From: an uncultured Thermoproteales archaeon
GTDB lineage: Archaea > Thermoproteota > Thermoprotei > Thermoproteales > Thermoproteaceae
Assembly (NCBI GenBank): GCA_938027595.1
Contig: CALJAK010000002.1
Location: forward strand, 1 to 64,000
Length of the DNA: 64,000 nt
Direction: 5' to 3'
Below the pieces are notes generated by a model that worked only from the letters and a program-made list of their open reading frames with translations, made no database searches and had not been told where the DNA came from. The translations under genes and the position numbers were made by a program. This document shows, piece after piece, positions 1-64,000 of the stretch (its first letter is position 1; each line of letters opens with the position of its first letter).

Positions 1-10
1 AGGTTTCTAC

Positions 11-301
11 ATGACCACGGGGGAGGCGGAGTATTTAGACACAGCCACGGCGTTGTACAAGAGAGCTTTGAAACTCACGTACGCATCTACGCCGGACGCC
101 AAGCTAGACGGCTGGCTCGTCTGCACGTCGCCGGAGTGTTCGATAGTGGATGAGGCGCGAGTGTGGATTAGGTGGGCCGAGAGAAGGTGCGTAACGCTGG
201 AGGAGACAATGCCAGCGAAAATATTGAACCAACTATCCAACCTCACATTCGAAGTAATGACAACGCTACCACACATAAAGTATAGACACAGAAAGATGTA
301 G
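11..301 (+). CDS. Orphan 96-residue protein, intact copy of a duplicated element
   Basis: I do not recognise this family. The frame runs ATG to TAG for 96 residues. It includes a Trp/Cys-containing stretch (GWLVCTSPECS) followed by a Trp-rich segment (ARVWIRWAERR). Its bases from about 66 to 265 reappear, with indels and stops, at about 658-826, so this is the intact member of a local duplication or element family. The copy is at the window edge and may belong to a longer upstream element. No promoter is visible because only ten bases precede it. It may be an element-associated ORF of the kind common in Pyrobaculum, but I cannot tie it to a named PaREP family. Confidence 0.4.
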   Translation: MTTGEAEYLDTATALYKRALKLTYASTPDAKLDGWLVCTSPECSIVDEARVWIRWAERRCVTLEETMPAKILNQLSNLTFEVMTTLPHIKYRHRKM

Positions 302-576
302 ATCTATATTCTCTTGAGTAACATCGGTTTGCAAACAGTACTACTACAGCTATGGCAGGAACTAAAGAGTTTAGAACTGTGATGATACCAAATTGTAATC
401 CCTCCAAGAGATTTCGTTCTTTTGTCTACTGAAGAGTACGTGAGCTTCTAGACGTAAGGTTTCGCTGACCTCAACTCCACTATAGCTGGGGCTCGTAATC
501 CTGCCTATTGTAGTAGACGCCGGTTTTGGGGAAACAATTGAAGAACGTACCAACACAAGTTGAAGTGAGGAATGTG
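302..576. other. Gene-free stretch
   Basis: No open frame with coding character is seen on either strand; the one longer frame, on the minus strand, lacks recognisable composition and a promoter. The only structured signal is the possible C/D box RNA at 379-432, listed separately. Confidence 0.4.
379..432 (+). ncRNA. Weak candidate C/D box sRNA
   Basis: A consensus C box (GTGATGA, 379-385) and a D box (CTGA, 429-432) stand 54 bases apart end to end, the usual size of Pyrobaculum C/D guide RNAs. The stretch has no coding sequence. The internal D' and C' boxes are not convincing, and I have no target for the guide beside the D box, so this may be chance. Confidence 0.25.
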
Positions 577-826
577 GTTTCTACATTTAGTTTTAGCGAA
601 AGCAATAGGCGTTGCCGCGGCGTATACCGAGGCTAAGAGGGAGTGACGCCGCCGAAGGGGTTGAAAGACGTCAGGCTGGACGGTTGGCTTGTCTGCACGT
701 CGCTGGAGTGTTCGATGGTAGACGATGCGCGAGTGTGGGTGGGCTGAGAGGAACGTTGGGGAGGCAATGCAAAATATTGAACTAACTATCCAACCTCGGA
801 TGATGACAACGCTATCGAAGATATAG
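577..826 (+). pseudogene. Degenerate second copy of the orphan element at 11-301
   Basis: This stretch repeats the first gene in decayed form. The phrase encoding DGWLVCTS and the tail around 'aatattgaactaactatcc' match base for base apart from scattered changes. Several short deletions and a shifted frame put a TGA after the codons for ARVWVG. The opening words of both copies share 'gtttctacat'. No start-to-stop frame survives. It is best read as a relic of a duplication or of an old mobile element. Confidence 0.6.
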
Positions 827-852
827 AAAAATTCTGGGTTGGTCTAATATAT

Positions 853-1338
853 TTGGTGCGTGTCTATGTCATGTTTGAAGTGATCTCTAAATCTGTGAGA
901 ATTGGGTTGGTGTTTGTAATTGTTGGAGTTTTATTCACACTGTTTAACGTTTGGTGGTTTGGACTTCTTGATGTATATCCACTGCTTGTTTGTGTCTATC
1001 TTATGACTTTCATATCTATTACTCCATATATATTTGTAAATGTAATTCTATCGCTTAGGAACAGAGACGATAGTCGGTGGATAGTCACGTTGGGTCTCTC
1101 CATAGCTCTCTTTTCGTCTCTTGTCGCTGCGTTAGTTAAACTGGGGCAGCTTAGAGCTGTTATTACACCTTTTGTAGTGAGTCAGCTAAAGTTCGACAGC
1201 ACGCTGGCTCTTTCGCTGGCTCTCCTTGGACTTTCTACATTGGTGTATATCAATAGCGTAGTGCCAGAGGGGAGGAGGCTGGCGGCTGTGGTGTTTAAAG
1301 TCGTCGATGGCGAGGATGACGGAGTGGAGACTATATAA
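853..1338 (+). CDS. Small four-helix membrane protein, unknown
   Basis: The protein has about 161 residues with four hydrophobic helices, at roughly residues 15-33, 40-63, 76-97 and 110-130. A short charged tail follows (EDDGVE). No family signature is recognised. Start codons TTG (853), GTG (856) and ATG (871) are all possible in the same frame, and I cannot decide between them; the AT-rich 'ctaatatatttg' just before suggests promoter or leader sequence. Codons are T-rich, unlike the serS gene that follows, in keeping with a poorly conserved accessory gene. The next small gene begins 18 bases downstream, so the two may be co-transcribed. Confidence 0.55.
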   Translation: MVRVYVMFEVISKSVRIGLVFVIVGVLFTLFNVWWFGLLDVYPLLVCVYLMTFISITPYIFVNVILSLRNRDDSRWIVTLGLSIALFSSLVAALVKLGQLRAVITPFVVSQLKFDSTLALSLALLGLSTLVYINSVVPEGRRLAAVVFKVVDGEDDGVETI

Positions 1339-1356
1339 TACTGCGTATATATTTCT

Positions 1357-1620
1357 GTGGCTATCGCTCTGTTGAGAGAGCTCGAAAAAGAGTTGTACGA
1401 GTTAGTGGACATAATAAGGTTTGATAACGGCCGTAGGTATATCTATAGACTCATAGGCGAGAGGGAGTATTTCGTACATGTGTTGAGTCTGAAAGACGCG
1501 ACGTACATAGAGCTTTGGCTCTCTAACTTTGCCGTACCTCTCTTGGTGTTTAAAATTGTCTCTATGGAGGAGTTTTCTAGAGTTTTAATTCTCTTGAAGT
1601 CTCTGGCAAAAGTTTTATAG
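1357..1620 (+). CDS. Hypothetical 87-residue protein
   Basis: A GTG start gives an 87-residue soluble protein of mixed helix and strand with several Tyr and Leu residues. The family is not recognised. An AT-rich element ('tatataata') lies about 20 bases before the GTG. The frame stops 18 bases before serS, so it sits either in its own unit or as a leader gene of serS. Codon use, rich in AGA and GAG, is normal for the window, which supports a real gene. Confidence 0.5.
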   Translation: MAIALLRELEKELYELVDIIRFDNGRRYIYRLIGEREYFVHVLSLKDATYIELWLSNFAVPLLVFKIVSMEEFSRVLILLKSLAKVL

Positions 1621-1638
1621 AGAGAGGTAGAAGACGCC

Positions 1639-3009
1639 ATGTCATACAGCGTCTTGGAGGCGTTGAGATCTAACCCGGCACATGTGAAAAAAGTGCTTTC
1701 TGCGAGGAGGTTAGACCCTACTCTAGTAGATAAGTTTCTAGAGTTAGACGCAAAGTGGAGACAGTTAAAGAGAGAAGTTGATGAAATGCGCCATTTGTAC
1801 AACCAATTGTCTAGAGAGGGTGCCAAAGCTACGCCAGAACGTAGGCGTGAGATTGTGGAAAAAGCGCGGGAGTTAGCCGCAAGGATGGAAAATCTCGAGA
1901 GAGAGATAGAGAATGTGGAGAAGCAGAGGGAGGAGTTGTTGTATAGCTTTCCAAATCTTATTCACGAATCTACGCCAGTGTGTCCCGAGGGGGTTGACTC
2001 TAAGCCTGTGAGATATTGGGGAGTTGTGAAAGTTACCAGAGAGAAGTTGAGCAGCTTGGAGAGCGGTGTGGAGTACGTCGTTGTAGATAGAGAGCCCGTG
2101 GGACACGCCGACATGGCTGAGGTAGTGTTGCAAATGGTTGACACTCTCAAGGCGGGGGAAGTCGCCGGGAGTAGGTTTTATTATCTCTTCGACGACTTGG
2201 TGTGGCTTGACTTCGCTCTAGCTATGTACGCCTTAGATTTTCTAACTCAGAGAGGCTTCAGGCTTGTGATTCCGCCGTATATGCTAAAGTTTGACGTCAT
2301 TAAGAGAGTGTTGGATTTCGACACTTTTAGAGATGCAATATATAAAATAGATGGGGAAGATTTGTACCTCATTGCCACTGCAGAACATGGCATCGCTGCC
2401 TATCTATACAAGCGGGAGTTGGTAGAAGACGAACTCCCCCAGCTGTACGTGGGTTGGTCTCCATGTTTTAGAAAAGAGGCGGGGGCCGGCAGTAGAGACA
2501 TAAAAGGCATCTTCCGGGTGCACATATTTCACAAAGTTGAGCAGTTCGTCTTTTCTCTCTCTGACGACTCGTGGAGGTGGCATGAAGAAATTACTAAAAA
2601 CACAGAAGAGTTGATACGGGGACTTGGAGTGCCTTATAGAGTGGTAGATATTTGTGCACACGATTTGGGAGCGCCAGCTGCTAGGAAGTACGACATTGAG
2701 ATTTGGTTCCCCTCGCAGGGCATGTATAGAGAATTAGCCAGCTGCTCCAACGTTACTGACTGGCAGTCTTACAGACTCGGCATTAGAGTCACTAGGAGGG
2801 GGATGAGGAGAGAGTTTGTCCACACGTTGAACTGCACTGGCTTGGCCACCACCCGCACCATCACTGCGTTGTTGGAAAACTTCCAGAGAGAAGACGGGGC
2901 GGTGGAGATCCCCAGAGTGTTGAAACCCTATCTAGAGCCGTTTAAAAACGCGCCGAGAGATTACATATATCCCCGTCGGAGTTTAGATCCGTCGTCACGT
3001 TTCGGCTAG
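1639..3009 (+). CDS. serS: Seryl-tRNA synthetase
   Basis: This enzyme charges tRNA-Ser with serine in the cytoplasm using ATP. The 456 residues fit the common (non-methanogen) class II SerRS. An N-terminal antiparallel coiled-coil arm (about 25-110) is followed by the catalytic core. Motif 2 is visible as FRKEAGAGSRDIKG...FR near residues 274-290. Motif 3 is visible as GLATTRTITALLENFQ with the downstream EDG and IPRVLKPYL near 400-425. The ATG lies 18 bases after the preceding small gene, whose tail contains an AT-rich 'aaaagttttat' suited to a promoter. Length and motif order are complete. Confidence 0.97.
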   Translation: MSYSVLEALRSNPAHVKKVLSARRLDPTLVDKFLELDAKWRQLKREVDEMRHLYNQLSREGAKATPERRREIVEKARELAARMENLEREIENVEKQREELLYSFPNLIHESTPVCPEGVDSKPVRYWGVVKVTREKLSSLESGVEYVVVDREPVGHADMAEVVLQMVDTLKAGEVAGSRFYYLFDDLVWLDFALAMYALDFLTQRGFRLVIPPYMLKFDVIKRVLDFDTFRDAIYKIDGEDLYLIATAEHGIAAYLYKRELVEDELPQLYVGWSPCFRKEAGAGSRDIKGIFRVHIFHKVEQFVFSLSDDSWRWHEEITKNTEELIRGLGVPYRVVDICAHDLGAPAARKYDIEIWFPSQGMYRELASCSNVTDWQSYRLGIRVTRRGMRREFVHTLNCTGLATTRTITALLENFQREDGAVEIPRVLKPYLEPFKNAPRDYIYPRRSLDPSSRFG

Positions 3010-3064
3010 CCTGGCGTCGTCACTATACTATCAAACGTATTTAACTTTAGTTTTTTCTGTCAAC

Positions 3065-3571
3065 GTGACTAATGCCCAAGACGTAGTTACGGAAATTCTC
3101 GCCAACGCCTTTGTGGAGTTGGCATCGAGAGTGTGTGAGTGTGAAAAACTTAGAGAGATGCACGTAAGAGACATGGAACTCGCTAGAGTGGCTGACGAAG
3201 TCGCTAGAGCCATATCGGAAAAGAGAGAAGGCGAGTTTGGACCCGTAGTCATCAAGATACATAAGAAATTTTTGAAACAAAGCGTCAATGTGTGGCTCTA
3301 TGGTAGAGAAATAGAGGTAGACCTCCTCTTGTCTGAGTTATCCAAAGCCAAGTCGAGAGCTATGTGGATTTCTTCAGATTGTTCAGAACACGCCATATTG
3401 GAAATTCTATATAAGTACGAAGATAGATACCTATTGGAGTTTGTACATAAGAATTTCGACAAGATAAAAGCCATATGTAGGGGGGAAGTTCCCCACTTGG
3501 ATTTTGGCGAGATCCCGGCGTATGTAGTTGATAGTGTTAAAAAAGGCATAAACACTTTTCTCTCTAGATGA
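3065..3571 (+). CDS. Conserved-looking hypothetical protein before UMP kinase
   Basis: The 168-residue protein starts with GTG, about 24 bases after a clear BRE/TATA pair (AAACG then TATTTAA, 3033-3044), which fixes a leaderless start. It is acidic and helical, with four Cys residues (CEC near 25, C near 105, C near 140), but I recognise no domain. Its stop overlaps the next ATG as ATGA, so it is the first gene of an operon with the UMP kinase gene. It may have a partner role in nucleotide metabolism, but that is only neighbourhood inference. Confidence 0.6.
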   Translation: MTNAQDVVTEILANAFVELASRVCECEKLREMHVRDMELARVADEVARAISEKREGEFGPVVIKIHKKFLKQSVNVWLYGREIEVDLLLSELSKAKSRAMWISSDCSEHAILEILYKYEDRYLLEFVHKNFDKIKAICRGEVPHLDFGEIPAYVVDSVKKGINTFLSR

Positions 3572-4224
3572 ATATCGTCATTAAACTCACCGGTAGATTG
3601 TTTGACGACGGTGAGCTTGTGGCTAAGTATGTAAATGTGATGAAGTCTATAGACGTAAAAGTGGGTGTGGTTACTGGCGGCGGCGAGATCGCGCGGAGGT
3701 ATATAGACATAGCTAGACGCCACGGGGTGGCGCACACCTTCCAAGATTTATTGGGCATATACGCGAGTAGATTAAACGCGCTGCTCCTCGTGGCTCTCCT
3801 CGGGGCCGACGCATATCCACAAGTGGCTAGAGACGTGGGTGAGTTTTTGAAAGCGTGGAAAAGCCACAGGATAGTGGTGGCTGGAGGCTTCCAACCGGGG
3901 CAATCCACCGCCACAGTAGCAGCGTTGGTCGCGGAGGCGGTTGGCGCATCTATGTTGCTAAATGCGGCTAATGTAGACGCCATATACGACGACGACCCGA
4001 GGAAAAACCCCTCGGCTAAGAAAATTCCTCAACTCACCTATAGACAACTAGAGGCCGTGGCTAAGTCTAGCTCGTTGCCGGGTGGTTATGAGCTTATGGA
4101 TTTGTGGAGTGTGGCTATCCTAGAGAGGAGTTGTATATCGACTTACATATTTGACTATAGGAAACCTGAATACATATTTGACATTTTGAAAGGCTATAAC
4201 CCAGGTAGTAGAGTTGTGTGTTGA
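3568..4224 (+). CDS. pyrH: Uridylate (UMP) kinase, archaeal type
   Basis: This enzyme phosphorylates UMP to UDP with ATP in pyrimidine nucleotide synthesis. The 218 residues match the amino-acid-kinase fold of short archaeal PyrH: an N-terminal strand with lysine (VIKLTGRLF), the glycine-rich VVTGGGEIAR near 30-40, GGFQPGQSTATVAA near 110-125, and a C-terminal NAANVDAIYDDDPRKNPSAK nucleotide segment near 131-150. The ATG overlaps the upstream stop by four bases, so translation is coupled. A hairpin-forming intergenic sequence follows. Confidence 0.93.
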   Translation: MNIVIKLTGRLFDDGELVAKYVNVMKSIDVKVGVVTGGGEIARRYIDIARRHGVAHTFQDLLGIYASRLNALLLVALLGADAYPQVARDVGEFLKAWKSHRIVVAGGFQPGQSTATVAALVAEAVGASMLLNAANVDAIYDDDPRKNPSAKKIPQLTYRQLEAVAKSSSLPGGYELMDLWSVAILERSCISTYIFDYRKPEYIFDILKGYNPGSRVVC

Positions 4225-4233
4225 GTGTGTGTA

Positions 4234-4272
4234 CCCCGCGGCAGGAGGTCTGTTCACAGACGCCACGGCGGG
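4234..4272 (+). other. Stable intergenic hairpin, possible RNA or terminator
   Basis: CCCGC (4235-4239) pairs with GCGGG (4268-4272), GGC (4240-4242) with GCC (4262-4264), and GTCTG (4248-4252) with CAGAC (4257-4261) around a TTCA loop. The bulges are AGGAG on the 5' side and ACG on the 3' side. The stem is followed by a pyrimidine run (cttctct). It sits between the pyrH stop and the HIT promoter. Whether it ends transcription or is a separate small RNA cannot be told. Confidence 0.4.
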
Positions 4273-4336
4273 CTTCTCTAGACCCCCAACCTAATCAAAT
4301 TCTACAAACTGTTTAAAATAGTTACTGTGTTGAACT

Positions 4337-4747
4337 ATGGATTGTATCTTCTGTAGAATTGTAAGAGGAGAGGCACCGGCGTGGAGAGTGTATGAAGATG
4401 AAGAATTCATAGCAATCTTGGATAAATATCCAGCCACATATGGACATACATTAATAGTGTCTAAGAGTCATTTTACCAACGTGTTAGATACTCCCATGGA
4501 TTTAGTCGCTAGAGGCTTCGAAGTCTCAGCCAAGTTAGCCAGGGCGTGGATGCATTTAGGCGCGCGCGGAGTTAACATATTGACAAACGCCGGTAGAGAA
4601 GCGGGTCAAGTAATTTTTCACTTTCACATACACGTAATTCCGCGGTGGGGTGGTCCAATTATTTGGCACGGCAGAGAAGAAATTAGAGAAGAGGTAGCTA
4701 GAGAAATTGTGGAGAAGATTTCTAGTGTAATATCTACTCACTTATAA
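4337..4747 (+). CDS. HIT-family nucleotide hydrolase
   Basis: The 136-residue histidine-triad protein carries the active-site motif HFHIHVIPRW (about 96-105), preceded by the conserved HTLIVSKSHF. An N-terminal CxxC (C3-I-F-C6) probably binds zinc. HIT hydrolases of this type split adenosine phosphoramidates or dinucleoside polyphosphates; the substrate here is not known. The start follows a TATA element (GTTTAAAAT, 4311-4319) by about 22 bases, so the gene has its own leaderless promoter. Confidence 0.9.
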   Translation: MDCIFCRIVRGEAPAWRVYEDEEFIAILDKYPATYGHTLIVSKSHFTNVLDTPMDLVARGFEVSAKLARAWMHLGARGVNILTNAGREAGQVIFHFHIHVIPRWGGPIIWHGREEIREEVAREIVEKISSVISTHL

Positions 4748-4769
4748 ATGATATTGATAAAACCAAGCA

Positions 4770-5270
4770 GTGAAACTCACGAAGACAGAGAGAGAAGTGG
4801 CTCAGTTGTACCAAGGTGGGATGAAACCTAGAGAAATCGCCCAGAAGTTGGGCATATCTATAAACACTGTCTACAAGGCGTTGTCTAAAGCCCGTAGGGC
4901 TATGGAAGAGACACAATCAACCACCGGCAACTTTCTGCAGACCAATAACGGTGGGTTATTTAACTTTCACACATTCAACACAACAGTGCAATCTGCCTAC
5001 GTAGTAAATTTCCAAAATGCGCCGGGGGTAGGTGGCGATTGTAGAGCTATCTTGCAGAAGTTAGAAGAAACGTTGTCATATTTGAAGACTTTAGATGCGC
5101 GTCTAAAGACTTTGGAAAGTAGAGAAGTGCGCCAGCCACTCCGGCATAGTGAAACCGATGGAAGTAACGGGAGCTGGCGGCATCGACTCGACGAAGTCGA
5201 GGGGAGTCCAGATTTGTTGAAGAAAAACGTGTGGATTTCTATACTACGCAACAAAACGTTACCGAGCTAA
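4770..5270 (+). CDS. DNA-binding protein with sigma-region-4-like helix-turn-helix
   Basis: The first 45 residues form a clear HTH of the sigma70 region 4/LuxR kind: the run TEREVAQLYQGGMKPREIAQ leads into a recognition helix (SINTVYKALSKARRAM). The middle is Asn/Thr-rich and the C-terminal half has a coiled-coil segment (ILQKLEETLSYLKTLDARLKTLE in outline). This suggests a dimeric transcription regulator. The GTG start lies about 20 bases after 'cttataaatgat'. The 3' end overlaps the convergent GTPase gene by 12 bases. The target is unknown. Confidence 0.7.
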   Translation: MKLTKTEREVAQLYQGGMKPREIAQKLGISINTVYKALSKARRAMEETQSTTGNFLQTNNGGLFNFHTFNTTVQSAYVVNFQNAPGVGGDCRAILQKLEETLSYLKTLDARLKTLESREVRQPLRHSETDGSNGSWRHRLDEVEGSPDLLKKNVWISILRNKTLPS

Positions 5271-6464
5271 TATTTTTAGAATAATGCCGTTGGTGACTGG
5301 CGCGTCTGCCGAGAGTTTCTTGCCGGTCTTCACGTCGATGGCTGCCACGAATCTCTCTCCCAGTTCTGTGTGTATTGCGTAAGCCACGTCTCTAGCTGTA
5401 TACGTGTGTGGCACTATCAACAAGTCTGGCAAGACGTTGCCATCTCTGTCGGCTAGTCTTTTCTCGTCTTCTACTGGGTAGACAACCACGTATTTGAGTA
5501 AGTCGAAAACTATCGCTTTAATCACGTCAGCCGTCCCAGTGCTGCCCCACTTCTTTAGAAAATCGGCAATTTTATCTAAAACAATCTTTTGTTGTGGGGT
5601 GGGGTCGCCCACCACTTCGAAAGTTGCATCTCCAGGTTTGTATCTAATAAGACCTTTGGAGGCTGCTTTGCGTAATGCGAGTTCGAACTCTGCGGAGGTG
5701 GGTATCACCAAGCGGTTTGGGTAGAGACTCTTCAATTTTCTATATCCCTCTTCCCCCTCTGGGAGGTCTACCTTGTTCGCGGCGATGGCGATGGGTTTGC
5801 TGTACAGTCTGATCAACTCGCCGAAGTTGCCGAAATCGCTGTCGTTCCACTTACTCGGCGGTTTTTTAGAAAGCCCCCCCTCATCTAACGCTCTCTCTAT
5901 CTGCCCTCTCGTAATTCCTAAGCCAGCGAGTTTGTCTAACAACACTTCAGCGATTTCTCTCTTGCTAAACTCCACCAACCTCGTCACTCTGTCCCAATCT
6001 CTCTTCAATATAGAGACTAGCCACATGGAGATTTCTCTCTCGAGAAACTCCACATCTCTCGCTGGGTCGTAGCTGCCGGGTTTGACTAACCTCCCCTCTT
6101 CGTCTGTAGAACCTGCGGCGTCTACCACGTGTATCAACGCAGGAGCTCTCCGCAAGTGGTCTAGAAATTGATTACCAAGTCCCCTACCTTGCCAAGCGCC
6201 TGGCACCAACCCAGCCACGTCTATGAAATCTACGGGGGCGAAGCAGACCCCCTCTATAACTATATAGTTTCTCGGGTTGCACCTCTCTTGGCTGCAGGGG
6301 CAGTTATCTATTCTCACGTATCCAACCCCCATGTTGGGGTCTATGGTGGTGAATGGCGTGGGCGAGATTTTTACATCTCTGAGAGTCACAGCAGCGAAGA
6401 AAGTAGACTTTCCCGCGTTTGGTTTTCCCACTATGCCCACTTGTATTCTAGATTGAGTTACCAC
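5259..6464 (-). CDS. YchF/Ygr210-type GTPase with TGS domain
   Basis: This is a translation-associated P-loop NTPase of the Obg/YchF clade. The G1 motif GKPNAGKST lies near the N-terminus, G3 as DVAGLVPGA, G4 as NKVD, and a C-terminal TGS-like domain closes the protein. An insertion with several Cys (CPCSQERCNPRNY) follows G1, as in the archaeal Ygr210 branch. I place the start at the GTG at 6462-6464, not at the upstream ATG, because an AT-rich box (6484-6493) sits about 24 bases before it and the protein then begins directly before the first strand (VTQSRIQVGIVG). That gives about 401 residues. Confidence 0.88.
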   Translation of the reverse strand: MVTQSRIQVGIVGKPNAGKSTFFAAVTLRDVKISPTPFTTIDPNMGVGYVRIDNCPCSQERCNPRNYIVIEGVCFAPVDFIDVAGLVPGAWQGRGLGNQFLDHLRRAPALIHVVDAAGSTDEEGRLVKPGSYDPARDVEFLEREISMWLVSILKRDWDRVTRLVEFSKREIAEVLLDKLAGLGITRGQIERALDEGGLSKKPPSKWNDSDFGNFGELIRLYSKPIAIAANKVDLPEGEEGYRKLKSLYPNRLVIPTSAEFELALRKAASKGLIRYKPGDATFEVVGDPTPQQKIVLDKIADFLKKWGSTGTADVIKAIVFDLLKYVVVYPVEDEKRLADRDGNVLPDLLIVPHTYTARDVAYAIHTELGERFVAAIDVKTGKKLSADAPVTNGIILKILAR

Positions 6465-6483
6465 AGATAATTGAGTATCATAA

Positions 6484-6493
6484 CTTAAAAATT
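6484..6493. promoter_or_regulatory. Shared TATA-like box between divergent ychF-like and CBS genes
   Basis: The box CTTAAAAATT lies alone between start codons at 6464 (minus) and 6511 (plus). Its centre is about 24 bases from one and 22 from the other, the leaderless promoter distance seen elsewhere here. No second TATA-like element fits either gene. Confidence 0.6.
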
Positions 6494-6510
6494 GCAACAT
6501 ACTCACTGGC

Positions 6511-8448
6511 GTGTTGAAGAGAGAAACCGTGGGAGAGGTTGGAGCTAGGGTTCAATACGTGAGAGATGTGTTGAGACATCCCCCGTTTCGCGTCACTGTT
6601 AACACCACAGTGGAGATTCTAGCCGCATATCTGAGGAAGTTCCCAATAGACGTAGTGCCTGTGTTCAAGTCTGTGTTTTCCGACAACGTAGTGGGTGTGG
6701 TGTATCCACAGACAGTTCTCTTGATGAAGAGTAGAAAGGAGGAGTTGAAAATTGGTCAAGTCATGAATCAACCTATTGTGGTGAAGGAGAGCTGGCGCGT
6801 TGACAACGTGGTTGAGATACTCATATCGGAAGCCAAGTGGGGAGCTGTGGTTGTAGACGAAGACGGTAATTACGTAGGCGTAGTTACGTTGAGCGATTTG
6901 TTAACTGCACTACTGACGAGAGAACCCAAGGCGAAATCCGTAGCTGCTGTGTATACATCTAAAGAGGAGAAAAGTAGAGTGGGTTTTGTACCAGCCATTG
7001 AGTCTGTGACTAAAGTATTGAAGAAGTTGACTGGCGGCGAGGTGGACGGATTTGTGGCGTTGAGTAGAGAGGGGGGCGCCGTCGGCATTTTGACTGTATG
7101 GGATTTTGTGAAGTCGCGTAGATGGTTTAAAGGCGCCGGCAAGCCGAGACCCATATTTGGCACTAGAGTAGCCAGGGGAGAGAGTAAAGCCACCGGAGTA
7201 GCTAGAGTTTGGAGAGTCATGTTCAGAGGAGTGTCCGTGGCGACGTTAGACATGCCCATAGACGAAGTAGCTAGATACATGGCCACCACTGGTCTCTACG
7301 TGGTGCCGGTGGTGGATAGAGAGGGCAGAGTCATAGGCGCCGTCACCGCGTGGGATGTCTTCCACGCGTATCTATACGGCCCCAAGCCTGGACGTGGAGA
7401 TGTAGAAATCAAGAGAGCCGTAGAGCTCCCCGTAGCGAAGCCAAGTCTCGAAGAAGTGGTGAGAGTCAAGCCGGTCAAACACGTCACTGGCTTGAGAGCG
7501 CGAGACGTCATGTTGTCTGACGTGCCCGTTGTGAATGTGAAAGACACTTATTCTAGAATTCGCCGAGTCTTCTTGAATACGGGCAGTGGCGTAGTGGCTG
7601 TGTTGGACGAAAACGGCAAAGTGGTGGGTTTCGTCTCGAGGAGAGATTTGCTTAGCTACATTGCGGAAAAGTCGCTGGGGTATTGGAAGCGACAGAAGGG
7701 CAAACGCCTAGTGTTAAAGGAGGAAGTGAAGCCAGGGGAGAGGGCAAAGATAGCAGTGAGAGAGGGAACTGCTGGAGAGATCATGAAGACAGACTTTCCC
7801 ACAGTTAAGGAGAGCGATACAGTGGAAGAAATAGCGTATAGAATGTTGACCGCCGGCACGGATTACGTAGTGGTGGTTGGAGAGGATAACGCTCTAGTGG
7901 GTGTGGTGACTAAAGACGAGTTAGTTAAAGCGTTTAGAGAACGTGGTAGGAGTGTCAACGTGGGTGAGTTAATGACTCCCATAGAGGTGGCTAAAGTGGA
8001 TTTATTCGCTAGTTTACATTCGTTGTTGAAGAGAATTAACGCCTTTGAGCTCGACGGCGTGGTGGTGTCTGAAGGTAACGACTTGAAGGGGTTAGTCACT
8101 GTAGACGATTTGACGTTTAGACCTGTAGAAGAAACTCTGAGGGGCGAAAAGTTGGTGTTCTTCACGAGGTCTGGAATAAAAAGAGTGACCACGGGCTTGG
8201 AAAGAATGCGGTATTCCAAGGCCGGTACTTTGATGGCTCTTGACGTGATGAAGCCAGTGTCTCACGTTGCTCCCATCAATGTGGACGTTAGAGAGATTTT
8301 AGACAAGTTAATTGAGCAAGACGTATTGCCAGTTGTGGATGAACAAGGCAAGCTAGTTGGTGTTTTGAACAAAATGGACATAGTCAAGGAATTGGCGCGG
8401 GTTTACATCACGTACGCTATGCCGGAGAAAGTGACTGTTGTTAGATAA
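6511..8448 (+). CDS. Protein with eight CBS motifs (four Bateman modules)
   Basis: The 645-residue cytoplasmic protein is built almost only of CBS motifs. Eight repeats of the pattern 'VMxxxPVxV...VPVVDxxGxVVGVVTxxDL' can be read, ending near residues 75, 135, 215, 290, 375, 475, 550 and 640. Bateman modules bind adenosine nucleotides such as ATP, AMP or SAM and usually regulate a partner. No catalytic domain is attached, so the partner is unknown. The GTG start is set by the shared TATA box. The stop is followed closely by the cdc48 promoter. Confidence 0.88.
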
Positions 8449-8476
8449 ATTTTTAACTCTAAAACAAGTGACAAAC

Positions 8477-10687
8477 GTGAGTATTGTACTTAGAGTCGTT
8501 GAAGCTAAATCGCGCGACGTAGGTAGGAGCATTGCTAGAATTCCAGTTCGCATAATGAAAAAACTCGGCGTAGAACCCGGGGACTACGTAGAAATCAAGG
8601 GTAAGAAGTCGGCATTTGCACAAGTCTGGCCGGCGTATCCAGAGGACGAGGATAAAGACATTGTCAGAATGGATGGCATTATTAGACAAAATGCTGGAGT
8701 TGGCATTGGCGACACTGTAGAAGTGCGGAAGGTACAACTCAAACCAGCTCAGAAAGTAGTGCTAGCGCCCACGGAACCCGTCAGAGTAGACACCGAGTAT
8801 TTAAAGAAGCAAATTCTTTTAGGCAAGCCGGTGGCGCGGGGGCAAGCAATCGACGTGCCTTTCTATGGAGGTGCAATAAGATTCGTAGTGGTGCAAGTGC
8901 ACCCCGGCTCCGCTGGTTATGTGTCAGTAGATACTGAAGTGACTATACGTGAAGAGCCAGTAAAAGAAGTAGAGTTGACGATCCCTAGAGTGACGTGGGA
9001 AGATATTGGGGATTTGGAGGAGGCTAAGCAGAAGATTAGGGAGCTTGTGGAGTTGCCTCTGCGTCATCCGGAGCTTTTTAAACATTTGGGTATAGAACCG
9101 CCAAAAGGTATTTTGCTCAGTGGTCCTCCTGGTACTGGTAAGACGTTGCTTGCTAAGGCTGTGGCTAATGAAGCTAATGCGTATTTTGTTGCTATAAATG
9201 GGCCTGAGATTATGTCTAAGTACTACGGTGAGTCTGAAGCTAGGCTTAGAGAGATTTTTGAGGAGGCTAAGAAGAATGCTCCAGCCATAATTTTCATTGA
9301 CGAAATTGACGCCATAGCTCCAAAGAGAGAAGAAGTGACGGGCGAAGTGGAGAAACGCGTAGTAGCTCAATTACTTACACTAATGGACGGATTACAAGAA
9401 AGAGGACAAATAGTAGTAATAGGCGCTACAAACAGACCAGACGCAGTAGACCCAGCATTAAGAAGACCAGGCCGATTCGATAGAGAGATCCACATCTCTA
9501 TGCCCGACAAGAGAGCTAGGAGGGAAATACTGTCTGTGCACACTAGAAACATGCCCCTATGTACAAAAGCCGACGTGGAAAACAAAGTTTGTAACTCCGG
9601 GGAGGACGTCGATTTGGACAGAATTGCTGAGATGACTCACGGTTACACCGGGGCCGACATCGCTGCGTTGGCTAAAGAAGCGGCGATGGCTTCACTTAGG
9701 AAAGCCATAACTAGGGGTCTCATAAATGTAGACCAAGACGTAATTCCACAGGAAATACTCAACAAATTGAAAGTCGGCATGTCTGATTTTCTAGAAGCCA
9801 TGAAGTATGTGCACCCCACAGTGCTCCGCGAAGTCATTATAGAGGTGCCGGAGGTACGCTGGGACGACATTGGTGGTTACGACGCAATCAAGCAAGAGCT
9901 TAGGGAAATTGTGGAGTGGCCCATGAAGTATAAGCATTATTTTGACGAACTTGGCGTGGAGCCACCCAAAGGCATCCTCCTCTTCGGCCCTCCAGGCGTT
10001 GGCAAAACTATGTTCGCCAAAGCTGTGGCCACAGAATCCGGCGCAAACTTCATTGCAGTTAGAGGGCCTGAGTTGTTATCCAAATGGGTCGGCGAGTCTG
10101 AGAAAGCCATTCGTGAAGTGTTTAAGAAAGCTCGCATGGCGGCGCCGTGCGTAGTGTTCTTTGACGAGATTGATTCCATTGCGCCGGCGAGAGGGTCGAG
10201 GCTCGGCGACTCTGGCGTCACTGATAGAATGGTTAACCAACTGTTAGCCGAGATGGACGGCGTCGGCACTTTGAAGAACGTTGTGGTGATGGCTGCCACA
10301 AACCGACCAGATATTTTAGACCCGGCGTTGTTGAGACCAGGTCGGTTTGATAGAGTGATTTACGTACCGCCGCCTGACGTCAAAGCTAGAGTGGAGATAT
10401 TCAAAGTGCATACGCGTAGAGTGAAACTGAACAACGACGTCAATATTGAGGAGTTAGCTAAGAAAGCTGAGGGTTACACTGGCGCAGACATCGCGGCGTT
10501 AGTGAGAGAAGCAGCTATGCTAGCGTTGAGAGAGACAATAAGAGAAAGAGCTGCTAGAGCCAAAGCTGTTTCTGCTCAACATTTTGAAGAAGCGTTCAAG
10601 AGAATACCGCCATCTCTATCGCCTGAAGATATCAGAAGATATGAAGAAATGGCGAAGAGAGTCAGGCGCACTATAGCGGGGCTATAA
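8477..10687 (+). CDS. Cdc48/VAT-type AAA+ ATPase
   Basis: This hexameric unfoldase feeds ubiquitin-like or proteasome-bound substrates in archaea. The N-terminal double-psi barrel and beta-clam (about 1-170) precede two AAA modules. D1 has Walker A GPPGTGKT, Walker [16 protein letters not shown] and arginine finger [10 protein letters not shown]2 has [20 protein letters not shown] and RPGRFDRV. I choose the GTG at 8477 ([14 protein letters not shown]), about 25 bases after the TATA-like 'aatttttaact', giving 736 residues, the family's usual length. D1 has patchy codon use, described in the findings. Confidence 0.95.
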
Positions 10688-10715
10688 ATATTTATACAGA
10701 AGAAAATTTAGAGTC

Positions 10716-11258
10716 ATGTCAATATTCGACGAGTTTGGGTTCATGAAGAGGTGGCAGAAATTTTTCGAGGAGATCGAGAGACATTTCGAGGAGATTGAGA
10801 AACAGATTGAGGAAGATTTGCGTATGTTTCACAAACCTCAGCGGATTGGGGGAAAGCCACGTTATTACTACTACGGCTTCGAAATCACAATGGGGCCGGA
10901 CGGTAAGCCAGTGGTTAGGGAGTTCGGAAACGTAAAGAGAAGGCCAGATGTGGAAAGAATTGAGTTTGTCGATGAGGTTGAGCCATTGACAGACGTGATT
11001 GAGGAGGATGACAAGATAAAAGTAGTAGTTGAAATACCCGGCGTTGAGAAAGACGACATAAAAATCCACATAAACGAAGACGGACATCTTTTGACAATAG
11101 ACGCCAAAGGCAAAGATAGAAAGTATCGCAAAGAGATTAAACTGCCCGCAGCCGTGGACCCGGCGAAGGCTAAAGCGAGCTATAAAAACGGCGTTTTGTA
11201 TATAGAGATGGAAAAGAGAGAAAAGAAAAAAAGGGGGTTTGAAGTCAAGATTGACTAA
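10716..11258 (+). CDS. Small heat shock protein, Hsp20 family
   Basis: This ATP-independent holdase has an N-terminal amphipathic helix (FEEIERHFEEIEKQIEED), an alpha-crystallin domain at about 88-175 with the typical VVVEIPGVEKDDIKIH, and the GVLYIEMEK strand near the end. The IXI motif is not clear in the basic tail (KREKKKRGFEVKID). It has its own promoter (TATA 'aaatatttataca' just before). The gene ends 14 bases inside the convergent ThermoDBP-like gene. Confidence 0.93.
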   Translation: MSIFDEFGFMKRWQKFFEEIERHFEEIEKQIEEDLRMFHKPQRIGGKPRYYYYGFEITMGPDGKPVVREFGNVKRRPDVERIEFVDEVEPLTDVIEEDDKIKVVVEIPGVEKDDIKIHINEDGHLLTIDAKGKDRKYRKEIKLPAAVDPAKAKASYKNGVLYIEMEKREKKKRGFEVKID

Positions 11259-11694
11259 TTTCTCTGAGTAGAGATTGTATCTTTTCTTTAAAATCAGTTA
11301 GTTTTTTCTCACATTCCTCTATACGTTTCTGTACTTCTGTATATGGGAGGAACCACTCAACTCGCGGCTCGCCGAAGTTGACTCTGCCATTTTCTACAGT
11401 GGCCTCTACCGATATGCGCACTATGTCTAACTTCTTCACGCCCATAGACACTAACTTTTCGTAAATCCTTTTGTTGAGGTCGACTGTGGCTCTGAGGATT
11501 TCTTCTTTGGGTACTACGCCGCTGAACGCCGCGAAGGCAGTTCTCCTCAATTTGTCTGCAAAACGCGCCGCGATAGTTACGCCGGTTCTAATTTCGTGTT
11601 TGTTAGGCGCCTTCAACACGTGACCACCGTACAAGTCTATGTTTTCTTGCGCTTTTTCAATGTCGCGTTGTATATTTTCCTCAAGTTTCCACAT
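11245..11694 (-). CDS. ThermoDBP-like single-stranded DNA-binding protein (DUF2258 type)
   Basis: The 149-residue protein has an N-terminal helix, a small alpha/beta core rich in basic residues (RFADKLRRTAFAAFSG near 45-60) and a C-terminal heptad helix (EVQKRIEECEKKL and on) suited to dimerisation. The order and length are as I recall for ThermoDBP, which replaces canonical SSB in Thermoproteales. I infer the assignment from pattern and lineage; it could be a ThermoDBP-related paralog. Its ATG is 30 bases from the divergent THUMP-SPOUT GTG, and each gene's TATA element lies near or inside the other's start. Confidence 0.6.
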   Translation of the reverse strand: MWKLEENIQRDIEKAQENIDLYGGHVLKAPNKHEIRTGVTIAARFADKLRRTAFAAFSGVVPKEEILRATVDLNKRIYEKLVSMGVKKLDIVRISVEATVENGRVNFGEPRVEWFLPYTEVQKRIEECEKKLTDFKEKIQSLLREISQS

Positions 11695-11723
11695 GAAATA
11701 TTTTTGTTCATAGTGTTTTAAAT

Positions 11724-12791
11724 GTGAATTTAGTTCTAAAGACGAGGAAGGGTCTTGAGAAAATTGTGGCGTCGCAAGTGAGAGAAATTCTGCCCGAGGC
11801 TGAGGTGACTCCAGAGCCTTTTGGATACCTCGGCGTTGTTTTTGTGAACGTCGCTGACAAGTGGAAAGCCGCCGAGTTGATTTCCGAGAGAATTCCAGAG
11901 GTGGACAGAGTGCTCGTAGTGGAGAGAGTGGTCTCTGCTAAATTGAACGAGATAGAGGAGGCAGCTCTCGACGTGGCTAAACGCTTCATAACGGCTGAAG
12001 ATAGATTCGCCGTGAGGACCACGAGGCGGGGGAGGCATGACTTCACTTCAATTGACGTCAATGTGAGAGTCGGCGCGGCTATCAGAGGAGTTACAAACGC
12101 CGAGGTGGATTTGGAAGAGCCGACGAAGCCTCTCTACATAGAGATATTTCAAGACGTGGCTGCGGTCTGCATTCCCGTCACTAGAGAATATAGGAAGTTG
12201 ACGCGAGAGAAGCCGATGCCTCTCCAGCTTCTGCGGAAGATTGCCGTGGGGCAGTTTGTGTACGATGGTGACGATGATGTAGTTAAGAAAATGGGCGAGA
12301 GAATTGGGCGAGCTGCCCAGACTTTTGAAATTGGCGAGTTGTCTATATTGTTATACAAGCCCGTCTCTGCAAAATCTCTGCGCTACTTTCTAGAGTCTGT
12401 TGAGGCCGGCGTGGAGAGTAGATATCAAATACAACTGCGGAGCTACGGCAGAGCAGTGTGGAGAGTGCCAGTGTACGTCTACGAGCTTTATCACTACGTG
12501 AGAGACAGATCTGGGGAGCCCATTATAGCGACAGACCCAAAGGGCGTTTACATATCTCACGCCAGGGAGAAGCTTGCGCAGTTATTTTCACATGACAGGA
12601 TAAACGTTTTGATTGGGTCGAGAGAGGGAATACCGCCGGGCGTGTTTCGCTTCACTTCTCTAGTGATTGACTTAATGCCGGGAGTCACCTTGGCGACAGA
12701 TTTCGTTATACCTTCCGTAGTGGTTGGCTTTGTATCTACGTTAGAGGAGGCGGGTGTGTTGCCTAGGAGAGAGAGGACAAAACATAAATAG
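11724..12791 (+). CDS. THUMP- and SPOUT-domain RNA modification protein
   Basis: The 355-residue protein begins with a THUMP-type RNA-binding half (about 1-165: KTRKGLEKIVASQVREILPEAE in outline, then FAVRTTRRGRHDFTS). Its C-terminal half resembles the knotted SPOUT methyltransferase fold (SHAREKLAQLFSHDRINVLIGSREGIPPG and the following hydrophobic TLATDFVIP). It probably methylates tRNA; the site is not known. The GTG start is placed about 24 bases after 'aaatattttt'. The rps11 promoter overlaps its 3' end. Confidence 0.75.
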   Translation: MNLVLKTRKGLEKIVASQVREILPEAEVTPEPFGYLGVVFVNVADKWKAAELISERIPEVDRVLVVERVVSAKLNEIEEAALDVAKRFITAEDRFAVRTTRRGRHDFTSIDVNVRVGAAIRGVTNAEVDLEEPTKPLYIEIFQDVAAVCIPVTREYRKLTREKPMPLQLLRKIAVGQFVYDGDDDVVKKMGERIGRAAQTFEIGELSILLYKPVSAKSLRYFLESVEAGVESRYQIQLRSYGRAVWRVPVYVYELYHYVRDRSGEPIIATDPKGVYISHAREKLAQLFSHDRINVLIGSREGIPPGVFRFTSLVIDLMPGVTLATDFVIPSVVVGFVSTLEEAGVLPRRERTKHK

Positions 12792-12810
12792 TGACACTAT
12801 AGCCTAGACA

Positions 12811-13215
12811 ATGTCGACAAGCGAACAGCAGAAGCTCAGGTGGGGAATTGCTTGGATTTACTCGTCGTCGAACAACACTATCATAACTATTACAGACTTG
12901 ACGGGTGCGGAGACTGTAGCCCGCGTAAGTGGCGGCATGGTTGTACGTGCGGACAAAGACAAACCGTCTCCCTGGGCCGCCATGCAAGCCGCTTACAAAG
13001 CCGCGCAACTCGCGCTCGCTCGGGGAATAAATGCGGTACATATAAAAGTGAGGGGGCCCGGCGGATATGGGATGAAAGTGCCGGGGCCGGGCGCTTCGGC
13101 TGCCATACGCGCCTTGGCTAGGTCTGGGTTAGTTATTGGGAGAATTGAAGACGTAACGCCAATTCCGCACGGCACTATAAGACCGCCGAGCGGTAGGAAG
13201 GGTAGGAGAGTTTAA
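12811..13215 (+). CDS. rps11: Small ribosomal subunit protein uS11
   Basis: This 134-residue protein binds the 16S rRNA platform. The family core is plain: [72 protein letters not shown] and the C-terminal [23 protein letters not shown] element (CATAAATAG) within the end of the preceding gene sits about 24 bases before the ATG. Usual neighbours rps4 and rpoD are absent. Confidence 0.98.
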
Positions 13216-13457
13216 TGGAAAAGAGAGATTGTCTTTTTGTATTTTCGAATTGCACTTCAAGCATGTCTCCGATTGAGTTGCTGCGTAGGGCTAGAGTTAC
13301 CTCACGCAAACTCGTTATAGTGACTAAATGCTTTGACATTGTTAAATCTGTAGCTAGTGAAAATGTGGATTTCCCAATTAGACACTATAGCCAGATTGAT
13401 TTGGAACAAGCTGCGGAGTTGGAGAACTGCCGCACGTTTGAAGTTTTATATCTATGA
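13215..13457 (+). CDS. Orphan 80-residue protein coupled to rps11
   Basis: The ATG overlaps the rps11 stop (TAATG), so translation is coupled. The 80 residues form a small alpha/beta pattern with four Cys and a central strand (KLVIVTKCF). No family is recognised. It could be a short RNA- or ribosome-related factor by location only. Confidence 0.5.
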   Translation: MEKRDCLFVFSNCTSSMSPIELLRRARVTSRKLVIVTKCFDIVKSVASENVDFPIRHYSQIDLEQAAELENCRTFEVLYL

Positions 13458-13470
13458 GCTATTTCATGTT

Positions 13471-13520
13471 GTGATGAGGAGGCATTTGCGGCCTTAGATG
13501 GCCGGCGCTGGAACGTCTGA
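13471..13520 (+). ncRNA. Candidate C/D box guide sRNA
   Basis: In the short gap before the radical SAM gene stand a perfect C box (GTGATGA, 13471-13477), a D'-like CTTA (13493-13496) followed directly by a C'-like GATGG, and a D box CTGA (13517-13520). The size of 50 nt and the spacing suit archaeal C/D sRNAs. The guide before D' contains TTGCGGCC, complementary to GGCCGCAA, a word I recall from the 3' part of 16S rRNA. The second guide has no target that I know. Confidence 0.45.
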
Positions 13521-13577
13521 AGTAGATGATTTAGCTGAGCTACGCTGATTGTTTTTAATAGATAAAGTGTTACATAC

Positions 13578-14660
13578 GTGAGGGCAGTACTCAGTAGGCA
13601 GTTGCCGGACGGCCGGGTTGAGTGTGTCGCATGCGCTAGGCGATGTAAGCTGAGGGAGGGCCAAGTTGGTTTCTGTGGTGTCCGCGCCGTGAGGAGTGGA
13701 GTTCTAGAGCTGGAGGTCTATGGACTCATTTCTGCCATAGCTGTAGACCCCATAGAGAAGAAGCCACTTTCTCATTTCTATCCCGGTTCTATGGTGTTGT
13801 CGTTCTCTACCTTCGGTTGTAACTGGGCTTGTCAATATTGTCAAAACTTTGAGATTAGCCAGAGGAGGAGAGTAGAGGGGTTCGAAGCGTCGCCCGAGTT
13901 GTTAGTGAAGCTAGCCGAGAGTTATGGAGCTCACGGAATTACCTACACTTACAACGAACCCACAATATTTCTTGAGTTTGCGCATGACGTGGGCACGTTG
14001 GCAAAGTCCAGGGGGTTGTTCAACACTTTCGTAACTAACGGCTACATGACGCCGGAGGCGGTGAAGTACGCCAGCGTCTTTTTAGACGCAGCCACCGTCG
14101 ACTTCAAAGGCAACGGTGACGTGAATTTCATGAGGAGATATGCATACGTACCGGACGTGGAGCCTATCTTTGAGACTTTAGCCGAGATGCGGAAACATGG
14201 CATTTGGGTTGAAATAACTGACTTGGTAGTGCCGCAAGTAGGCGACGATCTTGAACAAGCTAGAAAACTCGTGAGGAGAATTATAGACATTTTGGGGTCC
14301 GAGACTCCCATACACTTTTTGAGATTTCGCCCAGACTACAACATGCGGTATCTCCCACCCACTCCAGTGGAGACTCTAGAGAAACACGTGGAGTTAGCCA
14401 AGAGAGAGGGGGTGAAGTTCGCATACGTTGGCAACGTGCCTGGCCATAGATATGAACACACCTACTGCCCAGAGTGTGGGGGTGTAGTGGTCAAGAGAAG
14501 GGGGTTTGAAATACTTGAGATAAACCTAGAGGGAAACCGCTGTAAATTCTGCGGCGCAAAGATCCCTATAGTGGGGAGAGTCATGCCCACATGGAGAGAA
14601 TCTAGATTTGTATACATCCCTATATCTCTATTCACTAGATATAGATATGGAGAGAATTAG
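13578..14660 (+). CDS. amrS: AmmeMemoRadiSam-system radical SAM enzyme
   Basis: This 360-residue radical SAM protein resembles the COG1180 enzyme that occurs with MEMO1 and AMMECR1 proteins. An N-terminal Cys set ([19 protein letters not shown]) precedes the cluster motif CNWACQYC (CxxxCxxC, about 78-85). The C-terminus adds a rubredoxin/zinc-like knuckle (CPECGG ... CKFCG). The GTG start is about 22 bases after GTTTTTAATA. Its end overlaps the DUF47 gene. The AMMECR1 and MEMO partners are not in the window; the reaction product remains uncertain to me. Confidence 0.85.
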
Positions 14661-15300
14661 GAAATTCTTCTCGAGTGGAATAGAAGAAGCGCGAGAAAAA
14701 ATATCTAAACATGTAGATTTATCTCTCCAATCTTTTAAAAATTTACAAAGTCTCTTCTCTTCTCGCGATTTGTCTAGAAGTGACGTAGATGAGGTAGTGA
14801 GAAAAATTACTGCTTTTGAAAGAGAAGGTGACGAAATATTCAGGAAGTTGATTGATGAAGTGGTGCGTGGGTCGGTGGTGCCTACAGTTACAAATGTCGT
14901 TTTAATACTTCTAGACAACGTAGATAATGTCCTCGATTTGGCGTACTTTGCAGTCAAGGAAATAAAGAGAGGTTTCTATCTATGGAAAAAAGATTATATA
15001 TACGCCATAATTAATAGTGAAATTAAAGAAATGTTAAACATAACTAATACTATGTTGGAGTATTTACAGAGTATGTTAAGAATTAGAAAGAGTGAAGAGT
15101 TGAGACAATATGCAAACCTCATAAATACACTCGAGGAAGAAATTGATGAAATTAAAGAAAATATTTTAGATAAAATATATGGCTTGGAACTTACGCCAGT
15201 AGAGTTTAATCACTTAGTGACTTTGATATATACAATTGACAAAATTGCCGATAATATACAAGACGCGGCACATCACTTAGCTACTATTTCGTCATTGTAA
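14647..15300 (+). CDS. DUF47/PhoU-like protein
   Basis: The 217-residue all-helical protein has the DUF47 pattern of two three-helix PhoU-like bundles: [16 protein letters not shown] near 56-72 and the mirrored [17 protein letters not shown] near 165-182, with conserved acidic and Asp residues that bind metal. DUF47 proteins accompany PiT phosphate transporters and probably regulate them. I start at the ATG at 14647 (MERIRKFF), 14 bases inside the previous gene. Its stop overlaps the next ATG (TAATG). Confidence 0.85.
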
Positions 15301-16064
15301 TGGAAATATACATCTTAGTTTTTTTACTAGTTTACAACAATTCTCTAGTGTTGCTTGGCCCCACCACGTGGGGCGTCGGGATAAAGCCAAAAAAATCACT
15401 AGCAATTGCCATGTTGGGGCAGATTTCTGGCGTTGTCACTAGCAACATGACGCCGCTTGTTTTAAATTTCGATGAATTTCTCTACATTGTAACTCTTTAC
15501 GTCTTCTTGTCTTTAGCTAAGATAAGTCTCCCAATTTCGATTATTACATACGCCATGTCAATCCAGAGGTCTGAAGCAGTGGCGTTGTGGATGTTGTCGC
15601 CTTTGTTTGCGGTGCTCACGCCGGCGTTCTGTAGATTGAAAAACAACGCGTTAGCTGTGCCAACGTTGTTTGCCGTTATGTACATGTTTGGATACAACAA
15701 CATTGCGCTTCTATCGCACGATTTGTTTTTGACCGTTGTGGCGACTTTCTTAGGCACATACTTCGGTCTCAAGTACTCACGGTGGGTAATTGACTTAACT
15801 GCGCTTAAGCCAGCCACTGCAATTTCTATGAATTTGACAATCATAAGCGGAGCCGTGGTGGGCAGTATTTACAAAATTCCAATTTCTTTCACGCTAGTTG
15901 CGTATTCTGCTCTCCTCTCGGCATCTATACAATACGCTGTGAAATTTGTTAGATTTGAAAAATTTGTAAAGGCCTATCTTGGGATTTTGTTAACTATGGT
16001 GCTCGTCGTTATATTTCCCTATCTAAAATCACTACTTCAATACCTGGCTTTACCAATTGCTTAA
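15300..16064 (+). CDS. Divergent, short PiT-type phosphate permease
   Basis: The 254-residue membrane protein has about eight hydrophobic helices. Two repeats open with a similar signature: YNNSLVLLGPTTWGVG near the N-terminus, and YNNIALLSHD in the middle followed by an LGTYFG segment. This recalls the inverted GxNDxxN repeats of PiT transporters, but it is shorter than usual (family about 330-500) and lacks the standard GANDVAN. The upstream DUF47 gene, overlapping by one base, supports a role in phosphate transport. The 3' end overlaps the convergent hydrolase gene by 56 bases. Confidence 0.6.
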   Translation: MEIYILVFLLVYNNSLVLLGPTTWGVGIKPKKSLAIAMLGQISGVVTSNMTPLVLNFDEFLYIVTLYVFLSLAKISLPISIITYAMSIQRSEAVALWMLSPLFAVLTPAFCRLKNNALAVPTLFAVMYMFGYNNIALLSHDLFLTVVATFLGTYFGLKYSRWVIDLTALKPATAISMNLTIISGAVVGSIYKIPISFTLVAYSALLSASIQYAVKFVRFEKFVKAYLGILLTMVLVVIFPYLKSLLQYLALPIA

Positions 16065-16674
16065 ATTCCTCTGCTTCTTTTCTAGAAGCCACAATTGCGC
16101 CATAGTGCATTGGGATAGCAATCTTTGGCGTTATTGTGTTTACAAACTCCGCCGCTTCTTGCGGAGTCATTACGTACACTCCGGAAACTGGGACTAATAC
16201 TATGTCTGCACTTACTTGTCTAAACTCTGGCACGAAATCGCTATCTCCAGCGTGGAAAATCTTCACTCCCCCCCACTCGATTAAATACGCCACTCTACCG
16301 TCTTGTCTCGGGTGGAACACCACTCCTCTACTGGGATCTCTGAATTTTGAAATATTGTATGCTGGAAACGCCGTGATTTTGAGTGGTTCCACAACTCTAC
16401 TCTCGCCGGGGGATATCTCCATCACGTTTTGCGTAACTTTAGTTACACATGGCGTGGCTATCTTCGGCGTGATTACTATAGTAGAGGGTTTTGAGATGCG
16501 TCTTATCGACGGGGGGTCGCAGTGGTCGAAATGTTCATGCGTTATTAACACAACGTCGGCTTTTGGATCACTTACTTGTAGTTGATAGGGATCGATATAT
16601 ATTACTAAGTCTTTCTTAATTCTAAACCCGTCGTGACCTAACCAAGTTATTTCTAAACCACTATAACTAATCAT
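16009..16674 (-). CDS. Metallo-beta-lactamase fold hydrolase, UlaG-like
   Basis: The 221-residue protein carries the metal-binding HEHFDHCD (HxHxDH), the later GDSD and a MHYGA near the C-terminus, the order of the UlaG-like branch of the MBL fold. A TATA-like 'aaataaatt' is about 24 bases before the ATG. The substrate is unknown. The 3' end overlaps the PiT-like gene on the other strand. Confidence 0.88.
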   Translation of the reverse strand: MISYSGLEITWLGHDGFRIKKDLVIYIDPYQLQVSDPKADVVLITHEHFDHCDPPSIRRISKPSTIVITPKIATPCVTKVTQNVMEISPGESRVVEPLKITAFPAYNISKFRDPSRGVVFHPRQDGRVAYLIEWGGVKIFHAGDSDFVPEFRQVSADIVLVPVSGVYVMTPQEAAEFVNTITPKIAIPMHYGAIVASRKEAEEFKQLVKPGIEVVILDREI

Positions 16675-16780
16675 CGAAAAACAAACTTCAGAAATTTATT
16701 TCTTTTACCTTGTATCTCTATCGCCGATCCGCCAACCCACTACGGAGCAAATTTTATAAATTTGTGTCATTTTATCTACA

Positions 16781-16907
16781 GCGGCGGTAGTCTAGCCTGG
16801 TTTAGGATGGCGAAGACGGCGTTTCAAAACGCCGTCTCCACAAGCCTGCCAAGCCGTTGATCCCGGGTGGGTTGACCCCGGGAGTTCAAATCCCGGCCGC
16901 CGCACCA
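16781..16907 (+). tRNA. tRNA-Gly(GCC) with two introns
   Basis: The acceptor arm GCGGCGG (16781-16787) pairs with CCGCCGC (16897-16903), followed by A73 and an encoded CCA. Removing 31 nt after position 29 (about 16813-16843, itself a perfect hairpin around AGACGGCGT) joins GCG to GC. This gives the stem GCGGC/GCCGT and loop CTGCCAA, with anticodon GCC at 16848-16850. A second 17-nt intron at 53/54 (16868-16884) restores the T arm CCGGG/TTCAAAT/CCCGG. A TATA element (TTTATAAA) lies about 25 bases upstream. Exact intron edges are inferred from folding. Confidence 0.88.
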
Positions 16908-17080
16908 CACTTCTCTACAGTGACAACAGCCGAGTGTGAGTTTTGTGAAGTGGGTCTACTGTGTGTCGATGTGTTTTACAATTTTAGTATTTAGGAGATT
17001 GATATATACTTTGAGTTGGGAATTTATACTTTAATGTTAATTTAGAACAATGTTTAAATAAAGTAAATCCTTTGATGGTT

Positions 17081-18259
17081 ATGCACAATGTTGTGATTGT
17101 TTCCTATGTGAGGACTCCAATAGGCAAATTTGGGGGTGCTTTAAAAGATGTAAAACCACCGCAGCTGGCGGCTTTTGTAATAAAGAAATTACTGACACGC
17201 GTTGGACTCTCTGGGCGGGAGGTGGAGGAGGTTATCTTCGGCAGCACACTACAGGGGGGGTCTGGCCAGAATTTGTCTAGATATGCAGCTCTCTTAGCCG
17301 GTCTGCCGGAGGACGTTAGCGCTTACACAGTCAATAGAGTGTGTTCTTCGGGTATGCAAGCGATAATTGACGCATATAGAGAAATCGCCGTGGGAGACGC
17401 CTCGGTCGTAATCGCGGGGGGCGTGGAGTCCATGTCCACAGCTCCAATCTGTCTGACTGAGGAGGCTAGGTGGGGTTTTAAACACTTAATGGGGAAGAGA
17501 GTTGAGTTGAGAGATTTGATGGCCACAGACGGACTTGTAGACCCCACTAACGGAATGTTGATGGGCGAGGAGACGGAGTTGGTGATTAAGAAACATGAGA
17601 TTAAGAGAGAGGAGTTGGATTGGGTGGCTTACGAGAGTCACATGAGAGCTTGGAAAGCCACGGAGTACAAGTGGTTTGACGACTTGGAGCCCATCGAGGA
17701 AGAGTGGGGCAGGCTGGACAGAGACGAGGGAATTAGGCCAGACACCACTCTAGAGAAGTTGGCCAAGTTAAAGCCCGTCTTTAGACCAGATGGCGTTCTC
17801 ACTGCTGGGAACTCTAGTCAACTTTCAGACGGCGCCGCGGCTGTGTTGATGACGTCGGAGGAGAAAGCTAGAGAGCTCGGGTTGAAGCCCGTGGCGAAGA
17901 TTTTGGGGTATAGTTGGCATATGGTTGAGCCTTGGCGTTTTGTGGAGGCGCCTATTTATGCAGTGAGTAAGTTATTGAAGAAGTTAAACGTGGGGATTGA
18001 TTACTTTGATTATTTTGAAAATAACGAGGCGTTCGCGGTAAACAACGTGCTCTTCCACAGAGCTTTTGGAGTGGGGTACGACCGGATAAACGTCTTCGGC
18101 GGCGCGGTGGCTCTCGGTCACCCACTGGGCGCTTCTGGAGCTAGAGTTGTAACTACTCTCCTTTCTGTGTTGAAGAAGCGCGGTGGGCGTAGAGGTATAG
18201 CTGCATTGTGTCACGGGACGGGGGGCGGCACCGCCGTGGCGGTGGAGTTAAATGAGTGA
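17081..18259 (+). CDS. Acetyl-CoA C-acetyltransferase (thiolase)
   Basis: This thiolase condenses or cleaves acetoacetyl-CoA. The roughly 392 residues contain the nucleophile motif NRVCSSGMQA near 87, the GGVESMS loop, NNEAFAVN near 308, GGAVALGHPLGASG near 340 and the C-terminal CHGTGGG. It thus has all catalytic Cys/His residues, unlike the thiolase-fold genes at 32.8-35.1 kb. I prefer the ATG at 17081 because the TATA element GTTTAAATAA lies about 25 bases upstream; TTG 17072 and ATG 17075 are alternatives. The stop overlaps the nadE start. Confidence 0.93.
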   Translation: MHNVVIVSYVRTPIGKFGGALKDVKPPQLAAFVIKKLLTRVGLSGREVEEVIFGSTLQGGSGQNLSRYAALLAGLPEDVSAYTVNRVCSSGMQAIIDAYREIAVGDASVVIAGGVESMSTAPICLTEEARWGFKHLMGKRVELRDLMATDGLVDPTNGMLMGEETELVIKKHEIKREELDWVAYESHMRAWKATEYKWFDDLEPIEEEWGRLDRDEGIRPDTTLEKLAKLKPVFRPDGVLTAGNSSQLSDGAAAVLMTSEEKARELGLKPVAKILGYSWHMVEPWRFVEAPIYAVSKLLKKLNVGIDYFDYFENNEAFAVNNVLFHRAFGVGYDRINVFGGAVALGHPLGASGARVVTTLLSVLKKRGGRRGIAALCHGTGGGTAVAVELNE

Positions 18260-19046
18260 AAAAGCCGTAGTGGAGAGTCTAGATTACGAGAGAGCTAGGG
18301 TAATCATCACCACATTCATTAAACAATATGTAGAAGACTCTGGCGCAAATGGTGTTGTTGTTGGCGTCAGCGGTGGTGTAGACTCCACTGTGGCTGTCTC
18401 CATGGCGGTGGAGGCTTTGGGATCTGGGAGGGTTTTGGGTTTGTTTATGCCTTCTGTATACACGCCTAGTGAAGATTGGGAAGATGCACGTCACGTGGCG
18501 GAGGTGTTGGGTATCCAATTGAAGATTATAGATATAAATCCCATTGTGGATTGTTTTGCGAGAGCTATACCTGACTTTGGCGAGGATAAGTTAGCTAGGG
18601 GGAACTTAATGCCGAGAATTAGAATGTCTATTTTGTATTACTACGCCAATAGATATAACTTGCTAGTATTGGGGAGTAGCGACCGTAGCGAAATTCTATT
18701 GGGTTACTTCACTAAGTATGGAGATGGCGCCGCCGACATAATGCCCCTCGCTTCTCTATACAAAACTCAAGTGAGAGAAATGGCGCGGAGACTTGGCTTT
18801 ATACGCATAGCGCAGAAGCCGAGTTCCCCACGTCTCTGGAGTGGACACACAGCCGAGGGAGAGTTGGGGGCTCCATATGAGTTGATAGATCAAGTGCTCT
18901 ACGCCATATTTGACAGAAAGTTGCCAGTGGAGGAAGTCCGCAAAAACTTTGGCGACGTTGTTGACTTTGTGTTAGAGAGAGTTAGGAAAAATCTCCACAA
19001 GTCTAATCTCCCCCCATCGCCGGATCTCAGTAGTGTTAAGAAGTAA
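18252..19046 (+). CDS. nadE: NH3-dependent NAD+ synthetase
   Basis: This enzyme converts nicotinate adenine dinucleotide to NAD+ with ammonia and ATP. The PP-loop SGGVDSTV near residue 38, the GSSDRSEILLGYFTKYGDGAADIMPLASLYK segment (in outline, about 140-170) and the C-terminal PPSPDLSS are typical. There is no glutaminase domain at 264 residues. It is translationally coupled to the thiolase gene by an 8-base overlap. The end overlaps the small minus-strand zinc-finger gene by 11 bases. Confidence 0.95.
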   Translation: MSEKAVVESLDYERARVIITTFIKQYVEDSGANGVVVGVSGGVDSTVAVSMAVEALGSGRVLGLFMPSVYTPSEDWEDARHVAEVLGIQLKIIDINPIVDCFARAIPDFGEDKLARGNLMPRIRMSILYYYANRYNLLVLGSSDRSEILLGYFTKYGDGAADIMPLASLYKTQVREMARRLGFIRIAQKPSSPRLWSGHTAEGELGAPYELIDQVLYAIFDRKLPVEEVRKNFGDVVDFVLERVRKNLHKSNLPPSPDLSSVKK

Positions 19047-19206
19047 ACTTCTGTGCGGCTTTCACATCGTGTATGTGATATAAATGAAGCGTCGCATCTC
19101 TAACAGAGAAAAATCTCTTTCTGCACTTTATGCAGACTAAGTGCGGGACGTCCCATTGGTCTCTTTCAATTTGTAGATGGGTTTTGAGTTCTTGTGGAAT
19201 TTCCAT
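19036..19206 (-). CDS. 56-residue C2H2 zinc-finger protein
   Basis: A short frame (ATG at 19206, TAA at 19036) encodes 56 residues with one classical finger: C25-x2-C28-x12-H41-x4-H46. Aromatic and hydrophobic residues sit at the expected core sites (RFFSVRDATLHLYHIH). A TATA-like 'ataataaaa' lies about 25 bases upstream, making a leaderless promoter that overlaps the rnhB start region. It may bind nucleic acid or mediate protein contacts. The gene is easily missed because of its size. Confidence 0.7.
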   Translation of the reverse strand: MEIPQELKTHLQIERDQWDVPHLVCIKCRKRFFSVRDATLHLYHIHDVKAAQKFTS

Positions 19207-19230
19207 AAAATACAATTCGAACGTTTTATT

Positions 19231-19818
19231 ATGATTGCTGGCGTGGATGAAGCTGGGAGAGGTTCTCTAGTGGGTCCACTTGTGATTTCTATTGTAGCTG
19301 GCGATGGAGATGTGTTGTCAAACATTGGCGTTAGAGATTCCAAGACTCTAACGCCTAGAGCTAGAGAAGTTCTCTACTCGAAAATTGTGAATGTTGCTGC
19401 TTGTGTGAATTACATCGCTATAGAACCGTATGTGGTAGACGCATATACCTACAAGAGGGGGTTGAATACACTGGAGCTCGTGGCGACAGTGGAATTGATA
19501 AAGTTGTGTCCAGCTGCGGTTTACTACGTAGATTCGCCAGATGTAAACGTCAAGAGATATGAGAACCGCCTCAAGTCTATGGCGGGGGTTGAGGTGGTGG
19601 CGGTGAATAGGGGAGAATCGATTCCTCAAGTAGCTGCCGCCAGCATTGTGGCAAAGGTGACGAGAGATAGATATGTCGCCATGTTGAAGAGAGAATTTGG
19701 AGAGTTTGGCAGTGGATATCCTTCGGATAAGAAGACTAGAGAGTGGGTGACTCGTGGCTTAATTCCGCTGGAGTGCGTCAGGCAGTCGTGGAGAACTTTC
19801 GGTAAATTATTTAAATAG
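19231..19818 (+). CDS. rnhB: Ribonuclease HII
   Basis: This enzyme removes RNA from RNA/DNA hybrids. The start motif GVDEAGRGSLVGPL, DSKTL near 35 and ASIVAKVTRDR near 135 identify RNase HII, at 195 residues. I choose the ATG at 19231 because a TATA box (ATAAAATA, 19205-19212) lies about 24 bases upstream; the longer frame from 19177 would place extra residues before the first strand. It leads an operon with rps5 and rpl30. Confidence 0.93.
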   Translation: MIAGVDEAGRGSLVGPLVISIVAGDGDVLSNIGVRDSKTLTPRAREVLYSKIVNVAACVNYIAIEPYVVDAYTYKRGLNTLELVATVELIKLCPAAVYYVDSPDVNVKRYENRLKSMAGVEVVAVNRGESIPQVAAASIVAKVTRDRYVAMLKREFGEFGSGYPSDKKTREWVTRGLIPLECVRQSWRTFGKLFK

Positions 19819-19821
19819 ACA

Positions 19822-20445
19822 GTGTCTGAAGCGCACATGAGTGTAGTTGATTTGAGTTTGTGGGAGCCGAAGACGCAATTGGGGAGGTTAGTTAGAGAAG
19901 GCAAAGTGAGGAGTATAGACGAAATTTTCGCAAACAACTGGTTGATAAAAGAGCCAGAGATTGTAGACATACTGCTGCCTGGGTTGAGGCAAGAGTTGTT
20001 AAACATAAACCTAGTGCAGAGACAGACACACGCCGGCGAGCGGAACCAGTTCCAAGCGGTGGTGGCTGTGGGGAATGAAGACGGCTATGTGGGAGTTGGC
20101 GTAGGCAAAGCGCGGCAGGTTAGGCAAGCCATTGAGAAAGCCACTCGTGAAGCTAAACTCAACATTATACCAGTGAGGCGCGGCTGTGGTTCTTGGAAGT
20201 GTTCATGTGATGAGCCACATAGTGTGCCGTTTATAGTGAGGGGGAAGGCTGGCAGTGTAGATATGACTTTGATACCTGCGCCTAAGGGCGTGGGGCTTGT
20301 GGCTGGCGACGTGGCTAAAGTTGTTTTACGCCTAGCTGGAGTGAGAGACGTGTGGACAAAGACAAAGGGCGATACTAGAACTACTTTGAACTTTGCTTTT
20401 GCTACGTTTAACGCGTTGAGGAGTACTTACTACTTTAGGACATGA
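19822..20445 (+). CDS. rps5: Small ribosomal subunit protein uS5
   Basis: uS5 is a 30S protein needed for decoding accuracy. The 207-residue frame starts with GTG three bases after rnhB. It holds the double-stranded RNA-binding part ([20 protein letters not shown] near 75-95) and the C-terminal [16 protein letters not shown] Cys pair in [10 protein letters not shown] near 127-136 is usual in archaeal uS5. Its stop overlaps the rpl30 start. Confidence 0.97.
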
Positions 20446-20966
20446 TGCAAGTTGTTACATATCCAAGACTCGCTCTAGTTAGACTACGCGGTATACCCAC
20501 CACCTCAAGGGAAATCGCCGACACACTACACATGTTGAGACTTAGAAAGAAATTTACTATGGTTGTCGCCAATGGGTCTCCCAGCGTTTTAGGTATGATA
20601 GAGAAAGTGAACGATTGGATAACTTGGGGCGAGATCGATGCAGACACTTTAGCTTTAGTGTTAGAGAAGAGGGGTAGATTAGCTGGCGACAAACCGTTAA
20701 CGCTGGAGTATCTACAAAAGTGGGGCTGGAAGTCATTTGAAGAAGTCTCCATAGCTTACATCACTGGTGAAATAAATTCCTTGACATGTGGAAAGAGGAA
20801 AATAACACAGGGACAGCGAGCGCCCTGCATACCTTATCTAAAGCCGTTCTTTAGACTCCACCCGCCGAGAGGTGGGTTGAACAGTATAAAACTTCACTTT
20901 TCCATGGGGGGCGATTTGGGGTATAGAGGTCCCTTGATAAACGAACTTATCCACAGGATGTTGTAA
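20442..20966 (+). CDS. rpl30: Large ribosomal subunit protein uL30
   Basis: uL30 is a 50S protein. The N-terminal ferredoxin-like part ([25 protein letters not shown] in outline) is followed by the long archaeal extension, with the conserved FRLHPPRGG near 137-145. The length of 174 is normal for archaea. The ATG overlaps the rps5 stop (ATGA). It abuts the convergent protease gene tail to tail with no gap. Confidence 0.95.
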
Positions 20967-21569
20967 CTACCAAACAAACCACAACAACAGTATCGACATT
21001 CCAAAAATCAACATCCACATGGCTAAATTTGTCTTAATCATTTTACTACCGTCTAGCGGCGGTATTGGGAGTAAGTTAAATAAAGCGAGCCACGCATTGA
21101 TGTAGGTGAAGTACCACCACAACATTGCTTTAGTCAATGTATATGCCGCAATCCCAACGGCAGCGAAAGTTATGTTAGTTAACGGGCCGGCTGCGGCGAT
21201 GAAAAACACATCTCTATCTCCACCTCTGCCGTATAACCTAAATGGGGATATAACCACTGCGCCGGGCGCTGCAAATATGAAACCGAAAAAGAGAGGTAGG
21301 ATTAGAGCTAGCGGGAGGAGTTGATAGTCAGCTTGGAAGAAAGCATGGTAACCAAGTCTGCGAGCTACTTGTCTATGTGCAATTTCGTGACCTAAAAATG
21401 CAAATAACAATATAAACATTGATATAGGTAGTACTTGTAGTAACTTTACAAAATTTATACCTCTAAATATAGTGCTGCCAGTCAATACTAGAGAAAATCC
21501 TATAGAGAGAATTATCAACGCCACCGCCATATCTATCCACTCTCTCTTCTTTAAATAGGGGTCATACAC
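20967..21569 (-). CDS. Site-2-protease family (M50) membrane metalloprotease
   Basis: This multipass membrane protein has zinc motif HEIAH (in LGHEIAHRQVARRLGY) in an early helix, and a later NLLPIPPLDG segment as in S2P proteases that cut within membranes. I place the start at GTG 21569 (MYDPYLKKREWID), about 23 bases after 'gatataaatcc', rather than at the upstream GTG 21647, which has no promoter-like sequence. The result is about 200 residues with five or six helices. Substrate unknown. Confidence 0.8.
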   Translation of the reverse strand: MYDPYLKKREWIDMAVALIILSIGFSLVLTGSTIFRGINFVKLLQVLPISMFILLFAFLGHEIAHRQVARRLGYHAFFQADYQLLPLALILPLFFGFIFAAPGAVVISPFRLYGRGGDRDVFFIAAAGPLTNITFAAVGIAAYTLTKAMLWWYFTYINAWLALFNLLPIPPLDGSKMIKTNLAMWMLIFGMSILLLWFVW

Positions 21570-21647
21570 GTTTGTCCCACGTTGTGGATTTATATCTTTT
21601 CGGAAAGCACTACGGAGGATTTTTAATATTGGATGTACGTCGAACAC

Positions 21648-21860
21648 ATGCAGAACGCGTCTGCCAGGGGCAAAATATTGAAAACATTAAAGAAGCCGCG
21701 AACTCTAGATCAAATTATGTTTAAAAGTGGGTTGAGTTGGGCGAGAGTTCAGTACGAAGTAGCCATGCTTGAGATATTTGGAAAAGTTGAGAAAGAAACG
21801 TACGATGGGGACGTTCGTTACCGCTTGAGAAACGGCTTCACAACTCCTCTTTTACGGTAG
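21648..21860 (+). CDS. Small winged-helix-like DNA-binding protein
   Basis: This 70-residue protein (MQNASARGKILKTL...) has a helix-turn-helix pattern: RTLDQIMFKSGLSWARVQYEV, then a wing-like strand pair (GKVEKETYDGDVRYRL). I start at the ATG 21648, about 25 bases after 'gatttttaatatt'. It is divergent from the M50 protease and convergent with another small protein, overlapping its end. Probably a local transcription regulator. Confidence 0.6.
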   Translation: MQNASARGKILKTLKKPRTLDQIMFKSGLSWARVQYEVAMLEIFGKVEKETYDGDVRYRLRNGFTTPLLR

Positions 21861-22089
21861 AGATAACTCTCTCTAGTAGATTTCTCTCTATTAGATATAC
21901 CCCCTGCTTATGTCGCTTGGCTAACCCCCTCCTCTCTACGTCTAACATAATCTCTCGTAGGTACCAAGAACATCGTTTGTCTGTCTTACAGATTTCTCTC
22001 GTCTTTATAGAGACGAGGGAACCTCTCTCTACTTTCATTTTTCTATACATGTAGTACAACAGTGCTGAAATGTAATGTGCCGCGTTCAC
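21838..22089 (-). CDS. Hypothetical 83-residue protein, winged-helix-like
   Basis: From the GTG at 22089 (NAAHYISALLYYMYRK) the frame gives 83 residues with a Cys pair region (REICKTDKRCSW) and a wing-like end (GLAKRHKQGVYLIERN). A longer frame from ATG 22131 would overlap the S9 peptidase start on the other strand. I prefer the shorter one because the AT box at 22103-22113 sits 18-21 bases upstream. Function unknown. Confidence 0.5.
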   Translation of the reverse strand: MNAAHYISALLYYMYRKMKVERGSLVSIKTREICKTDKRCSWYLREIMLDVERRGLAKRHKQGVYLIERNLLERVISTVKEEL

Positions 22090-22129
22090 GTTATTTACTC
22101 TATTTATAAAAAACTTAAGATTTCTATAC

Positions 22130-23830
22130 ATGCGTGATGTGGATTTGAAGAGAGCACTTGCGGTGCGAACAGCCACAGCTCCCAGACTGGGGCCGAGGGG
22201 GGAGATTTATTATTTAAGCGACGTCACTGGCGTGATGCAGTTGTGGCAGTACGATGGTTCTACTCACGACGTAGTGGCGTATATTGATGGACGTGTGGGA
22301 GACTACAGGATTTCTCAAGACGGCACAATTGCTCTAACATGTGACAAAAATGGTGACGAAAATTGGCAGATATATCTAAATTTTTCACCCATCTCTACGG
22401 AAGGCGTGAATAACTTGGGCGCTTGGTCGCCCAGTGGGGGGAAGCTGGCTTTCACCTCCACACGCGGCGGAGGTAGTGACTTTCATTTGTATATATACGA
22501 CGGCGATGGCGTAAAGCGAGTGGCTGAGTTGTCGGGTGTAAATGTTGTAGAAGAGTGGTCAGAATTAGGCATATTTATCACGCATTATGAGACCAATCTC
22601 GAGAGCACTATCTTGCTGTATAGAGAGGGGGAGGTTAGAGAACTCACGCCACGCAGCGCTGGGTCTCTCGCTCGCTCTCCGAAATACGTCGGCGGGGGGA
22701 AATTCATGTTTTTGACAAATATAGAGTGGGAATACGTGGGAGTGGCACTAATGGACGTATCTACCGGCAGTTGGAAGTACGTGATTCAACTCGATAGAGA
22801 CGTGGAGCACTTCGACGTTTGGGGTAATTACATGGCTTTTGTAGCGAACGAGGAGGGGAACTCCGGGTTGTACTACATGCACATCCCCTCGGGGCTTACG
22901 TACAAAATCGCCACTGCCACAGGCGTAATCACTTCTCTACAGTATAGAGATGGGAAACTCTTGTTTTCACTATCTTCCATAAATAGAGGTCATGAAGTGT
23001 ATCTATACAGAGACGGCGTGGTGAGACAAATCACAAACGTGCCTAAGTACAGAATTCCACTTGATAAAATACCACCGCCCTCCTCAGTTCGCTTCCCAAC
23101 TCACGACGGTAGGAAAATACACGCCAATTTATACTGGCCCGTGGACAAGCCAGTGGGGACTGTGGTGTATCTACATGGGGGTCCCGAGAGTCAAGACAGA
23201 CCAGAGTTCAAGCCGCTGACGTTGGCGTTGTTGACGTCGGGTTTTACGGTGGCTGCGCCAAACTATCGGGGGAGCACCGGCTTCGGCAAATCGTTTACGC
23301 ACTTAGACGACGGGGAGAGGCGGTGGGACGCCATTAGAGACGTGGGGGCTTTCGCCAAGTGGCTTCACGAAGAGGGCGTGGCTAGAGAAAAGCCATGTGT
23401 AATCGGTAGCTCGTACGGTGGATATCTAACGTTGATGGCTCTGGCTGTGTTCCCAGATTTGTGGAAATGTGGCGTGGAAATCGCCGGCATGTTTAACTTA
23501 GTCACATTCCTAGAGCGGACGGCCCCCTGGCGTAGGAAATACAGAGAGGCTGAGTACGGTTTTGACAGAGACATGCTGCTCCAACTCAGCCCAGCTACGC
23601 ACGTGGAGAAGATACAAGCGCCTCTGTTGGCGATACATGGCGCCAACGACGTCAGAGTGCCGATTTATGAAGCTGAGCAATTAGTCACGCGGCTTAGAGA
23701 GTTGGGTAGGAAAGTAGAACTAATCACTCTGCCAGACGAGGGGCACGTGATTGCGAAAGTGGAGAATCGCATACGTGTGTATACCGCCGTAGTAAAATTT
23801 ATCCAAGAGAATTTATCACGACATGGGTAA
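22130..23830 (+). CDS. S9-family serine peptidase (acylaminoacyl/prolyl oligopeptidase type)
   Basis: The 566-residue cytoplasmic peptidase has an N-terminal beta-propeller of about 310 residues and a C-terminal alpha/beta hydrolase. The catalytic Ser is in GSSYGGY near 425, Asp in GANDVRVP near 505 and His in EGHVI near 537. The oxyanion region YLHGGPESQ is near 345. It acts on oligopeptides. The TATA element 'tttataaa' (22103-22110) is 24 bases before the ATG. The end overlaps the speE start by eight bases. Confidence 0.93.
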   Translation: MRDVDLKRALAVRTATAPRLGPRGEIYYLSDVTGVMQLWQYDGSTHDVVAYIDGRVGDYRISQDGTIALTCDKNGDENWQIYLNFSPISTEGVNNLGAWSPSGGKLAFTSTRGGGSDFHLYIYDGDGVKRVAELSGVNVVEEWSELGIFITHYETNLESTILLYREGEVRELTPRSAGSLARSPKYVGGGKFMFLTNIEWEYVGVALMDVSTGSWKYVIQLDRDVEHFDVWGNYMAFVANEEGNSGLYYMHIPSGLTYKIATATGVITSLQYRDGKLLFSLSSINRGHEVYLYRDGVVRQITNVPKYRIPLDKIPPPSSVRFPTHDGRKIHANLYWPVDKPVGTVVYLHGGPESQDRPEFKPLTLALLTSGFTVAAPNYRGSTGFGKSFTHLDDGERRWDAIRDVGAFAKWLHEEGVAREKPCVIGSSYGGYLTLMALAVFPDLWKCGVEIAGMFNLVTFLERTAPWRRKYREAEYGFDRDMLLQLSPATHVEKIQAPLLAIHGANDVRVPIYEAEQLVTRLRELGRKVELITLPDEGHVIAKVENRIRVYTAVVKFIQENLSRHG

Positions 23831-24701
23831 GAAACTCGGTCCCATAGTCCTCGTGGAGCCTCTAAGTGGCAACACATCGCTTCTAGTCAAGATAAACAAA
23901 ATAATCGCCGTTAAGAAATCACAATATCAAGAGATTATGATTGTAGACACTGAGGACTACGGCAGGGCGTTGGTGTTAGACGACTATGTACAATCGGCGT
24001 ATTACGACGAGCAGTATTACCACGAGTCTCTAGTGCATGTAGCTATGACTACACACGTAAATCCGAGAGACGTCTTGATTCTGGGTGGGGGTGAGGGAGC
24101 CACTTTGAGAGAAGTGTTGAAACACAAGTCTGTCACCCGCGCAGTGATGGTGGACATAGACGAGGACGTGGTGTCTCTGGCTAGGGAACATCTGCCTAAA
24201 ATGCACCAAAACGCCTTTGACGATCCGCGAGCTCAAGTGACGATAGGCGATGGTTTTGTCTACGTGGAAAACGCGCTTGTGGCTAGAGAGAAATTTGACG
24301 TGGTAATAATGGATTTGACTGACCCATATTCTTCAGACATCGCCAAGAGTCTGTACGACTCTGAGTTCTTCGGGAAGATTAAGAGAATTTTGAGAGACGA
24401 CGGGATTGTAGTGACGCAGGCGGGCAACAGTTTCTACTTCCCCGAGGTTTACGACTGGCTACTCCAAAACGTACGACAGAACTTCCCCATCGTGACTGAG
24501 TACAATTGTTGGATTCCGTCGTTTGGATACGCTGTGAATTTCATAATGGGGTCTCTGCGTTATGATCCACACGTCTTGACTCCAAGCGAGGTGGACGAGA
24601 GACTTAGAGATAGGGGAGTCTCCACTGTGTTCTACAGCGGCCGCACACACGTGGGTTTGGTGAATATGCCGGTATTCAGAAAGATAAATGTCAGAAGTTG
24701 A
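23823..24701 (+). CDS. speE: Polyamine aminopropyltransferase
   Basis: This enzyme moves an aminopropyl group from decarboxylated SAM to a polyamine. The signatures are the YQEI near 37, YYHESLVHVAM near 65-75, LGGGEGATLRE (SAM loop) near 84-94, and DLTDPYS near 160. At 292 residues it matches spermidine/thermospermine synthases; Pyrobaculum is reported to make long or branched polyamines, so the product cannot be fixed here. It is coupled to the peptidase upstream and coaBC downstream by overlaps. Confidence 0.92.
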   Translation: MGKKLGPIVLVEPLSGNTSLLVKINKIIAVKKSQYQEIMIVDTEDYGRALVLDDYVQSAYYDEQYYHESLVHVAMTTHVNPRDVLILGGGEGATLREVLKHKSVTRAVMVDIDEDVVSLAREHLPKMHQNAFDDPRAQVTIGDGFVYVENALVAREKFDVVIMDLTDPYSSDIAKSLYDSEFFGKIKRILRDDGIVVTQAGNSFYFPEVYDWLLQNVRQNFPIVTEYNCWIPSFGYAVNFIMGSLRYDPHVLTPSEVDERLRDRGVSTVFYSGRTHVGLVNMPVFRKINVRS

Positions 24702-25899
24702 AATCATCAGGGGGTCCCACAGTAGACTTCTCGCAAGTCAGAGAGTTGTCTTGGTGGTATCGTCTGGGGTTTCTCTCTATAAATCTATAGATTTAGCGCG
24801 GCTTTTGATTAGACACGGGGCTGACGTACACGTGTTCATGACGCCGAAAGCCTCCCGCTTGCTGTCGCCGGAGTTATTCACGTGGGCTACTGGAAACAAA
24901 CCAGTGGTGTCTCTCAGCGGGGCTGCGGAGCACATAGAGACATGTGCAAAATCTAGCATTGTGATAGTGGCGCCAGCTACGGCGAATACGTTAGTCAAAA
25001 TGTCGCTTGGGATTGCTGACAACGCAGCGTTGACTTGCGTCCTAGCCGCGTCGCGAGCTAGAAAGATAGTTGTGCCAACTATGAATCTCTCCATGTGGAA
25101 CGCGCCGCAAGTGAGAGACGCGCTGGCGCGCCTTGGAGAACACGCGTTGGTAGTGTCCCCGACAGTGGAGGAGGGTAAAGCCAAGTATCCGCCAGTGGAG
25201 GAAATCGTCGAATATGCAATTGACGCCACGGCTCCCCAGGATTACGACAGATTAAACGTCTTAGTCACGGCCGGCCCCACTAGAGAATACATAGACGACG
25301 TTAAGTACATCACCACGGCGAGTAGTGGACTCACTGGTTATTACTTCGCCAGAGAGGCTAAAGCCAGAGGTGCGAGAGTAACGCTAGTGACTGGACCCAC
25401 CGGCCTGAAGCCACCGCCCGGCGTACACGTCGTGCCGGTCACTTCGGCGGTTGAGATGTATGAAGAAGTTGTGAAGAGAGTTGGCGACCACCACGTGTTT
25501 ATCTTCGCCGCCGCCCCCCTGGACTTCCACGTGGAGAAGACAAGTGGCAAGCTAGACAGTTCTCTGTCGCAATACCAACTAACACTGCGTCAATCACCCA
25601 AAGCGGCGCAAGAAGTCAAAAAATTAAACCCACGCGCGGTAGTGGTGGGGTTCAAAGCCGAGTTTGGCTTGGGGGAGGAGGAGATAATTGCAAAAGCTAG
25701 AGAGAGATTGCTAAACGGCGGTTGGGAAATGGCGCTGGCTCACGACGTCTCTAAACTCGGCTTTGGAACGTCGATAGATCAATATTACATAGTAACGAGA
25801 GACACAGTGGAGAAGATAGGTCCAGCTCACAAGAGAGAGTTAGCTAGAGCTGTGTTGAGCAAGCTAGCGTCTGGCGGCTATTTGGAGAGATTTCACTAA
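24688..25899 (+). CDS. coaBC: Bifunctional phosphopantothenoylcysteine decarboxylase/phosphopantothenate-cysteine ligase
   Basis: CoaBC makes 4'-phosphopantetheine precursors in CoA synthesis. The N-terminal flavoprotein domain (about 18-190) shows VSSGVSLYKSIDLAR, APATANTLVKMSLGIADN and PTMNLSMWNAP. The C-terminal ligase domain starts with VLVTAGPTREYIDDVKYI near 190 and has FAAAPLDF and GFKAEF. Length of 403 is normal. It overlaps speE by 14 bases and the convergent regulator gene by 36 bases. Confidence 0.95.
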   Translation: MSEVEIIRGSHSRLLASQRVVLVVSSGVSLYKSIDLARLLIRHGADVHVFMTPKASRLLSPELFTWATGNKPVVSLSGAAEHIETCAKSSIVIVAPATANTLVKMSLGIADNAALTCVLAASRARKIVVPTMNLSMWNAPQVRDALARLGEHALVVSPTVEEGKAKYPPVEEIVEYAIDATAPQDYDRLNVLVTAGPTREYIDDVKYITTASSGLTGYYFAREAKARGARVTLVTGPTGLKPPPGVHVVPVTSAVEMYEEVVKRVGDHHVFIFAAAPLDFHVEKTSGKLDSSLSQYQLTLRQSPKAAQEVKKLNPRAVVVGFKAEFGLGEEEIIAKARERLLNGGWEMALAHDVSKLGFGTSIDQYYIVTRDTVEKIGPAHKRELARAVLSKLASGGYLERFH

Positions 25900-26553
25900 C
25901 TGGTAGTGTTTCTGTTCATCTAGCTCGATGGACAGTATCAACGCCCTCACTATGGGGTCTCCCATGTTGTAGAGCTCCGCAATGCCCTCCCGCATGGAGT
26001 ACTCCTCCCCTGCCAACGTCTCTAGCTCATCGCTGGATATATCTAAGTCGTCCGCCTTGAGTCTGCCCGTGAGGTAGTCGAGAATTGCAGTTAGTATCTC
26101 GGCGTGGCGTAGGCTATCCGCAGCAATCTGCATAAATAAACTTCTCACGAGTGGATTTCGAGATTTGTAAGAGAAAGTCATGGCTCTAGTGGCGGTTTCT
26201 TGCTCAATCTTGATACGTCCCCTAATGACTTCCTCAATTGTGACATCGGTTTTTTTCTGCGTGATGATGCCTGTCACAATCTTCGCAATTTCTGTCAAAT
26301 CCACGCTCTCCCCTCCCCCCCTCTTCACAATGTCTTCGATTACATCGCAATGACTCCGCACGACTGACATGACTCTCTCGTCTTTCTCAAGTTTATCAAC
26401 TAGATTTCCCCCCCTCTTTCCGCTGAGGTACATTGACACAGCGGCTGGTGTCAATCTAAGAATTTTCGCAGTTTCGTTTACGCTATAGCCTCTCTTCACT
26501 AACTCTCTAGCCACGAGAGCTCGCACAGCCGACAAGACTCTCTCCAAATACAC
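25864..26553 (-). CDS. Transcription regulator fused to a ferritin-like domain
   Basis: The 229-residue protein has an N-terminal helix-turn-helix (about 18-46: GYSVNETAKILRLTPAAVSMYLSGKR). A linker leads to a C-terminal four-helix domain with ferritin/rubrerythrin-like metal ligands: an E in KIEQETA, RHAE near 150, acidic EEYSMREGIAE, and ELDEQKH near 218. This suggests an iron- or oxygen-sensing repressor, by inference. The GTG start lies beside a 22-bp palindrome (26573-26594) shared with the divergent gene, so autoregulation is likely. Confidence 0.75.
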   Translation of the reverse strand: MYLERVLSAVRALVARELVKRGYSVNETAKILRLTPAAVSMYLSGKRGGNLVDKLEKDERVMSVVRSHCDVIEDIVKRGGGESVDLTEIAKIVTGIITQKKTDVTIEEVIRGRIKIEQETATRAMTFSYKSRNPLVRSLFMQIAADSLRHAEILTAILDYLTGRLKADDLDISSDELETLAGEEYSMREGIAELYNMGDPIVRALILSIELDEQKHYQLVKSLQIAARR

Positions 26554-26572
26554 ATATACATCTCTCTATATA

Positions 26573-26594
26573 ATAAAAACGTTAACGTTTTTAT
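26573..26594. promoter_or_regulatory. Perfect palindromic operator in the divergent promoter
   Basis: The core AAAAACGTTAACGTTTTT (26575-26592) is a perfect inverted repeat, extended by two more paired bases each side to 22 bp. It lies between the GTG at 26553 and the ATG at 26616 and overlaps the TATA-like elements of both genes ('tttttatag' to the right, 'tattatata' to the left). A dimeric regulator bound here would block both promoters; the fusion regulator next to it is the natural candidate. Confidence 0.7.
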
Positions 26595-26615
26595 AGAGAG
26601 CGTTATAGAGGTCCA

Positions 26616-27047
26616 ATGTATCGAGTTTACGAGAGAAGATTAGAAATCCCCATCAAGATCTCCAAAAGCGCAGACGAACAAACTCGCATGAAGAAGTTAG
26701 AGAGGTGGCCTAGAGAAGCTGGACTCTCAGTGGTGTTAGACGAAAGCGGCTCTAACTTCAACAAACTAGTGCAGATATATACCGCGGACTACGGTCTCGA
26801 ATTGGGGCAGAAGAGTTGGACGGTAGACGCCGGCGGAGATTTACTCAAAGCCAAGTTAGAGATACCTCTGTTGAAAGGCGGCGAGGAGAGAGGCAAAGCT
26901 GTGATGGACGTGAAGATAAGCAAGACGCCCACTAGCGAAGAGGGCAATAATTACGTCTACACGGCGGACGTGATTTACTTCATAGAAATCGACGAAGAAA
27001 CGTTGGCCGAGTCCACCACCTCCGGGATGGTTGAGTTTAGTCTGTAA
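26616..27047 (+). CDS. Hypothetical 143-residue protein divergent from the regulator
   Basis: The soluble, strand-rich protein has alternating hydrophobic residues (LEIPIKISK, KLVQIYTADYGLELG, YVYTADVIYFIEID) and no Cys. No family recognised. It begins with ATG about 25 bases after the TATA element inside the palindrome, so the ferritin-fused regulator probably controls it. The stop is directly followed by the malQ GTG, so they share an operon. Confidence 0.6.
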   Translation: MYRVYERRLEIPIKISKSADEQTRMKKLERWPREAGLSVVLDESGSNFNKLVQIYTADYGLELGQKSWTVDAGGDLLKAKLEIPLLKGGEERGKAVMDVKISKTPTSEEGNNYVYTADVIYFIEIDEETLAESTTSGMVEFSL

Positions 27048-28451
27048 GTGTTGAGAGCCGCCGGGATTCTACTCCACATAACTTCCCTACCCGGTGGATG
27101 TTACGTAGGCGACATGGGATTCGAGGCATACAAGTTCGTAGACGCGTTGGCAGAGTTTGGACAGACCTACTGGCAAGTGCTGCCGATAAATCACACTATG
27201 CCAGAGTACGACAACTCGCCGTATAGCGCAGTGTCTAGCTATGGAGGGGACCCCGTGTTGATAAGTCTAGAGAAGATGGCCCGAGACAGACTCATCGGCA
27301 GCCCGCCGGCGTGTGAGTCTTCAGAGTGGGTAAATTATACAAAGGCGTGGGAAGTGAAGAGACGCGCTTTGACTAAGGCGTTTAGAAGAAGCAACCGCCG
27401 GGATTTCAATCTCTTCAAAGAGACAACCACCTGGCTCAATGACTACGCCACATACATGGCCATCAGAGAGAGGTACGGCCCCTGGCCGAACTGGCCTAGA
27501 GAAGTGAAGATAAACCCAACTCTAGTGGAGTTTTACAAATTTGTCCAGTTTGTCTTTTGGAGTCAGTGGAGTGAGTTGAAGCAATACGCCAACTCGCGCG
27601 GAATTTTCATAATAGGCGACTTACCCATCTATTTGAATTTAGACAGCGCAGACGTCTGGAGACATGTGGAGTATTTCAAAATTGAAAACGGCAGACCGAT
27701 ATATGTGGCTGGAGTCCCCCCGGACTATTTCTCAAGCACTGGCCAACTGTGGGGGAATCCAGTCTTCAATTGGGATGTGTTAGAGAGAGATGGCTACAAA
27801 TGGTGGCTTGACAGACTGGCGCATCACCTCAAGGCTTTTGACTACGTGAGGCTAGACCACTTTAGAGGTTACGTAGCTTTCTGGGAAGTGCCGTGGGGTG
27901 AGAAAACTGCAGAGAGGGGAAGATGGACGCGGGGGCCTGGAGAGAAATTGTTCAACGCAGTGAGAGAACGTCTAGGAGTTGAGAAGCTCATAGCTGAAGA
28001 CTTGGGGTACATAACTCCAGACGTCGAGAAGCTCAGAGAGGAGTTGGGCATTCCAGGTATGCGGGTGTTGCAGTTTGCGTGGGATGGAAACCCAGCCAAC
28101 GTACACAAGCCACATAACTACGTGAAGAATTTAGTAGTCTACACAGGCACACATGACAACAACACGGCGGTGGGGTGGTTTTCAGAGGAAGCCACTCCCA
28201 AAGCCAGGAGAGAGTTCAAAACATACGCTAACTGCAGTGGGGAGGTAAATTGGTGTTTCATAAGACTGGCTTACATGTCTATAGCTGACGTTGCCATAGT
28301 GCCAATTCAAGACGTTCTGGGACTTGGCAGTTGGGCTAGGATGAACAAACCGGGAACTACTGGAGGCAACTGGAGGTGGAGACTCTCCACGCACCCCCCC
28401 ATAGAGGTCTGGAGGAGACTCAAGCGGCTTGTCAAAATTTATGGTAGATAA
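27048..28451 (+). CDS. malQ: 4-alpha-glucanotransferase (GH77 amylomaltase)
   Basis: This enzyme transfers maltooligosaccharide units in glycogen or maltodextrin metabolism. Features are LHITSLPGG and GFEAYKFVDALAEFGQTYWQVLP at the N-terminus, the nucleophile in DYVRLDHFRGY near 265, AEDLGYITPDV with the acid/base Glu near 317, and TGTHDNNTAVGW near 366. Length is 467. The start is GTG immediately after the upstream TAA, with no gap, so it is read with the previous gene. The 3' end overlaps a small convergent gene by 20 bases. Confidence 0.95.
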   Translation: MLRAAGILLHITSLPGGCYVGDMGFEAYKFVDALAEFGQTYWQVLPINHTMPEYDNSPYSAVSSYGGDPVLISLEKMARDRLIGSPPACESSEWVNYTKAWEVKRRALTKAFRRSNRRDFNLFKETTTWLNDYATYMAIRERYGPWPNWPREVKINPTLVEFYKFVQFVFWSQWSELKQYANSRGIFIIGDLPIYLNLDSADVWRHVEYFKIENGRPIYVAGVPPDYFSSTGQLWGNPVFNWDVLERDGYKWWLDRLAHHLKAFDYVRLDHFRGYVAFWEVPWGEKTAERGRWTRGPGEKLFNAVRERLGVEKLIAEDLGYITPDVEKLREELGIPGMRVLQFAWDGNPANVHKPHNYVKNLVVYTGTHDNNTAVGWFSEEATPKARREFKTYANCSGEVNWCFIRLAYMSIADVAIVPIQDVLGLGSWARMNKPGTTGGNWRWRLSTHPPIEVWRRLKRLVKIYGR

Positions 28452-28689
28452 CGTCCAGTTTGTCTATGGCGTTTTCAATCTTTTCCACAATCCACTTGAG
28501 CTCTTCGAGTTCCTCTCTACTGAAGCTCCCGTGCCACTTCTCTACAACTCTAGAGAGCAGTTGTAGACTGAAGTGCAGCAGCGGCCAGTATGGGTGGTGC
28601 TCCGCAATGCTGTCCGCCAATCTCTGTATCTCCTCAACTCTCTTCGCAATAGCTATGGAGACGTCGGGCTCCATCTCCACTTGACCCAC
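28432..28689 (-). CDS. Small helical protein, unknown
   Basis: An 85-residue acidic protein, GTG start (GQVEMEPDVSIAIAKRVEEIQR). It is all helical with a central SIAEHHPYWPLLHFSLQLL and resembles a small bundle. Function unknown. It lies five bases downstream of a 47-residue frame and in line with the dehydrogenase gene, so the three form one minus-strand unit. Confidence 0.5.
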   Translation of the reverse strand: MGQVEMEPDVSIAIAKRVEEIQRLADSIAEHHPYWPLLHFSLQLLSRVVEKWHGSFSREELEELKWIVEKIENAIDKLDVIYHKF

Positions 28690-28693
28690 CTCT

Positions 28694-28837
28694 CTATGGA
28701 AGAGCTACCAAACTCTCCCTCGCTCTCTCTTGCAGATGTCTATAGCCCCCACCGACATTGAGTTCGCATGCCTCCGAGTGGAGGTTTATGTGTCGCTTTC
28801 TCAATGGCGACGTGGCTTCGTACATTTCAACTTTCAT
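28694..28837 (-). CDS. Possible 47-residue protein
   Basis: The ATG at 28837 overlaps the dehydrogenase stop by 11 bases, and the stop at 28694 lies four bases before the next gene's GTG. This arrangement fits a coupled small gene. The product is basic (SPLRKRHINLHSE) with no known motif. It could instead be untranslated spacer. Confidence 0.35.
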   Translation of the reverse strand: MKVEMYEATSPLRKRHINLHSEACELNVGGGYRHLQERARESLVALP

Positions 28838-29732
28838 AATCTTCTCGCTTAGCCACATTTCTGGGTTGTCCGCCGAGTGCCCACGTCATTACGTTTTCCG
28901 CGGCTTGACGCATCATTTTATGCCAGACTTCCACACTGCCGTAGCCGCCGGCCACCCAGGGGGTCGCCACCACGTTGGGCATGGAGTAAAACTCGGAGTC
29001 TTTCGAGAAATCTCCCCGACTCCACCAAACGTCGCTGACGTACATAAAAGACGGGCGTTCTCTCAGAATTTTCAACAAGCCGCTGCGGTCTATCACTTCG
29101 GCTCTACCCACGTTTACAAACACCGCTTCTTCTCTCATTAGAGCCAAGTGGTCGTACTTCACTAGGTTTGCAGTGGTTTTGTTAAGTGGCAATGCACATA
29201 CGGCGGCTGAAGCCCTCCTAAGCGCATCTTCTAAACTATTGGTAAAACGCCAGGGTCCCTCTCTGGGGCTCCGAGCAAACGCCCACACCTCGGCGCCGAG
29301 TAGAGACAAGACTCTGGCTACTCTACTACCTATCTCCCCAACTCCCAACACGGCGATTTTGCTGCCGGCCACTTGCGGTATGGCGATGTCCCGGTTGTAA
29401 TCACCACGGCGCATTTTTTCAGCGTATTTCAATACTTTCTTATAGGCAGCCAGCAGTAGAGCTATGGCGAATTCTGTGACTGCATCTGCATTAGAGCCGG
29501 CGTTGCCAGCCACCGTGACGTGAGGCGGTATGTGACTCCACGGCAAGTGGTCGAGACCAGCCGTAGCCACTTGTATGAACCTAAGTCTAGGCATCTTCTC
29601 TAACTCCTCTGGAGAGATGTTTACCACTAACGCTGCGTCTACGTCGGGAGCGGCGTCGCGAGTTACCGCAAACACCTTCTCCAAAGCCTCCTCTACGTCT
29701 TTGGGAATTTGGAAATTCACGTAAAGCTTCAT
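28827..29732 (-). CDS. D-2-hydroxyacid dehydrogenase family protein
   Basis: The 301-residue NAD(P)-dependent dehydrogenase belongs to the 2-hydroxyacid family. The Rossmann motif GVGEIGSRVARV lies near 128-140, VNVGRAEVID with the catalytic Arg near 207, and TPWVAGGYGS near 262. The usual catalytic His region is replaced by this TPWVAGG, so substrate and activity are uncertain. The ATG has a TATA-like 'ggtaattaaaaact' upstream. Confidence 0.85.
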   Translation of the reverse strand: MKLYVNFQIPKDVEEALEKVFAVTRDAAPDVDAALVVNISPEELEKMPRLRFIQVATAGLDHLPWSHIPPHVTVAGNAGSNADAVTEFAIALLLAAYKKVLKYAEKMRRGDYNRDIAIPQVAGSKIAVLGVGEIGSRVARVLSLLGAEVWAFARSPREGPWRFTNSLEDALRRASAAVCALPLNKTTANLVKYDHLALMREEAVFVNVGRAEVIDRSGLLKILRERPSFMYVSDVWWSRGDFSKDSEFYSMPNVVATPWVAGGYGSVEVWHKMMRQAAENVMTWALGGQPRNVAKREDYES

Positions 29733-29771
29733 ACATGTGAAAAGTGTGGTAATTAAAAACTACTCAGCGCT

Positions 29772-29969
29772 TTAGTTTTTGATATATCTCGACAATTCTC
29801 TCGGCTTGTCTTTTTCAGTCACCACGCCCCCCGCCTCGTGTGTGTTGGTGGACACTATCACCTCGTCGTAGTGTATCTCAATGTCGGGGTGGTGGTTGTA
29901 CAACTCCGCTACGGCTGCCACTTCATTTACGAAATTTATAGCTTCTGAAAAACCTTTTAAAGCGTGCGA
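29772..29969 (-). pseudogene. Remnant of pterin-4a-carbinolamine dehydratase
   Basis: The open frame after the stop of the neighbouring gene encodes the C-terminal two-thirds of a PCD/DCoH-type protein: GFSEAINFVNEVAAVAEL, NHHPDIEIHYDEV and STNTHEAGGVVTEKD match the family order. The N-terminal strand and first helix are missing and there is no ATG/GTG/TTG before them; the first in-frame GTG would give only about 47 residues. PCD recycles or dehydrates 4a-hydroxytetrahydrobiopterin in other organisms. I read this as a 5'-truncated pseudogene. Confidence 0.65.
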
Positions 29970-30652
29970 CTAAACGCTCTTCTCCACATGTCTCCACAAG
30001 CGTTTTCTATATATAAGCGCGATAACTACCGCAATTAAAGCCGTGGCCACGCTCCAAAAGAGGCCGTACTTCACCGCCAGCGGTATGTAAGCTAGAGTTA
30101 AGAAGAAGTAAGAAGTGGATTCGTAAGTAGTTGTCTTTACGGGTTTGAAAAGTATAGATACGACACCCGCGGTGATTAGCCAACCCAAGAAGTTGGTATA
30201 TGGAACTGCCCCCCCTCCCACCTCCACAAGCCTATGAGTGCGAAGAGGGGGTCGTAAGCTAAGTCCCACAACGCAGCTAAGACGGCTGCCCCCAAGCGGC
30301 TGCCCGCCGTTAGGTAAGACGTGTAAACTACCACAAACCAGAGGTGGGGAATCAAGAGAGGCACGCCGAATAGCTTCGGACCCAGTAGATGGCTGTATTC
30401 ATAATGTCCAAAAACAACGCCATAGTTAACGCCTAAGTATTCCATAAACCAACTTGCCAAATACGTCCACCCCCACGCAACTACCAGCCACCGTCCCCAT
30501 TGTAGGTAGGCAGAGAGGAGAGTAAAGAGAGAGATAGCCAAGAGGGGCGTTGGGTGAAGCGCCGCGGGCAACCCAAACGCCGCGTATGTCTGGAGAACTA
30601 GAAACGACACGAGAGACGTGGAGAAAACCACGCTTGCGCCGACTCTCCGCAT
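29970..30652 (-). pseudogene. Carotenoid biosynthesis (CruF-like, DUF422) gene split by a frameshift
   Basis: The first part, from the ATG at 30652 with a TATA-like 'gttttta' about 25 bases upstream, has the family's GHYEYSHLLGPKLFGVPLLIP and further membrane helices to WEGG. At a seven-G tract (30209-30215) the frame is lost. The next frame continues without a gap as GGAVPYTNFLGWLITAG to a stop at 29970. One added G would restore about 228 residues. CruF-type enzymes hydrate carotenoid ends. It may be a mutation, a sequencing slip or slippage at the G run. Confidence 0.7.
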
Positions 30653-30738
30653 GGCGGTCAACATGTGGACACATAAAAACATCAACCCGACGCTCGCCGC
30701 CGTCTGCTGTCGCCCTCGGCTGGTCGGCGTTGGTGCGT

Positions 30739-31872
30739 CTAATTCTTTCGACTTATCAACTTATAAAGCACGTACTTCATCACTTCGTTTGTCCCCTCCC
30801 CAATTTCTAATAGTTTTGCATCTCTGTAGAACATCTCCGACTTGCTTTCCTTACTGTATCCATACCCACCCAACATTTGCACAGCGCGCCTCGTCACATC
30901 TACTGTCAACCTAGCGGCTTGTAGTTTAGTGACGTGCGCCATTGTGATAAATTCCTCTCGACGCCCTACGTCGAATAAATAGGCTGCATAATATGCAAGA
31001 GTTTTAATAGTCTCCACGGCGGTATACATTTCGGCAAGTTCAAATTGAGTGTTTTGAAAATCGACGAGACGCTGTCCGAATAACTCCCTCTGTCTAGCCC
31101 AACTCCACGCTTCTTCAAAAGCCCCCGTGGCAATGCCTAACGCCACGCCCGAGATTGCAACTCTCCCCACATTTAAAGTCTCTATTAATACTTCCCACCC
31201 TCCGTTTATTTTCCCCACCACATCTAGAGCTGGGCATTGGTTCAGTTTGACTTCAGCCGTCCCAGTGCCCCGCATGCCCATTACTTCTATAGGCGTTGTC
31301 TCAATGCAATTACTTCTCTCTACTAGAAAAGCAGATATAGCTTTGTGCCTCTCCTCTCTAGCGCCGGTTCTGGCAAACACTAGAAAATAATCTGCGTACA
31401 TACCTGAAGTAATCCAAGTCTTCACGCCGTTGATTTGCCACTCTCCTCCTATTTTCTCAGCTTTAGTTTCAATAGCCGCGGCGTCGCTGCCGCAACAAGG
31501 CTCGGAGAGTGCGAAAGCGCCAATCGCCTCCCCACTGGCTACTTTAGACAAAACATCCTCTCTCTGTTGTTCTGACCCAAATGTCAAAAGTGCGTGTGAA
31601 AAGAGCGTGCCGCAAGCCTCCATTAATAGACTAAACCCACCGCTGGTTTTGCCAACTTCTTCTAAAATCACTATTGCAGAGCGTAAATCCATACCCCCAC
31701 CTCCATACGTGGGGGGAACTGTGGGAGTTAACATGCCTAATTTGCCCGCTTCTCTCACCACGTCTCTGGGGAAGTAATTCTCTCTATCCATCTTCCTAGC
31801 TATTGGCTCTACGAATTTTTCTGCAAACTCTCTCGCCACTTTTCTAGTTAGTTGATGTTCTTGATTCAACAT
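30739..31872 (-). CDS. Acyl-CoA dehydrogenase
   Basis: This FAD-dependent enzyme oxidises an acyl-CoA to the 2,3-enoyl-CoA. The signatures are YGGGGMDL near 53, ALSEPCCGSDAAA near 122, WITSG near 155, RVAISGVALGIATGAFE near 237, and MLGGYGYSKE, then GEGTNEVMKYV near 355-370 with the catalytic base position at E. I start at M 31872, overlapping the DUF35 stop. It is the last gene of the thiolase-fold/DUF35 operon. The substrate is unknown. Confidence 0.93.
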   Translation of the reverse strand: MLNQEHQLTRKVAREFAEKFVEPIARKMDRENYFPRDVVREAGKLGMLTPTVPPTYGGGGMDLRSAIVILEEVGKTSGGFSLLMEACGTLFSHALLTFGSEQQREDVLSKVASGEAIGAFALSEPCCGSDAAAIETKAEKIGGEWQINGVKTWITSGMYADYFLVFARTGAREERHKAISAFLVERSNCIETTPIEVMGMRGTGTAEVKLNQCPALDVVGKINGGWEVLIETLNVGRVAISGVALGIATGAFEEAWSWARQRELFGQRLVDFQNTQFELAEMYTAVETIKTLAYYAAYLFDVGRREEFITMAHVTKLQAARLTVDVTRRAVQMLGGYGYSKESKSEMFYRDAKLLEIGEGTNEVMKYVLYKLISRKN

Positions 31873-32261
31873 GGCTCGAACTCCTCTATGCCCACCCCCT
31901 CTCTCCACTTGGGTTTAACTCTCGTACCTATCTCCACTTTGCCCCTTACGTAGTGCACCATTCCGCCGAATACTCCTGGGAATTCAATGAAAGCCACCGT
32001 CTTCTCCACTTTCTGTCCGTAGAAACTTTTCTTCACTACGGCGAAACTCTTCACAATTCCCACTTCCGAAATTGGCACGAGTTCTGTCACTTGAGAAAAG
32101 TCTATGGGACAGAAAGACTTGGGTGGGAGAAATAAACGGTTGCATTTGGGACAATAAGCAGCTGTGAGTCTACCTTTTCTCAATTCCTCTAACCATTTAG
32201 TGCCGAGCGGGCCAGCTGTGTATATATACGCCTCTATCTCCATTACTTCTGAAAATTTCAT
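31866..32261 (-). CDS. Zn-ribbon OB-fold (DUF35) acyl-CoA-associated protein
   Basis: The 131-residue protein has a rubredoxin-like zinc ribbon: CPKCNRLFLPPKSFC near 37-51, where the fourth ligand may be replaced (CPID). An OB-fold domain follows (VGIVKSFAVVKKSF, VAFIEFPGVFGGMVHYV). DUF35 proteins bind CoA thioesters and scaffold thiolases or thiolase-fold aldolases. It overlaps its neighbours by four and seven bases. One of two DUF35 genes here, probably one for each thiolase-fold gene or a heterodimer. Confidence 0.88.
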   Translation of the reverse strand: MKFSEVMEIEAYIYTAGPLGTKWLEELRKGRLTAAYCPKCNRLFLPPKSFCPIDFSQVTELVPISEVGIVKSFAVVKKSFYGQKVEKTVAFIEFPGVFGGMVHYVRGKVEIGTRVKPKWREGVGIEEFEPC

Positions 32262-32782
32262 ATCTTCTCAAAACACTCAATGTCTCTTATAGAGCCCTCT
32301 CTGTTAGGTTTCCACCTAGCTTTAACTCTCGCTCCAAATATCTTCATAGATTTTACATCTTCTTCAGTGAAGCCACATAGGTAATGCATGAGACCTGGGA
32401 AGAAGTGGTCGTCGTATTTCTTTTCAACTACGTCGAGTTTCACCACTCCGATGGTTACAGGTTTTTCTAACTTCGACCTATCCGCCGCTATGTAGCTAAG
32501 CGCCGCGGTTATTACAACCCCCTCGTCAGACGCCTCTATCCACCTATCTACTTCTCTAAAACAATAGGAACAGTATAGCCTTGGCGGTATGAAAACTCTG
32601 CCGCATTTATCACACACAGTGCCCAGAATTTTGCCATCTTTCAAACTTTGGAGGAATTTACCTAAAGCTTCGCCGGCGGTGTATTCATACCTCGCCTTCC
32701 CCATCATAGACACCTCTACTATTGGGAATACTAACTTGTCGTATTTAGTGCCGCCGGGCGATTTGGGTTTACCTCCGTTCAT
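32258..32782 (-). CDS. Zn-ribbon OB-fold (DUF35) acyl-CoA-associated protein, longer form
   Basis: The 174-residue protein starts at the ATG 32782, overlapping the thiolase-fold gene's stop. A complete zinc ribbon is visible (CDKCGRVFIPPRLYCSYC), followed by the OB-fold (VVITAALSYIAADR, FFPGLMHYLCGF). The N-terminal 25 residues are basic and Gly/Pro-rich, then a helix. It is larger than its partner by about 40 residues. Role: scaffold or substrate shuttle for the neighbouring thiolase-fold enzymes. Confidence 0.88.
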   Translation of the reverse strand: MNGGKPKSPGGTKYDKLVFPIVEVSMMGKARYEYTAGEALGKFLQSLKDGKILGTVCDKCGRVFIPPRLYCSYCFREVDRWIEASDEGVVITAALSYIAADRSKLEKPVTIGVVKLDVVEKKYDDHFFPGLMHYLCGFTEEDVKSMKIFGARVKARWKPNREGSIRDIECFEKI

Positions 32783-33963
32783 ATCCCCAACACTACGACT
32801 GTACCCGCTTGCATTAAATCTCCCCAAGCTTGTGCCAAGCCTGTATAGACGGGCTTCTTTACTTGTCTAAGTCCAGCCTCGCCTCTAATTTGCCAAAATA
32901 TCTCAGCTACTTTCATCAACCCAGCGGCAGCTATGGGATTGCCAACCCCAAGGAGACCGCCGGAGGGGTTTATCGGCAAATCTCCATCTCTTTGTGTCAC
33001 GCCTTCTCTAGTCAACTTGGGAGCTTCGCATTTTCTAGCAAGCCCCAGCCCCTCCATGTGGTGTAACTCTTTGTAGTCAAATGGATCGTAGGGTTCAGCT
33101 ACGTCAATTTGTTTCCTCGGATTATCTATGCCGGCCATTCTGTAAGCCATCTCGGCAGCTCTCCTCACGTATTCTGGGAAAGCTAAATCGCGGTTAGTCC
33201 AATGTGTCGTGTCTAACGTCCACCCAACTCCTTTAATCCACACTGGCGTGTCGGTAATTCTACGAGCCTCCTCCTCGCTTGATAAAACTAACGCCACTGC
33301 CCCATCGCTCGTTGGCGATATGTCTAACAATTGCACAGGCCACACGAGGACTTCGCTTTTCAACACGTCGTCTACAGTTATGTTTGGCATACACAACTGC
33401 GCCGATGGATGACCGCATGCGTTGCGTTTATTCTTTACAGAAACTAAAGCGACGTCTTCTTTTTTGACTCCACATTTATACATATATCTATGCATCTCCA
33501 TGGCGAAAATCCAGATCAAGTTGGGGTTTAGAGGCTTTTCCACAATTGGGTCCCATATGTAACGAAAGACGTACTGCGCGTGCGGTTTAGCGGCGTGGCT
33601 CATCTTCTCCTCAGCTACAGCTAACACTTTCTTACAAAGTCCAGAAGCCACATGCCACCAAGCAGCTATGGGTACGAAAACGCCCGTGGCTCCTCCTACG
33701 TACACTCTAACTACTGGCTTCCGCCAACCGCCAGCGCCGTCTGCTAAATATTAGCCTTTCACGTGAACGCCGTCGAATGCGTCGGGAGCGCTTCCAATCA
33801 CTACGCAATCTATGTCTTTCAAAGTGAGACCGGCTTCGTCTAACGCTTGTCTCGCCGCCAGCCACGCCAACTCTTGCGGAGTTTCTAATAACTTACTTCT
33901 GAACAAAGTCATGCCGGCTCCCACCACAGCCACTCTATGTTTGAAATTTAAGTTACGGCTCAT
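32779..33963 (-). pseudogene. Thiolase-fold gene interrupted by an in-frame TAA
   Basis: One frame runs from ATG 33963 to the stop at 32779 (394 codons plus stop) but contains a TAA at 33751-33753. The first part has the thiolase start (VAVVGAGMT, PQELAWLAARQALDEAGL). Directly after the stop the text continues as YLADGAGGW and VYVGGATGVFVP. The catalytic Cys position seems to be Gly. The C-terminal GGLLGVGNPIAAAGL is intact. It may be a recent nonsense mutation, or a sequence error; a start inside the second part is unlikely to give a full fold. Confidence 0.75.
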
Positions 33964-35093
33964 ACGCCCAACACTACTACTGCGCTTGTAGAAGTAGGCA
34001 CTCCCCTCCAGCTGTGTACAATTGCTCTCTCTCTCCGATCAACCGCCGCTTTTATATCCCCCCTCATGACGTTTACTGCATACGTCAATCTAGCCAATCC
34101 ATGTGCCTCGAGAGGTACACCCTCGGCGAGAGCACCACCGCTTAAATTAACCGGCAGTCTCCCCCCTGGGCAGAAAGCTCCGTCTACTAACAACTCAGCT
34201 GCCGTGCCCCTCGGCGCGAGGCGAAGCGCTTCAATGTGTTGAATTTCTTTAAAGCTATATCTGTTGTCCACCTCCGCGAACCCCAACTCTTTCGATGGGT
34301 CCGACACTTTGGCTTGGACATAAGCGCCATCAGCCGCTTCTCTTGCGTGTATGGGGAATGCCAAGTCGCGAAATTCAAAAGTAGACGTCTCAGTAACCCA
34401 CCAACTTCCCAAGATCCAAACTGGCGTGTCGTTGTATTTCTTAGCCACAGTCTCGGAAGCTAACACTACAACTAACGCTGCATCTACGAATTTGGCTATA
34501 TCTCTCTCTCTGAGTGGATCTACGTAAATCTCGCCTCTGGACACGTTTGGAGAAGCGTATGGAGCTCTGGGATTTCTAACTCCGTTTTTATGTGCTTTTT
34601 CAACTACGGCGTCTAAACTTTCTTCACTTACGCCAAATTTCTCCATATACGCTCTGGCTTCTAACGCAGCGAGCGCGTGGATATTTTCCAAATTCAGAGG
34701 CCTGATAGAAATGGGGTCTGTGGCGAAGTTCATAATTTCGTTGAGCGTTATTATATCGCTGGGTTTCCCATGCGATTCTACAACTACTACGTCGAAAAGT
34801 CCACTTTTGATCATCATATAACCCTGCCCCACGCACTGAAGTCCATCGCCAGCTACCGTATACACAGCTTTCATAACACCGCCAATGGGATCTGGGGCAA
34901 ATTCGTCAGAGATAGCGACCCCCTCCCAAAAATCTTCTTGACAAGAGATAAAGGCATCTACTTCAGATCTGGGGTCGAGACCTCCAGCGTCTTGATACGC
35001 TCTCTGCGCTGCTTTGAACATCATTTCTCTGAATGAATACGGCACGTCCGGCTGGAAGCCAAACCAACCCACCCCAACGATGCCCACTCTCAT
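33960..35093 (-). CDS. Thiolase-fold protein of the SCP-thiolase/aldolase type
   Basis: The 377-residue protein has the two-lobed thiolase pattern: GIVGVGWFGF, then AGDGLQCVGQGYMMIKSG where classical enzymes have xCxSG, and GGALAEGVPLEAHGL near 320. Counting back from the IKSG, the nucleophilic Cys position is Ala. So it is likely not a classical thiolase; related thiolase-fold proteins work as aldolases with a DUF35 partner. Its promoter 'ttttttatat' is just before the ATG. It opens the five-gene operon, with ATGA overlaps. Confidence 0.8.
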   Translation of the reverse strand: MRVGIVGVGWFGFQPDVPYSFREMMFKAAQRAYQDAGGLDPRSEVDAFISCQEDFWEGVAISDEFAPDPIGGVMKAVYTVAGDGLQCVGQGYMMIKSGLFDVVVVESHGKPSDIITLNEIMNFATDPISIRPLNLENIHALAALEARAYMEKFGVSEESLDAVVEKAHKNGVRNPRAPYASPNVSRGEIYVDPLRERDIAKFVDAALVVVLASETVAKKYNDTPVWILGSWWVTETSTFEFRDLAFPIHAREAADGAYVQAKVSDPSKELGFAEVDNRYSFKEIQHIEALRLAPRGTAAELLVDGAFCPGGRLPVNLSGGALAEGVPLEAHGLARLTYAVNVMRGDIKAAVDRRERAIVHSWRGVPTSTSAVVVLGV

Positions 35094-35127
35094 AACATAT
35101 AAAAAACTATAGATATATATAATTGCA

Positions 35128-35835
35128 TTAACTTTTTCGGATAATCTCTACAAAAACTTCTTCCAACGTCGGAGCTTTATACACACGTTTCAACTCTTCC
35201 GGCTCGCCGCTCCCCACGATTTGGCCGTTGTTTATGAAATAAACGCGGTTACATACAGACTCCACCTCTAGCATATTGTGACTTGAGTACAAAACAGCTG
35301 CTTTCTTCTCTTTTGTATACATCTTAATCACCTTTCTTATCTCTACTGCATGAATTACGTCTATGCCGGCGGTGGGCTCGTCCAGCAGTAAGACTATTGC
35401 GCCTACTGTGAGGAGAGAGGCAAATATAAGCCTGCGCTTCATGCCCCTAGAATACGTCTTTATCTTGTCGTTTACTCTAGCGCCGAGGTTAGAGATCTCT
35501 ACGGCTTCCTTTACGTTATCTACTCCATAGAGTCCGTGGATGAATTCTATAAATTCTCTTCCAGACAAATTGTCGTAGGGCAACACCTCTTCTGGAAGGT
35601 AGGCAACTCTCTTCTTCACGCGCGCGAAATCTCGCGATTCTACAGAAACTCCCAACACTTCTGCCCTGCCGCCATCTGCTTTCAACAACCCAGCAATAAT
35701 CCTCAAAGTAGTAGTCTTGCCGGCTCCGTTGGGACCAATTAACCCCACTATTTCGCCGGAGTATACCTCAATGGAGACTCCCCTCAACGCCTCGACCTTT
35801 TTAAAAATTTTCCTCAAATCGCTGGTCTTAATCAT
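35128..35835 (-). CDS. ABC-2 type exporter, ATP-binding subunit
   Basis: The 235-residue ATPase shows Walker A GPNGAGKTT near 36, the signature YSRGMKRRL near 128 (in place of LSGGQ), Walker B VLLLDEPTAGID near 150 and H-loop SSHN. It belongs to the NatA-like group that pairs with the large permease directly upstream, overlapping by four bases. The exported substrate is unknown; it may be Na+, lipid or a drug. Confidence 0.93.
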   Translation of the reverse strand: MIKTSDLRKIFKKVEALRGVSIEVYSGEIVGLIGPNGAGKTTTLRIIAGLLKADGGRAEVLGVSVESRDFARVKKRVAYLPEEVLPYDNLSGREFIEFIHGLYGVDNVKEAVEISNLGARVNDKIKTYSRGMKRRLIFASLLTVGAIVLLLDEPTAGIDVIHAVEIRKVIKMYTKEKKAAVLYSSHNMLEVESVCNRVYFINNGQIVGSGEPEELKRVYKAPTLEEVFVEIIRKS

Positions 35836-36950
35836 TTGAACTTGCCCAATAGATATTCGGGCGTGGCTATCTTAAACGTAATAAATAAAACTACTAACGC
35901 CATAATCCAATCTAAGGCTATGTAGAAATACGCCTTCTCAAATTGTCCCAATAACGCATATAACATAACGACGACTGGATGTGCAAATGGGTAATGTTCC
36001 ATCACATCCAGCGGTATGAAGAAAGACATTATCAACGGAAACATTAAGAACACCACAATCGACGGAGCAATACTTGTGGCAGTTTTCACGTCTTCAGCTC
36101 TCGACGCTATTAGGAAAGATATCGCTAGAGATATTATGGAAAGGGGAAACACAGAGGCTATCGATAATGTAATTGCCGATGGGACCTCCGGCGATGTTTC
36201 AAAAATCGAGTCGACAATCGTTGTATCCACCGGATGCATTATGCTGGACAATAGAAACAACATGCCAATACCTAACGCTACGAGTTGTATTAAAGCCAAT
36301 ATTGTCGAACTCACCAATTTAGCGACAACTATCGATTTGGCAGATGCAGGCGTGGAGAGAATTAACTCAAACATCTTCTTTTCTCTCTCTATGCCGACAG
36401 AAGCAGATACAATTGTAGACGTCATTGAGAGTATCAATAACGCTAAAATCCACACGGGGAAGAAAGCAGAGGTCACTAGATCTATGTCTAGTTTTGTTAA
36501 CGCCGCGCCGTTTAGGTAAATGTAATAATATTTCTCTACAATGAGCCGCGGCGGGATGCCTACTTCTTCCGCAGTTTCTCTCGCAGCTCTTTCCACCGCC
36601 GGTAGCCTATGGGAGAGCAACCCCCGATAACTCCACACTTCTACATTAGCCGGGAAGGAAAAATTCTGTGGAATAAAAACTACGGAATTGTACTGTTGTA
36701 ATAGATCCGTCGCGAAGTCTCTATACACTACACCTCCTTGTTTCTGGAGATTTTTCACAAAAACCATCCCGAGCTCTGTAGTTTCGTTTACCACAATTGC
36801 GAAAGACGTCGTAACCTCTACGACGACTTTGTTTAGCATAATTCCTAACGCGATCATCAATAGGACGCCCCCCAGTAGAGAAGCGATGAAATATTTAGAC
36901 GAAATTATCTCTCTCAAATCTTTAACTACTAGAGCCGAGATAACGCCCAT
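35832..36950 (-). CDS. ABC-2 type exporter, permease subunit (NatB-like)
   Basis: This 372-residue protein has one N-terminal helix, a large extracytoplasmic segment (about 45-160), and then five or six helices, the architecture of ABC-2/NatB permeases. SVGIEREKKMFELILSTPASAKSIVVAKL near 185-210 is the cytoplasmic coupling segment. The start overlaps the end of the acyl-CoA synthetase gene by 29 bases. It works with the ATPase gene immediately downstream. Confidence 0.88.
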   Translation of the reverse strand: MGVISALVVKDLREIISSKYFIASLLGGVLLMIALGIMLNKVVVEVTTSFAIVVNETTELGMVFVKNLQKQGGVVYRDFATDLLQQYNSVVFIPQNFSFPANVEVWSYRGLLSHRLPAVERAARETAEEVGIPPRLIVEKYYYIYLNGAALTKLDIDLVTSAFFPVWILALLILSMTSTIVSASVGIEREKKMFELILSTPASAKSIVVAKLVSSTILALIQLVALGIGMLFLLSSIMHPVDTTIVDSIFETSPEVPSAITLSIASVFPLSIISLAISFLIASRAEDVKTATSIAPSIVVFLMFPLIMSFFIPLDVMEHYPFAHPVVVMLYALLGQFEKAYFYIALDWIMALVVLFITFKIATPEYLLGKFK

Positions 36951-38814
36951 CTCTCTCCTCTACGGCTTTTTTTATTTCTTCCACGGCGTTTGGATTCTCC
37001 AACGCCGAGAGGTCGCCGGGGCTTCTGTTTGTCAATACGGCTTTTATCACTCTCCTCATTATTTTTGCATTTCTAGTCTTCGGCAGTTCTTTGACGAAGT
37101 ATACTTCCTCCACTCCGCCGAAGGCTTTCCCAAGAGCTTTCTCCACGTGGGTAATTAACTCTCTCTTTAACTCCGGCGTTGCTGTATGGCCATGTTTCAA
37201 CACTACAAACGCCACTGGCACCTCTCCCTTTATGGGGTCTGGCTTGCCCACTACTGCAGATTCAGCCACAGCTGGATGCGAGTTCAACACAGACTCCACT
37301 TCAGCTGGCCCCAGGCGTTTGCCAGCTACTTTAATAGTGTCGTCCATCCTCCCCACGATGTAGAAATAGCCTTCTTGATCTATTACTGCGGCATCGCCGT
37401 GTGCCCACACGCCGGGCCATTTAGACCAATATGTCTCTAGGTAACGTTGTGGATCTCGCCAAAAGCCGCGAGTCATGCCTGGCCATACGGAGAGGACTAC
37501 CAACTCGCCTTCGACATTGGGCGCAGCTGGCTTTCCATCTTCTGTATATACTGAAGCGTAAATGCCGGGGGAAGAACCATTGAAGGAAGTGGGTTTTATA
37601 GGCTTCACTACGTAACAACCAAGTATACCTCCCGATATTTCAGTGCCACCTGAATAGTTTATTATAGGGATTCTACCCCTGCCCAAGTCATGTAGCCAGA
37701 GCCAAGCCTCTAAATCTATAGGCTCGCCGGTGTTGCCAAAAGCCTCTAGCTCGTCTAACTGCGGCGGTTCTGAACTAATAGTTCTGAGATATCTGCTCAG
37801 GGTTGCGGCCATGCCTAGAGTTTTCACTCTGAAATTATTTACAAAAATCCACAATCTATCTCTTGGATAATCCGGCGCTCCCTCGAAAAACGCCATAGTT
37901 GCTCGCAAGAGATAGGAAGAGAAGACGAGCCAAGGTCCCATCATCCAACCCATGTCTGTAACCCAAGTGAAGAGATAATTTGGTTTGACGTCGAAATGGA
38001 AATAGACGTCTGCAGCTGCTTTTATTGGAAATCCGCCGTGTACGTGGACTGTGGCTTTAGGTTTGCCCGTAGTGCCGGAGGTGTATATAAGCATCATGGG
38101 GTCTTCTGCTTCTGTCTCCTCTAAGTAATCGCCGCTCGTTTTGAAAACTTGGCGGAGGTCTACATACGGCTTCTCGCTAGCGCGTCTATGCAACACTACT
38201 TGGACACCGGGTGGTAGAGCGGCTTCTAATTCTGTCAACATATCTACTTCTTTCCCGCGGCGGTGAGATATGTCTGACGCAAAGACGAATTTCGCCCCGC
38301 TGTCTTCTAACCTTATCTTAATAGCCTCTCTGCCGAAACCGCTGAAGAGAGGTACGAAAATCCCACCAGCTCTAATTATGCCCAACATCACCGGCACGAT
38401 TTCAGGCACCATGGGCATATAGACTGCGACGCGGTCACCTTTTTCAAGTCCGTTTTTCTTCAGCCAAGAAGCCACCGCTTTGGTTAAATAGAGTACACGA
38501 CTGTAGGTCCACCTCTGCGTCTCTCCCCCCTCCCCCTCCCAGACTATTAGCGGCGTGGAGCTATCGTCTAACTGGTCTGCTATATTCAACAACCCACCTA
38601 CAAACCAACGCGGCCATTGTACGCCATTGCTTAAGTCTAATACTTTAGAATATCGCCTAATCCACTTTAACTTAATGTGTTGTTCAAACCAACTCCAGAA
38701 TTCCTCTGGTTTTTGATATGTAAATTTTACGAAATCTTCTAGAGTAAAACCACGTTCGTTTATGAAAATCCCCACGTTAGACTCTTCTAAGTGATTAATT
38801 TCAGGTCTCCACAT
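36922..38814 (-). CDS. Acetyl-CoA synthetase-like AMP-forming acyl-CoA ligase
   Basis: This adenylate-forming ligase makes an acyl-CoA from an acid, ATP and CoA. The P-loop YTSGTTGKPKATVH is near 246, the TGEP and NYSGGTEI segments near 375 and 392, GDAA near 480, and the lysine motif TRNAKIMRR near 590. N-terminal FWSWFEQHI is typical of acetyl-CoA synthetase. The length is 630. It overlaps mqnC by 14 bases and the ABC permease by 29, so all are in one unit; the substrate may be acetate or another short acid. Confidence 0.93.
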   Translation of the reverse strand: MWRPEINHLEESNVGIFINERGFTLEDFVKFTYQKPEEFWSWFEQHIKLKWIRRYSKVLDLSNGVQWPRWFVGGLLNIADQLDDSSTPLIVWEGEGGETQRWTYSRVLYLTKAVASWLKKNGLEKGDRVAVYMPMVPEIVPVMLGIIRAGGIFVPLFSGFGREAIKIRLEDSGAKFVFASDISHRRGKEVDMLTELEAALPPGVQVVLHRRASEKPYVDLRQVFKTSGDYLEETEAEDPMMLIYTSGTTGKPKATVHVHGGFPIKAAADVYFHFDVKPNYLFTWVTDMGWMMGPWLVFSSYLLRATMAFFEGAPDYPRDRLWIFVNNFRVKTLGMAATLSRYLRTISSEPPQLDELEAFGNTGEPIDLEAWLWLHDLGRGRIPIINYSGGTEISGGILGCYVVKPIKPTSFNGSSPGIYASVYTEDGKPAAPNVEGELVVLSVWPGMTRGFWRDPQRYLETYWSKWPGVWAHGDAAVIDQEGYFYIVGRMDDTIKVAGKRLGPAEVESVLNSHPAVAESAVVGKPDPIKGEVPVAFVVLKHGHTATPELKRELITHVEKALGKAFGGVEEVYFVKELPKTRNAKIMRRVIKAVLTNRSPGDLSALENPNAVEEIKKAVEERDGRYLGSSS

Positions 38815-39847
38815 GGCCGCTTGGGGATTTAATAACTCTATAGTAATTGTCGCGTTCTGCCGGTTTGAAACCTGCCGCTTTTATTATTCTCACCACATCT
38901 TCTCTCCTATCAATCGGCGCTTCGACTCTCTTCCACTCTAACACTTTCTCTCCGTAGAGAGTACCCCCGAAGTCATCTGCGCCGAAGTACATGGCTAACT
39001 GCGCAGTTTCGGGACCTGCGGTGAGCCAACCGGTTTGTATGTGTGGAATCAAGTTGTTGAACACAATACGTGCCGTGGCTATAATTCTGAGCAACGTGGC
39101 GGAGGTTTTGGGGTGGGGAATTTTCTTCCCCAATTCACTACCCCCCGGCTCGAAATTCCATGCTATGAACGCCAGAAATCCGCCGGTCTTCTGCTGGAGT
39201 TCTGCAACTCTGTACATGTGTACCGCTATGTCTTCCAGAGTCTCTACATGTCCATACATCATGGTGGCGGAAGTGGGAATGTCCAACTTGTGCGCCTCCT
39301 CCATTATCCTCAGCCAAGTCTCCGTGTCTATCTTCTTTGGAGCTATTGTTTTTCTCACGGAGTCTACCAAAATTTCCCCACCGCCACCTGGCATGGACTC
39401 CATGCCGGCGTTCTTGAGTCTTTCCAATATCTCTCTATAGCTCGACCTCTCTCTTCTAGAGAGATACTCCACCTCTAGAGGTGAGAGAGCGTGAATTGCG
39501 ATGTGTGGCGCTTTGCTCTTAATCCGTCTAAACAACTCTTCAAAATACTCGATACCCACTTCTGGATTGACGCCGCCCTGTATCAACACTTGCCTAATCC
39601 CATGCGCTGCGTCTACTTCAAGCACTTTCTCAACTGCCTCGTCGACTGTGTACAAATAGCCGCTATGTGGCGGTTTGTAGAAAGCGCAGAAGGAACAACC
39701 AACTACACACACGTTTGTGTAGTTGAGCACCATGTTGGAGATGTACGTAGTCACATCGCCATACAGTGATTTCCTAATTGCGTACGCATGCCTCCCGAGA
39801 ACCCACACTTCTTGTCTAAGAAGTTCCAAAATTTCGCTGGGTTTCAT
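38801..39847 (-). CDS. mqnC: Dehypoxanthine futalosine cyclase (MqnC)
   Basis: This radical SAM enzyme closes the spiro ring of dehypoxanthinyl futalosine in the futalosine route to menaquinone. The cluster motif is CVVGCSFCAFY (CxxxCxxC), with GGVNPEVGIEYFEELF, SMPGGGGEILVDSVRKTIAPKK, ATMMYGHVET and GFLAFIAWNFEPGGSELG (all MqnC-like). I start at the ATG 39847, giving 348 residues, since the AT box at 39866-39875 is 23 bases upstream. Confidence 0.87.
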   Translation of the reverse strand: MKPSEILELLRQEVWVLGRHAYAIRKSLYGDVTTYISNMVLNYTNVCVVGCSFCAFYKPPHSGYLYTVDEAVEKVLEVDAAHGIRQVLIQGGVNPEVGIEYFEELFRRIKSKAPHIAIHALSPLEVEYLSRRERSSYREILERLKNAGMESMPGGGGEILVDSVRKTIAPKKIDTETWLRIMEEAHKLDIPTSATMMYGHVETLEDIAVHMYRVAELQQKTGGFLAFIAWNFEPGGSELGKKIPHPKTSATLLRIIATARIVFNNLIPHIQTGWLTAGPETAQLAMYFGADDFGGTLYGEKVLEWKRVEAPIDRREDVVRIIKAAGFKPAERDNYYRVIKSPSGHVET

Positions 39848-39865
39848 CAATTTATATTTCTTGAT

Positions 39866-39875
39866 AATTTTTAAG
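39866..39875. promoter_or_regulatory. Shared TATA-like box between mqnC and mqnE
   Basis: The sequence AATTTTTAAG is centred about 23.5 bases from both the mqnC ATG (39847) and the mqnE GTG (39894). It is the reverse complement of the box between the YchF-like and CBS genes. No second element is needed to explain either start. Confidence 0.6.
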
Positions 39876-39893
39876 GTAAATACACTTTTCTCT

Positions 39894-40970
39894 GTGCTAA
39901 AGCCCGAAGACGCAATTGAAATGGCGATTGACGGGCTTGACAGAAACGACGCCGAATTCTTAATGAGAGAAGCAGATGTCTTCACTCTAGCCGAGGCAGC
40001 TCACAGAATTTCCAGAAAGTACTTCGGAGATGTAGTGACGTTTGTAAACAACGTTGTGGTTAACTATACCAACATCTGTGTGGCAAAATGTCCCATATGC
40101 GCTTTCTATCGGCTCCCCAGACAAACCGGCGGTTATGTGAAGACCGCCAGAGAAGTGGCTCTAATGGTCAGACAGTTCGTGGAGAAGTATGGAGTTACTG
40201 AACTACACATAAACGGTGGATTTAACCCATTCCTCACCCCGGAGTATTTCGACGAACTTTTCAAAACAGTAAAGCGTGAGACTCCCGTGACAATTAAGGG
40301 TCCCACTATCGCCGAGGTGGATTACTATGCATCTCTCTGGAAAGTGAGCGTCGGCGAGGTTCTCTCCCGCTGGCGAGACGCGGGGTTAGACGCCATCTCC
40401 GGCGGCGGCGCTGAGATATTCGCAGAAGAAGTGAGGAGAGTCATTTCGCCACATAAAATCTCCGGAAGCCGCTGGATAGAAATTGCAGAAATTGCACACA
40501 ATTTGGGCATACCCAGCAACGCCACTATGCTCTATGGACATGTGGAAAACCCCAGCCACGTCGTGGATCACATACTCCGCGTGAGAGAACTACAAGAGAA
40601 GACAAGCGGCTTCCTCCTCTTCATACCAGTGAAGTATAACCCAGAAAATACCGAACTTTACAAGAAAGGCGTTGTGAAGGGAGTGGCTTCCGCCGTGTAC
40701 GACGTGAAGATAGTGGCTATGGCTAGATTAATACTGCTAGACAAACTCAAAGTGGCCGCCTACTGGCTCTCTGTGGGTAAGAAACTGGCTTCTATTCTAC
40801 TACAAGCCGGCGCCAACGACCTCGTGGGCACTATGTATAACGAAGCCGTGTTGACTTCGGCGGGGGCTGTACACAAGACTACAATTGAGGAACTGACGGC
40901 GTTGGCGATTGAGGCTGGCAAAGTGCCGGCGTTGAGAGACACGTTCCACAGACTTATTAGTGGCTCGTGA
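39894..40970 (+). CDS. mqnE: Aminofutalosine synthase (MqnE)
   Basis: This radical SAM enzyme joins SAM and the enolpyruvyl benzoate to aminodeoxyfutalosine. The motif is CVAKCPICAFY (CxxxCxxC), with HINGGFNPFLTPEYFDELF, ISGGGAEIFAEEVRRVISPHK, NATMLYGHVENPSHVVDH and FIPVKYNPENTELY typical of MqnE. The GTG start (LKPEDAIEMAI) is about 24 bases after the shared TATA box, giving 358 residues. It is coupled to mqnA by a GTGA overlap. Confidence 0.87.
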   Translation: MLKPEDAIEMAIDGLDRNDAEFLMREADVFTLAEAAHRISRKYFGDVVTFVNNVVVNYTNICVAKCPICAFYRLPRQTGGYVKTAREVALMVRQFVEKYGVTELHINGGFNPFLTPEYFDELFKTVKRETPVTIKGPTIAEVDYYASLWKVSVGEVLSRWRDAGLDAISGGGAEIFAEEVRRVISPHKISGSRWIEIAEIAHNLGIPSNATMLYGHVENPSHVVDHILRVRELQEKTSGFLLFIPVKYNPENTELYKKGVVKGVASAVYDVKIVAMARLILLDKLKVAAYWLSVGKKLASILLQAGANDLVGTMYNEAVLTSAGAVHKTTIEELTALAIEAGKVPALRDTFHRLISGS

Positions 40971-41680
40971 AAGTAGTTAGGCTTAAGTATTCACACAGCG
41001 AGCCTCTGTTCTACAAGTCTAGCTTAAAGACTGTAGAGGCGTCTAACCTAGAGTCGGCGAGGTTAATACTCTCTGGCGACGTCTGCTGCGGCTTTACGCC
41101 GGTGACTCTCGCGGCGGAGTACGGACTGCCAGTGGTGGCTAGAGTGGCGATATATAGCGATGGCCCCATCATCTCCTCTAGACTTTTCAAGGGACGCGGC
41201 GTGGGTTACGCAGCTGTGGAGGACACTACTGTGAGTGCGAGAGCTCTGAAAGTCACCCTGGGGGTGGAACTAGCTACTGTAAAATCGCTAGAGGGCGCCT
41301 TCGAGAAGTTCGCCGGGGTGTTGGTCATAGGCGACTTGGCCCTCAAGCTAGTGGATAGAGGAACGCCATATGTTGCAGACGTGGGAGAAGTGTGGCGAGA
41401 CAAATTCGGCACGCCGCTGGTGTACGCAGTGTTTGCAACGTCTCCACGTGCAGACAGAAGAGAAGTTATCCAAGCCGTAGAGGCTATAGAAAATTCAGTT
41501 AGCTACTTCTACGAGAATCCAACGCCGTTAGTGGAGAGTGTGGCTACTAAACTTTCGATTTCTAGAAATCTAACAGAGCAATACTTCAGAGTGGTGAAGT
41601 ACTTCTGTACACAACGCGTAATTAGGGGGTTAGAGCTCCAGACTAAGATAATGAATTTAAAAGATATCTCTCTGTTGTAG
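40967..41680 (+). CDS. mqnA: Chorismate dehydratase (MqnA)
   Basis: This enzyme makes 3-enolpyruvyl benzoate from chorismate, the first step of the futalosine pathway. The 237 residues have the periplasmic-binding-protein-like fold of MqnA/MqnD; GVLVIGDLALKLVDRGTPYVADVGEVWRDKFGTP (in outline, near 118-150) is the hallmark, plus VGYAAVEDTTVSARAL in place of the usual SxTS region. It is short compared with bacterial MqnA (about 280). The overlap with mqnE supports the role. Confidence 0.82.
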   Translation: MKVVRLKYSHSEPLFYKSSLKTVEASNLESARLILSGDVCCGFTPVTLAAEYGLPVVARVAIYSDGPIISSRLFKGRGVGYAAVEDTTVSARALKVTLGVELATVKSLEGAFEKFAGVLVIGDLALKLVDRGTPYVADVGEVWRDKFGTPLVYAVFATSPRADRREVIQAVEAIENSVSYFYENPTPLVESVATKLSISRNLTEQYFRVVKYFCTQRVIRGLELQTKIMNLKDISLL

Positions 41681-41682
41681 TC

Positions 41683-42021
41683 ATGAATCTCTCGGAGCTT
41701 ATGAAGATGCAGATGGATTTCTCGAGAGAGAAATTTCCCCAATTTTGGAAAATTGAAGATGAGAAAGACTTGGCATTGAGATTAGAGTATCTAACGAATG
41801 CTCTAGCTGGAGAAGTAGGCGAAGCGGCAAACATAGTAAAGAAAGTAGTTAGGAGCGTTGTGTACAACCGCGGAGATTTGAGACTTAGAGATGTGAGAGA
41901 AGAGTTGGAGGAGGAGTTGACTGACGTCTTTATCTACACGTTGACAATCGCTGGACTCTTAGGTTTAGACTTGGAGAAGGCATTCTACAGAAAACTAGAG
42001 GTCAACAAGAAGAGATTCTAA
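41683..42021 (+). CDS. MazG-like nucleotide pyrophosphohydrolase
   Basis: The 112-residue protein has the MazG metal motif GEVGEAANIVKK near 43-54 and EELEEELTDVFIYTL near 75-90 (ExxE plus ExxD). It hydrolyses NTPs to NMP and PPi, probably removing aberrant nucleotides. It follows mqnA by two bases and is in its operon. Confidence 0.85.
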   Translation: MNLSELMKMQMDFSREKFPQFWKIEDEKDLALRLEYLTNALAGEVGEAANIVKKVVRSVVYNRGDLRLRDVREELEEELTDVFIYTLTIAGLLGLDLEKAFYRKLEVNKKRF

Positions 42022-42035
42022 CCGGAGCCTCTCCC

Positions 42036-42069
42036 ATCGGCGGCCGTGCGGCCCTCTAGAGAGGCCGAT
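42036..42069. terminator. Hairpin between convergent genes
   Basis: ATCGGC (42036-42041) pairs with GCCGAT (42064-42069). Inside are two smaller hairpins, GGCCG/CGGCC and CTCTAGAG. The stem lies between the MazG stop and the opposite gene's stop. It may terminate transcription from either side or act as an RNA stability element. Confidence 0.4.
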
Positions 42070-42086
42070 CCTAGAGAGATAGATTT

Positions 42087-42395
42087 CTAAGTTTTAAAAC
42101 TTTCCGCTTTTGCAATTTTTTCTTCTATATATACGTCTCTATCTATCCGCCTATCTATCTTTATGGTATACGAAATTCTCTGTACACCCACAGCCTTCAA
42201 TGTTTCTTCAACCGCCTCCAACAGTTGACATAGTTGTTGATAACTGTCTATTTCTATGTCTGTAAATCCAGCTCCAGTCTTATATCTCACACCGCTTTTG
42301 TGCAGAATTTCCGTCACTCTTTTCACATATTGTGACATGCTTGTTGAACATGTGCCAAGTGGAATTACAGAGATACTCACAACCATCTTAGCCAT
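42087..42395 (-). CDS. MTH1187/YkoF-type thiamine-binding domain protein (DUF77)
   Basis: The real gene is the last 102 residues of a longer frame: MAKMVVSISVIPLGT, then SMSQYVKRVTEIL, GVRYKTGAGFTDIEID and VGVQRISYTIKID, the ferredoxin-like pattern of the MTH1187 family. Members bind thiamine or related small molecules. The ATG 42395 is about 22 bases after 'ttataaataa', fixing the start. Confidence 0.82.
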   Translation of the reverse strand: MAKMVVSISVIPLGTCSTSMSQYVKRVTEILHKSGVRYKTGAGFTDIEIDSYQQLCQLLEAVEETLKAVGVQRISYTIKIDRRIDRDVYIEEKIAKAESFKT

Positions 42396-42426
42396 AACGC
42401 TTATGTCTCTGTTATTTATAATTTTC

Positions 42427-43221
42427 ATGAAGAGAGTGCCAACTGGCGTGGGGTTGTTGGACGAAGCGTTGGAGGGTGGTGTGCCCCAAGGCTCTTGGGT
42501 GGTGGCCTCTGGTGAGCCTGGGGTGGGTAAGTCTATCTTATGTATACACTTTGCATATGCGGGTTTACAAACCGGCGACCCGGTGGTGTATGTGACTACG
42601 GAACAAGAGTTTAGAGATGTGTTAGAACAAGCGAAACAACTCGGTATGGATTTCACAAAACACACAATTTACAACATAGCTTGGAAGAGAGAACCTGAGG
42701 AGTTGCCGGAGGTGGTGGTGATAGACATCTTTGGTCTTCTCAAAGTGGCTAGACAATTGACTGAAAAGGCCAAGTTAGAAAAAATGCGGAAATACGCAGC
42801 GTTGTCTATAGACACTTTAGTGGAGGCAATAAACGAGGCATATAACATCCTGGGAGTGGCCGGCGAGAGAGGAACTCCAGAGAGACACATACGCCTAATA
42901 ATCGACTCTATGTCTGCCTTTTGGGTTGACAAACCCGTGATGGCCCGTAAGTATTCGTACCAACTTAAGATTGCTACACATAGAGAAAACGTAACTGCGC
43001 TTCTCACCAGCCAGTACGCCCCAACTACTAGACAAGCCTACGGCTTTGGTTTAGAACACATTGCAGACGGCGTAATTCACATGTGGATGGACGACGTTGA
43101 GACTGCGAAAGAAATACGGAGGTGGCTAATCATAAAGAAGATGAGAATGACGGCGCATAGGTCTAGAGCTTTCAGAGTGAGAATAACGCCGGGTAGAGGT
43201 CTCGAGCTAGAGGCTATCTGA
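42427..43221 (+). CDS. KaiC/RadA-like RecA-superfamily ATPase
   Basis: The 264-residue single-domain ATPase starts at ATG 42427 with KRVPTGVGLLDEALEGGVPQG. The Walker A is GEPGVGKS near 32, and the Walker B region is RLIIDSMSAFW near 160. It has no N-terminal HhH domain of RadA, so it is a RadA/KaiC paralog. Such proteins in archaea are linked to DNA repair or signalling; which applies here is open. The 3' end overlaps the convergent gene by eight bases. Confidence 0.82.
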   Translation: MKRVPTGVGLLDEALEGGVPQGSWVVASGEPGVGKSILCIHFAYAGLQTGDPVVYVTTEQEFRDVLEQAKQLGMDFTKHTIYNIAWKREPEELPEVVVIDIFGLLKVARQLTEKAKLEKMRKYAALSIDTLVEAINEAYNILGVAGERGTPERHIRLIIDSMSAFWVDKPVMARKYSYQLKIATHRENVTALLTSQYAPTTRQAYGFGLEHIADGVIHMWMDDVETAKEIRRWLIIKKMRMTAHRSRAFRVRITPGRGLELEAI

Positions 43222-43729
43222 CAATGAACTTTATGTACTCTCTTCCCCCCACTTCCGTGCCGCGGGATACGTAAACTTTCAATATGTTAGGTTCCGGCGT
43301 CTCCACCACTCCGCCAAAGTGCCACTCTATTATCTCCACGTTTTGTGGAAAGAGCCACACGGCTTCGTAGTCATATTCTGCAATCTCCTCGCCGTAGTGA
43401 TTTTCGTATATGTTTTCGCCAGTTCTCAAAGGCGCTGGGAACGAACCCAAGTAAACTATGTATGGACGATCGGGGCTGCCCCGTATGCCTATATAGACGT
43501 CTCGCACAACTGGCCTCGTCTTCTGGCCGTTTATCTTTACAACTTCTTCATCCATAAATCTCTGCATGTTTTCCCAGAGGGTAGGTATCTCTCTCCCCAC
43601 TTCCCCACTCTTAATTAATTTGTAGTAATACCGCTCTCTGTCTAAATAGTCAAATATTATCACCATGTTCACCACCCCCGGAGTCACCACGTAGAACCCC
43701 TGTGCATACACCGGCGTCACCTCCGCCAT
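43214..43729 (-). CDS. Hypothetical protein behind dphB
   Basis: The 171-residue protein begins at M 43729, 13 bases inside the end of dphB. It is Tyr- and strand-rich (VVNMVIIFDYLDRERYYYKL, RDVYIGIRGSPDRPYIVYLG, NVEIIEWHFGG). No motif is recognised. It shares a transcript with dphB. Confidence 0.5.
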   Translation of the reverse strand: MAEVTPVYAQGFYVVTPGVVNMVIIFDYLDRERYYYKLIKSGEVGREIPTLWENMQRFMDEEVVKINGQKTRPVVRDVYIGIRGSPDRPYIVYLGSFPAPLRTGENIYENHYGEEIAEYDYEAVWLFPQNVEIIEWHFGGVVETPEPNILKVYVSRGTEVGGREYIKFIVR

Positions 43730-44469
43730 AGCGCCTCTAAACACTCTCTCTCTACTGGGTTGAGTTTCGCTGGAATTATCAAAACGGCGGGGGGCTCTAT
43801 GCGAGAACTGGCAATTTCTCCCAGAGTGCTATATACAACGCCACCGCCCCACCCCACTCTATACACCACAATTACCTCTCTCTCTGGGGTAAAAACGTTT
43901 CTCCCCTCGCGTCTCTCCAGCTCTAGCAATACTCGAGCAGCATCGCTAGGCGGCATGAAACCGCCACTTTCTCTCACGTCTAGTAGGAGGAGCGTGTGGA
44001 AACCCCTGGAGAGATTTCGCTCCGCCACTTCGTAAGGTCTCGATGAGTATACGCCGCCGCGGGGATACGTCACGGTTGCCACACCTCCGAGTCTATATAT
44101 CGAGAGGCAGCTGACGGAAAAAGCCGCACAGACGATAGACACGCCGGGCACTATCTCTACGCCGTGGCCTCTTGCTTTTATCAAACTCACCAACGCGCTA
44201 TGTGTAGTAGCTATGTGTGGATCTCCAGCAGACACCAACGCAGTTTTCTTGCCCTCAGTTAGACATCTCAAGATTTTTTCGCCGGATTCTTCCTCTAGAT
44301 CTCTACGGCTTAACCTAACCGGCGCCGCTCTAGCCAGTCTACTCAAGACGCCCAAATCTACGGGGCCTGTGTAATCTTCGTAAAATAAACAATCTACCTC
44401 ACGCAGCACTTCAACCGCCCTCTCTGTGACAAACGCGGGCCCCACGCCCAAGCCAATTAAGTAAAACAC
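43717..44469 (-). CDS. dphB: Diphthine synthase
   Basis: This SAM-dependent methyltransferase trimethylates the elongation factor 2 histidine in diphthamide synthesis. The tetrapyrrole-methylase fold is visible: FYLIGLGVGP at the start, LVSAGDPHIATTHSAL near 88, GVEIVPGVSIVCAAFSVSCLSIYRLG near 110-135 and LLLLDV near 168. I place the start at GTG 44469, 20-22 bases after 'atttttaaac'; 250 residues is the family length. The plus-strand gene 44513 shares this AT box. Confidence 0.9.
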   Translation of the reverse strand: MFYLIGLGVGPAFVTERAVEVLREVDCLFYEDYTGPVDLGVLSRLARAAPVRLSRRDLEEESGEKILRCLTEGKKTALVSAGDPHIATTHSALVSLIKARGHGVEIVPGVSIVCAAFSVSCLSIYRLGGVATVTYPRGGVYSSRPYEVAERNLSRGFHTLLLLDVRESGGFMPPSDAARVLLELERREGRNVFTPEREVIVVYRVGWGGGVVYSTLGEIASSRIEPPAVLIIPAKLNPVERECLEALWRR

Positions 44470-44483
44470 GGCATATGGAAACA

Positions 44484-44493
44484 GTTTAAAAAT
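44484..44493. promoter_or_regulatory. Shared TATA-like box between dphB and the 44.5 kb gene
   Basis: GTTTAAAAAT lies about 20 bases from the dphB GTG (44469) and 24 from the ATG at 44513. It is the only AT-rich element between them and repeats the layout seen at 6.48 and 39.87 kb. Confidence 0.5.
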
Positions 44494-44512
44494 ATGTAGA
44501 GACATGACGCCG

Positions 44513-44992
44513 ATGTACGGCATTGCGAAGCTACATGGCTACGTGGAGGAAATTGGATACAAGGCGTGGATTTCGCAAGACATAGCTAAAGCACTCGGCA
44601 TTAGAGTGGGAGATGGAGTGAAACTAGAGAGCAAGAGCGGAGTGTCCTCGGCTAGAGTAGCTGGTTTAAGAGACGACATAAAAGCTGGCGTTGTGTTAAC
44701 TCTTGATGTATACATGGCGGTCAGCGGCTTTCGGACTATATTAGTGAAGAGACTTTCTAGAATTTTCGATGCCGAGACAATATCGATTGGGATAGAATCC
44801 ACCGAGCCGCTTGATGTAGATCAACTCATTACCACAATAAACGTCATTGTTGCTTTCAAAGTGCCCATATTTACACACTTTGCTGGATACGTCCAGACCG
44901 AGGTGGGTAAGTGGGTCAAGATAGCTGTAAAAAACGTAACCCCCAGAGAACCTGCGTACGTGTCAAAATCTACAAAAGTGTATGTGGTCTAG
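44513..44992 (+). CDS. Hypothetical protein with a possible double-psi barrel
   Basis: The 159-residue protein begins MYGIAKLHGYVEEIGYKAWIS. Its N-terminal 85 residues (ALGIRVGDGVKLES, AGLRDDIKAGVVLTLDVYM) resemble the VxxLGxxxGDxVxL pattern of double-psi barrels such as the Cdc48 N-domain. The rest (TINVIVAFKVPIFTHFAGYVQ) is a strand-rich second domain. The start is at ATG 44513 by the shared TATA box; an alternative ATG at 44504 is possible. Function unknown. Confidence 0.55.
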   Translation: MYGIAKLHGYVEEIGYKAWISQDIAKALGIRVGDGVKLESKSGVSSARVAGLRDDIKAGVVLTLDVYMAVSGFRTILVKRLSRIFDAETISIGIESTEPLDVDQLITTINVIVAFKVPIFTHFAGYVQTEVGKWVKIAVKNVTPREPAYVSKSTKVYVV

Positions 44993-45642
44993 AGACGGCC
45001 GAAGTCAAACTTCAAGAGTAGAAGTGGCTCTTGCTTTGTTTTGAGTTCTCTGATCTTTTCTAAGAGCCTAGCCGCCACTGCGCCGCTTTTGTACATTTCT
45101 AGAGTTTTATCTACGCCGTACCTCTCCAGAGAGGCGTTTAACACGTCGCGTATTAAATATTCTGCGATTTGTTCTAACCCAGCCACCTCGCCGTTTCTCA
45201 CTAAGTTAGAAATCACGAACAACCTCAAGTGGTCTATGTTTATGCTCTTGATTACTCTCTCCAAGTCGCTAGACCACTTTACCGACTGTGACGCCTTTTT
45301 AAACTCCTCCTCTGAGAACACTAGACGTACTCTCTGATTCCACTTCACTTTCCACAGTTGGAACCACTCGGCGACTTTGCCCAACAACGCGGGTCCCATT
45401 CTCTCTACGTAGTGACACAACACTCTACGTGCTGTGGTTTCAGAAAAGGTCTTCCTAGAGTATAGACCAATCCGCGTGGCTAGGTAGTGGATGAAGTCTC
45501 TAAATGCAAATCCCTTCACAGTCTCCCACTCGTTACGCGGCATGTCGCTGAACACCTCTCTAATTAAATCGCCAATTGCGTTATCTATGTACATCATAGC
45601 TGCGTCAAAATCACAATAACGCATAGAGTAATCTATTTCCAT
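44989..45642 (-). CDS. Hypothetical all-helical protein behind truA
   Basis: The 217-residue protein begins MEIDYSMRYCDFDAAMMYID, two bases after the truA stop, so it is in the truA transcript. It is fully helical, with no sign of membrane helices or known motifs. It shares its last four bases with the opposite gene. Confidence 0.5.
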   Translation of the reverse strand: MEIDYSMRYCDFDAAMMYIDNAIGDLIREVFSDMPRNEWETVKGFAFRDFIHYLATRIGLYSRKTFSETTARRVLCHYVERMGPALLGKVAEWFQLWKVKWNQRVRLVFSEEEFKKASQSVKWSSDLERVIKSINIDHLRLFVISNLVRNGEVAGLEQIAEYLIRDVLNASLERYGVDKTLEMYKSGAVAARLLEKIRELKTKQEPLLLLKFDFGRL

Positions 45643-45644
45643 TT

Positions 45645-46415
45645 TTAAAATTCTTCCAGTGTTGCCAACGCTTCTCCAGCCGTGCGGTAAGCTGCCGCTA
45701 GAGCTTCTAGATGGCGCCACCTCTCCAGAAAGTAAGCATACGCCTTTCTCAAAACGCCGTAGTCTATAGAAAAACTCACGCCGTAGTGTATGTCGAGGAG
45801 TACCAATCCTTCAGCTGGTACGTGTGGCACCGCTCCGACTCTCGGCGTCTTTAACAACTCCTCTACATATCTCAAGTCTAACACGCCTCTACCGACTCCA
45901 AGTATGGACCAAGTAATTTTTCTAATCATTTTGTTTCTAAACCCACGGCCAGTATAGTAAATATATATCAACCTCCCGTCGATATATATCTCTATGTCAA
46001 ATATTGTAGATACCGTAGACCCCTCCTCTCCTCGTCTCTGGATGAACGAGGCGAAGTCATGCGTTCCCTTGAATAATTCGGCAGCTTCTCTCATGGCGTT
46101 TAAATCTTCCCCCCAATGTGGCGCGACGTAGAGATATCTCCTCCAGAGGGCTTTGCGTGGGTTAAAATCTTCACTAACCTCCGCCCACCCCCACACCCAC
46201 GCGCCGTGTGGAAGTCTGCTGTTTATATACCCCAAGTGGAGCTTTTCTCTAGCCATAACCACATTGCCAACTGCAGACACGCCAGGGTCAGTGCGGCTTC
46301 CCCTCCCCAACAACTCGCCAAAGACCGTCCGCAGTTTAGCCTCTAGGGAGTTTGGATGTCCCGTGAAGCCGTAGAAATATCTACCGTCGTAGGCAATGCG
46401 ATAGAGATACGGCAT
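45645..46415 (-). CDS. truA: tRNA pseudouridine synthase A
   Basis: TruA makes pseudouridine in the anticodon stem-loop (positions 38-40). The catalytic Asp is in GRGSRTDPGVSAVG near 37-50, followed by the family elements GTHDFASFIQRR near 115 and GRGFRNKMIRKITWSILGVGRG near 153-174. The length of 256 is usual for archaea. Its ATG is about 25 bases after 'aatattaatactt'. Confidence 0.93.
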   Translation of the reverse strand: MPYLYRIAYDGRYFYGFTGHPNSLEAKLRTVFGELLGRGSRTDPGVSAVGNVVMAREKLHLGYINSRLPHGAWVWGWAEVSEDFNPRKALWRRYLYVAPHWGEDLNAMREAAELFKGTHDFASFIQRRGEEGSTVSTIFDIEIYIDGRLIYIYYTGRGFRNKMIRKITWSILGVGRGVLDLRYVEELLKTPRVGAVPHVPAEGLVLLDIHYGVSFSIDYGVLRKAYAYFLERWRHLEALAAAYRTAGEALATLEEF

Positions 46416-46505
46416 GTGGTATAGACGTTAAGTATTAATATTCTCCATGGCGACGCTTCACTTGAGTCGTTAGTAAGGTATATAAAGTGGCTAAGTGACA
46501 GAGCC

Positions 46506-47915
46506 ATGGCTGTAGTGAAACCCGTAGTTTCTTATTCTACTGTTCGCGAAGTCAAAGGACCTCTATTAGTCATTGAGAAGACTCGGGGAGTTTCCTACGG
46601 AGAAGTCGGCGAAGTGGTGGGGCCAGACGGCGAGCCGAGACGGGTGCAAGTCATCGAGGTGGGCAGCGACTACGCCATATCGCAAGTACTCGGCGGCACG
46701 CTTGGACTCCCAGTGAGGGGCTCCACCGTGAGGTTCTATGGCAAGACTCTAAAAATTCCAGTGTCTGAGCAGTTGATTGGCAGAATTCTCGACGGCAAGG
46801 GACAGCCCCGAGATCACATGCCGCTGCCCCCGCCTGAAGATTTCCGCGACATCAACGGAGACCCATTGAACCCATACTCTAGAGAATACCCAGAAGAGCC
46901 CATCGAGACTGGCATTTCTGCTATAGACGGACTCTACACGCTTGTAAGAGGTCAGAAACTCCCCATATTCTCTGGCACTGGGCTACCGCACAACTTGATG
47001 GCTACGCAAGTGGTGAGACAATCCACTGTGAGGGGGAGCGAAGAGGGGTTCGCAGTGGTGTTCGTGGGTATAGGCATAAAGACAGAAGAAGCCCTCTACT
47101 TCATAGACGAGTTTAGGAAGACTGGAGCTCTGAAGAGAGCCGTGGCAGTGTTGAACTACGCCTCTGACCCCGTGGCTGAGCGTATATTAGCGCCTAGAGT
47201 GGGGCTAACCATAGCTGAGTATTTGGCGTGGCAGTTAGACTACCACGTGTTGGTGGTTATAACTGACATGACTAACTACTGCGAAGGTTTGAGAGAACTC
47301 TCGTCCGGCAGAGGCGAGCTGCCCGGCCGCCGTGGGTACCCCGGTTATATGTACACCGACTTAGCCACGATATACGAAAGAGCAGGTATAGCCCGCGGCA
47401 GGAAAGGCTCACTCACTCAATTTCCCATTTTGACAATGCCTCACGACGATATTACACACCCCATTCCAGACCTCACAGGTTACATTACTGAAGGCCAGTT
47501 AGTGTTCAGCAGATCAATGTGGGGCAAGGGAATATATCCGCCTTTCGACGTAATTATGTCTCTATCTAGACTCGCCAAAGACGCAATTGGAGAAGGCAAG
47601 ACGAGAGAAGACCACAAAGACGTAGCTTATACGTTAATCTCTGCATACAGCAAAGCGTTAGAGCTGAGGAACTTGGCGACGTTAGTAGGAGAACGTAACC
47701 TCGGCTGGAGAGAGAGGCGGTACCTCCGTTTCGCAGACGCTTTTGAAGACAAGTTCATAAGACAGGGGCAGTACGAGAGGCGTACGTTCGAAGAGACGCT
47801 AGACATAGGCTGGGACGTCCTCTCCATACTACCGGAGGACGAGCTCACCAACGCCAGGCCGCAGATAGCGCAGAAGTTCTACAGGAGGCATATATTCGAG
47901 TCGGTCAAACTATAG
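46506..47915 (+). CDS. atpB: A-type ATP synthase subunit B
   Basis: This is the non-catalytic B subunit of the archaeal A1A0 ATP synthase. The 469 residues contain the Rossmann/RecA core with degenerate P-loop ([15 protein letters not shown]), the [43 protein letters not shown] region (in outline) and a C-terminal helical domain. A TATA element GGTATATAAAG lies about 25 bases upstream. Other subunits are not in the window, so this gene is separate from the main operon. Confidence 0.97.
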
Positions 47916-48307
47916 TGTATTGCGTAAACAACCTCTGTATACGCATTGAGAAAGTCCGTCTCCCCAGAGCGTTGCAGAAAATAGAAACGAAAAACGCAAT
48001 AGCTATTTGCGTGAAGCTTGAGGCAGTTTCACATTGGTTACAATTAGCGCAAGCGCTTTTCTACGCATATCACTGGAGAAAACCAGCTAGAAACCCCAAC
48101 ATATCTGCGTTGATGTATTTGAGTGGACGAAGTCAGATAAAAGAGGCGCTTGAAATAGTTGGAGACTTAGAGGCCATATGCGCCGCCCTCGGCCCGCCGG
48201 AGGAGGTAGAGAAAATAGAAATGCCCAGAGGCGAACCTCACTACCCCGAGGGGGGAGAGTGGGACCCTTGGAAAATTACAAAATTCGCGCTAGATGTTAT
48301 AAGCTAA
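47915..48307 (+). CDS. KEOPS subunit Cgi121-like protein
   Basis: The 130-residue protein begins at the GTG overlapping the atpB stop. ISALMYLSGRSQIKEALEIVGDLEA near 68-92 is like the Cgi121/TPRKB pattern of KEOPS, the complex that puts threonylcarbamoyl on A37 of tRNAs. The rest is alpha/beta. The assignment rests on one segment and the length. Confidence 0.6.
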   Translation: MYCVNNLCIRIEKVRLPRALQKIETKNAIAICVKLEAVSHWLQLAQALFYAYHWRKPARNPNISALMYLSGRSQIKEALEIVGDLEAICAALGPPEEVEKIEMPRGEPHYPEGGEWDPWKITKFALDVIS

Positions 48308-48312
48308 AGCCG

Positions 48313-48783
48313 TTATTGCTTGACTAAATTCTTCAATTTAGTCTTGTGTCTCACTTCGTCGGCTAATATCTCTTCGGCGAGTTCTTCAGTTACTGGATCT
48401 GTGCCGTGAGTTAGTTTATACAAGTCGCGGTATGCCTCTATTGCGCATTCCTCAGCTTTTATTGCTGTACGTATCCACGCCTCTATGTCGTATGGGTCTT
48501 GGGGAAGCGTTGGGTATTTACAACCAGATATCTCCCACAATTTGGCGAAATCTCTCGGCGGGTCGACGTCGAAATCTTGCAGTCTATCGGCAATTTTCTT
48601 GGCGTGTTTCTCAAGCTCCTCTTTAGCCTCTTCGAGAAAGTGTTCTGCAATTACTTCAGAGAGGGGACCTTTTATGGCGTATGCTGTGTATGTATAGTAA
48701 TATGCAGCTATCCACTCATCTGCAAACGCTGCTAGCAGTCTCTTCACAATTTCGTTCTTATCTACCTCACTCACGAACTCCAT
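48313..48783 (-). CDS. Dps-like/thioferritin (DPSL-type) protein
   Basis: The 156-residue four-helix protein has ferritin-type ligands: ADEWIAAYYY near 21, EHFLEEAKEELEKHAKK near 48, EECAIEAY near 112 and ADEVRHKTKL near 143 (ExxH-like). Two Cys near the diiron site (SGCKYP and EECAI) recall DPSL/thioferritin, which protects against peroxide. The ATG is about 23 bases after 'gtttttaaag'. Confidence 0.72.
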   Translation of the reverse strand: MEFVSEVDKNEIVKRLLAAFADEWIAAYYYTYTAYAIKGPLSEVIAEHFLEEAKEELEKHAKKIADRLQDFDVDPPRDFAKLWEISGCKYPTLPQDPYDIEAWIRTAIKAEECAIEAYRDLYKLTHGTDPVTEELAEEILADEVRHKTKLKNLVKQ

Positions 48784-48854
48784 AGACAGTTTGCGTCTCT
48801 ACTTTAAAAACTTTGTCAACGAGAATTCCATTTTTATAATACGTGAATTTTGCC

Positions 48855-49856
48855 ATGGATTCGAAAAATTACGACGTGGAGAAATTAGCGGTGGCCACAG
48901 TAGCTTCACATACTGCAATCCAAATCTTGAGAGGCGCGAAGAAATACGGCTTTAGAACTATCGCCGTAGCTGGGAGCGAGAGAGCGGCTTCTTTCTACAG
49001 AAGATTGTGGTTCATAGACGACGTGTGGATTGCAGATTTCTCTAGTTTCAAACAAGTTGCTGAAAAATTGCGTAGAGAAAACGCAATTTTAATACCGCAC
49101 GGCTCTTACGTGGAGTACGTGGGGTGGAGACAAGCGTTGGAGGCGCCAGTCCCCACTTTGGGTTGTAGAGAGTTGATCAAGTGGGAGGCGGACCAACACA
49201 AAAAAATGGAGTTGTTAAAAAACGCCGGCATTCCAACGCCACGTCACTTCGTCTCCCTAGACCAAGTGAATGGGGTGGTTATAGTGAAGCTCTTTGGAGC
49301 TAAGGGTGGACGGGGGTATTTCGTAGCGAGAGATAGAGAAGAACTACGCCGTAAGCTTGCGCGAATCGATGGGGATTACATAATCCAGGAGTATATATTC
49401 GGCGTGCCGGCTTATTACCACTACTTCGCCTCTCCTGTTTACAACAGAGTGGAGATCTTTGGGGCAGATATTAGGTACGAGAGCAACGTAGACGGACGTA
49501 ACTTCGGACTTGTGGAACCCACTTTTGTAGTTGTGGGAAACTTACCCTTAGTTTTGAGAGAGTCTCTCCTACCCACTGTGTTGGAATACGGCGAGAATTT
49601 TGTAAAAGTTGTGAGAGAAATGGTGAGATGCGAAATGGCGGGACCCTACTGTCTAGAGTCAATTATTAGAGACGACATGTCTATCATAGTTTTCGAATTC
49701 TCTGGGCGCATAGTCGCCGGCACGAATATATACATGGGCTACGGGTCGCCTTATTCAACACTTTATTTCGACAAACCTATGGACATGGGCGAGAGGATAG
49801 CTCACGAAATTAGAGAGGCGGCGGTCAGAGGGAGACTAGAGGCGTTGGTTACATAA
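48855..49856 (+). CDS. purP: FAICAR synthetase PurP, copy 1
   Basis: PurP uses ATP and formate to formylate AICAR to FAICAR in archaeal purine synthesis. The roughly 333 residues show the ATP-grasp order: SHTAIQILRGAKKYGFRTIAVAG near 17-40, IPHGSYVEYVG near 82, GGRGYF near 155 and FEFSGRIVAGTNIYMGYGSPYSTLYF near 285-310. I start at ATG 48855, 23 bases after 'atttttataat'. A second purP lies 1.2 kb away, opposite in direction. Confidence 0.88.
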   Translation: MDSKNYDVEKLAVATVASHTAIQILRGAKKYGFRTIAVAGSERAASFYRRLWFIDDVWIADFSSFKQVAEKLRRENAILIPHGSYVEYVGWRQALEAPVPTLGCRELIKWEADQHKKMELLKNAGIPTPRHFVSLDQVNGVVIVKLFGAKGGRGYFVARDREELRRKLARIDGDYIIQEYIFGVPAYYHYFASPVYNRVEIFGADIRYESNVDGRNFGLVEPTFVVVGNLPLVLRESLLPTVLEYGENFVKVVREMVRCEMAGPYCLESIIRDDMSIIVFEFSGRIVAGTNIYMGYGSPYSTLYFDKPMDMGERIAHEIREAAVRGRLEALVT

Positions 49857-49883
49857 TTTAAAAATACATAACGCAGATAGTTA

Positions 49884-50111
49884 ATGAATATTAGAGTGAA
49901 GGTAGATAGATGGCTCTGTATCGGTTGTGGACTTTGTGAAGGAGATGTTTTCGTCCTTGAGGGCGGTCACTCAGCAGTGAGGCCAGAATTTAGACTAGAT
50001 GGATCTATAACTGAAGGCGTGGTGGGTGAGGATCTGTTGCCGAGCGTGCAGAGAGCAGCTAAAGCGTGCCCCAACCGGAGTATAACTTGGTCACGTCGTG
50101 ACTTCCTCTAG
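49884..50111 (+). CDS. Single-cluster ferredoxin
   Basis: The 75-residue protein has CIGCGLC at 12-18 and a distal CP near 62, four Cys for one [4Fe-4S] cluster. It is a low-potential electron carrier with an unusual missing Cys of the second usual set. Its TATA 'tttaaaaata' is about 22 bases before the ATG. It lies between the two purP genes, with its end overlapping the second by 21 bases. Confidence 0.88.
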
Positions 50112-51131
50112 CTTCCCCGCCTCTATAGCTTCTCTAATCTCTATGGCGATTCTCCTCCCTAGAGATATAGGTTTGCCAAAGTACAGTTTTGAGTATTGAC
50201 TTCCCACTCCTAGATATATATTCGTACCGCCTCCAATTCTCGGCGCTACGTCGTACACAACCAACTCTAACTTGGGAGTAACTACGAATTGTAATGTGAA
50301 AGGCCCCACGGCGCCTGGCGGGACGAGTTTTCTCACGCCCTCTACAAATTTATATCCAATTTCGAATACTTTTTCCAGTAACGACTCTCTAATTGTAGCT
50401 GGCGTGTGGCCAACTTCTATATATCTAACGTCGGGGTCTATGTCTAATTGATCTCTCGCAGGTAGTCTATAAACGCCATCTAAATTACTCTGTATTCTCC
50501 TATCGAAACTGTGGAGTTCAAGCCGACGCTTCATAACTGAGTAGAAGTAATTAGCGTTAAAGTGCGCCCCAAGTATCAATTCTTCAATGGACGCGTTTTT
50601 CAAATCTTCTAACTTAATCAAGCCGGACTCCGCCAACTTCTTTGCTTTTTTCAACAAATCATCTCTATCACGAGCTATGAAAAACCCCCTCTCCACGCGC
50701 CTCTCGGCTTCTGGAAGTTTTACAATTACAGGTCTGTCTACCTCGTCAATGTTAAACGTCTTCGGCCTCGGTATTCCCCCCTCGTCTAACAATTTGTAAT
50801 AATTGCAGGTCCCAGACCTCTCCTCCCATCTCAATAGAAATCTATTGCCGAAAATAGGCACTGGGAATTCTCTCTCTATAGAGTCGTACCCCACATAAAC
50901 CGCGAACGAGCGGTTTGGCACAAACACTGCTTTTTCACTGTTTAGAAAATCTACAATTTTCAAGATGTCTCTATAGTCATCTAACGTCACTAATTTATCC
51001 ACTAGAGGAAATTCTCTATAGGCTCTCTCGCGACCTCTCTTAGCTATGGCTATAGTTTTAAACCCCTCTTCTCTAGCGCCGTCTAACACATCGAGAGCGC
51101 TGTGTGAAGCTAACACAGCTATGGAAGTCAT
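50091..51131 (-). CDS. purP: FAICAR synthetase PurP, copy 2
   Basis: The 346-residue paralog of the gene at 48.9 kb: [23 protein letters not shown] near 9-31, [14 protein letters not shown] near 71, [13 protein letters not shown] near 160, and [26 protein letters not shown] near 295-320. It differs from copy 1 throughout, so the duplication is old. The two may make a hetero-oligomer or one may have changed function. The ATG is about 25 bases after 'tctataaaaac'. Confidence 0.88.
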
Positions 51132-51208
51132 AGGTATAATCAGAGTTTTTATAGATTTTTAACATTAAGTGACATGAGTCTTTATAAAGTCTTCTGAGCA
51201 TATCTCTC

Positions 51209-52444
51209 ATGGATTTACTCTCTCGTCTTTTTGCGGCGGTGTTGACTTATAGAGAAGTAACTCCAGACCGTTTAGCGCATGTAGCTACAGAAATGAAAAA
51301 ATGTGTCGACCACGTGGGGCCACACATCCCCATGTTTGTACTCCATACATGCGGCAGAGTGGAGGTGTACCTATATGCAGAGTCCAAGTCGGAGATTGAA
51401 AAAATTGCAGAGAGATATAGACGCTACGTGGAGAGAGTTTCCATACTGGAGGGCTTGGACGCGGCTAGACATCTATTCAGAGTTGCGGCTGGGCTAGACT
51501 CCATGCTAATCGGCGAGACGGACGTGTTAGGTCAACTGGAGGAGGCTTACGATAGGCAAGTTAGATCAGGTATAACTAGGGGACTCCTGAAGTTGATTGT
51601 AGAAAGAGCGATACGCGTTGGCAAACGAGTGCGTACGGAGACCGCGATAGCCAAAGGCCCCAGGGGGTTGGGCTCTCTGTCGATAATATACGTCTCTAAA
51701 CTTCTCGACCTTCAGAAAGCTAAAGTGGCGGTGTTCGGCGCCGGCGCCGTGGGGGCTGGCTTGGCTATGGAGCTGGCCTCCAAGGGAGTGGGGAAGCTGT
51801 ACGTTTTGAACAGAACTTTTGAGAAGGCGGTGGAGATAGCTGAGAGAACCGGCGCGGAAGCTAGGCGGTTGAACAGAGAAGAAATCGTGAGGTGTTTGAA
51901 AGAATGTGACGTGATATTCACGTCAGTGCAGAGCATGGAGTACATAATCGACGAAGTGCCTCCAGGAGCCTCCGTAAAGATAATCGTTGACTTGGGGGTT
52001 CCCAGCAACACAGCGCCAAATTTGCCAATACGAGTGGTGAAGATATCTGACTTGGAAGAAGTGGCTAGGGCGTACAACGAGGCGAGGATGGGGGAAGTGG
52101 CAAGAGCTGAAGTCATAGTAGAAGAAGAGTTAGAAAAACTCGCGCCCCTCCTTGCAAAGAGATATATAGAAGAGTTAGCTTCCTCGCTGATGGCGAGAGC
52201 CATAGCCGCCGCCGAGGAAGAGGGCGCGAGAGCCGGCTGCCCAGCAGCCACATTGGCGGCGAAAACTACAGTAAAGCGGACTTTATTACCCATAGTGGAG
52301 AAGATAAAAGAGATGGCTCAAGATGGGAAATTTGAAGAAGCCGTGAGAATGATCACTCTCCTTAGAGATATGGTGGGGCCGCCGGGATTTGAACTCCCGG
52401 GGAGCAACCCACCCGGGATCACGCGGACCCGAACCGCGCTTTAG
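51209..52444 (+). CDS. hemA: Glutamyl-tRNA reductase, with its tail antisense to tRNA-Pro
   Basis: This enzyme reduces Glu-tRNA-Glu to glutamate-1-semialdehyde for heme synthesis. The catalytic Cys is in [12 protein letters not shown] near 48, with [23 protein letters not shown] near 88-112 and [13 protein letters not shown] near 176. The C-terminal dimerisation helices follow. The last 24 residues ([14 protein letters not shown]...) are encoded by the complement of the tRNA-Pro gene, up to TAG 52442. The TATA 'gtctttataaag' is about 23 bases before the ATG. Confidence 0.95.
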
Positions 52445-52483
52445 TGGACGGAGTCCAATCCTACCAGGCTAGACCACGGCCCC
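52371..52483 (-). tRNA. tRNA-Pro(CGG) with two introns
   Basis: GGGGCCG (52483-52477) pairs with CGGCCCC (52381-52375), then A73 and encoded CCA. The anticodon stem CGCGG/CCGCG holds loop TTCGGGT, anticodon CGG at 52431-52429. An 18-nt insert near 25/26 (about 52456-52439) and an 18-nt one at 53/54 (52411-52394) must be removed. The TATA 'tataaata' is about 24 bases upstream. It lies antisense to the last 71 bases of hemA. Confidence 0.9.
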
Positions 52484-52622
52484 CAGTGGACATTAAACTT
52501 CTCTATTTATATCTTTGGAAAAAATAGTTATTTCTCTTTCTCTTTCTTTTCTTCCTTTATCTTTTTAGGTGGTGTACACATGGCAGTTGAGTGTTATATA
52601 TATTTAAGTTTAGCTATATACC

Positions 52623-53942
52623 GTGTTTAGGATACGCATTAGAGGCATTTACGCCACTGCCTTGACGAAATTCGCAATAGACTGGGGCTACAGAGTTGTG
52701 CAGCCAACTGAAAAAATTAGGGGGAGGTTCAATCTACCGGGGGATTTCTCTCCCCCCGACGTGACTGTGAGAGACCACATTTCTAAAACTGGCGTAGTCG
52801 CCGTGGGGAAATGCGAAGCAGTAGATGACTTCATAGAAAAACTTCGGAGAGAAGTTGACTCTTTTGTGTCTATCGCCAGCGGTCTCCACGAGGTTTTCAC
52901 TGGGGTGGTTCTAGAAAAGGGACTCGTAGAGGGACCCCACGGCGTGTATAGAATTCCCCCTCCCTACGTCCCCACCCCGGGCTCTACGCAGATTTTCACA
53001 GTAGTGAAGCCCACTACCGTTTCGGAAATTGGAGTGGCAATACCCGAAATCATAGTTGAGGGCGACTACTTGGAGTTAGACACAATAGGCGGCGTGAAGT
53101 TCAGTAAACATATTCCGCATAGAGATAGAGTTAGGCTAAGGATTTTTGGAGAGAAGATCGGCCTCGGCGTTAAGTTCAAGTCTTCTGCTAGATACGCCAC
53201 GGAAGACGTCCTCTTGCGGGAAGTTGAACAACTACGGCGCGAGTTGTTGGAAATCTCCAAAAGCGGGCCCCCCAAAACGTTGTTAAAGAAAGGCCGTTGC
53301 GTGGCGATAATTCTATTCGATAAGATAGCCAAAGAGAGACTTGACGAGGTTAGATCTACAGTGGTGCCAACTATTAGAGGTCACCACGCCTTGAGAAGCC
53401 AGGGGTTGGGCAAATGTCTCGACTTGCTTGATTATCTTGGGTTAGATTTGTATGAAAATGTGACTTCCTTCCTAGCGCGGGAATTCGTGGAATTGCTACA
53501 CGTCAAACCGTGGGGAGATGTGGTGTCGATGAGAGGAGAGCCCGTGGGTTTTAGAAACGGCACGTTTGTAATAAAGCGGTTGTTGAAACCAGGCGGAATT
53601 CTCGACGGAATCGGCGTGAGAATTGAGAGGGGGTTCTACGCTTTGACGTGTGTAACGCGAGATCGCGAAGTAGTACATACTTACTACACTCCACGCGGCG
53701 AGGTCGTGGGGACTTATATAAATATAAACACAGAACCAGAAATTGGGAGGAAGATAATCTATATAGATTTATTAATAGACGTCGTATACAAAGATGGGGT
53801 GGTAAAAATTCTCGATGTAGAAGAACATGAGAAATACAAACATATGTACCCCCAGAGATATAGAAATATAGAAATTCCCCAAAAGGTGTTGTTATGTACA
53901 GAAAGTGGGCTTAAAGCTCTCTCTCAGTCTGACGCCGTTTAA
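52623..53942 (+). CDS. FAU-1-type RNA-binding protein/ribonuclease
   Basis: The 439-residue protein begins with FRIRIRGIYATALTKFAID, the FAU-1 (archaeal RNase E/G-related, DUF402-containing) hallmark. A DUF402-like C-terminal half follows (RIERGFYALTCVTRDREVVHTYYTPRGEVVGTYININTEPE in outline). FAU-1 binds AU-rich RNA and processes 5S rRNA in Pyrococcus. GTG start, TATA region 'tatatatttaag' upstream. The end overlaps the ATP-cone remnant. Confidence 0.85.
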   Translation: MFRIRIRGIYATALTKFAIDWGYRVVQPTEKIRGRFNLPGDFSPPDVTVRDHISKTGVVAVGKCEAVDDFIEKLRREVDSFVSIASGLHEVFTGVVLEKGLVEGPHGVYRIPPPYVPTPGSTQIFTVVKPTTVSEIGVAIPEIIVEGDYLELDTIGGVKFSKHIPHRDRVRLRIFGEKIGLGVKFKSSARYATEDVLLREVEQLRRELLEISKSGPPKTLLKKGRCVAIILFDKIAKERLDEVRSTVVPTIRGHHALRSQGLGKCLDLLDYLGLDLYENVTSFLAREFVELLHVKPWGDVVSMRGEPVGFRNGTFVIKRLLKPGGILDGIGVRIERGFYALTCVTRDREVVHTYYTPRGEVVGTYININTEPEIGRKIIYIDLLIDVVYKDGVVKILDVEEHEKYKHMYPQRYRNIEIPQKVLLCTESGLKALSQSDAV

Positions 53943-54171
53943 CTTATTGAAAATAATCCAATTTCTATACCACTGTTCATTTACTTTTTTCAATTCGGTT
54001 AAGATTAATTTAGTGAGTTCTCTAGCGCTTACAGATTCTCTCCTAACACTCTATCTTTCTAGCGATTTTTCTAGCCACATCCACCGGGGCTCCAGCCTTT
54101 AGTATACTCACTATGACTTTTTCTAAGATGAATTCTTCTTCTCTACCGTCTCTTTTAATTACTTTCACCAT
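53892..54171 (-). pseudogene. Frameshifted stand-alone ATP-cone protein
   Basis: From ATG 54171 the frame gives VKVIKRDGREEEFILEKVIVSILKAG and VDVARKIARKIE, a clear ATP-cone start, then stops at TAG 54043. Skipping one base continues the family as SVRRESVSARELTKLILTEL and KKVNEQWYRNW to TAA 53892. Together about 92 residues. ATP-cones bind ATP/dATP and act in NrdR-like regulators or ribonucleotide reductase. A leaderless promoter (TTTTTATAG) 24 bases upstream is intact. Confidence 0.7.
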
Positions 54172-54188
54172 GGTCTACACAATGTGTA

Positions 54189-55079
54189 CTATAAAAACAA
54201 TGCGCCTTCTGTCACTTGTGCAATTTTCACTTCTGCTTTGATACCTTCCTCTATGTAAGCCCGCGAAACGGCTGCCCTAACGCCATCGCTGTGTTTCTCA
54301 TCTACCAAAGCAATTATAGAGGGACCAGCCCCAGAGATAGCCACGCCAAGTGCCCCCGCCTCTCTTGCGTATTTCTTCACCCGCATGTATCCAGGCACGT
54401 GGGGTGCCCGCGCCGGCTCCACCACGTCGTCATCCATACCCAACGCGGTGATGGCGGGATTTGACAACGCGAAGCCGGATACCAAAGCCGCTACTTTCGC
54501 CAATTGGTTTACGTATTTCCCAAATTTCACCACCTCCGGCAAGACGCTCCTCATGATTTTTGTCTTTTCCGGCATGGGGGGCACGTCCGGCACCCCGATC
54601 ACAAAGAGAAGTCGTGGAGTGAACTTCACTACCTCCAGCGGAGATGTGGATACTAACACCACAGCGCCGCCCATCGCCGCCCCAGCCACGTTGTCAAAAT
54701 GTGGCGAGCCAGCGGCCGCCACCTCTCCAAAGCCAGCGGCCTCTATCACTATTTTATAGTCTATGGAGATGTTTGCCTCACGTAAAAACGCCGTAATTGC
54801 AGCCACGGCAGCAGCGCCGCTGCTCCCAAGTCCCCTAGCGATGGGGATGTCGTTGTCTATCTCCACTTCTACATGTTTACAGAGGTCCAGCCGGTGGAAT
54901 AAATGGCTTAAAGCCGCCGCTACTGTGTTCCTCGGTCCCGGGTCGAATTTTTTAAACTTAACCACGACGCCACATCCACTCTCTACTTTTACAGACGCAT
55001 TTGCAAAATATGCGTCGTGTGCCACTGCTACGATGTCGAACCCCGCGCCTAAATTTGCACTGGTAGAAGGCGCCTTCAT
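54189..55079 (-). CDS. thrB: Homoserine kinase
   Basis: This GHMP kinase makes O-phosphohomoserine for threonine synthesis. [12 protein letters not shown] starts the protein; the ATP loop is [16 protein letters not shown] near 84-99; [13 protein letters not shown] is near 260. The start at ATG 55079 (296 residues) is about 23 bases after the TATA box CCTTAAAAATAA. The longer frame adds 35 unlikely residues that overlap the RNA candidate. Confidence 0.93.
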
Positions 55080-55115
55080 GAAAGTCTGTATGTAGTTATT
55101 TTTAAGGCTAGAAGA

Positions 55116-55251
55116 CCCACAGCCCCCAACTGTCGGCGCCGATTTAGCTAATAACGCCAGACGGAGACACCCGCCCGGCGCCATTAGTTATCCCCCACCA
55201 CATGTGGTGGACCCACATGCGGCCGGCTCGGGGGCAGTTGAGAGCTGTGGG
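55116..55251 (-). ncRNA. Structured RNA candidate, about 136 nt, unknown class
   Basis: Ends pair over eight bases (CCCACAGC with GCTGTGGG). Inside, CAACTG pairs with CAGTTG. A first arm is closed by CCCCC/GGGGG with a CATGTGG/CCACATG hairpin. A second arm has about 13 of 14 pairs (TAACTAATGGCGCC with GGCGTTATTAGCTA), and a TCGGCGCCGA palindrome ends the core. A TATA-like box (ATATTTATAA, 55270-55279) stands about 24 bases before the minus-strand 5' end; TCTTCT follows the 3' end. It has no 5S, SRP, RNase P or C/D signature that I recognise. Confidence 0.55.
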
Positions 55252-55395
55252 TATATCTATGTTTGTGTATATTTATAACAGTATCATTGTATCACATGAG
55301 ATATATTAGAAATTAAAATGTTGATATAAAAATTCAAATGTTTGTATACGACTCTACTAAACAAGCTTTATATAGCTACGTTTACAGTTGTCATA
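55252..55395. promoter_or_regulatory. AT-rich promoter region of the RNA candidate and tRNA-His
   Basis: No open frame is seen. The left end holds the TATA-like box of the minus-strand RNA; the right end 'aagctttatatag' is about 25 bases before tRNA-His on the plus strand. The middle is plain AT-rich sequence. Confidence 0.45.
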
Positions 55396-55504
55396 GCCGC
55401 CGTAGTCTAGCGGTTAGGATGGCGGGTTGTGGACCGCCTGGACAAAATCCCGTTGACCCGGGCGGGCTTGAACCCCGGGAGTTCAAATCCCGGCGGCGGC
55501 CCCA
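55396..55504 (+). tRNA. tRNA-His(GTG) with two introns
   Basis: GCCGCCG (55396-55402) pairs with CGGCGGC (55494-55500). C73 and an encoded CCA follow, as usual for tRNA-His. The anticodon loop TTGTGG carries GTG (55429-55431); a 15-nt intron sits at 37/38 (about 55433-55447), after which CCCGT pairs with GCGGG. A 19-nt intron at 53/54 (55463-55481) restores the T arm. The G at -1 is not encoded and must be added. Confidence 0.9.
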
Positions 55505-55531
55505 CTTATAAAGACCAACCATTTAGTAGAT

Positions 55532-55729
55532 ATGCTCAAGGTAGAAGTTAGAGGTTCGTTGATAAGGCTGGTGTATACGAGGGGTCAGAAAGAGGCAGAA
55601 GCCATAGGACACGCCACAGACTTCCCAGCCCTACTGGGACTTCTAGTCATGCAGATGGTTAGAGAAAAATTCGAAATAGACGATATATGTGCAGCACTTA
55701 GACAAGCGATGGAGAAAAAAATTGGCTAA
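55532..55729 (+). CDS. Hypothetical 65-residue protein
   Basis: The protein begins with a strand pair (LKVEVRGSLIRLVYTRGQKEAE), then two helices (DFPALLGLLVMQMVREKF, DDICAALRQAMEKK). TATA 'cttataaag' directly after the tRNA-His CCA is about 23 bases before the ATG, a leaderless start. Family not recognised. It overlaps the convergent gene by four bases. Confidence 0.6.
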   Translation: MLKVEVRGSLIRLVYTRGQKEAEAIGHATDFPALLGLLVMQMVREKFEIDDICAALRQAMEKKIG

Positions 55730-57549
55730 AACCTTTTCAACCTCAATAGCGCTATGGCGATACCCACCACAAAGAGAATCACAAGGATAGCCACTTCAAC
55801 TGGGAACAACTCTGCGGAAGGCTTCGTGGTGACTACTGGCGTGGTTGGCGGTGTAGTGGTGACCGGCAGTATAGTGGGTGGTGGAGTTGTGGGTGTCGGC
55901 GTGGTGATCGGTGTGGTTGGCGGTGGGGTAGTGATTGGTGGTGGGGTGGTCACTGGTGGTGTAGTGGGTGGTGGAGTTGTGGGTTGACCTATCTGTATAG
56001 TTTGTGGCGCTCCGTCGGGTGTAGATATTTGCACCACGGTGGGTCCCCTATATTGAAATCTATATATATAGACCGGCTGTTCCTCTATATAAGACGCCAG
56101 CACTCTACTGCCGTTTATGACTAAATACGGCACGCCGACGTTGCTGTCTTCAGCTCTGATCGTTATGGTCACCACGTCGCCGGGCGCTGGGGACCTGGGC
56201 AGAATTCTCTCAATTCTCACCACTGGCGACGGCGTGTATTCTCCCACTGCAAACCAGAGGGGTTTGCCGTCAAGTCTGAAAGTATACCTGTCATACTTAC
56301 CTAGCGGATGTTTCTCCACCTTGACCAACTCGGCGGAGCCTTGAAAAGCCCTAAGTCCAGCAAAGCCGTGCGGTAAGTCTAGAGAAACCTCGCCCCGCAC
56401 CAACTCGCTGTCTACGTAAATCTGCGCCGCTTTAGAGCCGTACGTAATCACTGCAAAGTTCTTGTACGTCCAGACTTCTCTGCCGACTTCCACTCTGCCG
56501 TCTGGATAAACCACGTAGCTCCTAAAACCATGTGACGTACCTATAGCACCGCCTAACGGCCGCGTAGTGACGAAAATTGTGCCGTTGATGACTACAGTGG
56601 AGTTACCGCTATGCACGTGTCCAGACATCACTAGCGCGACTCTATGCCTAATGGTTAAGTCTAAGAACTTCTCGTAAGCCGGCCTGTTCTGTAGGTAACT
56701 GGTGTAAACCACGTAGAAGGGACTCCTGCCGGTGGGGTCGCGAGCTAACCTATCTACGTCTTGTGGACCTCTGTAGGTTTCTACCACGTGTCTATCTCTG
56801 ATGTACATCGGCGGGTGGTGAATTAAAACAATTTTCACTTTGTCTGGAAATCGAGTTAACACCCTCTCATAGAAATCGACTACGTCGTCAGTGAGAAATC
56901 CATTAAAACCACTAGTTAACCCCACTATCAAGTAGGGTCCCACTACTCTATACCACACTGGAGGCCCCACAAATCTCCGGTAGTTCTCAAGAGGGTCGTC
57001 GCCCGCATATTCGTGATTACCCGGAATTACAAATATGGGTTTTGTAATCATTGACGCATATTTCACAAACAACGAATAGTGCCAATTCAGTCCCCCCACG
57101 TCGACTTGATCTCCAGTGAAAAACACCACGTCGTAGGGACCCAAATTCGCCAGTAGCACTCCATGTATTAATCTATACACAGACGCCATATCCAACTCGA
57201 CGCCCATGTGAGCATCTGTGAACTGCACAATCCTCAGGGGGCCGGATATCTTGGCGACCCACACGGACTTCGGCTCGTACAACTCTCCACCGTTGATCAC
57301 TAGGTCGTACAACCCAGTCGGAGCGTCGCTGGGAACTCTCACGCTTATTACGTTATCTCTCACTTTGTAGTCCCGCACGGCGATCTCAACGCCCGGCGCC
57401 GTCAGAGAGATAGACTTGACGGAAATCGCGGCGTTTAGAGTAACGTTGAACCAACCGCCGGGCTCCACATACGCAGGCACGCCCCACCTGGGGTCTACGA
57501 CTTGAGAGGAAACAAATACGACGAGTAGAAAAAAGAGAATTATTCTCAT
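55726..57549 (-). CDS. Surface-anchored calcineurin-like metallophosphoesterase
   Basis: The 607-residue protein has a signal peptide (RIILFFLLVVFVSS), a strand domain, then the phosphoesterase signature: FTDAHMGVE, FTGDQVDVGG, GNHEYAG near 178, and GHVHSGNS near 310. A Thr/Pro-rich linker (about 520-575) and a C-terminal helix with KR tail anchor it outside the membrane. Substrate unknown, perhaps a phosphate ester outside the cell. It follows the next gene by a 4-base overlap, in an operon. Confidence 0.88.
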   Translation of the reverse strand: MRIILFFLLVVFVSSQVVDPRWGVPAYVEPGGWFNVTLNAAISVKSISLTAPGVEIAVRDYKVRDNVISVRVPSDAPTGLYDLVINGGELYEPKSVWVAKISGPLRIVQFTDAHMGVELDMASVYRLIHGVLLANLGPYDVVFFTGDQVDVGGLNWHYSLFVKYASMITKPIFVIPGNHEYAGDDPLENYRRFVGPPVWYRVVGPYLIVGLTSGFNGFLTDDVVDFYERVLTRFPDKVKIVLIHHPPMYIRDRHVVETYRGPQDVDRLARDPTGRSPFYVVYTSYLQNRPAYEKFLDLTIRHRVALVMSGHVHSGNSTVVINGTIFVTTRPLGGAIGTSHGFRSYVVYPDGRVEVGREVWTYKNFAVITYGSKAAQIYVDSELVRGEVSLDLPHGFAGLRAFQGSAELVKVEKHPLGKYDRYTFRLDGKPLWFAVGEYTPSPVVRIERILPRSPAPGDVVTITIRAEDSNVGVPYLVINGSRVLASYIEEQPVYIYRFQYRGPTVVQISTPDGAPQTIQIGQPTTPPPTTPPVTTPPPITTPPPTTPITTPTPTTPPPTILPVTTTPPTTPVVTTKPSAELFPVEVAILVILFVVGIAIALLRLKRF

Positions 57550-58856
57550 TTTCTCCTAGTGGCCAACACCACTGCGACGATGGCGAGCACAATCGCTGCA
57601 GCCGTGCCGACGAACGCTATAGTTCTAGCGTTATTAGCCTCGGCTTTTAGAGAAGCAGACAACTCATCTATTTTCTTGTTTGCTAACTCTAACTGCGCGT
57701 TTAGATTATTTATCTTGTTCTGCAACTCGCTTATCTCCTTCTGCATCGAATCTGAGACTGACTTGGACACTTGGTCCACCTTTGCGTTTGTCTCGTCGAG
57801 TTTTTTGGACAAATCGCCAATCTCTTTCCTCAAGCTGTCTATGGCAGTGTTCATTTGGATAACGCCAGATAGCTCGCGGTAATTCCCAGTGGACCACAGT
57901 AGCACGTTGCGTAAGAATCTCGGTCCGTCTAACTCAACGCCGCGGTAAGCGGCAGCCACCCCGGGCTCGTAGCCGCCGTAGGGAGTCTCGCCGGAGATTA
58001 TGAACACGCTCCCGCTGGGCATAAACTCCAGAGCCATGAGGGCAAAGACACCGCGGTCTCCAGGTTTATGCGCCCTCCCGTCCCGCCCCTTGCCGTCTGC
58101 GGAAGTTCTGTGCTCTACAATAATGCCGTTCTCCGTAGTTCTGGCAATTACGTGGATGTTGCCCAACTTCTGTACCTCTGGCGAAGTGGCTGGGACCCAC
58201 CTGCCGTCCGGCATGACCACCGCCACCGCGCCTGGGCCGTGGAAGAGGACGCGGTTAGCCATGAAGCTTAAGAACGAGAGCGACGGCGGCGGCGACACCA
58301 AAGCCACAACTCTATACCCAGCTCTGGCGTTGTGTCTTGAATCTTCCACAGAGACGTAATCCACCCGCAGCCGCGAGCCGAGATATTCAGCAACGTCGTT
58401 ACAAACTGCTTGCGACTCCTCCGAGCCTTGCGCTGGGTAGTCAGAGTCGGCAGCACACCACAGAGTCTTGCCTCCAGTGTCAAACCACTTCTTTAAAGCG
58501 GCGAGTTCAGCCTCGCTCAGAGGCTTGGGCGGCTGGCCGAGAATTATCACTTTATACCGCGACAAATCTATTGTGGACAAGTCGCCAGTTACAAACACCG
58601 CGAGTCTAGAGGCATTAATCCTCCTCAAAGTTGGGTCTAGCGCAGCCCCCTGCGGGATGAGGATGTGCAACTCGGCGAAGTCTGTAATGGCCAATGGATT
58701 TGCGGTAGTGTTGACCCAGACGTCCAGCCCTTTCGTAATTTCGCCGTGTGCTACGTCTACGAGTATTGGGACTCTAATTTCTTGAGCAGCCACGAAAAAA
58801 GACGCCAACGCCAACACTATCCACACTGCAATCCATTTATTTGTGGACGTTTTCAT
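57546..58856 (-). CDS. Surface-anchored protein with coiled-coil stalk
   Basis: The 436-residue protein has a signal peptide (about 1-25), a domain to about 330 with an alpha/beta pattern (SRYKVIILGQPPKPLSEAEL, GGKTLWCAADSDYP, FIISGETPYGG) like the class I amidotransferase-like DUF4350 fold, a coiled-coil stalk of about 70 residues, and a C-terminal membrane helix followed by RRK. It is likely a cell-surface protein working with the phosphoesterase. Confidence 0.7.
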   Translation of the reverse strand: MKTSTNKWIAVWIVLALASFFVAAQEIRVPILVDVAHGEITKGLDVWVNTTANPLAITDFAELHILIPQGAALDPTLRRINASRLAVFVTGDLSTIDLSRYKVIILGQPPKPLSEAELAALKKWFDTGGKTLWCAADSDYPAQGSEESQAVCNDVAEYLGSRLRVDYVSVEDSRHNARAGYRVVALVSPPPSLSFLSFMANRVLFHGPGAVAVVMPDGRWVPATSPEVQKLGNIHVIARTTENGIIVEHRTSADGKGRDGRAHKPGDRGVFALMALEFMPSGSVFIISGETPYGGYEPGVAAAYRGVELDGPRFLRNVLLWSTGNYRELSGVIQMNTAIDSLRKEIGDLSKKLDETNAKVDQVSKSVSDSMQKEISELQNKINNLNAQLELANKKIDELSASLKAEANNARTIAFVGTAAAIVLAIVAVVLATRRK

Positions 58857-58949
58857 AAATAAAGCACAACATCTACTTATAAAGCTCGATTCATATTAAA
58901 CCGAGTTACCATATGAAAAAGATTTTTGTATAAATACGCCGAAATACAT

Positions 58950-60443
58950 ATGAAGAAAGTAATCCCGGTATTGGTTGTAGCGGCAGTATTGATAATCGCG
59001 CTGGCCTTGTACATCACGGCGCCAAGTCCAGCCACGACCACCCAGCCCCCAACCACTACTGAAACTACCCCAACTCCCACCCCCACACCAACGCCCACTC
59101 CAACTCCCACCCCAACGCCGTCACCAACGCCGCCACCCACTCCGACGCCACAGCAGTGCACTGAGTTAGAGGTGTTGACTAGACATGGATCTGACATACT
59201 CGATGTGGCTAGGTCTATGTTTTTGAAGAGTGATGTGGCTAAGAAATACGGCATTAGAGACGTCAAGTTTAGACCTGTGGCTGCAGCTCAGTGGATTCAA
59301 ATAATTAAAGCCGGCGCAGCTGACGCGGCTTGGGGCGGTGGCCCCACTACTTTCGACATTTTGTATAAGGAGGGTTTGTTACTTCCGCTTGAGGGAGCCG
59401 CCGTGAAGGCAGCCATCGCACAAATCCCAATGCAAATAGCCGGCATGCCCATGGCTAGGTCCGGACCAGACGGAAAGATATATTGGATTGCATGGGCGGT
59501 TTCGAGCTTCGGTTTTACTGTAAACACGAGAGTACTCAAGGATTTGCCGGAGCCTAGGGATTGGTCTGACTTAGCTTCGTTAGAGTACGGCAGAGCGGTG
59601 CTACGCGGCTACCCAGCCGTTGGTTTGGCGCAGTTAATTAGGTCAACTAGTCACACTAGAATAGCTGAGATTATTCTACAAGCCTATGGCTGGGAGGAGG
59701 GGTGGCGCATTATCAAGCTAACTGCAGCCAATGGGAGAATCTACGGAGGTAGCGAGGCAGTGAGAGATGACGTTATTGCTGGGAGGCTTGGCGTTGGGTG
59801 GACGATAGATTTCTTTGGTTACACCGCTCAGCTTCAGAACCCAGACGCTAAATACGTAATTCCAGAGCGTACTTCAGTCAACGGCGACCCCATTGCTGTG
59901 GTGATTAGCACCAAGTGTAGAGAAGCAGCTGAAGCCTTCGTGGCGTGGGTAATCACAGAGGGGCAGGCGATAGTCTTCGACCCCAGGATTAACAGAATGC
60001 CTGTGAACCCAAACGCGTTCAACACGCCGGAGGGTCAGAGGCGGCAGGATCTCAAGAATATATATGACTACATGTTGGGTTTGAGAACTATTGAGTTCAA
60101 CGACACTTTAGCTCTTTCTGTAGAGTATGTAGTTATGTATTACTTTGATGCTGCTGTGACTGACAACATAGATGTTCTTCAACGGGTTTGGAGTAAAATT
60201 GTTGATGCGTATTTCAAGGGTAGGATTGACAGAGTGACTGCAGAAGCGTTAGCTAGAGAATTGACGGCGCCGGTTACTTTTGTCGATCCAGAGAGTGGGA
60301 GGACTGTCAAATTGACTTTGGAATACGCAATGTCTATAAACGACAGAGTTGGTAAAGACCCTACTTACCGCGATAAAGTCTACGCCGCGTGGCGCGAAGC
60401 CGCTAGAAAACAATACTTGGAAGTAGAGAAGAAAGTCGGCTAG
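58950..60443 (+). CDS. ABC importer substrate-binding protein (Fe3+-type)
   Basis: The 497-residue protein has one N-terminal helix (KKVIPVLVVAAVLIIALALYI), a Thr/Pro linker of about 45 residues, and a binding-protein domain (about 75-497) with extended insertions. VWSKIVDAYFKGRID near 400 is typical of the AfuA/FbpA-like group. It opens convergent to its permease and ATPase genes, and their ends overlap by four bases. Iron is likely but not proven; the ligand Tyr pair cannot be judged. Confidence 0.8.
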   Translation: MKKVIPVLVVAAVLIIALALYITAPSPATTTQPPTTTETTPTPTPTPTPTPTPTPTPSPTPPPTPTPQQCTELEVLTRHGSDILDVARSMFLKSDVAKKYGIRDVKFRPVAAAQWIQIIKAGAADAAWGGGPTTFDILYKEGLLLPLEGAAVKAAIAQIPMQIAGMPMARSGPDGKIYWIAWAVSSFGFTVNTRVLKDLPEPRDWSDLASLEYGRAVLRGYPAVGLAQLIRSTSHTRIAEIILQAYGWEEGWRIIKLTAANGRIYGGSEAVRDDVIAGRLGVGWTIDFFGYTAQLQNPDAKYVIPERTSVNGDPIAVVISTKCREAAEAFVAWVITEGQAIVFDPRINRMPVNPNAFNTPEGQRRQDLKNIYDYMLGLRTIEFNDTLALSVEYVVMYYFDAAVTDNIDVLQRVWSKIVDAYFKGRIDRVTAEALARELTAPVTFVDPESGRTVKLTLEYAMSINDRVGKDPTYRDKVYAAWREAARKQYLEVEKKVG

Positions 60444-62242
60444 AGTACAAATCCGTATCTAGTTTTTAACACTCTTGTAGTTAACATAATTGCTGATATT
60501 TGTATCGCTACCAACACCAACCCCAACGTCGCTGCTTCTTGTACTCCATAAACGCCGCTTTCGAATCTCTCTTTCATAAATGCTGTTATTGGCATTGCTG
60601 TGTCTACGCCTACGCCCTTCAGTGCGCCTAACGTGATGCTGAGAGACACCTCGCTAGTAATGTAGACAAAGCCTATCAACGCCCCGCTGAGTATGTTTGT
60701 AGTGAGCAGCGGAATCAATATCTTCCTAGATACGCCTCTGTAGTTATCGCCCAAGTTTAGAGCTACTTCCTCCATGGATTTGTGGATTTGTAATAGACCG
60801 GCGTACATGCTTCTCACTACAAAGGGTAGTTTTCTAACGGCGTAGCCAACTATTAAGTACAGCTCTGGATGCTGCAGTGGGTTTAACACGTCGCCCAACA
60901 CCGTTCCCTTGAACGCGGCGGAGATCTGTAGAGATGTCAAGAAATACGCATAAGCCACCACGAGGCCGGGTATAGCTATCGGAGCTGTGGCTAACGCGTC
61001 TAAAGCCTCGATGTGTACGCCTCTAGACCTAGCTGCGGCTATCGCTATCAAGAAGCCCACAATGACCATAATTGCCGTGGCTGAAATCCCGTAGTATATC
61101 GTGTTGAATATTCCGCGTCGAAAAACTTCGCTCTCAACAATCCACCCAACGTGGCGTAGGAAGTTTTCCAGCGTTATGGATTCCGGCAGCGGCGTGATCG
61201 TCCACCTCTCTGCAAAGACTAGGGAGATAGCCCCAACCAGCGGTGTAGATGCCGCAACTACAAGCGGAAACGCCAATAGATATATCAAGACTTTCCCCAG
61301 GGGACTTGGCTTGTAGCTTTTCGGCCTCAACTGTCTAATCAACATGGCGTATTGCCTCAGCCCTACGTATCTCCTCACCGATAGAAACGCCGCGATGGAT
61401 ATAGTCAGCAAAATGAGAGCTAAAAACGCCGCTGCGGGGCTTATCTGACCCCTCACTTGGTCTAGGAATTTTGAATAGACTTGATACGCCAATAGCTTTC
61501 TCGCAGCTGGGTCGTCTTGAAATATTATCGGCGCTGCTACATCGTCAATGGCGAATATGAACACTAAGACAAAAGCAGCCGCAACGCCGGGCGTAGCCAG
61601 TGGGATCAATATATCCCGCGCCGCTCTTCCCTCGTCGGCGCCGAGGTTGTTAGCCACCTCTTCCAAAGTTGGGTCTACTCTCGTCAATGCTGCATATATG
61701 TTGAGGTAGGCGATGGGGAGATACATCAAACTCTGGACTAAAGCCACTGCGGCTAGTCCAGAAATCTCAACTCTAAAGGGAAGCCCCAGCACCTCGTGGA
61801 GGACCCAATTCAGAGTGCCCCACTGCGGGTCTAAGATTTTCCTAATTACGTAAGCCGTAGCAAACGGCATCACGATCAGCGGTATGGTGGCTAACAAACC
61901 CAGCGCCGTTCTCCCTCTGAAGACGTACTTGGCCAGAACGTACGCGAGGATGAATCCCAAAGTTGTGTCAATTACAGCCACCCACGTAGCTATCCATAGG
62001 CTGTTCAACACTACACCTAAATCGGGTCCGCGTATAACTACGACGGGCGGCTCTATCTCTCTAATGAAAAAAGCATTTCTAAAGGCCTCTGGAGATAGAT
62101 TGAAGTAAAAGGGGTCTGAGATTAAGTTATAAACCTCTCTGATGCTCGTCGCCACTTGTAGAAATATCAAAGAAAGCGGTAGTATCAAGAAAACGCTCAG
62201 AAATGCGTAGCCAGCTATAGTGGACGCCTTGATGAAATTCAT
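60440..62242 (-). CDS. ABC importer permease, two fused domains (FbpB-like)
   Basis: The 600-residue inner permease has about twelve membrane helices in two halves. Each half has an EAA loop: EVANNLGADEGRAARDILIPLATPG near 199, EVALNLGDNYRGVSRKILIPLLTTN near 497. This is the architecture of Fe3+ permeases such as FbpB/SfuB. It is downstream of the ATPase gene with a four-base overlap. Confidence 0.9.
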   Translation of the reverse strand: MNFIKASTIAGYAFLSVFLILPLSLIFLQVATSIREVYNLISDPFYFNLSPEAFRNAFFIREIEPPVVVIRGPDLGVVLNSLWIATWVAVIDTTLGFILAYVLAKYVFRGRTALGLLATIPLIVMPFATAYVIRKILDPQWGTLNWVLHEVLGLPFRVEISGLAAVALVQSLMYLPIAYLNIYAALTRVDPTLEEVANNLGADEGRAARDILIPLATPGVAAAFVLVFIFAIDDVAAPIIFQDDPAARKLLAYQVYSKFLDQVRGQISPAAAFLALILLTISIAAFLSVRRYVGLRQYAMLIRQLRPKSYKPSPLGKVLIYLLAFPLVVAASTPLVGAISLVFAERWTITPLPESITLENFLRHVGWIVESEVFRRGIFNTIYYGISATAIMVIVGFLIAIAAARSRGVHIEALDALATAPIAIPGLVVAYAYFLTSLQISAAFKGTVLGDVLNPLQHPELYLIVGYAVRKLPFVVRSMYAGLLQIHKSMEEVALNLGDNYRGVSRKILIPLLTTNILSGALIGFVYITSEVSLSITLGALKGVGVDTAMPITAFMKERFESGVYGVQEAATLGLVLVAIQISAIMLTTRVLKTRYGFVL

Positions 62243-63267
62243 TTATATGCTATGGCTCTCGTTATCTCAACATACGTCTCCTCGCCCCCAGCTGCATGCG
62301 GCTTTAACCCCTCGGCTTTTAGTTTGTTGCCTCCGCATTTCAACGTAGTTTGGTATGTGCGTCCCAGAAACGTGACGTCCTCCACTACGCACTTCAGCCT
62401 ACCACCTCCCACATATATGTCCTCTAGTTTGACGACCACGTTTACGTAATCGCCCGGCTTAACCCCATCGCTAGCCTCCGCCTCAATTAAAAACCCCACG
62501 TCTACCACAGCCACTTCGCCCCTCTTCTCCACTACTTTCCCCCGTAGTAAGTTCGTTCTTCCTATGAAAGTGGCCACGAAGAGATTCGCTGGTTTGTAGT
62601 ACACCTCCTCCGGCGTGCCCACTTGCATAATCTTGCCTAAATTCATCACAGCAATTCTGTCAGCCACCGCCATGGCCTCCTCTTGGTCGTGTGTGACGTA
62701 TATTGTGGTGATCGAGAGTTTTTTGGCAATTTTCTTAATCTCTTCTCTCAACTCCACGCGCAGTTTTGCATCTAGGTTAGCCAGCGGTTCGTCCAGCAGA
62801 AGCACTTCTGGCTGCACTACCAGCGCTCTAGCTAAAGCCACTCGTTGTTGTTGACCGCCGGACAATTGGTAAGGCCGCCTCTTCTCAAAACCCTCAAGCC
62901 CCACTAGCTCTAGGATTTCCTTAACTCGCCTCCGTTCTTCTTCTCTAGATATTTTCCTCAACCTCAGCCCGTAAGCTACGTTGTCGTAAACAGACATATG
63001 TGGCCAAAGTGCCCACGTCTGGGGAACCACCGCTGTATTTCTCTGTTGCGTAGGCAATTTAGTGACGTCCCGGTCGTCGAAATATATTCTACCAGCTGTG
63101 GCATCTTCTAAACCGGCAATGAGTCTAAGCAACGTAGTCTTGCCGCACCCAGACGGCCCAAGCCCGGCGAGGATCTCTCCATCGTTGATTGTAAGATCCA
63201 CGTCGTCTAACGCCACCACTCCCCCATCGTAGACTTTACGTAATTTCTCAACTTTTACAATTGTCAC
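62239..63267 (-). CDS. ABC importer ATP-binding protein (FbpC-like)
   Basis: The 342-residue ATPase has Walker A GPSGCGKTT near 38, the Q-loop region VPQTWALWPHMSV, signature LSGGQQQR near 138, Walker B LLLDEPLANLD near 158, and a C-terminal TOBE-like region (about 240-340). It powers the permease and receives the substrate-binding protein encoded at 59 kb. The first gene of the minus-strand pair; GTG/ATG start at 63267. Confidence 0.93.
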   Translation of the reverse strand: MTIVKVEKLRKVYDGGVVALDDVDLTINDGEILAGLGPSGCGKTTLLRLIAGLEDATAGRIYFDDRDVTKLPTQQRNTAVVPQTWALWPHMSVYDNVAYGLRLRKISREEERRRVKEILELVGLEGFEKRRPYQLSGGQQQRVALARALVVQPEVLLLDEPLANLDAKLRVELREEIKKIAKKLSITTIYVTHDQEEAMAVADRIAVMNLGKIMQVGTPEEVYYKPANLFVATFIGRTNLLRGKVVEKRGEVAVVDVGFLIEAEASDGVKPGDYVNVVVKLEDIYVGGGRLKCVVEDVTFLGRTYQTTLKCGGNKLKAEGLKPHAAGGEETYVEITRAIAYK

Positions 63268-63382
63268 ATATTCCCACTTGGCGTGGATATATATCTTTAG
63301 TTCATATTAACGCCATTGTCCTAGCGCACGTGAGCCCAGTGGGTCTGGTCTCAAGTTTATTAAGTTTTGATTATGTTGACTC

Positions 63383-64000
63383 ATGTCGTTTGTCTATCCT
63401 GACGCGATCGTGTCGACCGCTGGACACGTGGACCACGGCAAGACGCAGATAACGTACGCTCTGTCTGGGACTTGGGTCATGAGGCACAGTGAGGAAATCA
63501 AGAAAGCCATGACGATAAAACTGGGCTATACGCAGATAGGTATATACGACTGCGGTGAGGAGTATTTCTACACCGACGGGATACTTCGGGATGGGAAATG
63601 TCCAGACGGCGGGGAGCCCAAGCTCTTGAGGAGAATTTCTCTCCTAGACGTCCCGGGTCACGAGGTCTTGGTGGCCACCATGGTGTCGGGAGCTGCAGTG
63701 GTGGACGGCGCGATTTTGGTAATAGACTCCTCGCAGCCCGTGCCGCAGCCGCAGACGCTGGAGCACTTCGCGGTGTTGGACATAATTGGCGTCCGGCGTT
63801 TGGTAGTGGCTCAGAACAAGATAGATCTCGTCACTAAAGAGAAGGCAATTGAGAACTATGAGCAGATAAAGTCGTTTCTAGCCGGTAGTTGGGCAGAGGG
63901 CTCGAAAGTAGTCCCCATATCGGCGTTACACAAGATCAACATCGACGCCCTCGCCACTCATATAGCCAAGACAATCCCAAGGAGAGAGGTGGAGCTCGGC
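63383..64000 (+). CDS. Translation initiation factor aIF2 subunit gamma (partial)
   Basis: The frame runs off the end of the window after 206 codons. The GTP-binding core is complete: AGHVDHGKT near 14-22, RHSEEIKKAMTIKLGY near 34-50, DVPGHEVLVATM near 88-99, and NKIDL near 143. A Cys pair of the zinc-like knuckle (YDCGEEYF and KCPDGG) lies between. aIF2 carries Met-tRNAi to the ribosome. TATA 'gtttattaag' precedes the ATG. Confidence 0.95.
   Translation, partial: MSFVYPDAIVSTAGHVDHGKTQITYALSGTWVMRHSEEIKKAMTIKLGYTQIGIYDCGEEYFYTDGILRDGKCPDGGEPKLLRRISLLDVPGHEVLVATMVSGAAVVDGAILVIDSSQPVPQPQTLEHFAVLDIIGVRRLVVAQNKIDLVTKEKAIENYEQIKSFLAGSWAEGSKVVPISALHKINIDALATHIAKTIPRREVELG

Follow-up and report, generated by a model that had tools for sequence, protein, structure and literature searches.

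A candidate RNA family with a four-way junction and a conserved palindromic arm in Pyrobaculum and Thermoproteus

The minus strand of the window (the whole 64,000-nucleotide stretch of DNA analysed here, from an uncultured Thermoproteales archaeon) carries at 55116-55251 what is almost certainly a real RNA gene, whose product is predicted to fold into a four-way junction closed by a long helix and bearing a short GC-rich palindrome. Because the genes next to it, and its orientation relative to them, differ from locus to locus, we consider it very probable that the RNA acts in trans.

Fold, relatives and covariation

The original prediction had placed a multi-branch fold on the minus strand at 55116-55251, and the computed energies bear it out. 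The minus strand folds at -89.3 kcal/mol against a mean of -56.3 (sd 4.5) for dinucleotide-shuffled sequences, which corresponds to a z of -7.3 and is reached by none of 200 shuffles, while the plus strand attains just -64.1 kcal/mol. The same bias runs through the family: z of the RNA strand lies between -4.3 and -9.0 across all 20 copies and is more negative than that of the complement in every copy except the one from G010, and an alifold consensus of 17 copies gives -66.8 for the RNA strand versus -52.6 for its complement. The four-way junction of P1, P2/P3, P4 and P5 is common to all copies, and the length of the RNA varies from about 127 to 173 nt over the family. Two details of the predicted architecture had to be redrawn. 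The closing helix is present but comprises 17 bp where eight bases had been proposed, and the element read as a palindromic tail makes up the junction's fourth arm, immediately preceding the 3' strand of P1. In the window, the parts are as follows.

55116..55251, minus strand: probable non-coding RNA gene, 136 nt, four-way junction (fold z -7.3, 20 homologous copies, covariation)
55235..55251, minus strand: 5' strand of P1, 17 bp with 55116-55132 (fold and covariation)
55192..55234, minus strand: P2/P3 arm (fold and alignment; double-sided changes in 3 pairs of P3)
55230-55234 with 55192-55196, minus strand: P2, CCCCC/GGGGG
55213-55223 with 55197-55207, minus strand: P3 hairpin, past an internal loop from P2
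55188..55191, minus strand: junction AUAA from P2 to P4, GAUAA in most copies (alignment)
55148..55187, minus strand: P4 arm, 18 bp with a 4-nt loop (fold and covariation)
55143..55147, minus strand: junction CUAAA from P4 to P5, NAAA in most copies (alignment)
55133..55142, minus strand: P5, the palindrome UCGGCGCCGA, with a three-pair stem (19 of 20 copies; CCGGCGCCGG in G015b)
55116..55132, minus strand: 3' strand of P1 (fold and covariation)

Sixty relatives searched at the DNA level yielded homologs in Pyrobaculum and in a sister genus, and a covariance model built from 17 copies and run on 81 genomes of the class brought the total to 20 copies in 15 genomes, the carriers being 10 of the 11 Pyrobaculum and five of the six Thermoproteus genomes searched. 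The same 20 copies were returned by a second model that includes P3, applied with lax filters to 40 genomes. The Thermoproteus genome G016 has its copy at C1:50497-50634 (plus strand). Five genomes (G002, G004, G008, G015 and G017) hold two copies each, and never were more than two found; a quick tree of the copies contains several poorly supported nodes and serves only to recognize obvious sister pairs. Matches of a sequence-pattern scan include P. oguniense TE7, Pyrobaculum sp. WP30 and Thermoproteus sp. CP80, and further ones scattered in unrelated bacteria (Nocardia and others) were judged to be due to chance. With the covariance models, no convincing copy was found in Pyrobaculum G005 (93% complete), Thermoproteus G014 (99% complete) or either g2 genome, which suggests that the RNA is dispensable, missed or too diverged in some genomes, nor was one found in family f2 and the more distant genomes of the class. 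The G005 match, at an E value of 0.23, was set aside as chance, with two similar GC-rich stretches lacking a promoter. A weak second-model match in G014 (C139:10884-10966, E 0.01) may represent a diverged copy; the stretch 10750-11100 of the same contig holds an upstream TATA-like box and a P4-like hairpin, and the palindrome is absent from it.

The original prediction had proposed compensatory changes in the helices of relatives as a check, and these proved abundant. Among the first 17 copies, 98.8% of the cells are standard pairs, and double-sided changes occur in 15 of 39 pairs and in 40 cells, compared with shuffled means of 7.7 and 11.7, respectively; not one of 500 shuffles reached 15 pairs or 40 cells. 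When the partner was slid by one to three columns, pairing fell to 37-57%, with at most 6 pairs and 14 cells showing double-sided changes. P1 contributes strongly, both sides having changed in nine of its 16 counted pairs in the 17-copy alignment. In the nine copies for which P3 could be aligned, 16 of 50 pairs are double-changed (seven in P1, three in P3, five in P4 and one in P5), and P2 varies on one side only. Alignment A3, with six reverse-strand matches among its rows, was left out of these pair counts. Comparison of the copies thus backs the predicted helices P1, P3, P4 and P5 by covariation and P2 by conservation.

Outside this shared frame the copies differ in several places. P3 is the variable arm and is far longer in the copies of G002 and G004, and the internal loop between P2 and P3 reads GGCCUAA in many copies other than that of the window. 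The window's P4 contains CUAAU/AUUAG in place of the CCGGC/GCCGG of other copies, and a conserved A.C mismatch in the same arm (columns 117/131 of alignment A1) becomes G.U, an isosteric exchange, in the window and in the four copies of G002 and G004. Both A-rich junction motifs, GAUAA and NAAA, are conserved in most copies and are altered together in G009 and G017b; since G009 has no other copy, the motifs are not a strict requirement.

Promoter, 3' end and neighbouring genes

The original prediction also described a TATA-like box at the correct distance and a T-rich run past the 3' end. Both were recovered, as listed here with two further upstream elements.

55271..55278, minus strand: TATA-like box TTATAAAT, beginning 27 nt upstream of base 55251 (box spacing in all copies)
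55279-55282, minus strand: ACTG directly before the TATA-like box
55289..55295, minus strand: upstream element GTGATAC, GTAWTAY in many other copies
55110..55115, minus strand: pyrimidine tract TCTTCT past the 3' end of the RNA, putative terminator

In each of the 20 copies, which lie at different loci, the start of a TATA-like box precedes P1 by 27-30 nt; for G003, G006, G008b and G010, where the scan chose a farther AT-rich stretch, the box was read by eye (ACTGTTAAATTT, ACTGTTATAAAA, ACTGTTAATAAC and ACTGTTATAACT). ACTGTT opens the box in most copies, and GTAWTAY begins 13 nt before ACTGTT in many. Exact matches to the combined element GTAWTAY-N6-ACTGTTWWAA number five across 19 genomes of the family, and each of them precedes a copy of this RNA. 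A similar element, GTAWTAC-N6-ACTTTTTWAA, was also seen 5' of other genes (L125, L126 and L129; L123 and L114; around position 1500), which we take to encode the MCM helicase in three genomes and an AMMECR1-like protein in two. Past P1, every copy has 10-14 pyrimidines within 16 bases, and this tract, together with the spacing of the box, supports transcript ends near the ends of P1. The RNA therefore has what a stand-alone archaeal RNA gene should have, a TATA promoter of its own at a fixed distance, from which it is probably transcribed. The proposal of an RNA gene with its own promoter and terminator is supported, as homologs share the structure, the box spacing and the pyrimidine tract.

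On the 3' side of the RNA lies thrB, whose longest open reading frame starts within the RNA, at 55184 (minus strand). The methionine at 55079 (minus strand), 37 nt past the RNA, is its likely start, and a Pfam GHMP kinase match covers 54189-55079, so that automatic annotation may mask the RNA gene. Between the RNA and thrB, a TTAAAAATAA box precedes the ATG by 26 nt, as would suit a leaderless gene. The spacer from thrB to tRNA-His measures 316 bases (55079 to 55396), and the RNA, once thought to fill almost all of it, takes up 136 of these (43%), most of the rest being the AT-rich promoter side of the RNA. The tRNA itself (55396-55501, plus strand) has an Rfam match of 34.6 bits and none in ARAGORN; two long insertions in it look like introns.

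With thrB next on the same strand and its likely start so close, the window copy could be taken for a thrB 5' leader or a riboswitch-like cis-regulatory element. We give this reading almost no credence. Seven further Pyrobaculum loci have thrB close to the RNA and encoded on the opposite strand, and at four of these a presumably cyclase-like gene intervenes; this refutes a general thrB-leader function. The Thermoproteus copies have neighbours that differ from those in Pyrobaculum, and in the window the TTAAAAATAA box lies between the RNA and thrB. The upstream and co-oriented placement that a leader or riboswitch should keep in relatives was thus not found, and the RNA is independent of thrB, given the opposite strand in seven loci and the other neighbours in Thermoproteus.

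Another recurrent neighbour is a DUF402 gene (52623-53942, plus strand, in the window), which we presume to encode a protein of the FAU-1 type and which is found near the RNA in nine Pyrobaculum loci including the window, mostly together with thrB. This shared neighbourhood bears on whether the RNA might be a selfish or mobile palindromic element of the MITE kind, kept by spreading alone. The sequence is near-palindromic overall, P1 could serve as a terminal inverted repeat, and five genomes have two copies at different loci; we nevertheless regard such an origin as very improbable, considering that at most two copies were found per genome, the DUF402 neighbourhood common to nine loci, a promoter kept outside the repeat with constant spacing, and the better folding of the RNA strand in the consensus. 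In searches for a mobile or viral origin, neither phage records nor viral contigs contained a match, and plasmids gave two weak ones at an E value of 0.4.

Comparison with known RNA classes

We then turned to the identity of the RNA. The original prediction knew of no class that would fit, and the searches agree: against the 4227 families of Rfam 15, the window copy shows nothing but the tRNA at E values up to 5, and 16 homolog-containing loci yielded just two chance-level matches (E 1.5 and 4.2).

The comparison with type T RNase P RNA, which the original prediction had recommended, likewise gave no match at 55116-55251 (RF02357, E up to 5). That RNA is similarly compact and occurs in the same archaea, but its distribution is wider: it was detected in 39 of 41 genomes, more than 20 of which lack the RNA described here, and it is encoded elsewhere in every genome that has this RNA. 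In the window genome, it lies on another contig (G000:C6:30302-30509, 182 bits). In G004, a second, diverged type T RNase P RNA was observed at C1:567368-567547 (plus strand; 84.8 bits, above the cut-off), the main copy being at 1981486. Archaeal SRP RNA (RF01857) has no match at 55116-55251 either. It resembles the present RNA in being structured, driven by a TATA promoter and found in the same lineage, but it is about 300 nt long and possesses an S domain. The sole candidate in the window genome, at G000:C7:248951-249265, scores 82.6 bits, under the cut-off of 96.5; in Thermoproteus, SRP RNA is circularly permuted (PMC4731332).

Could the RNA nonetheless be a part or partner of one of these known molecules? 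It might stand in for the specificity (S) domain that is missing from type T RNase P RNA; it might also belong to SRP RNA or mimic domain II of 23S rRNA, and in several genomes the second model does weakly match 23S rRNA, at per-genome E values of 0.01-0.2. We rate the chances of any such relationship as slim. RNase P RNA and SRP RNA are encoded elsewhere, and the many genomes with type T RNase P RNA and without this RNA show distributions different enough that the RNA is not its general partner; the same mismatch led us to reject a trans-acting S-domain substitute. As for 23S rRNA, Smith-Waterman scores against the whole 23S rRNA region stay within those of shuffles, and among three copies outside the training set of the second model, two have no match beyond shuffles to the rRNA segment picked out by that model and one has a weak match equalled by 8 of 200 shuffles. 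After this comparison, mimicry was rejected as an effect of GC-rich structure. The segment, a single spot in domain II that the second model hit repeatedly (L141 and L142) with the same order of arms, was judged to be chance after shuffling.

Among RNAs confined to this lineage, Pyrobac-1 is a structured RNA candidate restricted to Pyrobaculum and tabulated as not cis-regulatory (Weinberg et al. 2010, PMC2864571). Its model (RF01722), of 60 positions, has no match at the window RNA or its homologs; it matches other places in the same genomes and stays below the cut-off in that of the window. RNase P RNA, SRP RNA and Pyrobac-1 were all discarded as identities for the RNA, being separate genes at other places. 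The H/ACA-like PyrR guides (e.g. RF02803 and RF02807) are likewise small, structured and from the same genus, but this RNA is twice as long and has a four-way junction; neither the window RNA nor any homolog exceeds the cut-off of a PyrR family, the one antisense match among the homolog loci scoring 22.5 bits (E 1.5) where the cut-off is 35.6. Elsewhere in the window, at 42010-42075 (minus strand), Rfam recognizes PyrR209, an H/ACA-like Pyrobaculum sRNA, at 46.8 bits versus a cut-off of 42. Direct reading of 55116-55251 revealed neither C (RUGAUGA) nor D (CUGA) boxes of a C/D box sRNA, with no UGAUGA or CUGA present. Taken together, these comparisons suggest that the RNA belongs to a new family outside Rfam 15 and all tested classes, which may have been sighted earlier in Pyrobaculum RNA-seq.

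The P5 palindrome and a possible mechanism

The most conserved part of the RNA is P5, which reads UCGGCGCCGA in 19 of the 20 copies. The remaining one, G015b, has CCGGCGCCGG, in which a U-A pair has become C-G through changes on both sides and the palindrome is preserved. The GCGC of P5 is constant, whereas the loops of P3 and P4 vary. As a lone hairpin, P5 is computed at -0.8 kcal/mol at 37 °C and as unfolded at 75 °C and above, a calculation that omits coaxial stacking on P1, which could stabilize the hairpin. A duplex of two P5 palindromes is computed at -20.3 kcal/mol at 37 °C and -5.75 kcal/mol at 95 °C, an argument valid for any GC-rich 10-nt palindrome. The palindrome occurs twice more in the window, at 29290 and 61635.

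As the lone hairpin is barely stable, the duplex stable and the motif invariant, it is tempting to speculate that two RNA molecules pair through P5, a suggestion that we make tentatively and think less likely true than false. Some RNAs dimerize via palindromic loops, retroviral dimer initiation sites being an example; these likewise expose a self-complementary GC-rich loop, a likeness of mechanism that implies no family relation. Alternatively, the invariant motif could equally be the target site of a protein or of another RNA.

The mechanism that we propose starts from a minus-strand gene whose transcript would begin at its own TATA promoter, end at the pyrimidine-rich tract and fold into the four-way junction. 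UCGGCGCCGA would then act as the dimerization site, either by a kissing interaction of GCGC loops or by a 10-bp duplex between two molecules. Whether paired or single, the RNA would scaffold a ribonucleoprotein assembled around GAUAA and AAA of the junction. The GAUAA and NAAA junctions, both A-rich, may touch one another or bind a protein. Our confidence is evenly balanced on this explanation as a whole, that is, a stand-alone trans-acting RNA gene with a dimerizing palindrome and a scaffolding role in a ribonucleoprotein. Its furthest extension, a stable and probably abundant class of RNA that dimerizes via the palindrome and forms the core of a ribonucleoprotein at 75-100 °C, we hold to be rather doubtful.

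Within the same trans-acting frame, the RNA could instead be a regulatory sRNA whose palindrome or junction strands pair with mRNAs or another RNA, with no dimer scaffold involved. An invariant GCGC loop and single-stranded A-rich junctions inside a rigid frame would suit this role, as would paralogous copies in five genomes, but the RNA is mostly helix and offers few single-stranded bases for pairing; we see it as the less probable account, though one to be taken seriously.

To our knowledge, few structured RNA families are specific to hyperthermophilic archaea, and nearly all stable RNAs that we know of in Pyrobaculum fall into a handful of universal or guide classes. The novelty claimed here applies to the RNA family itself, outside Rfam and the tested classes, and does not extend to the mechanism. 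A public small-RNA dataset from T. tenax (GSE72127, PMC4731332) makes the transcription of the RNA directly testable. A family that is backed by covariation, equipped with a promoter at a fixed position, kept in nearly all of two genera and duplicated in several genomes points to an RNA function that has so far gone undescribed.
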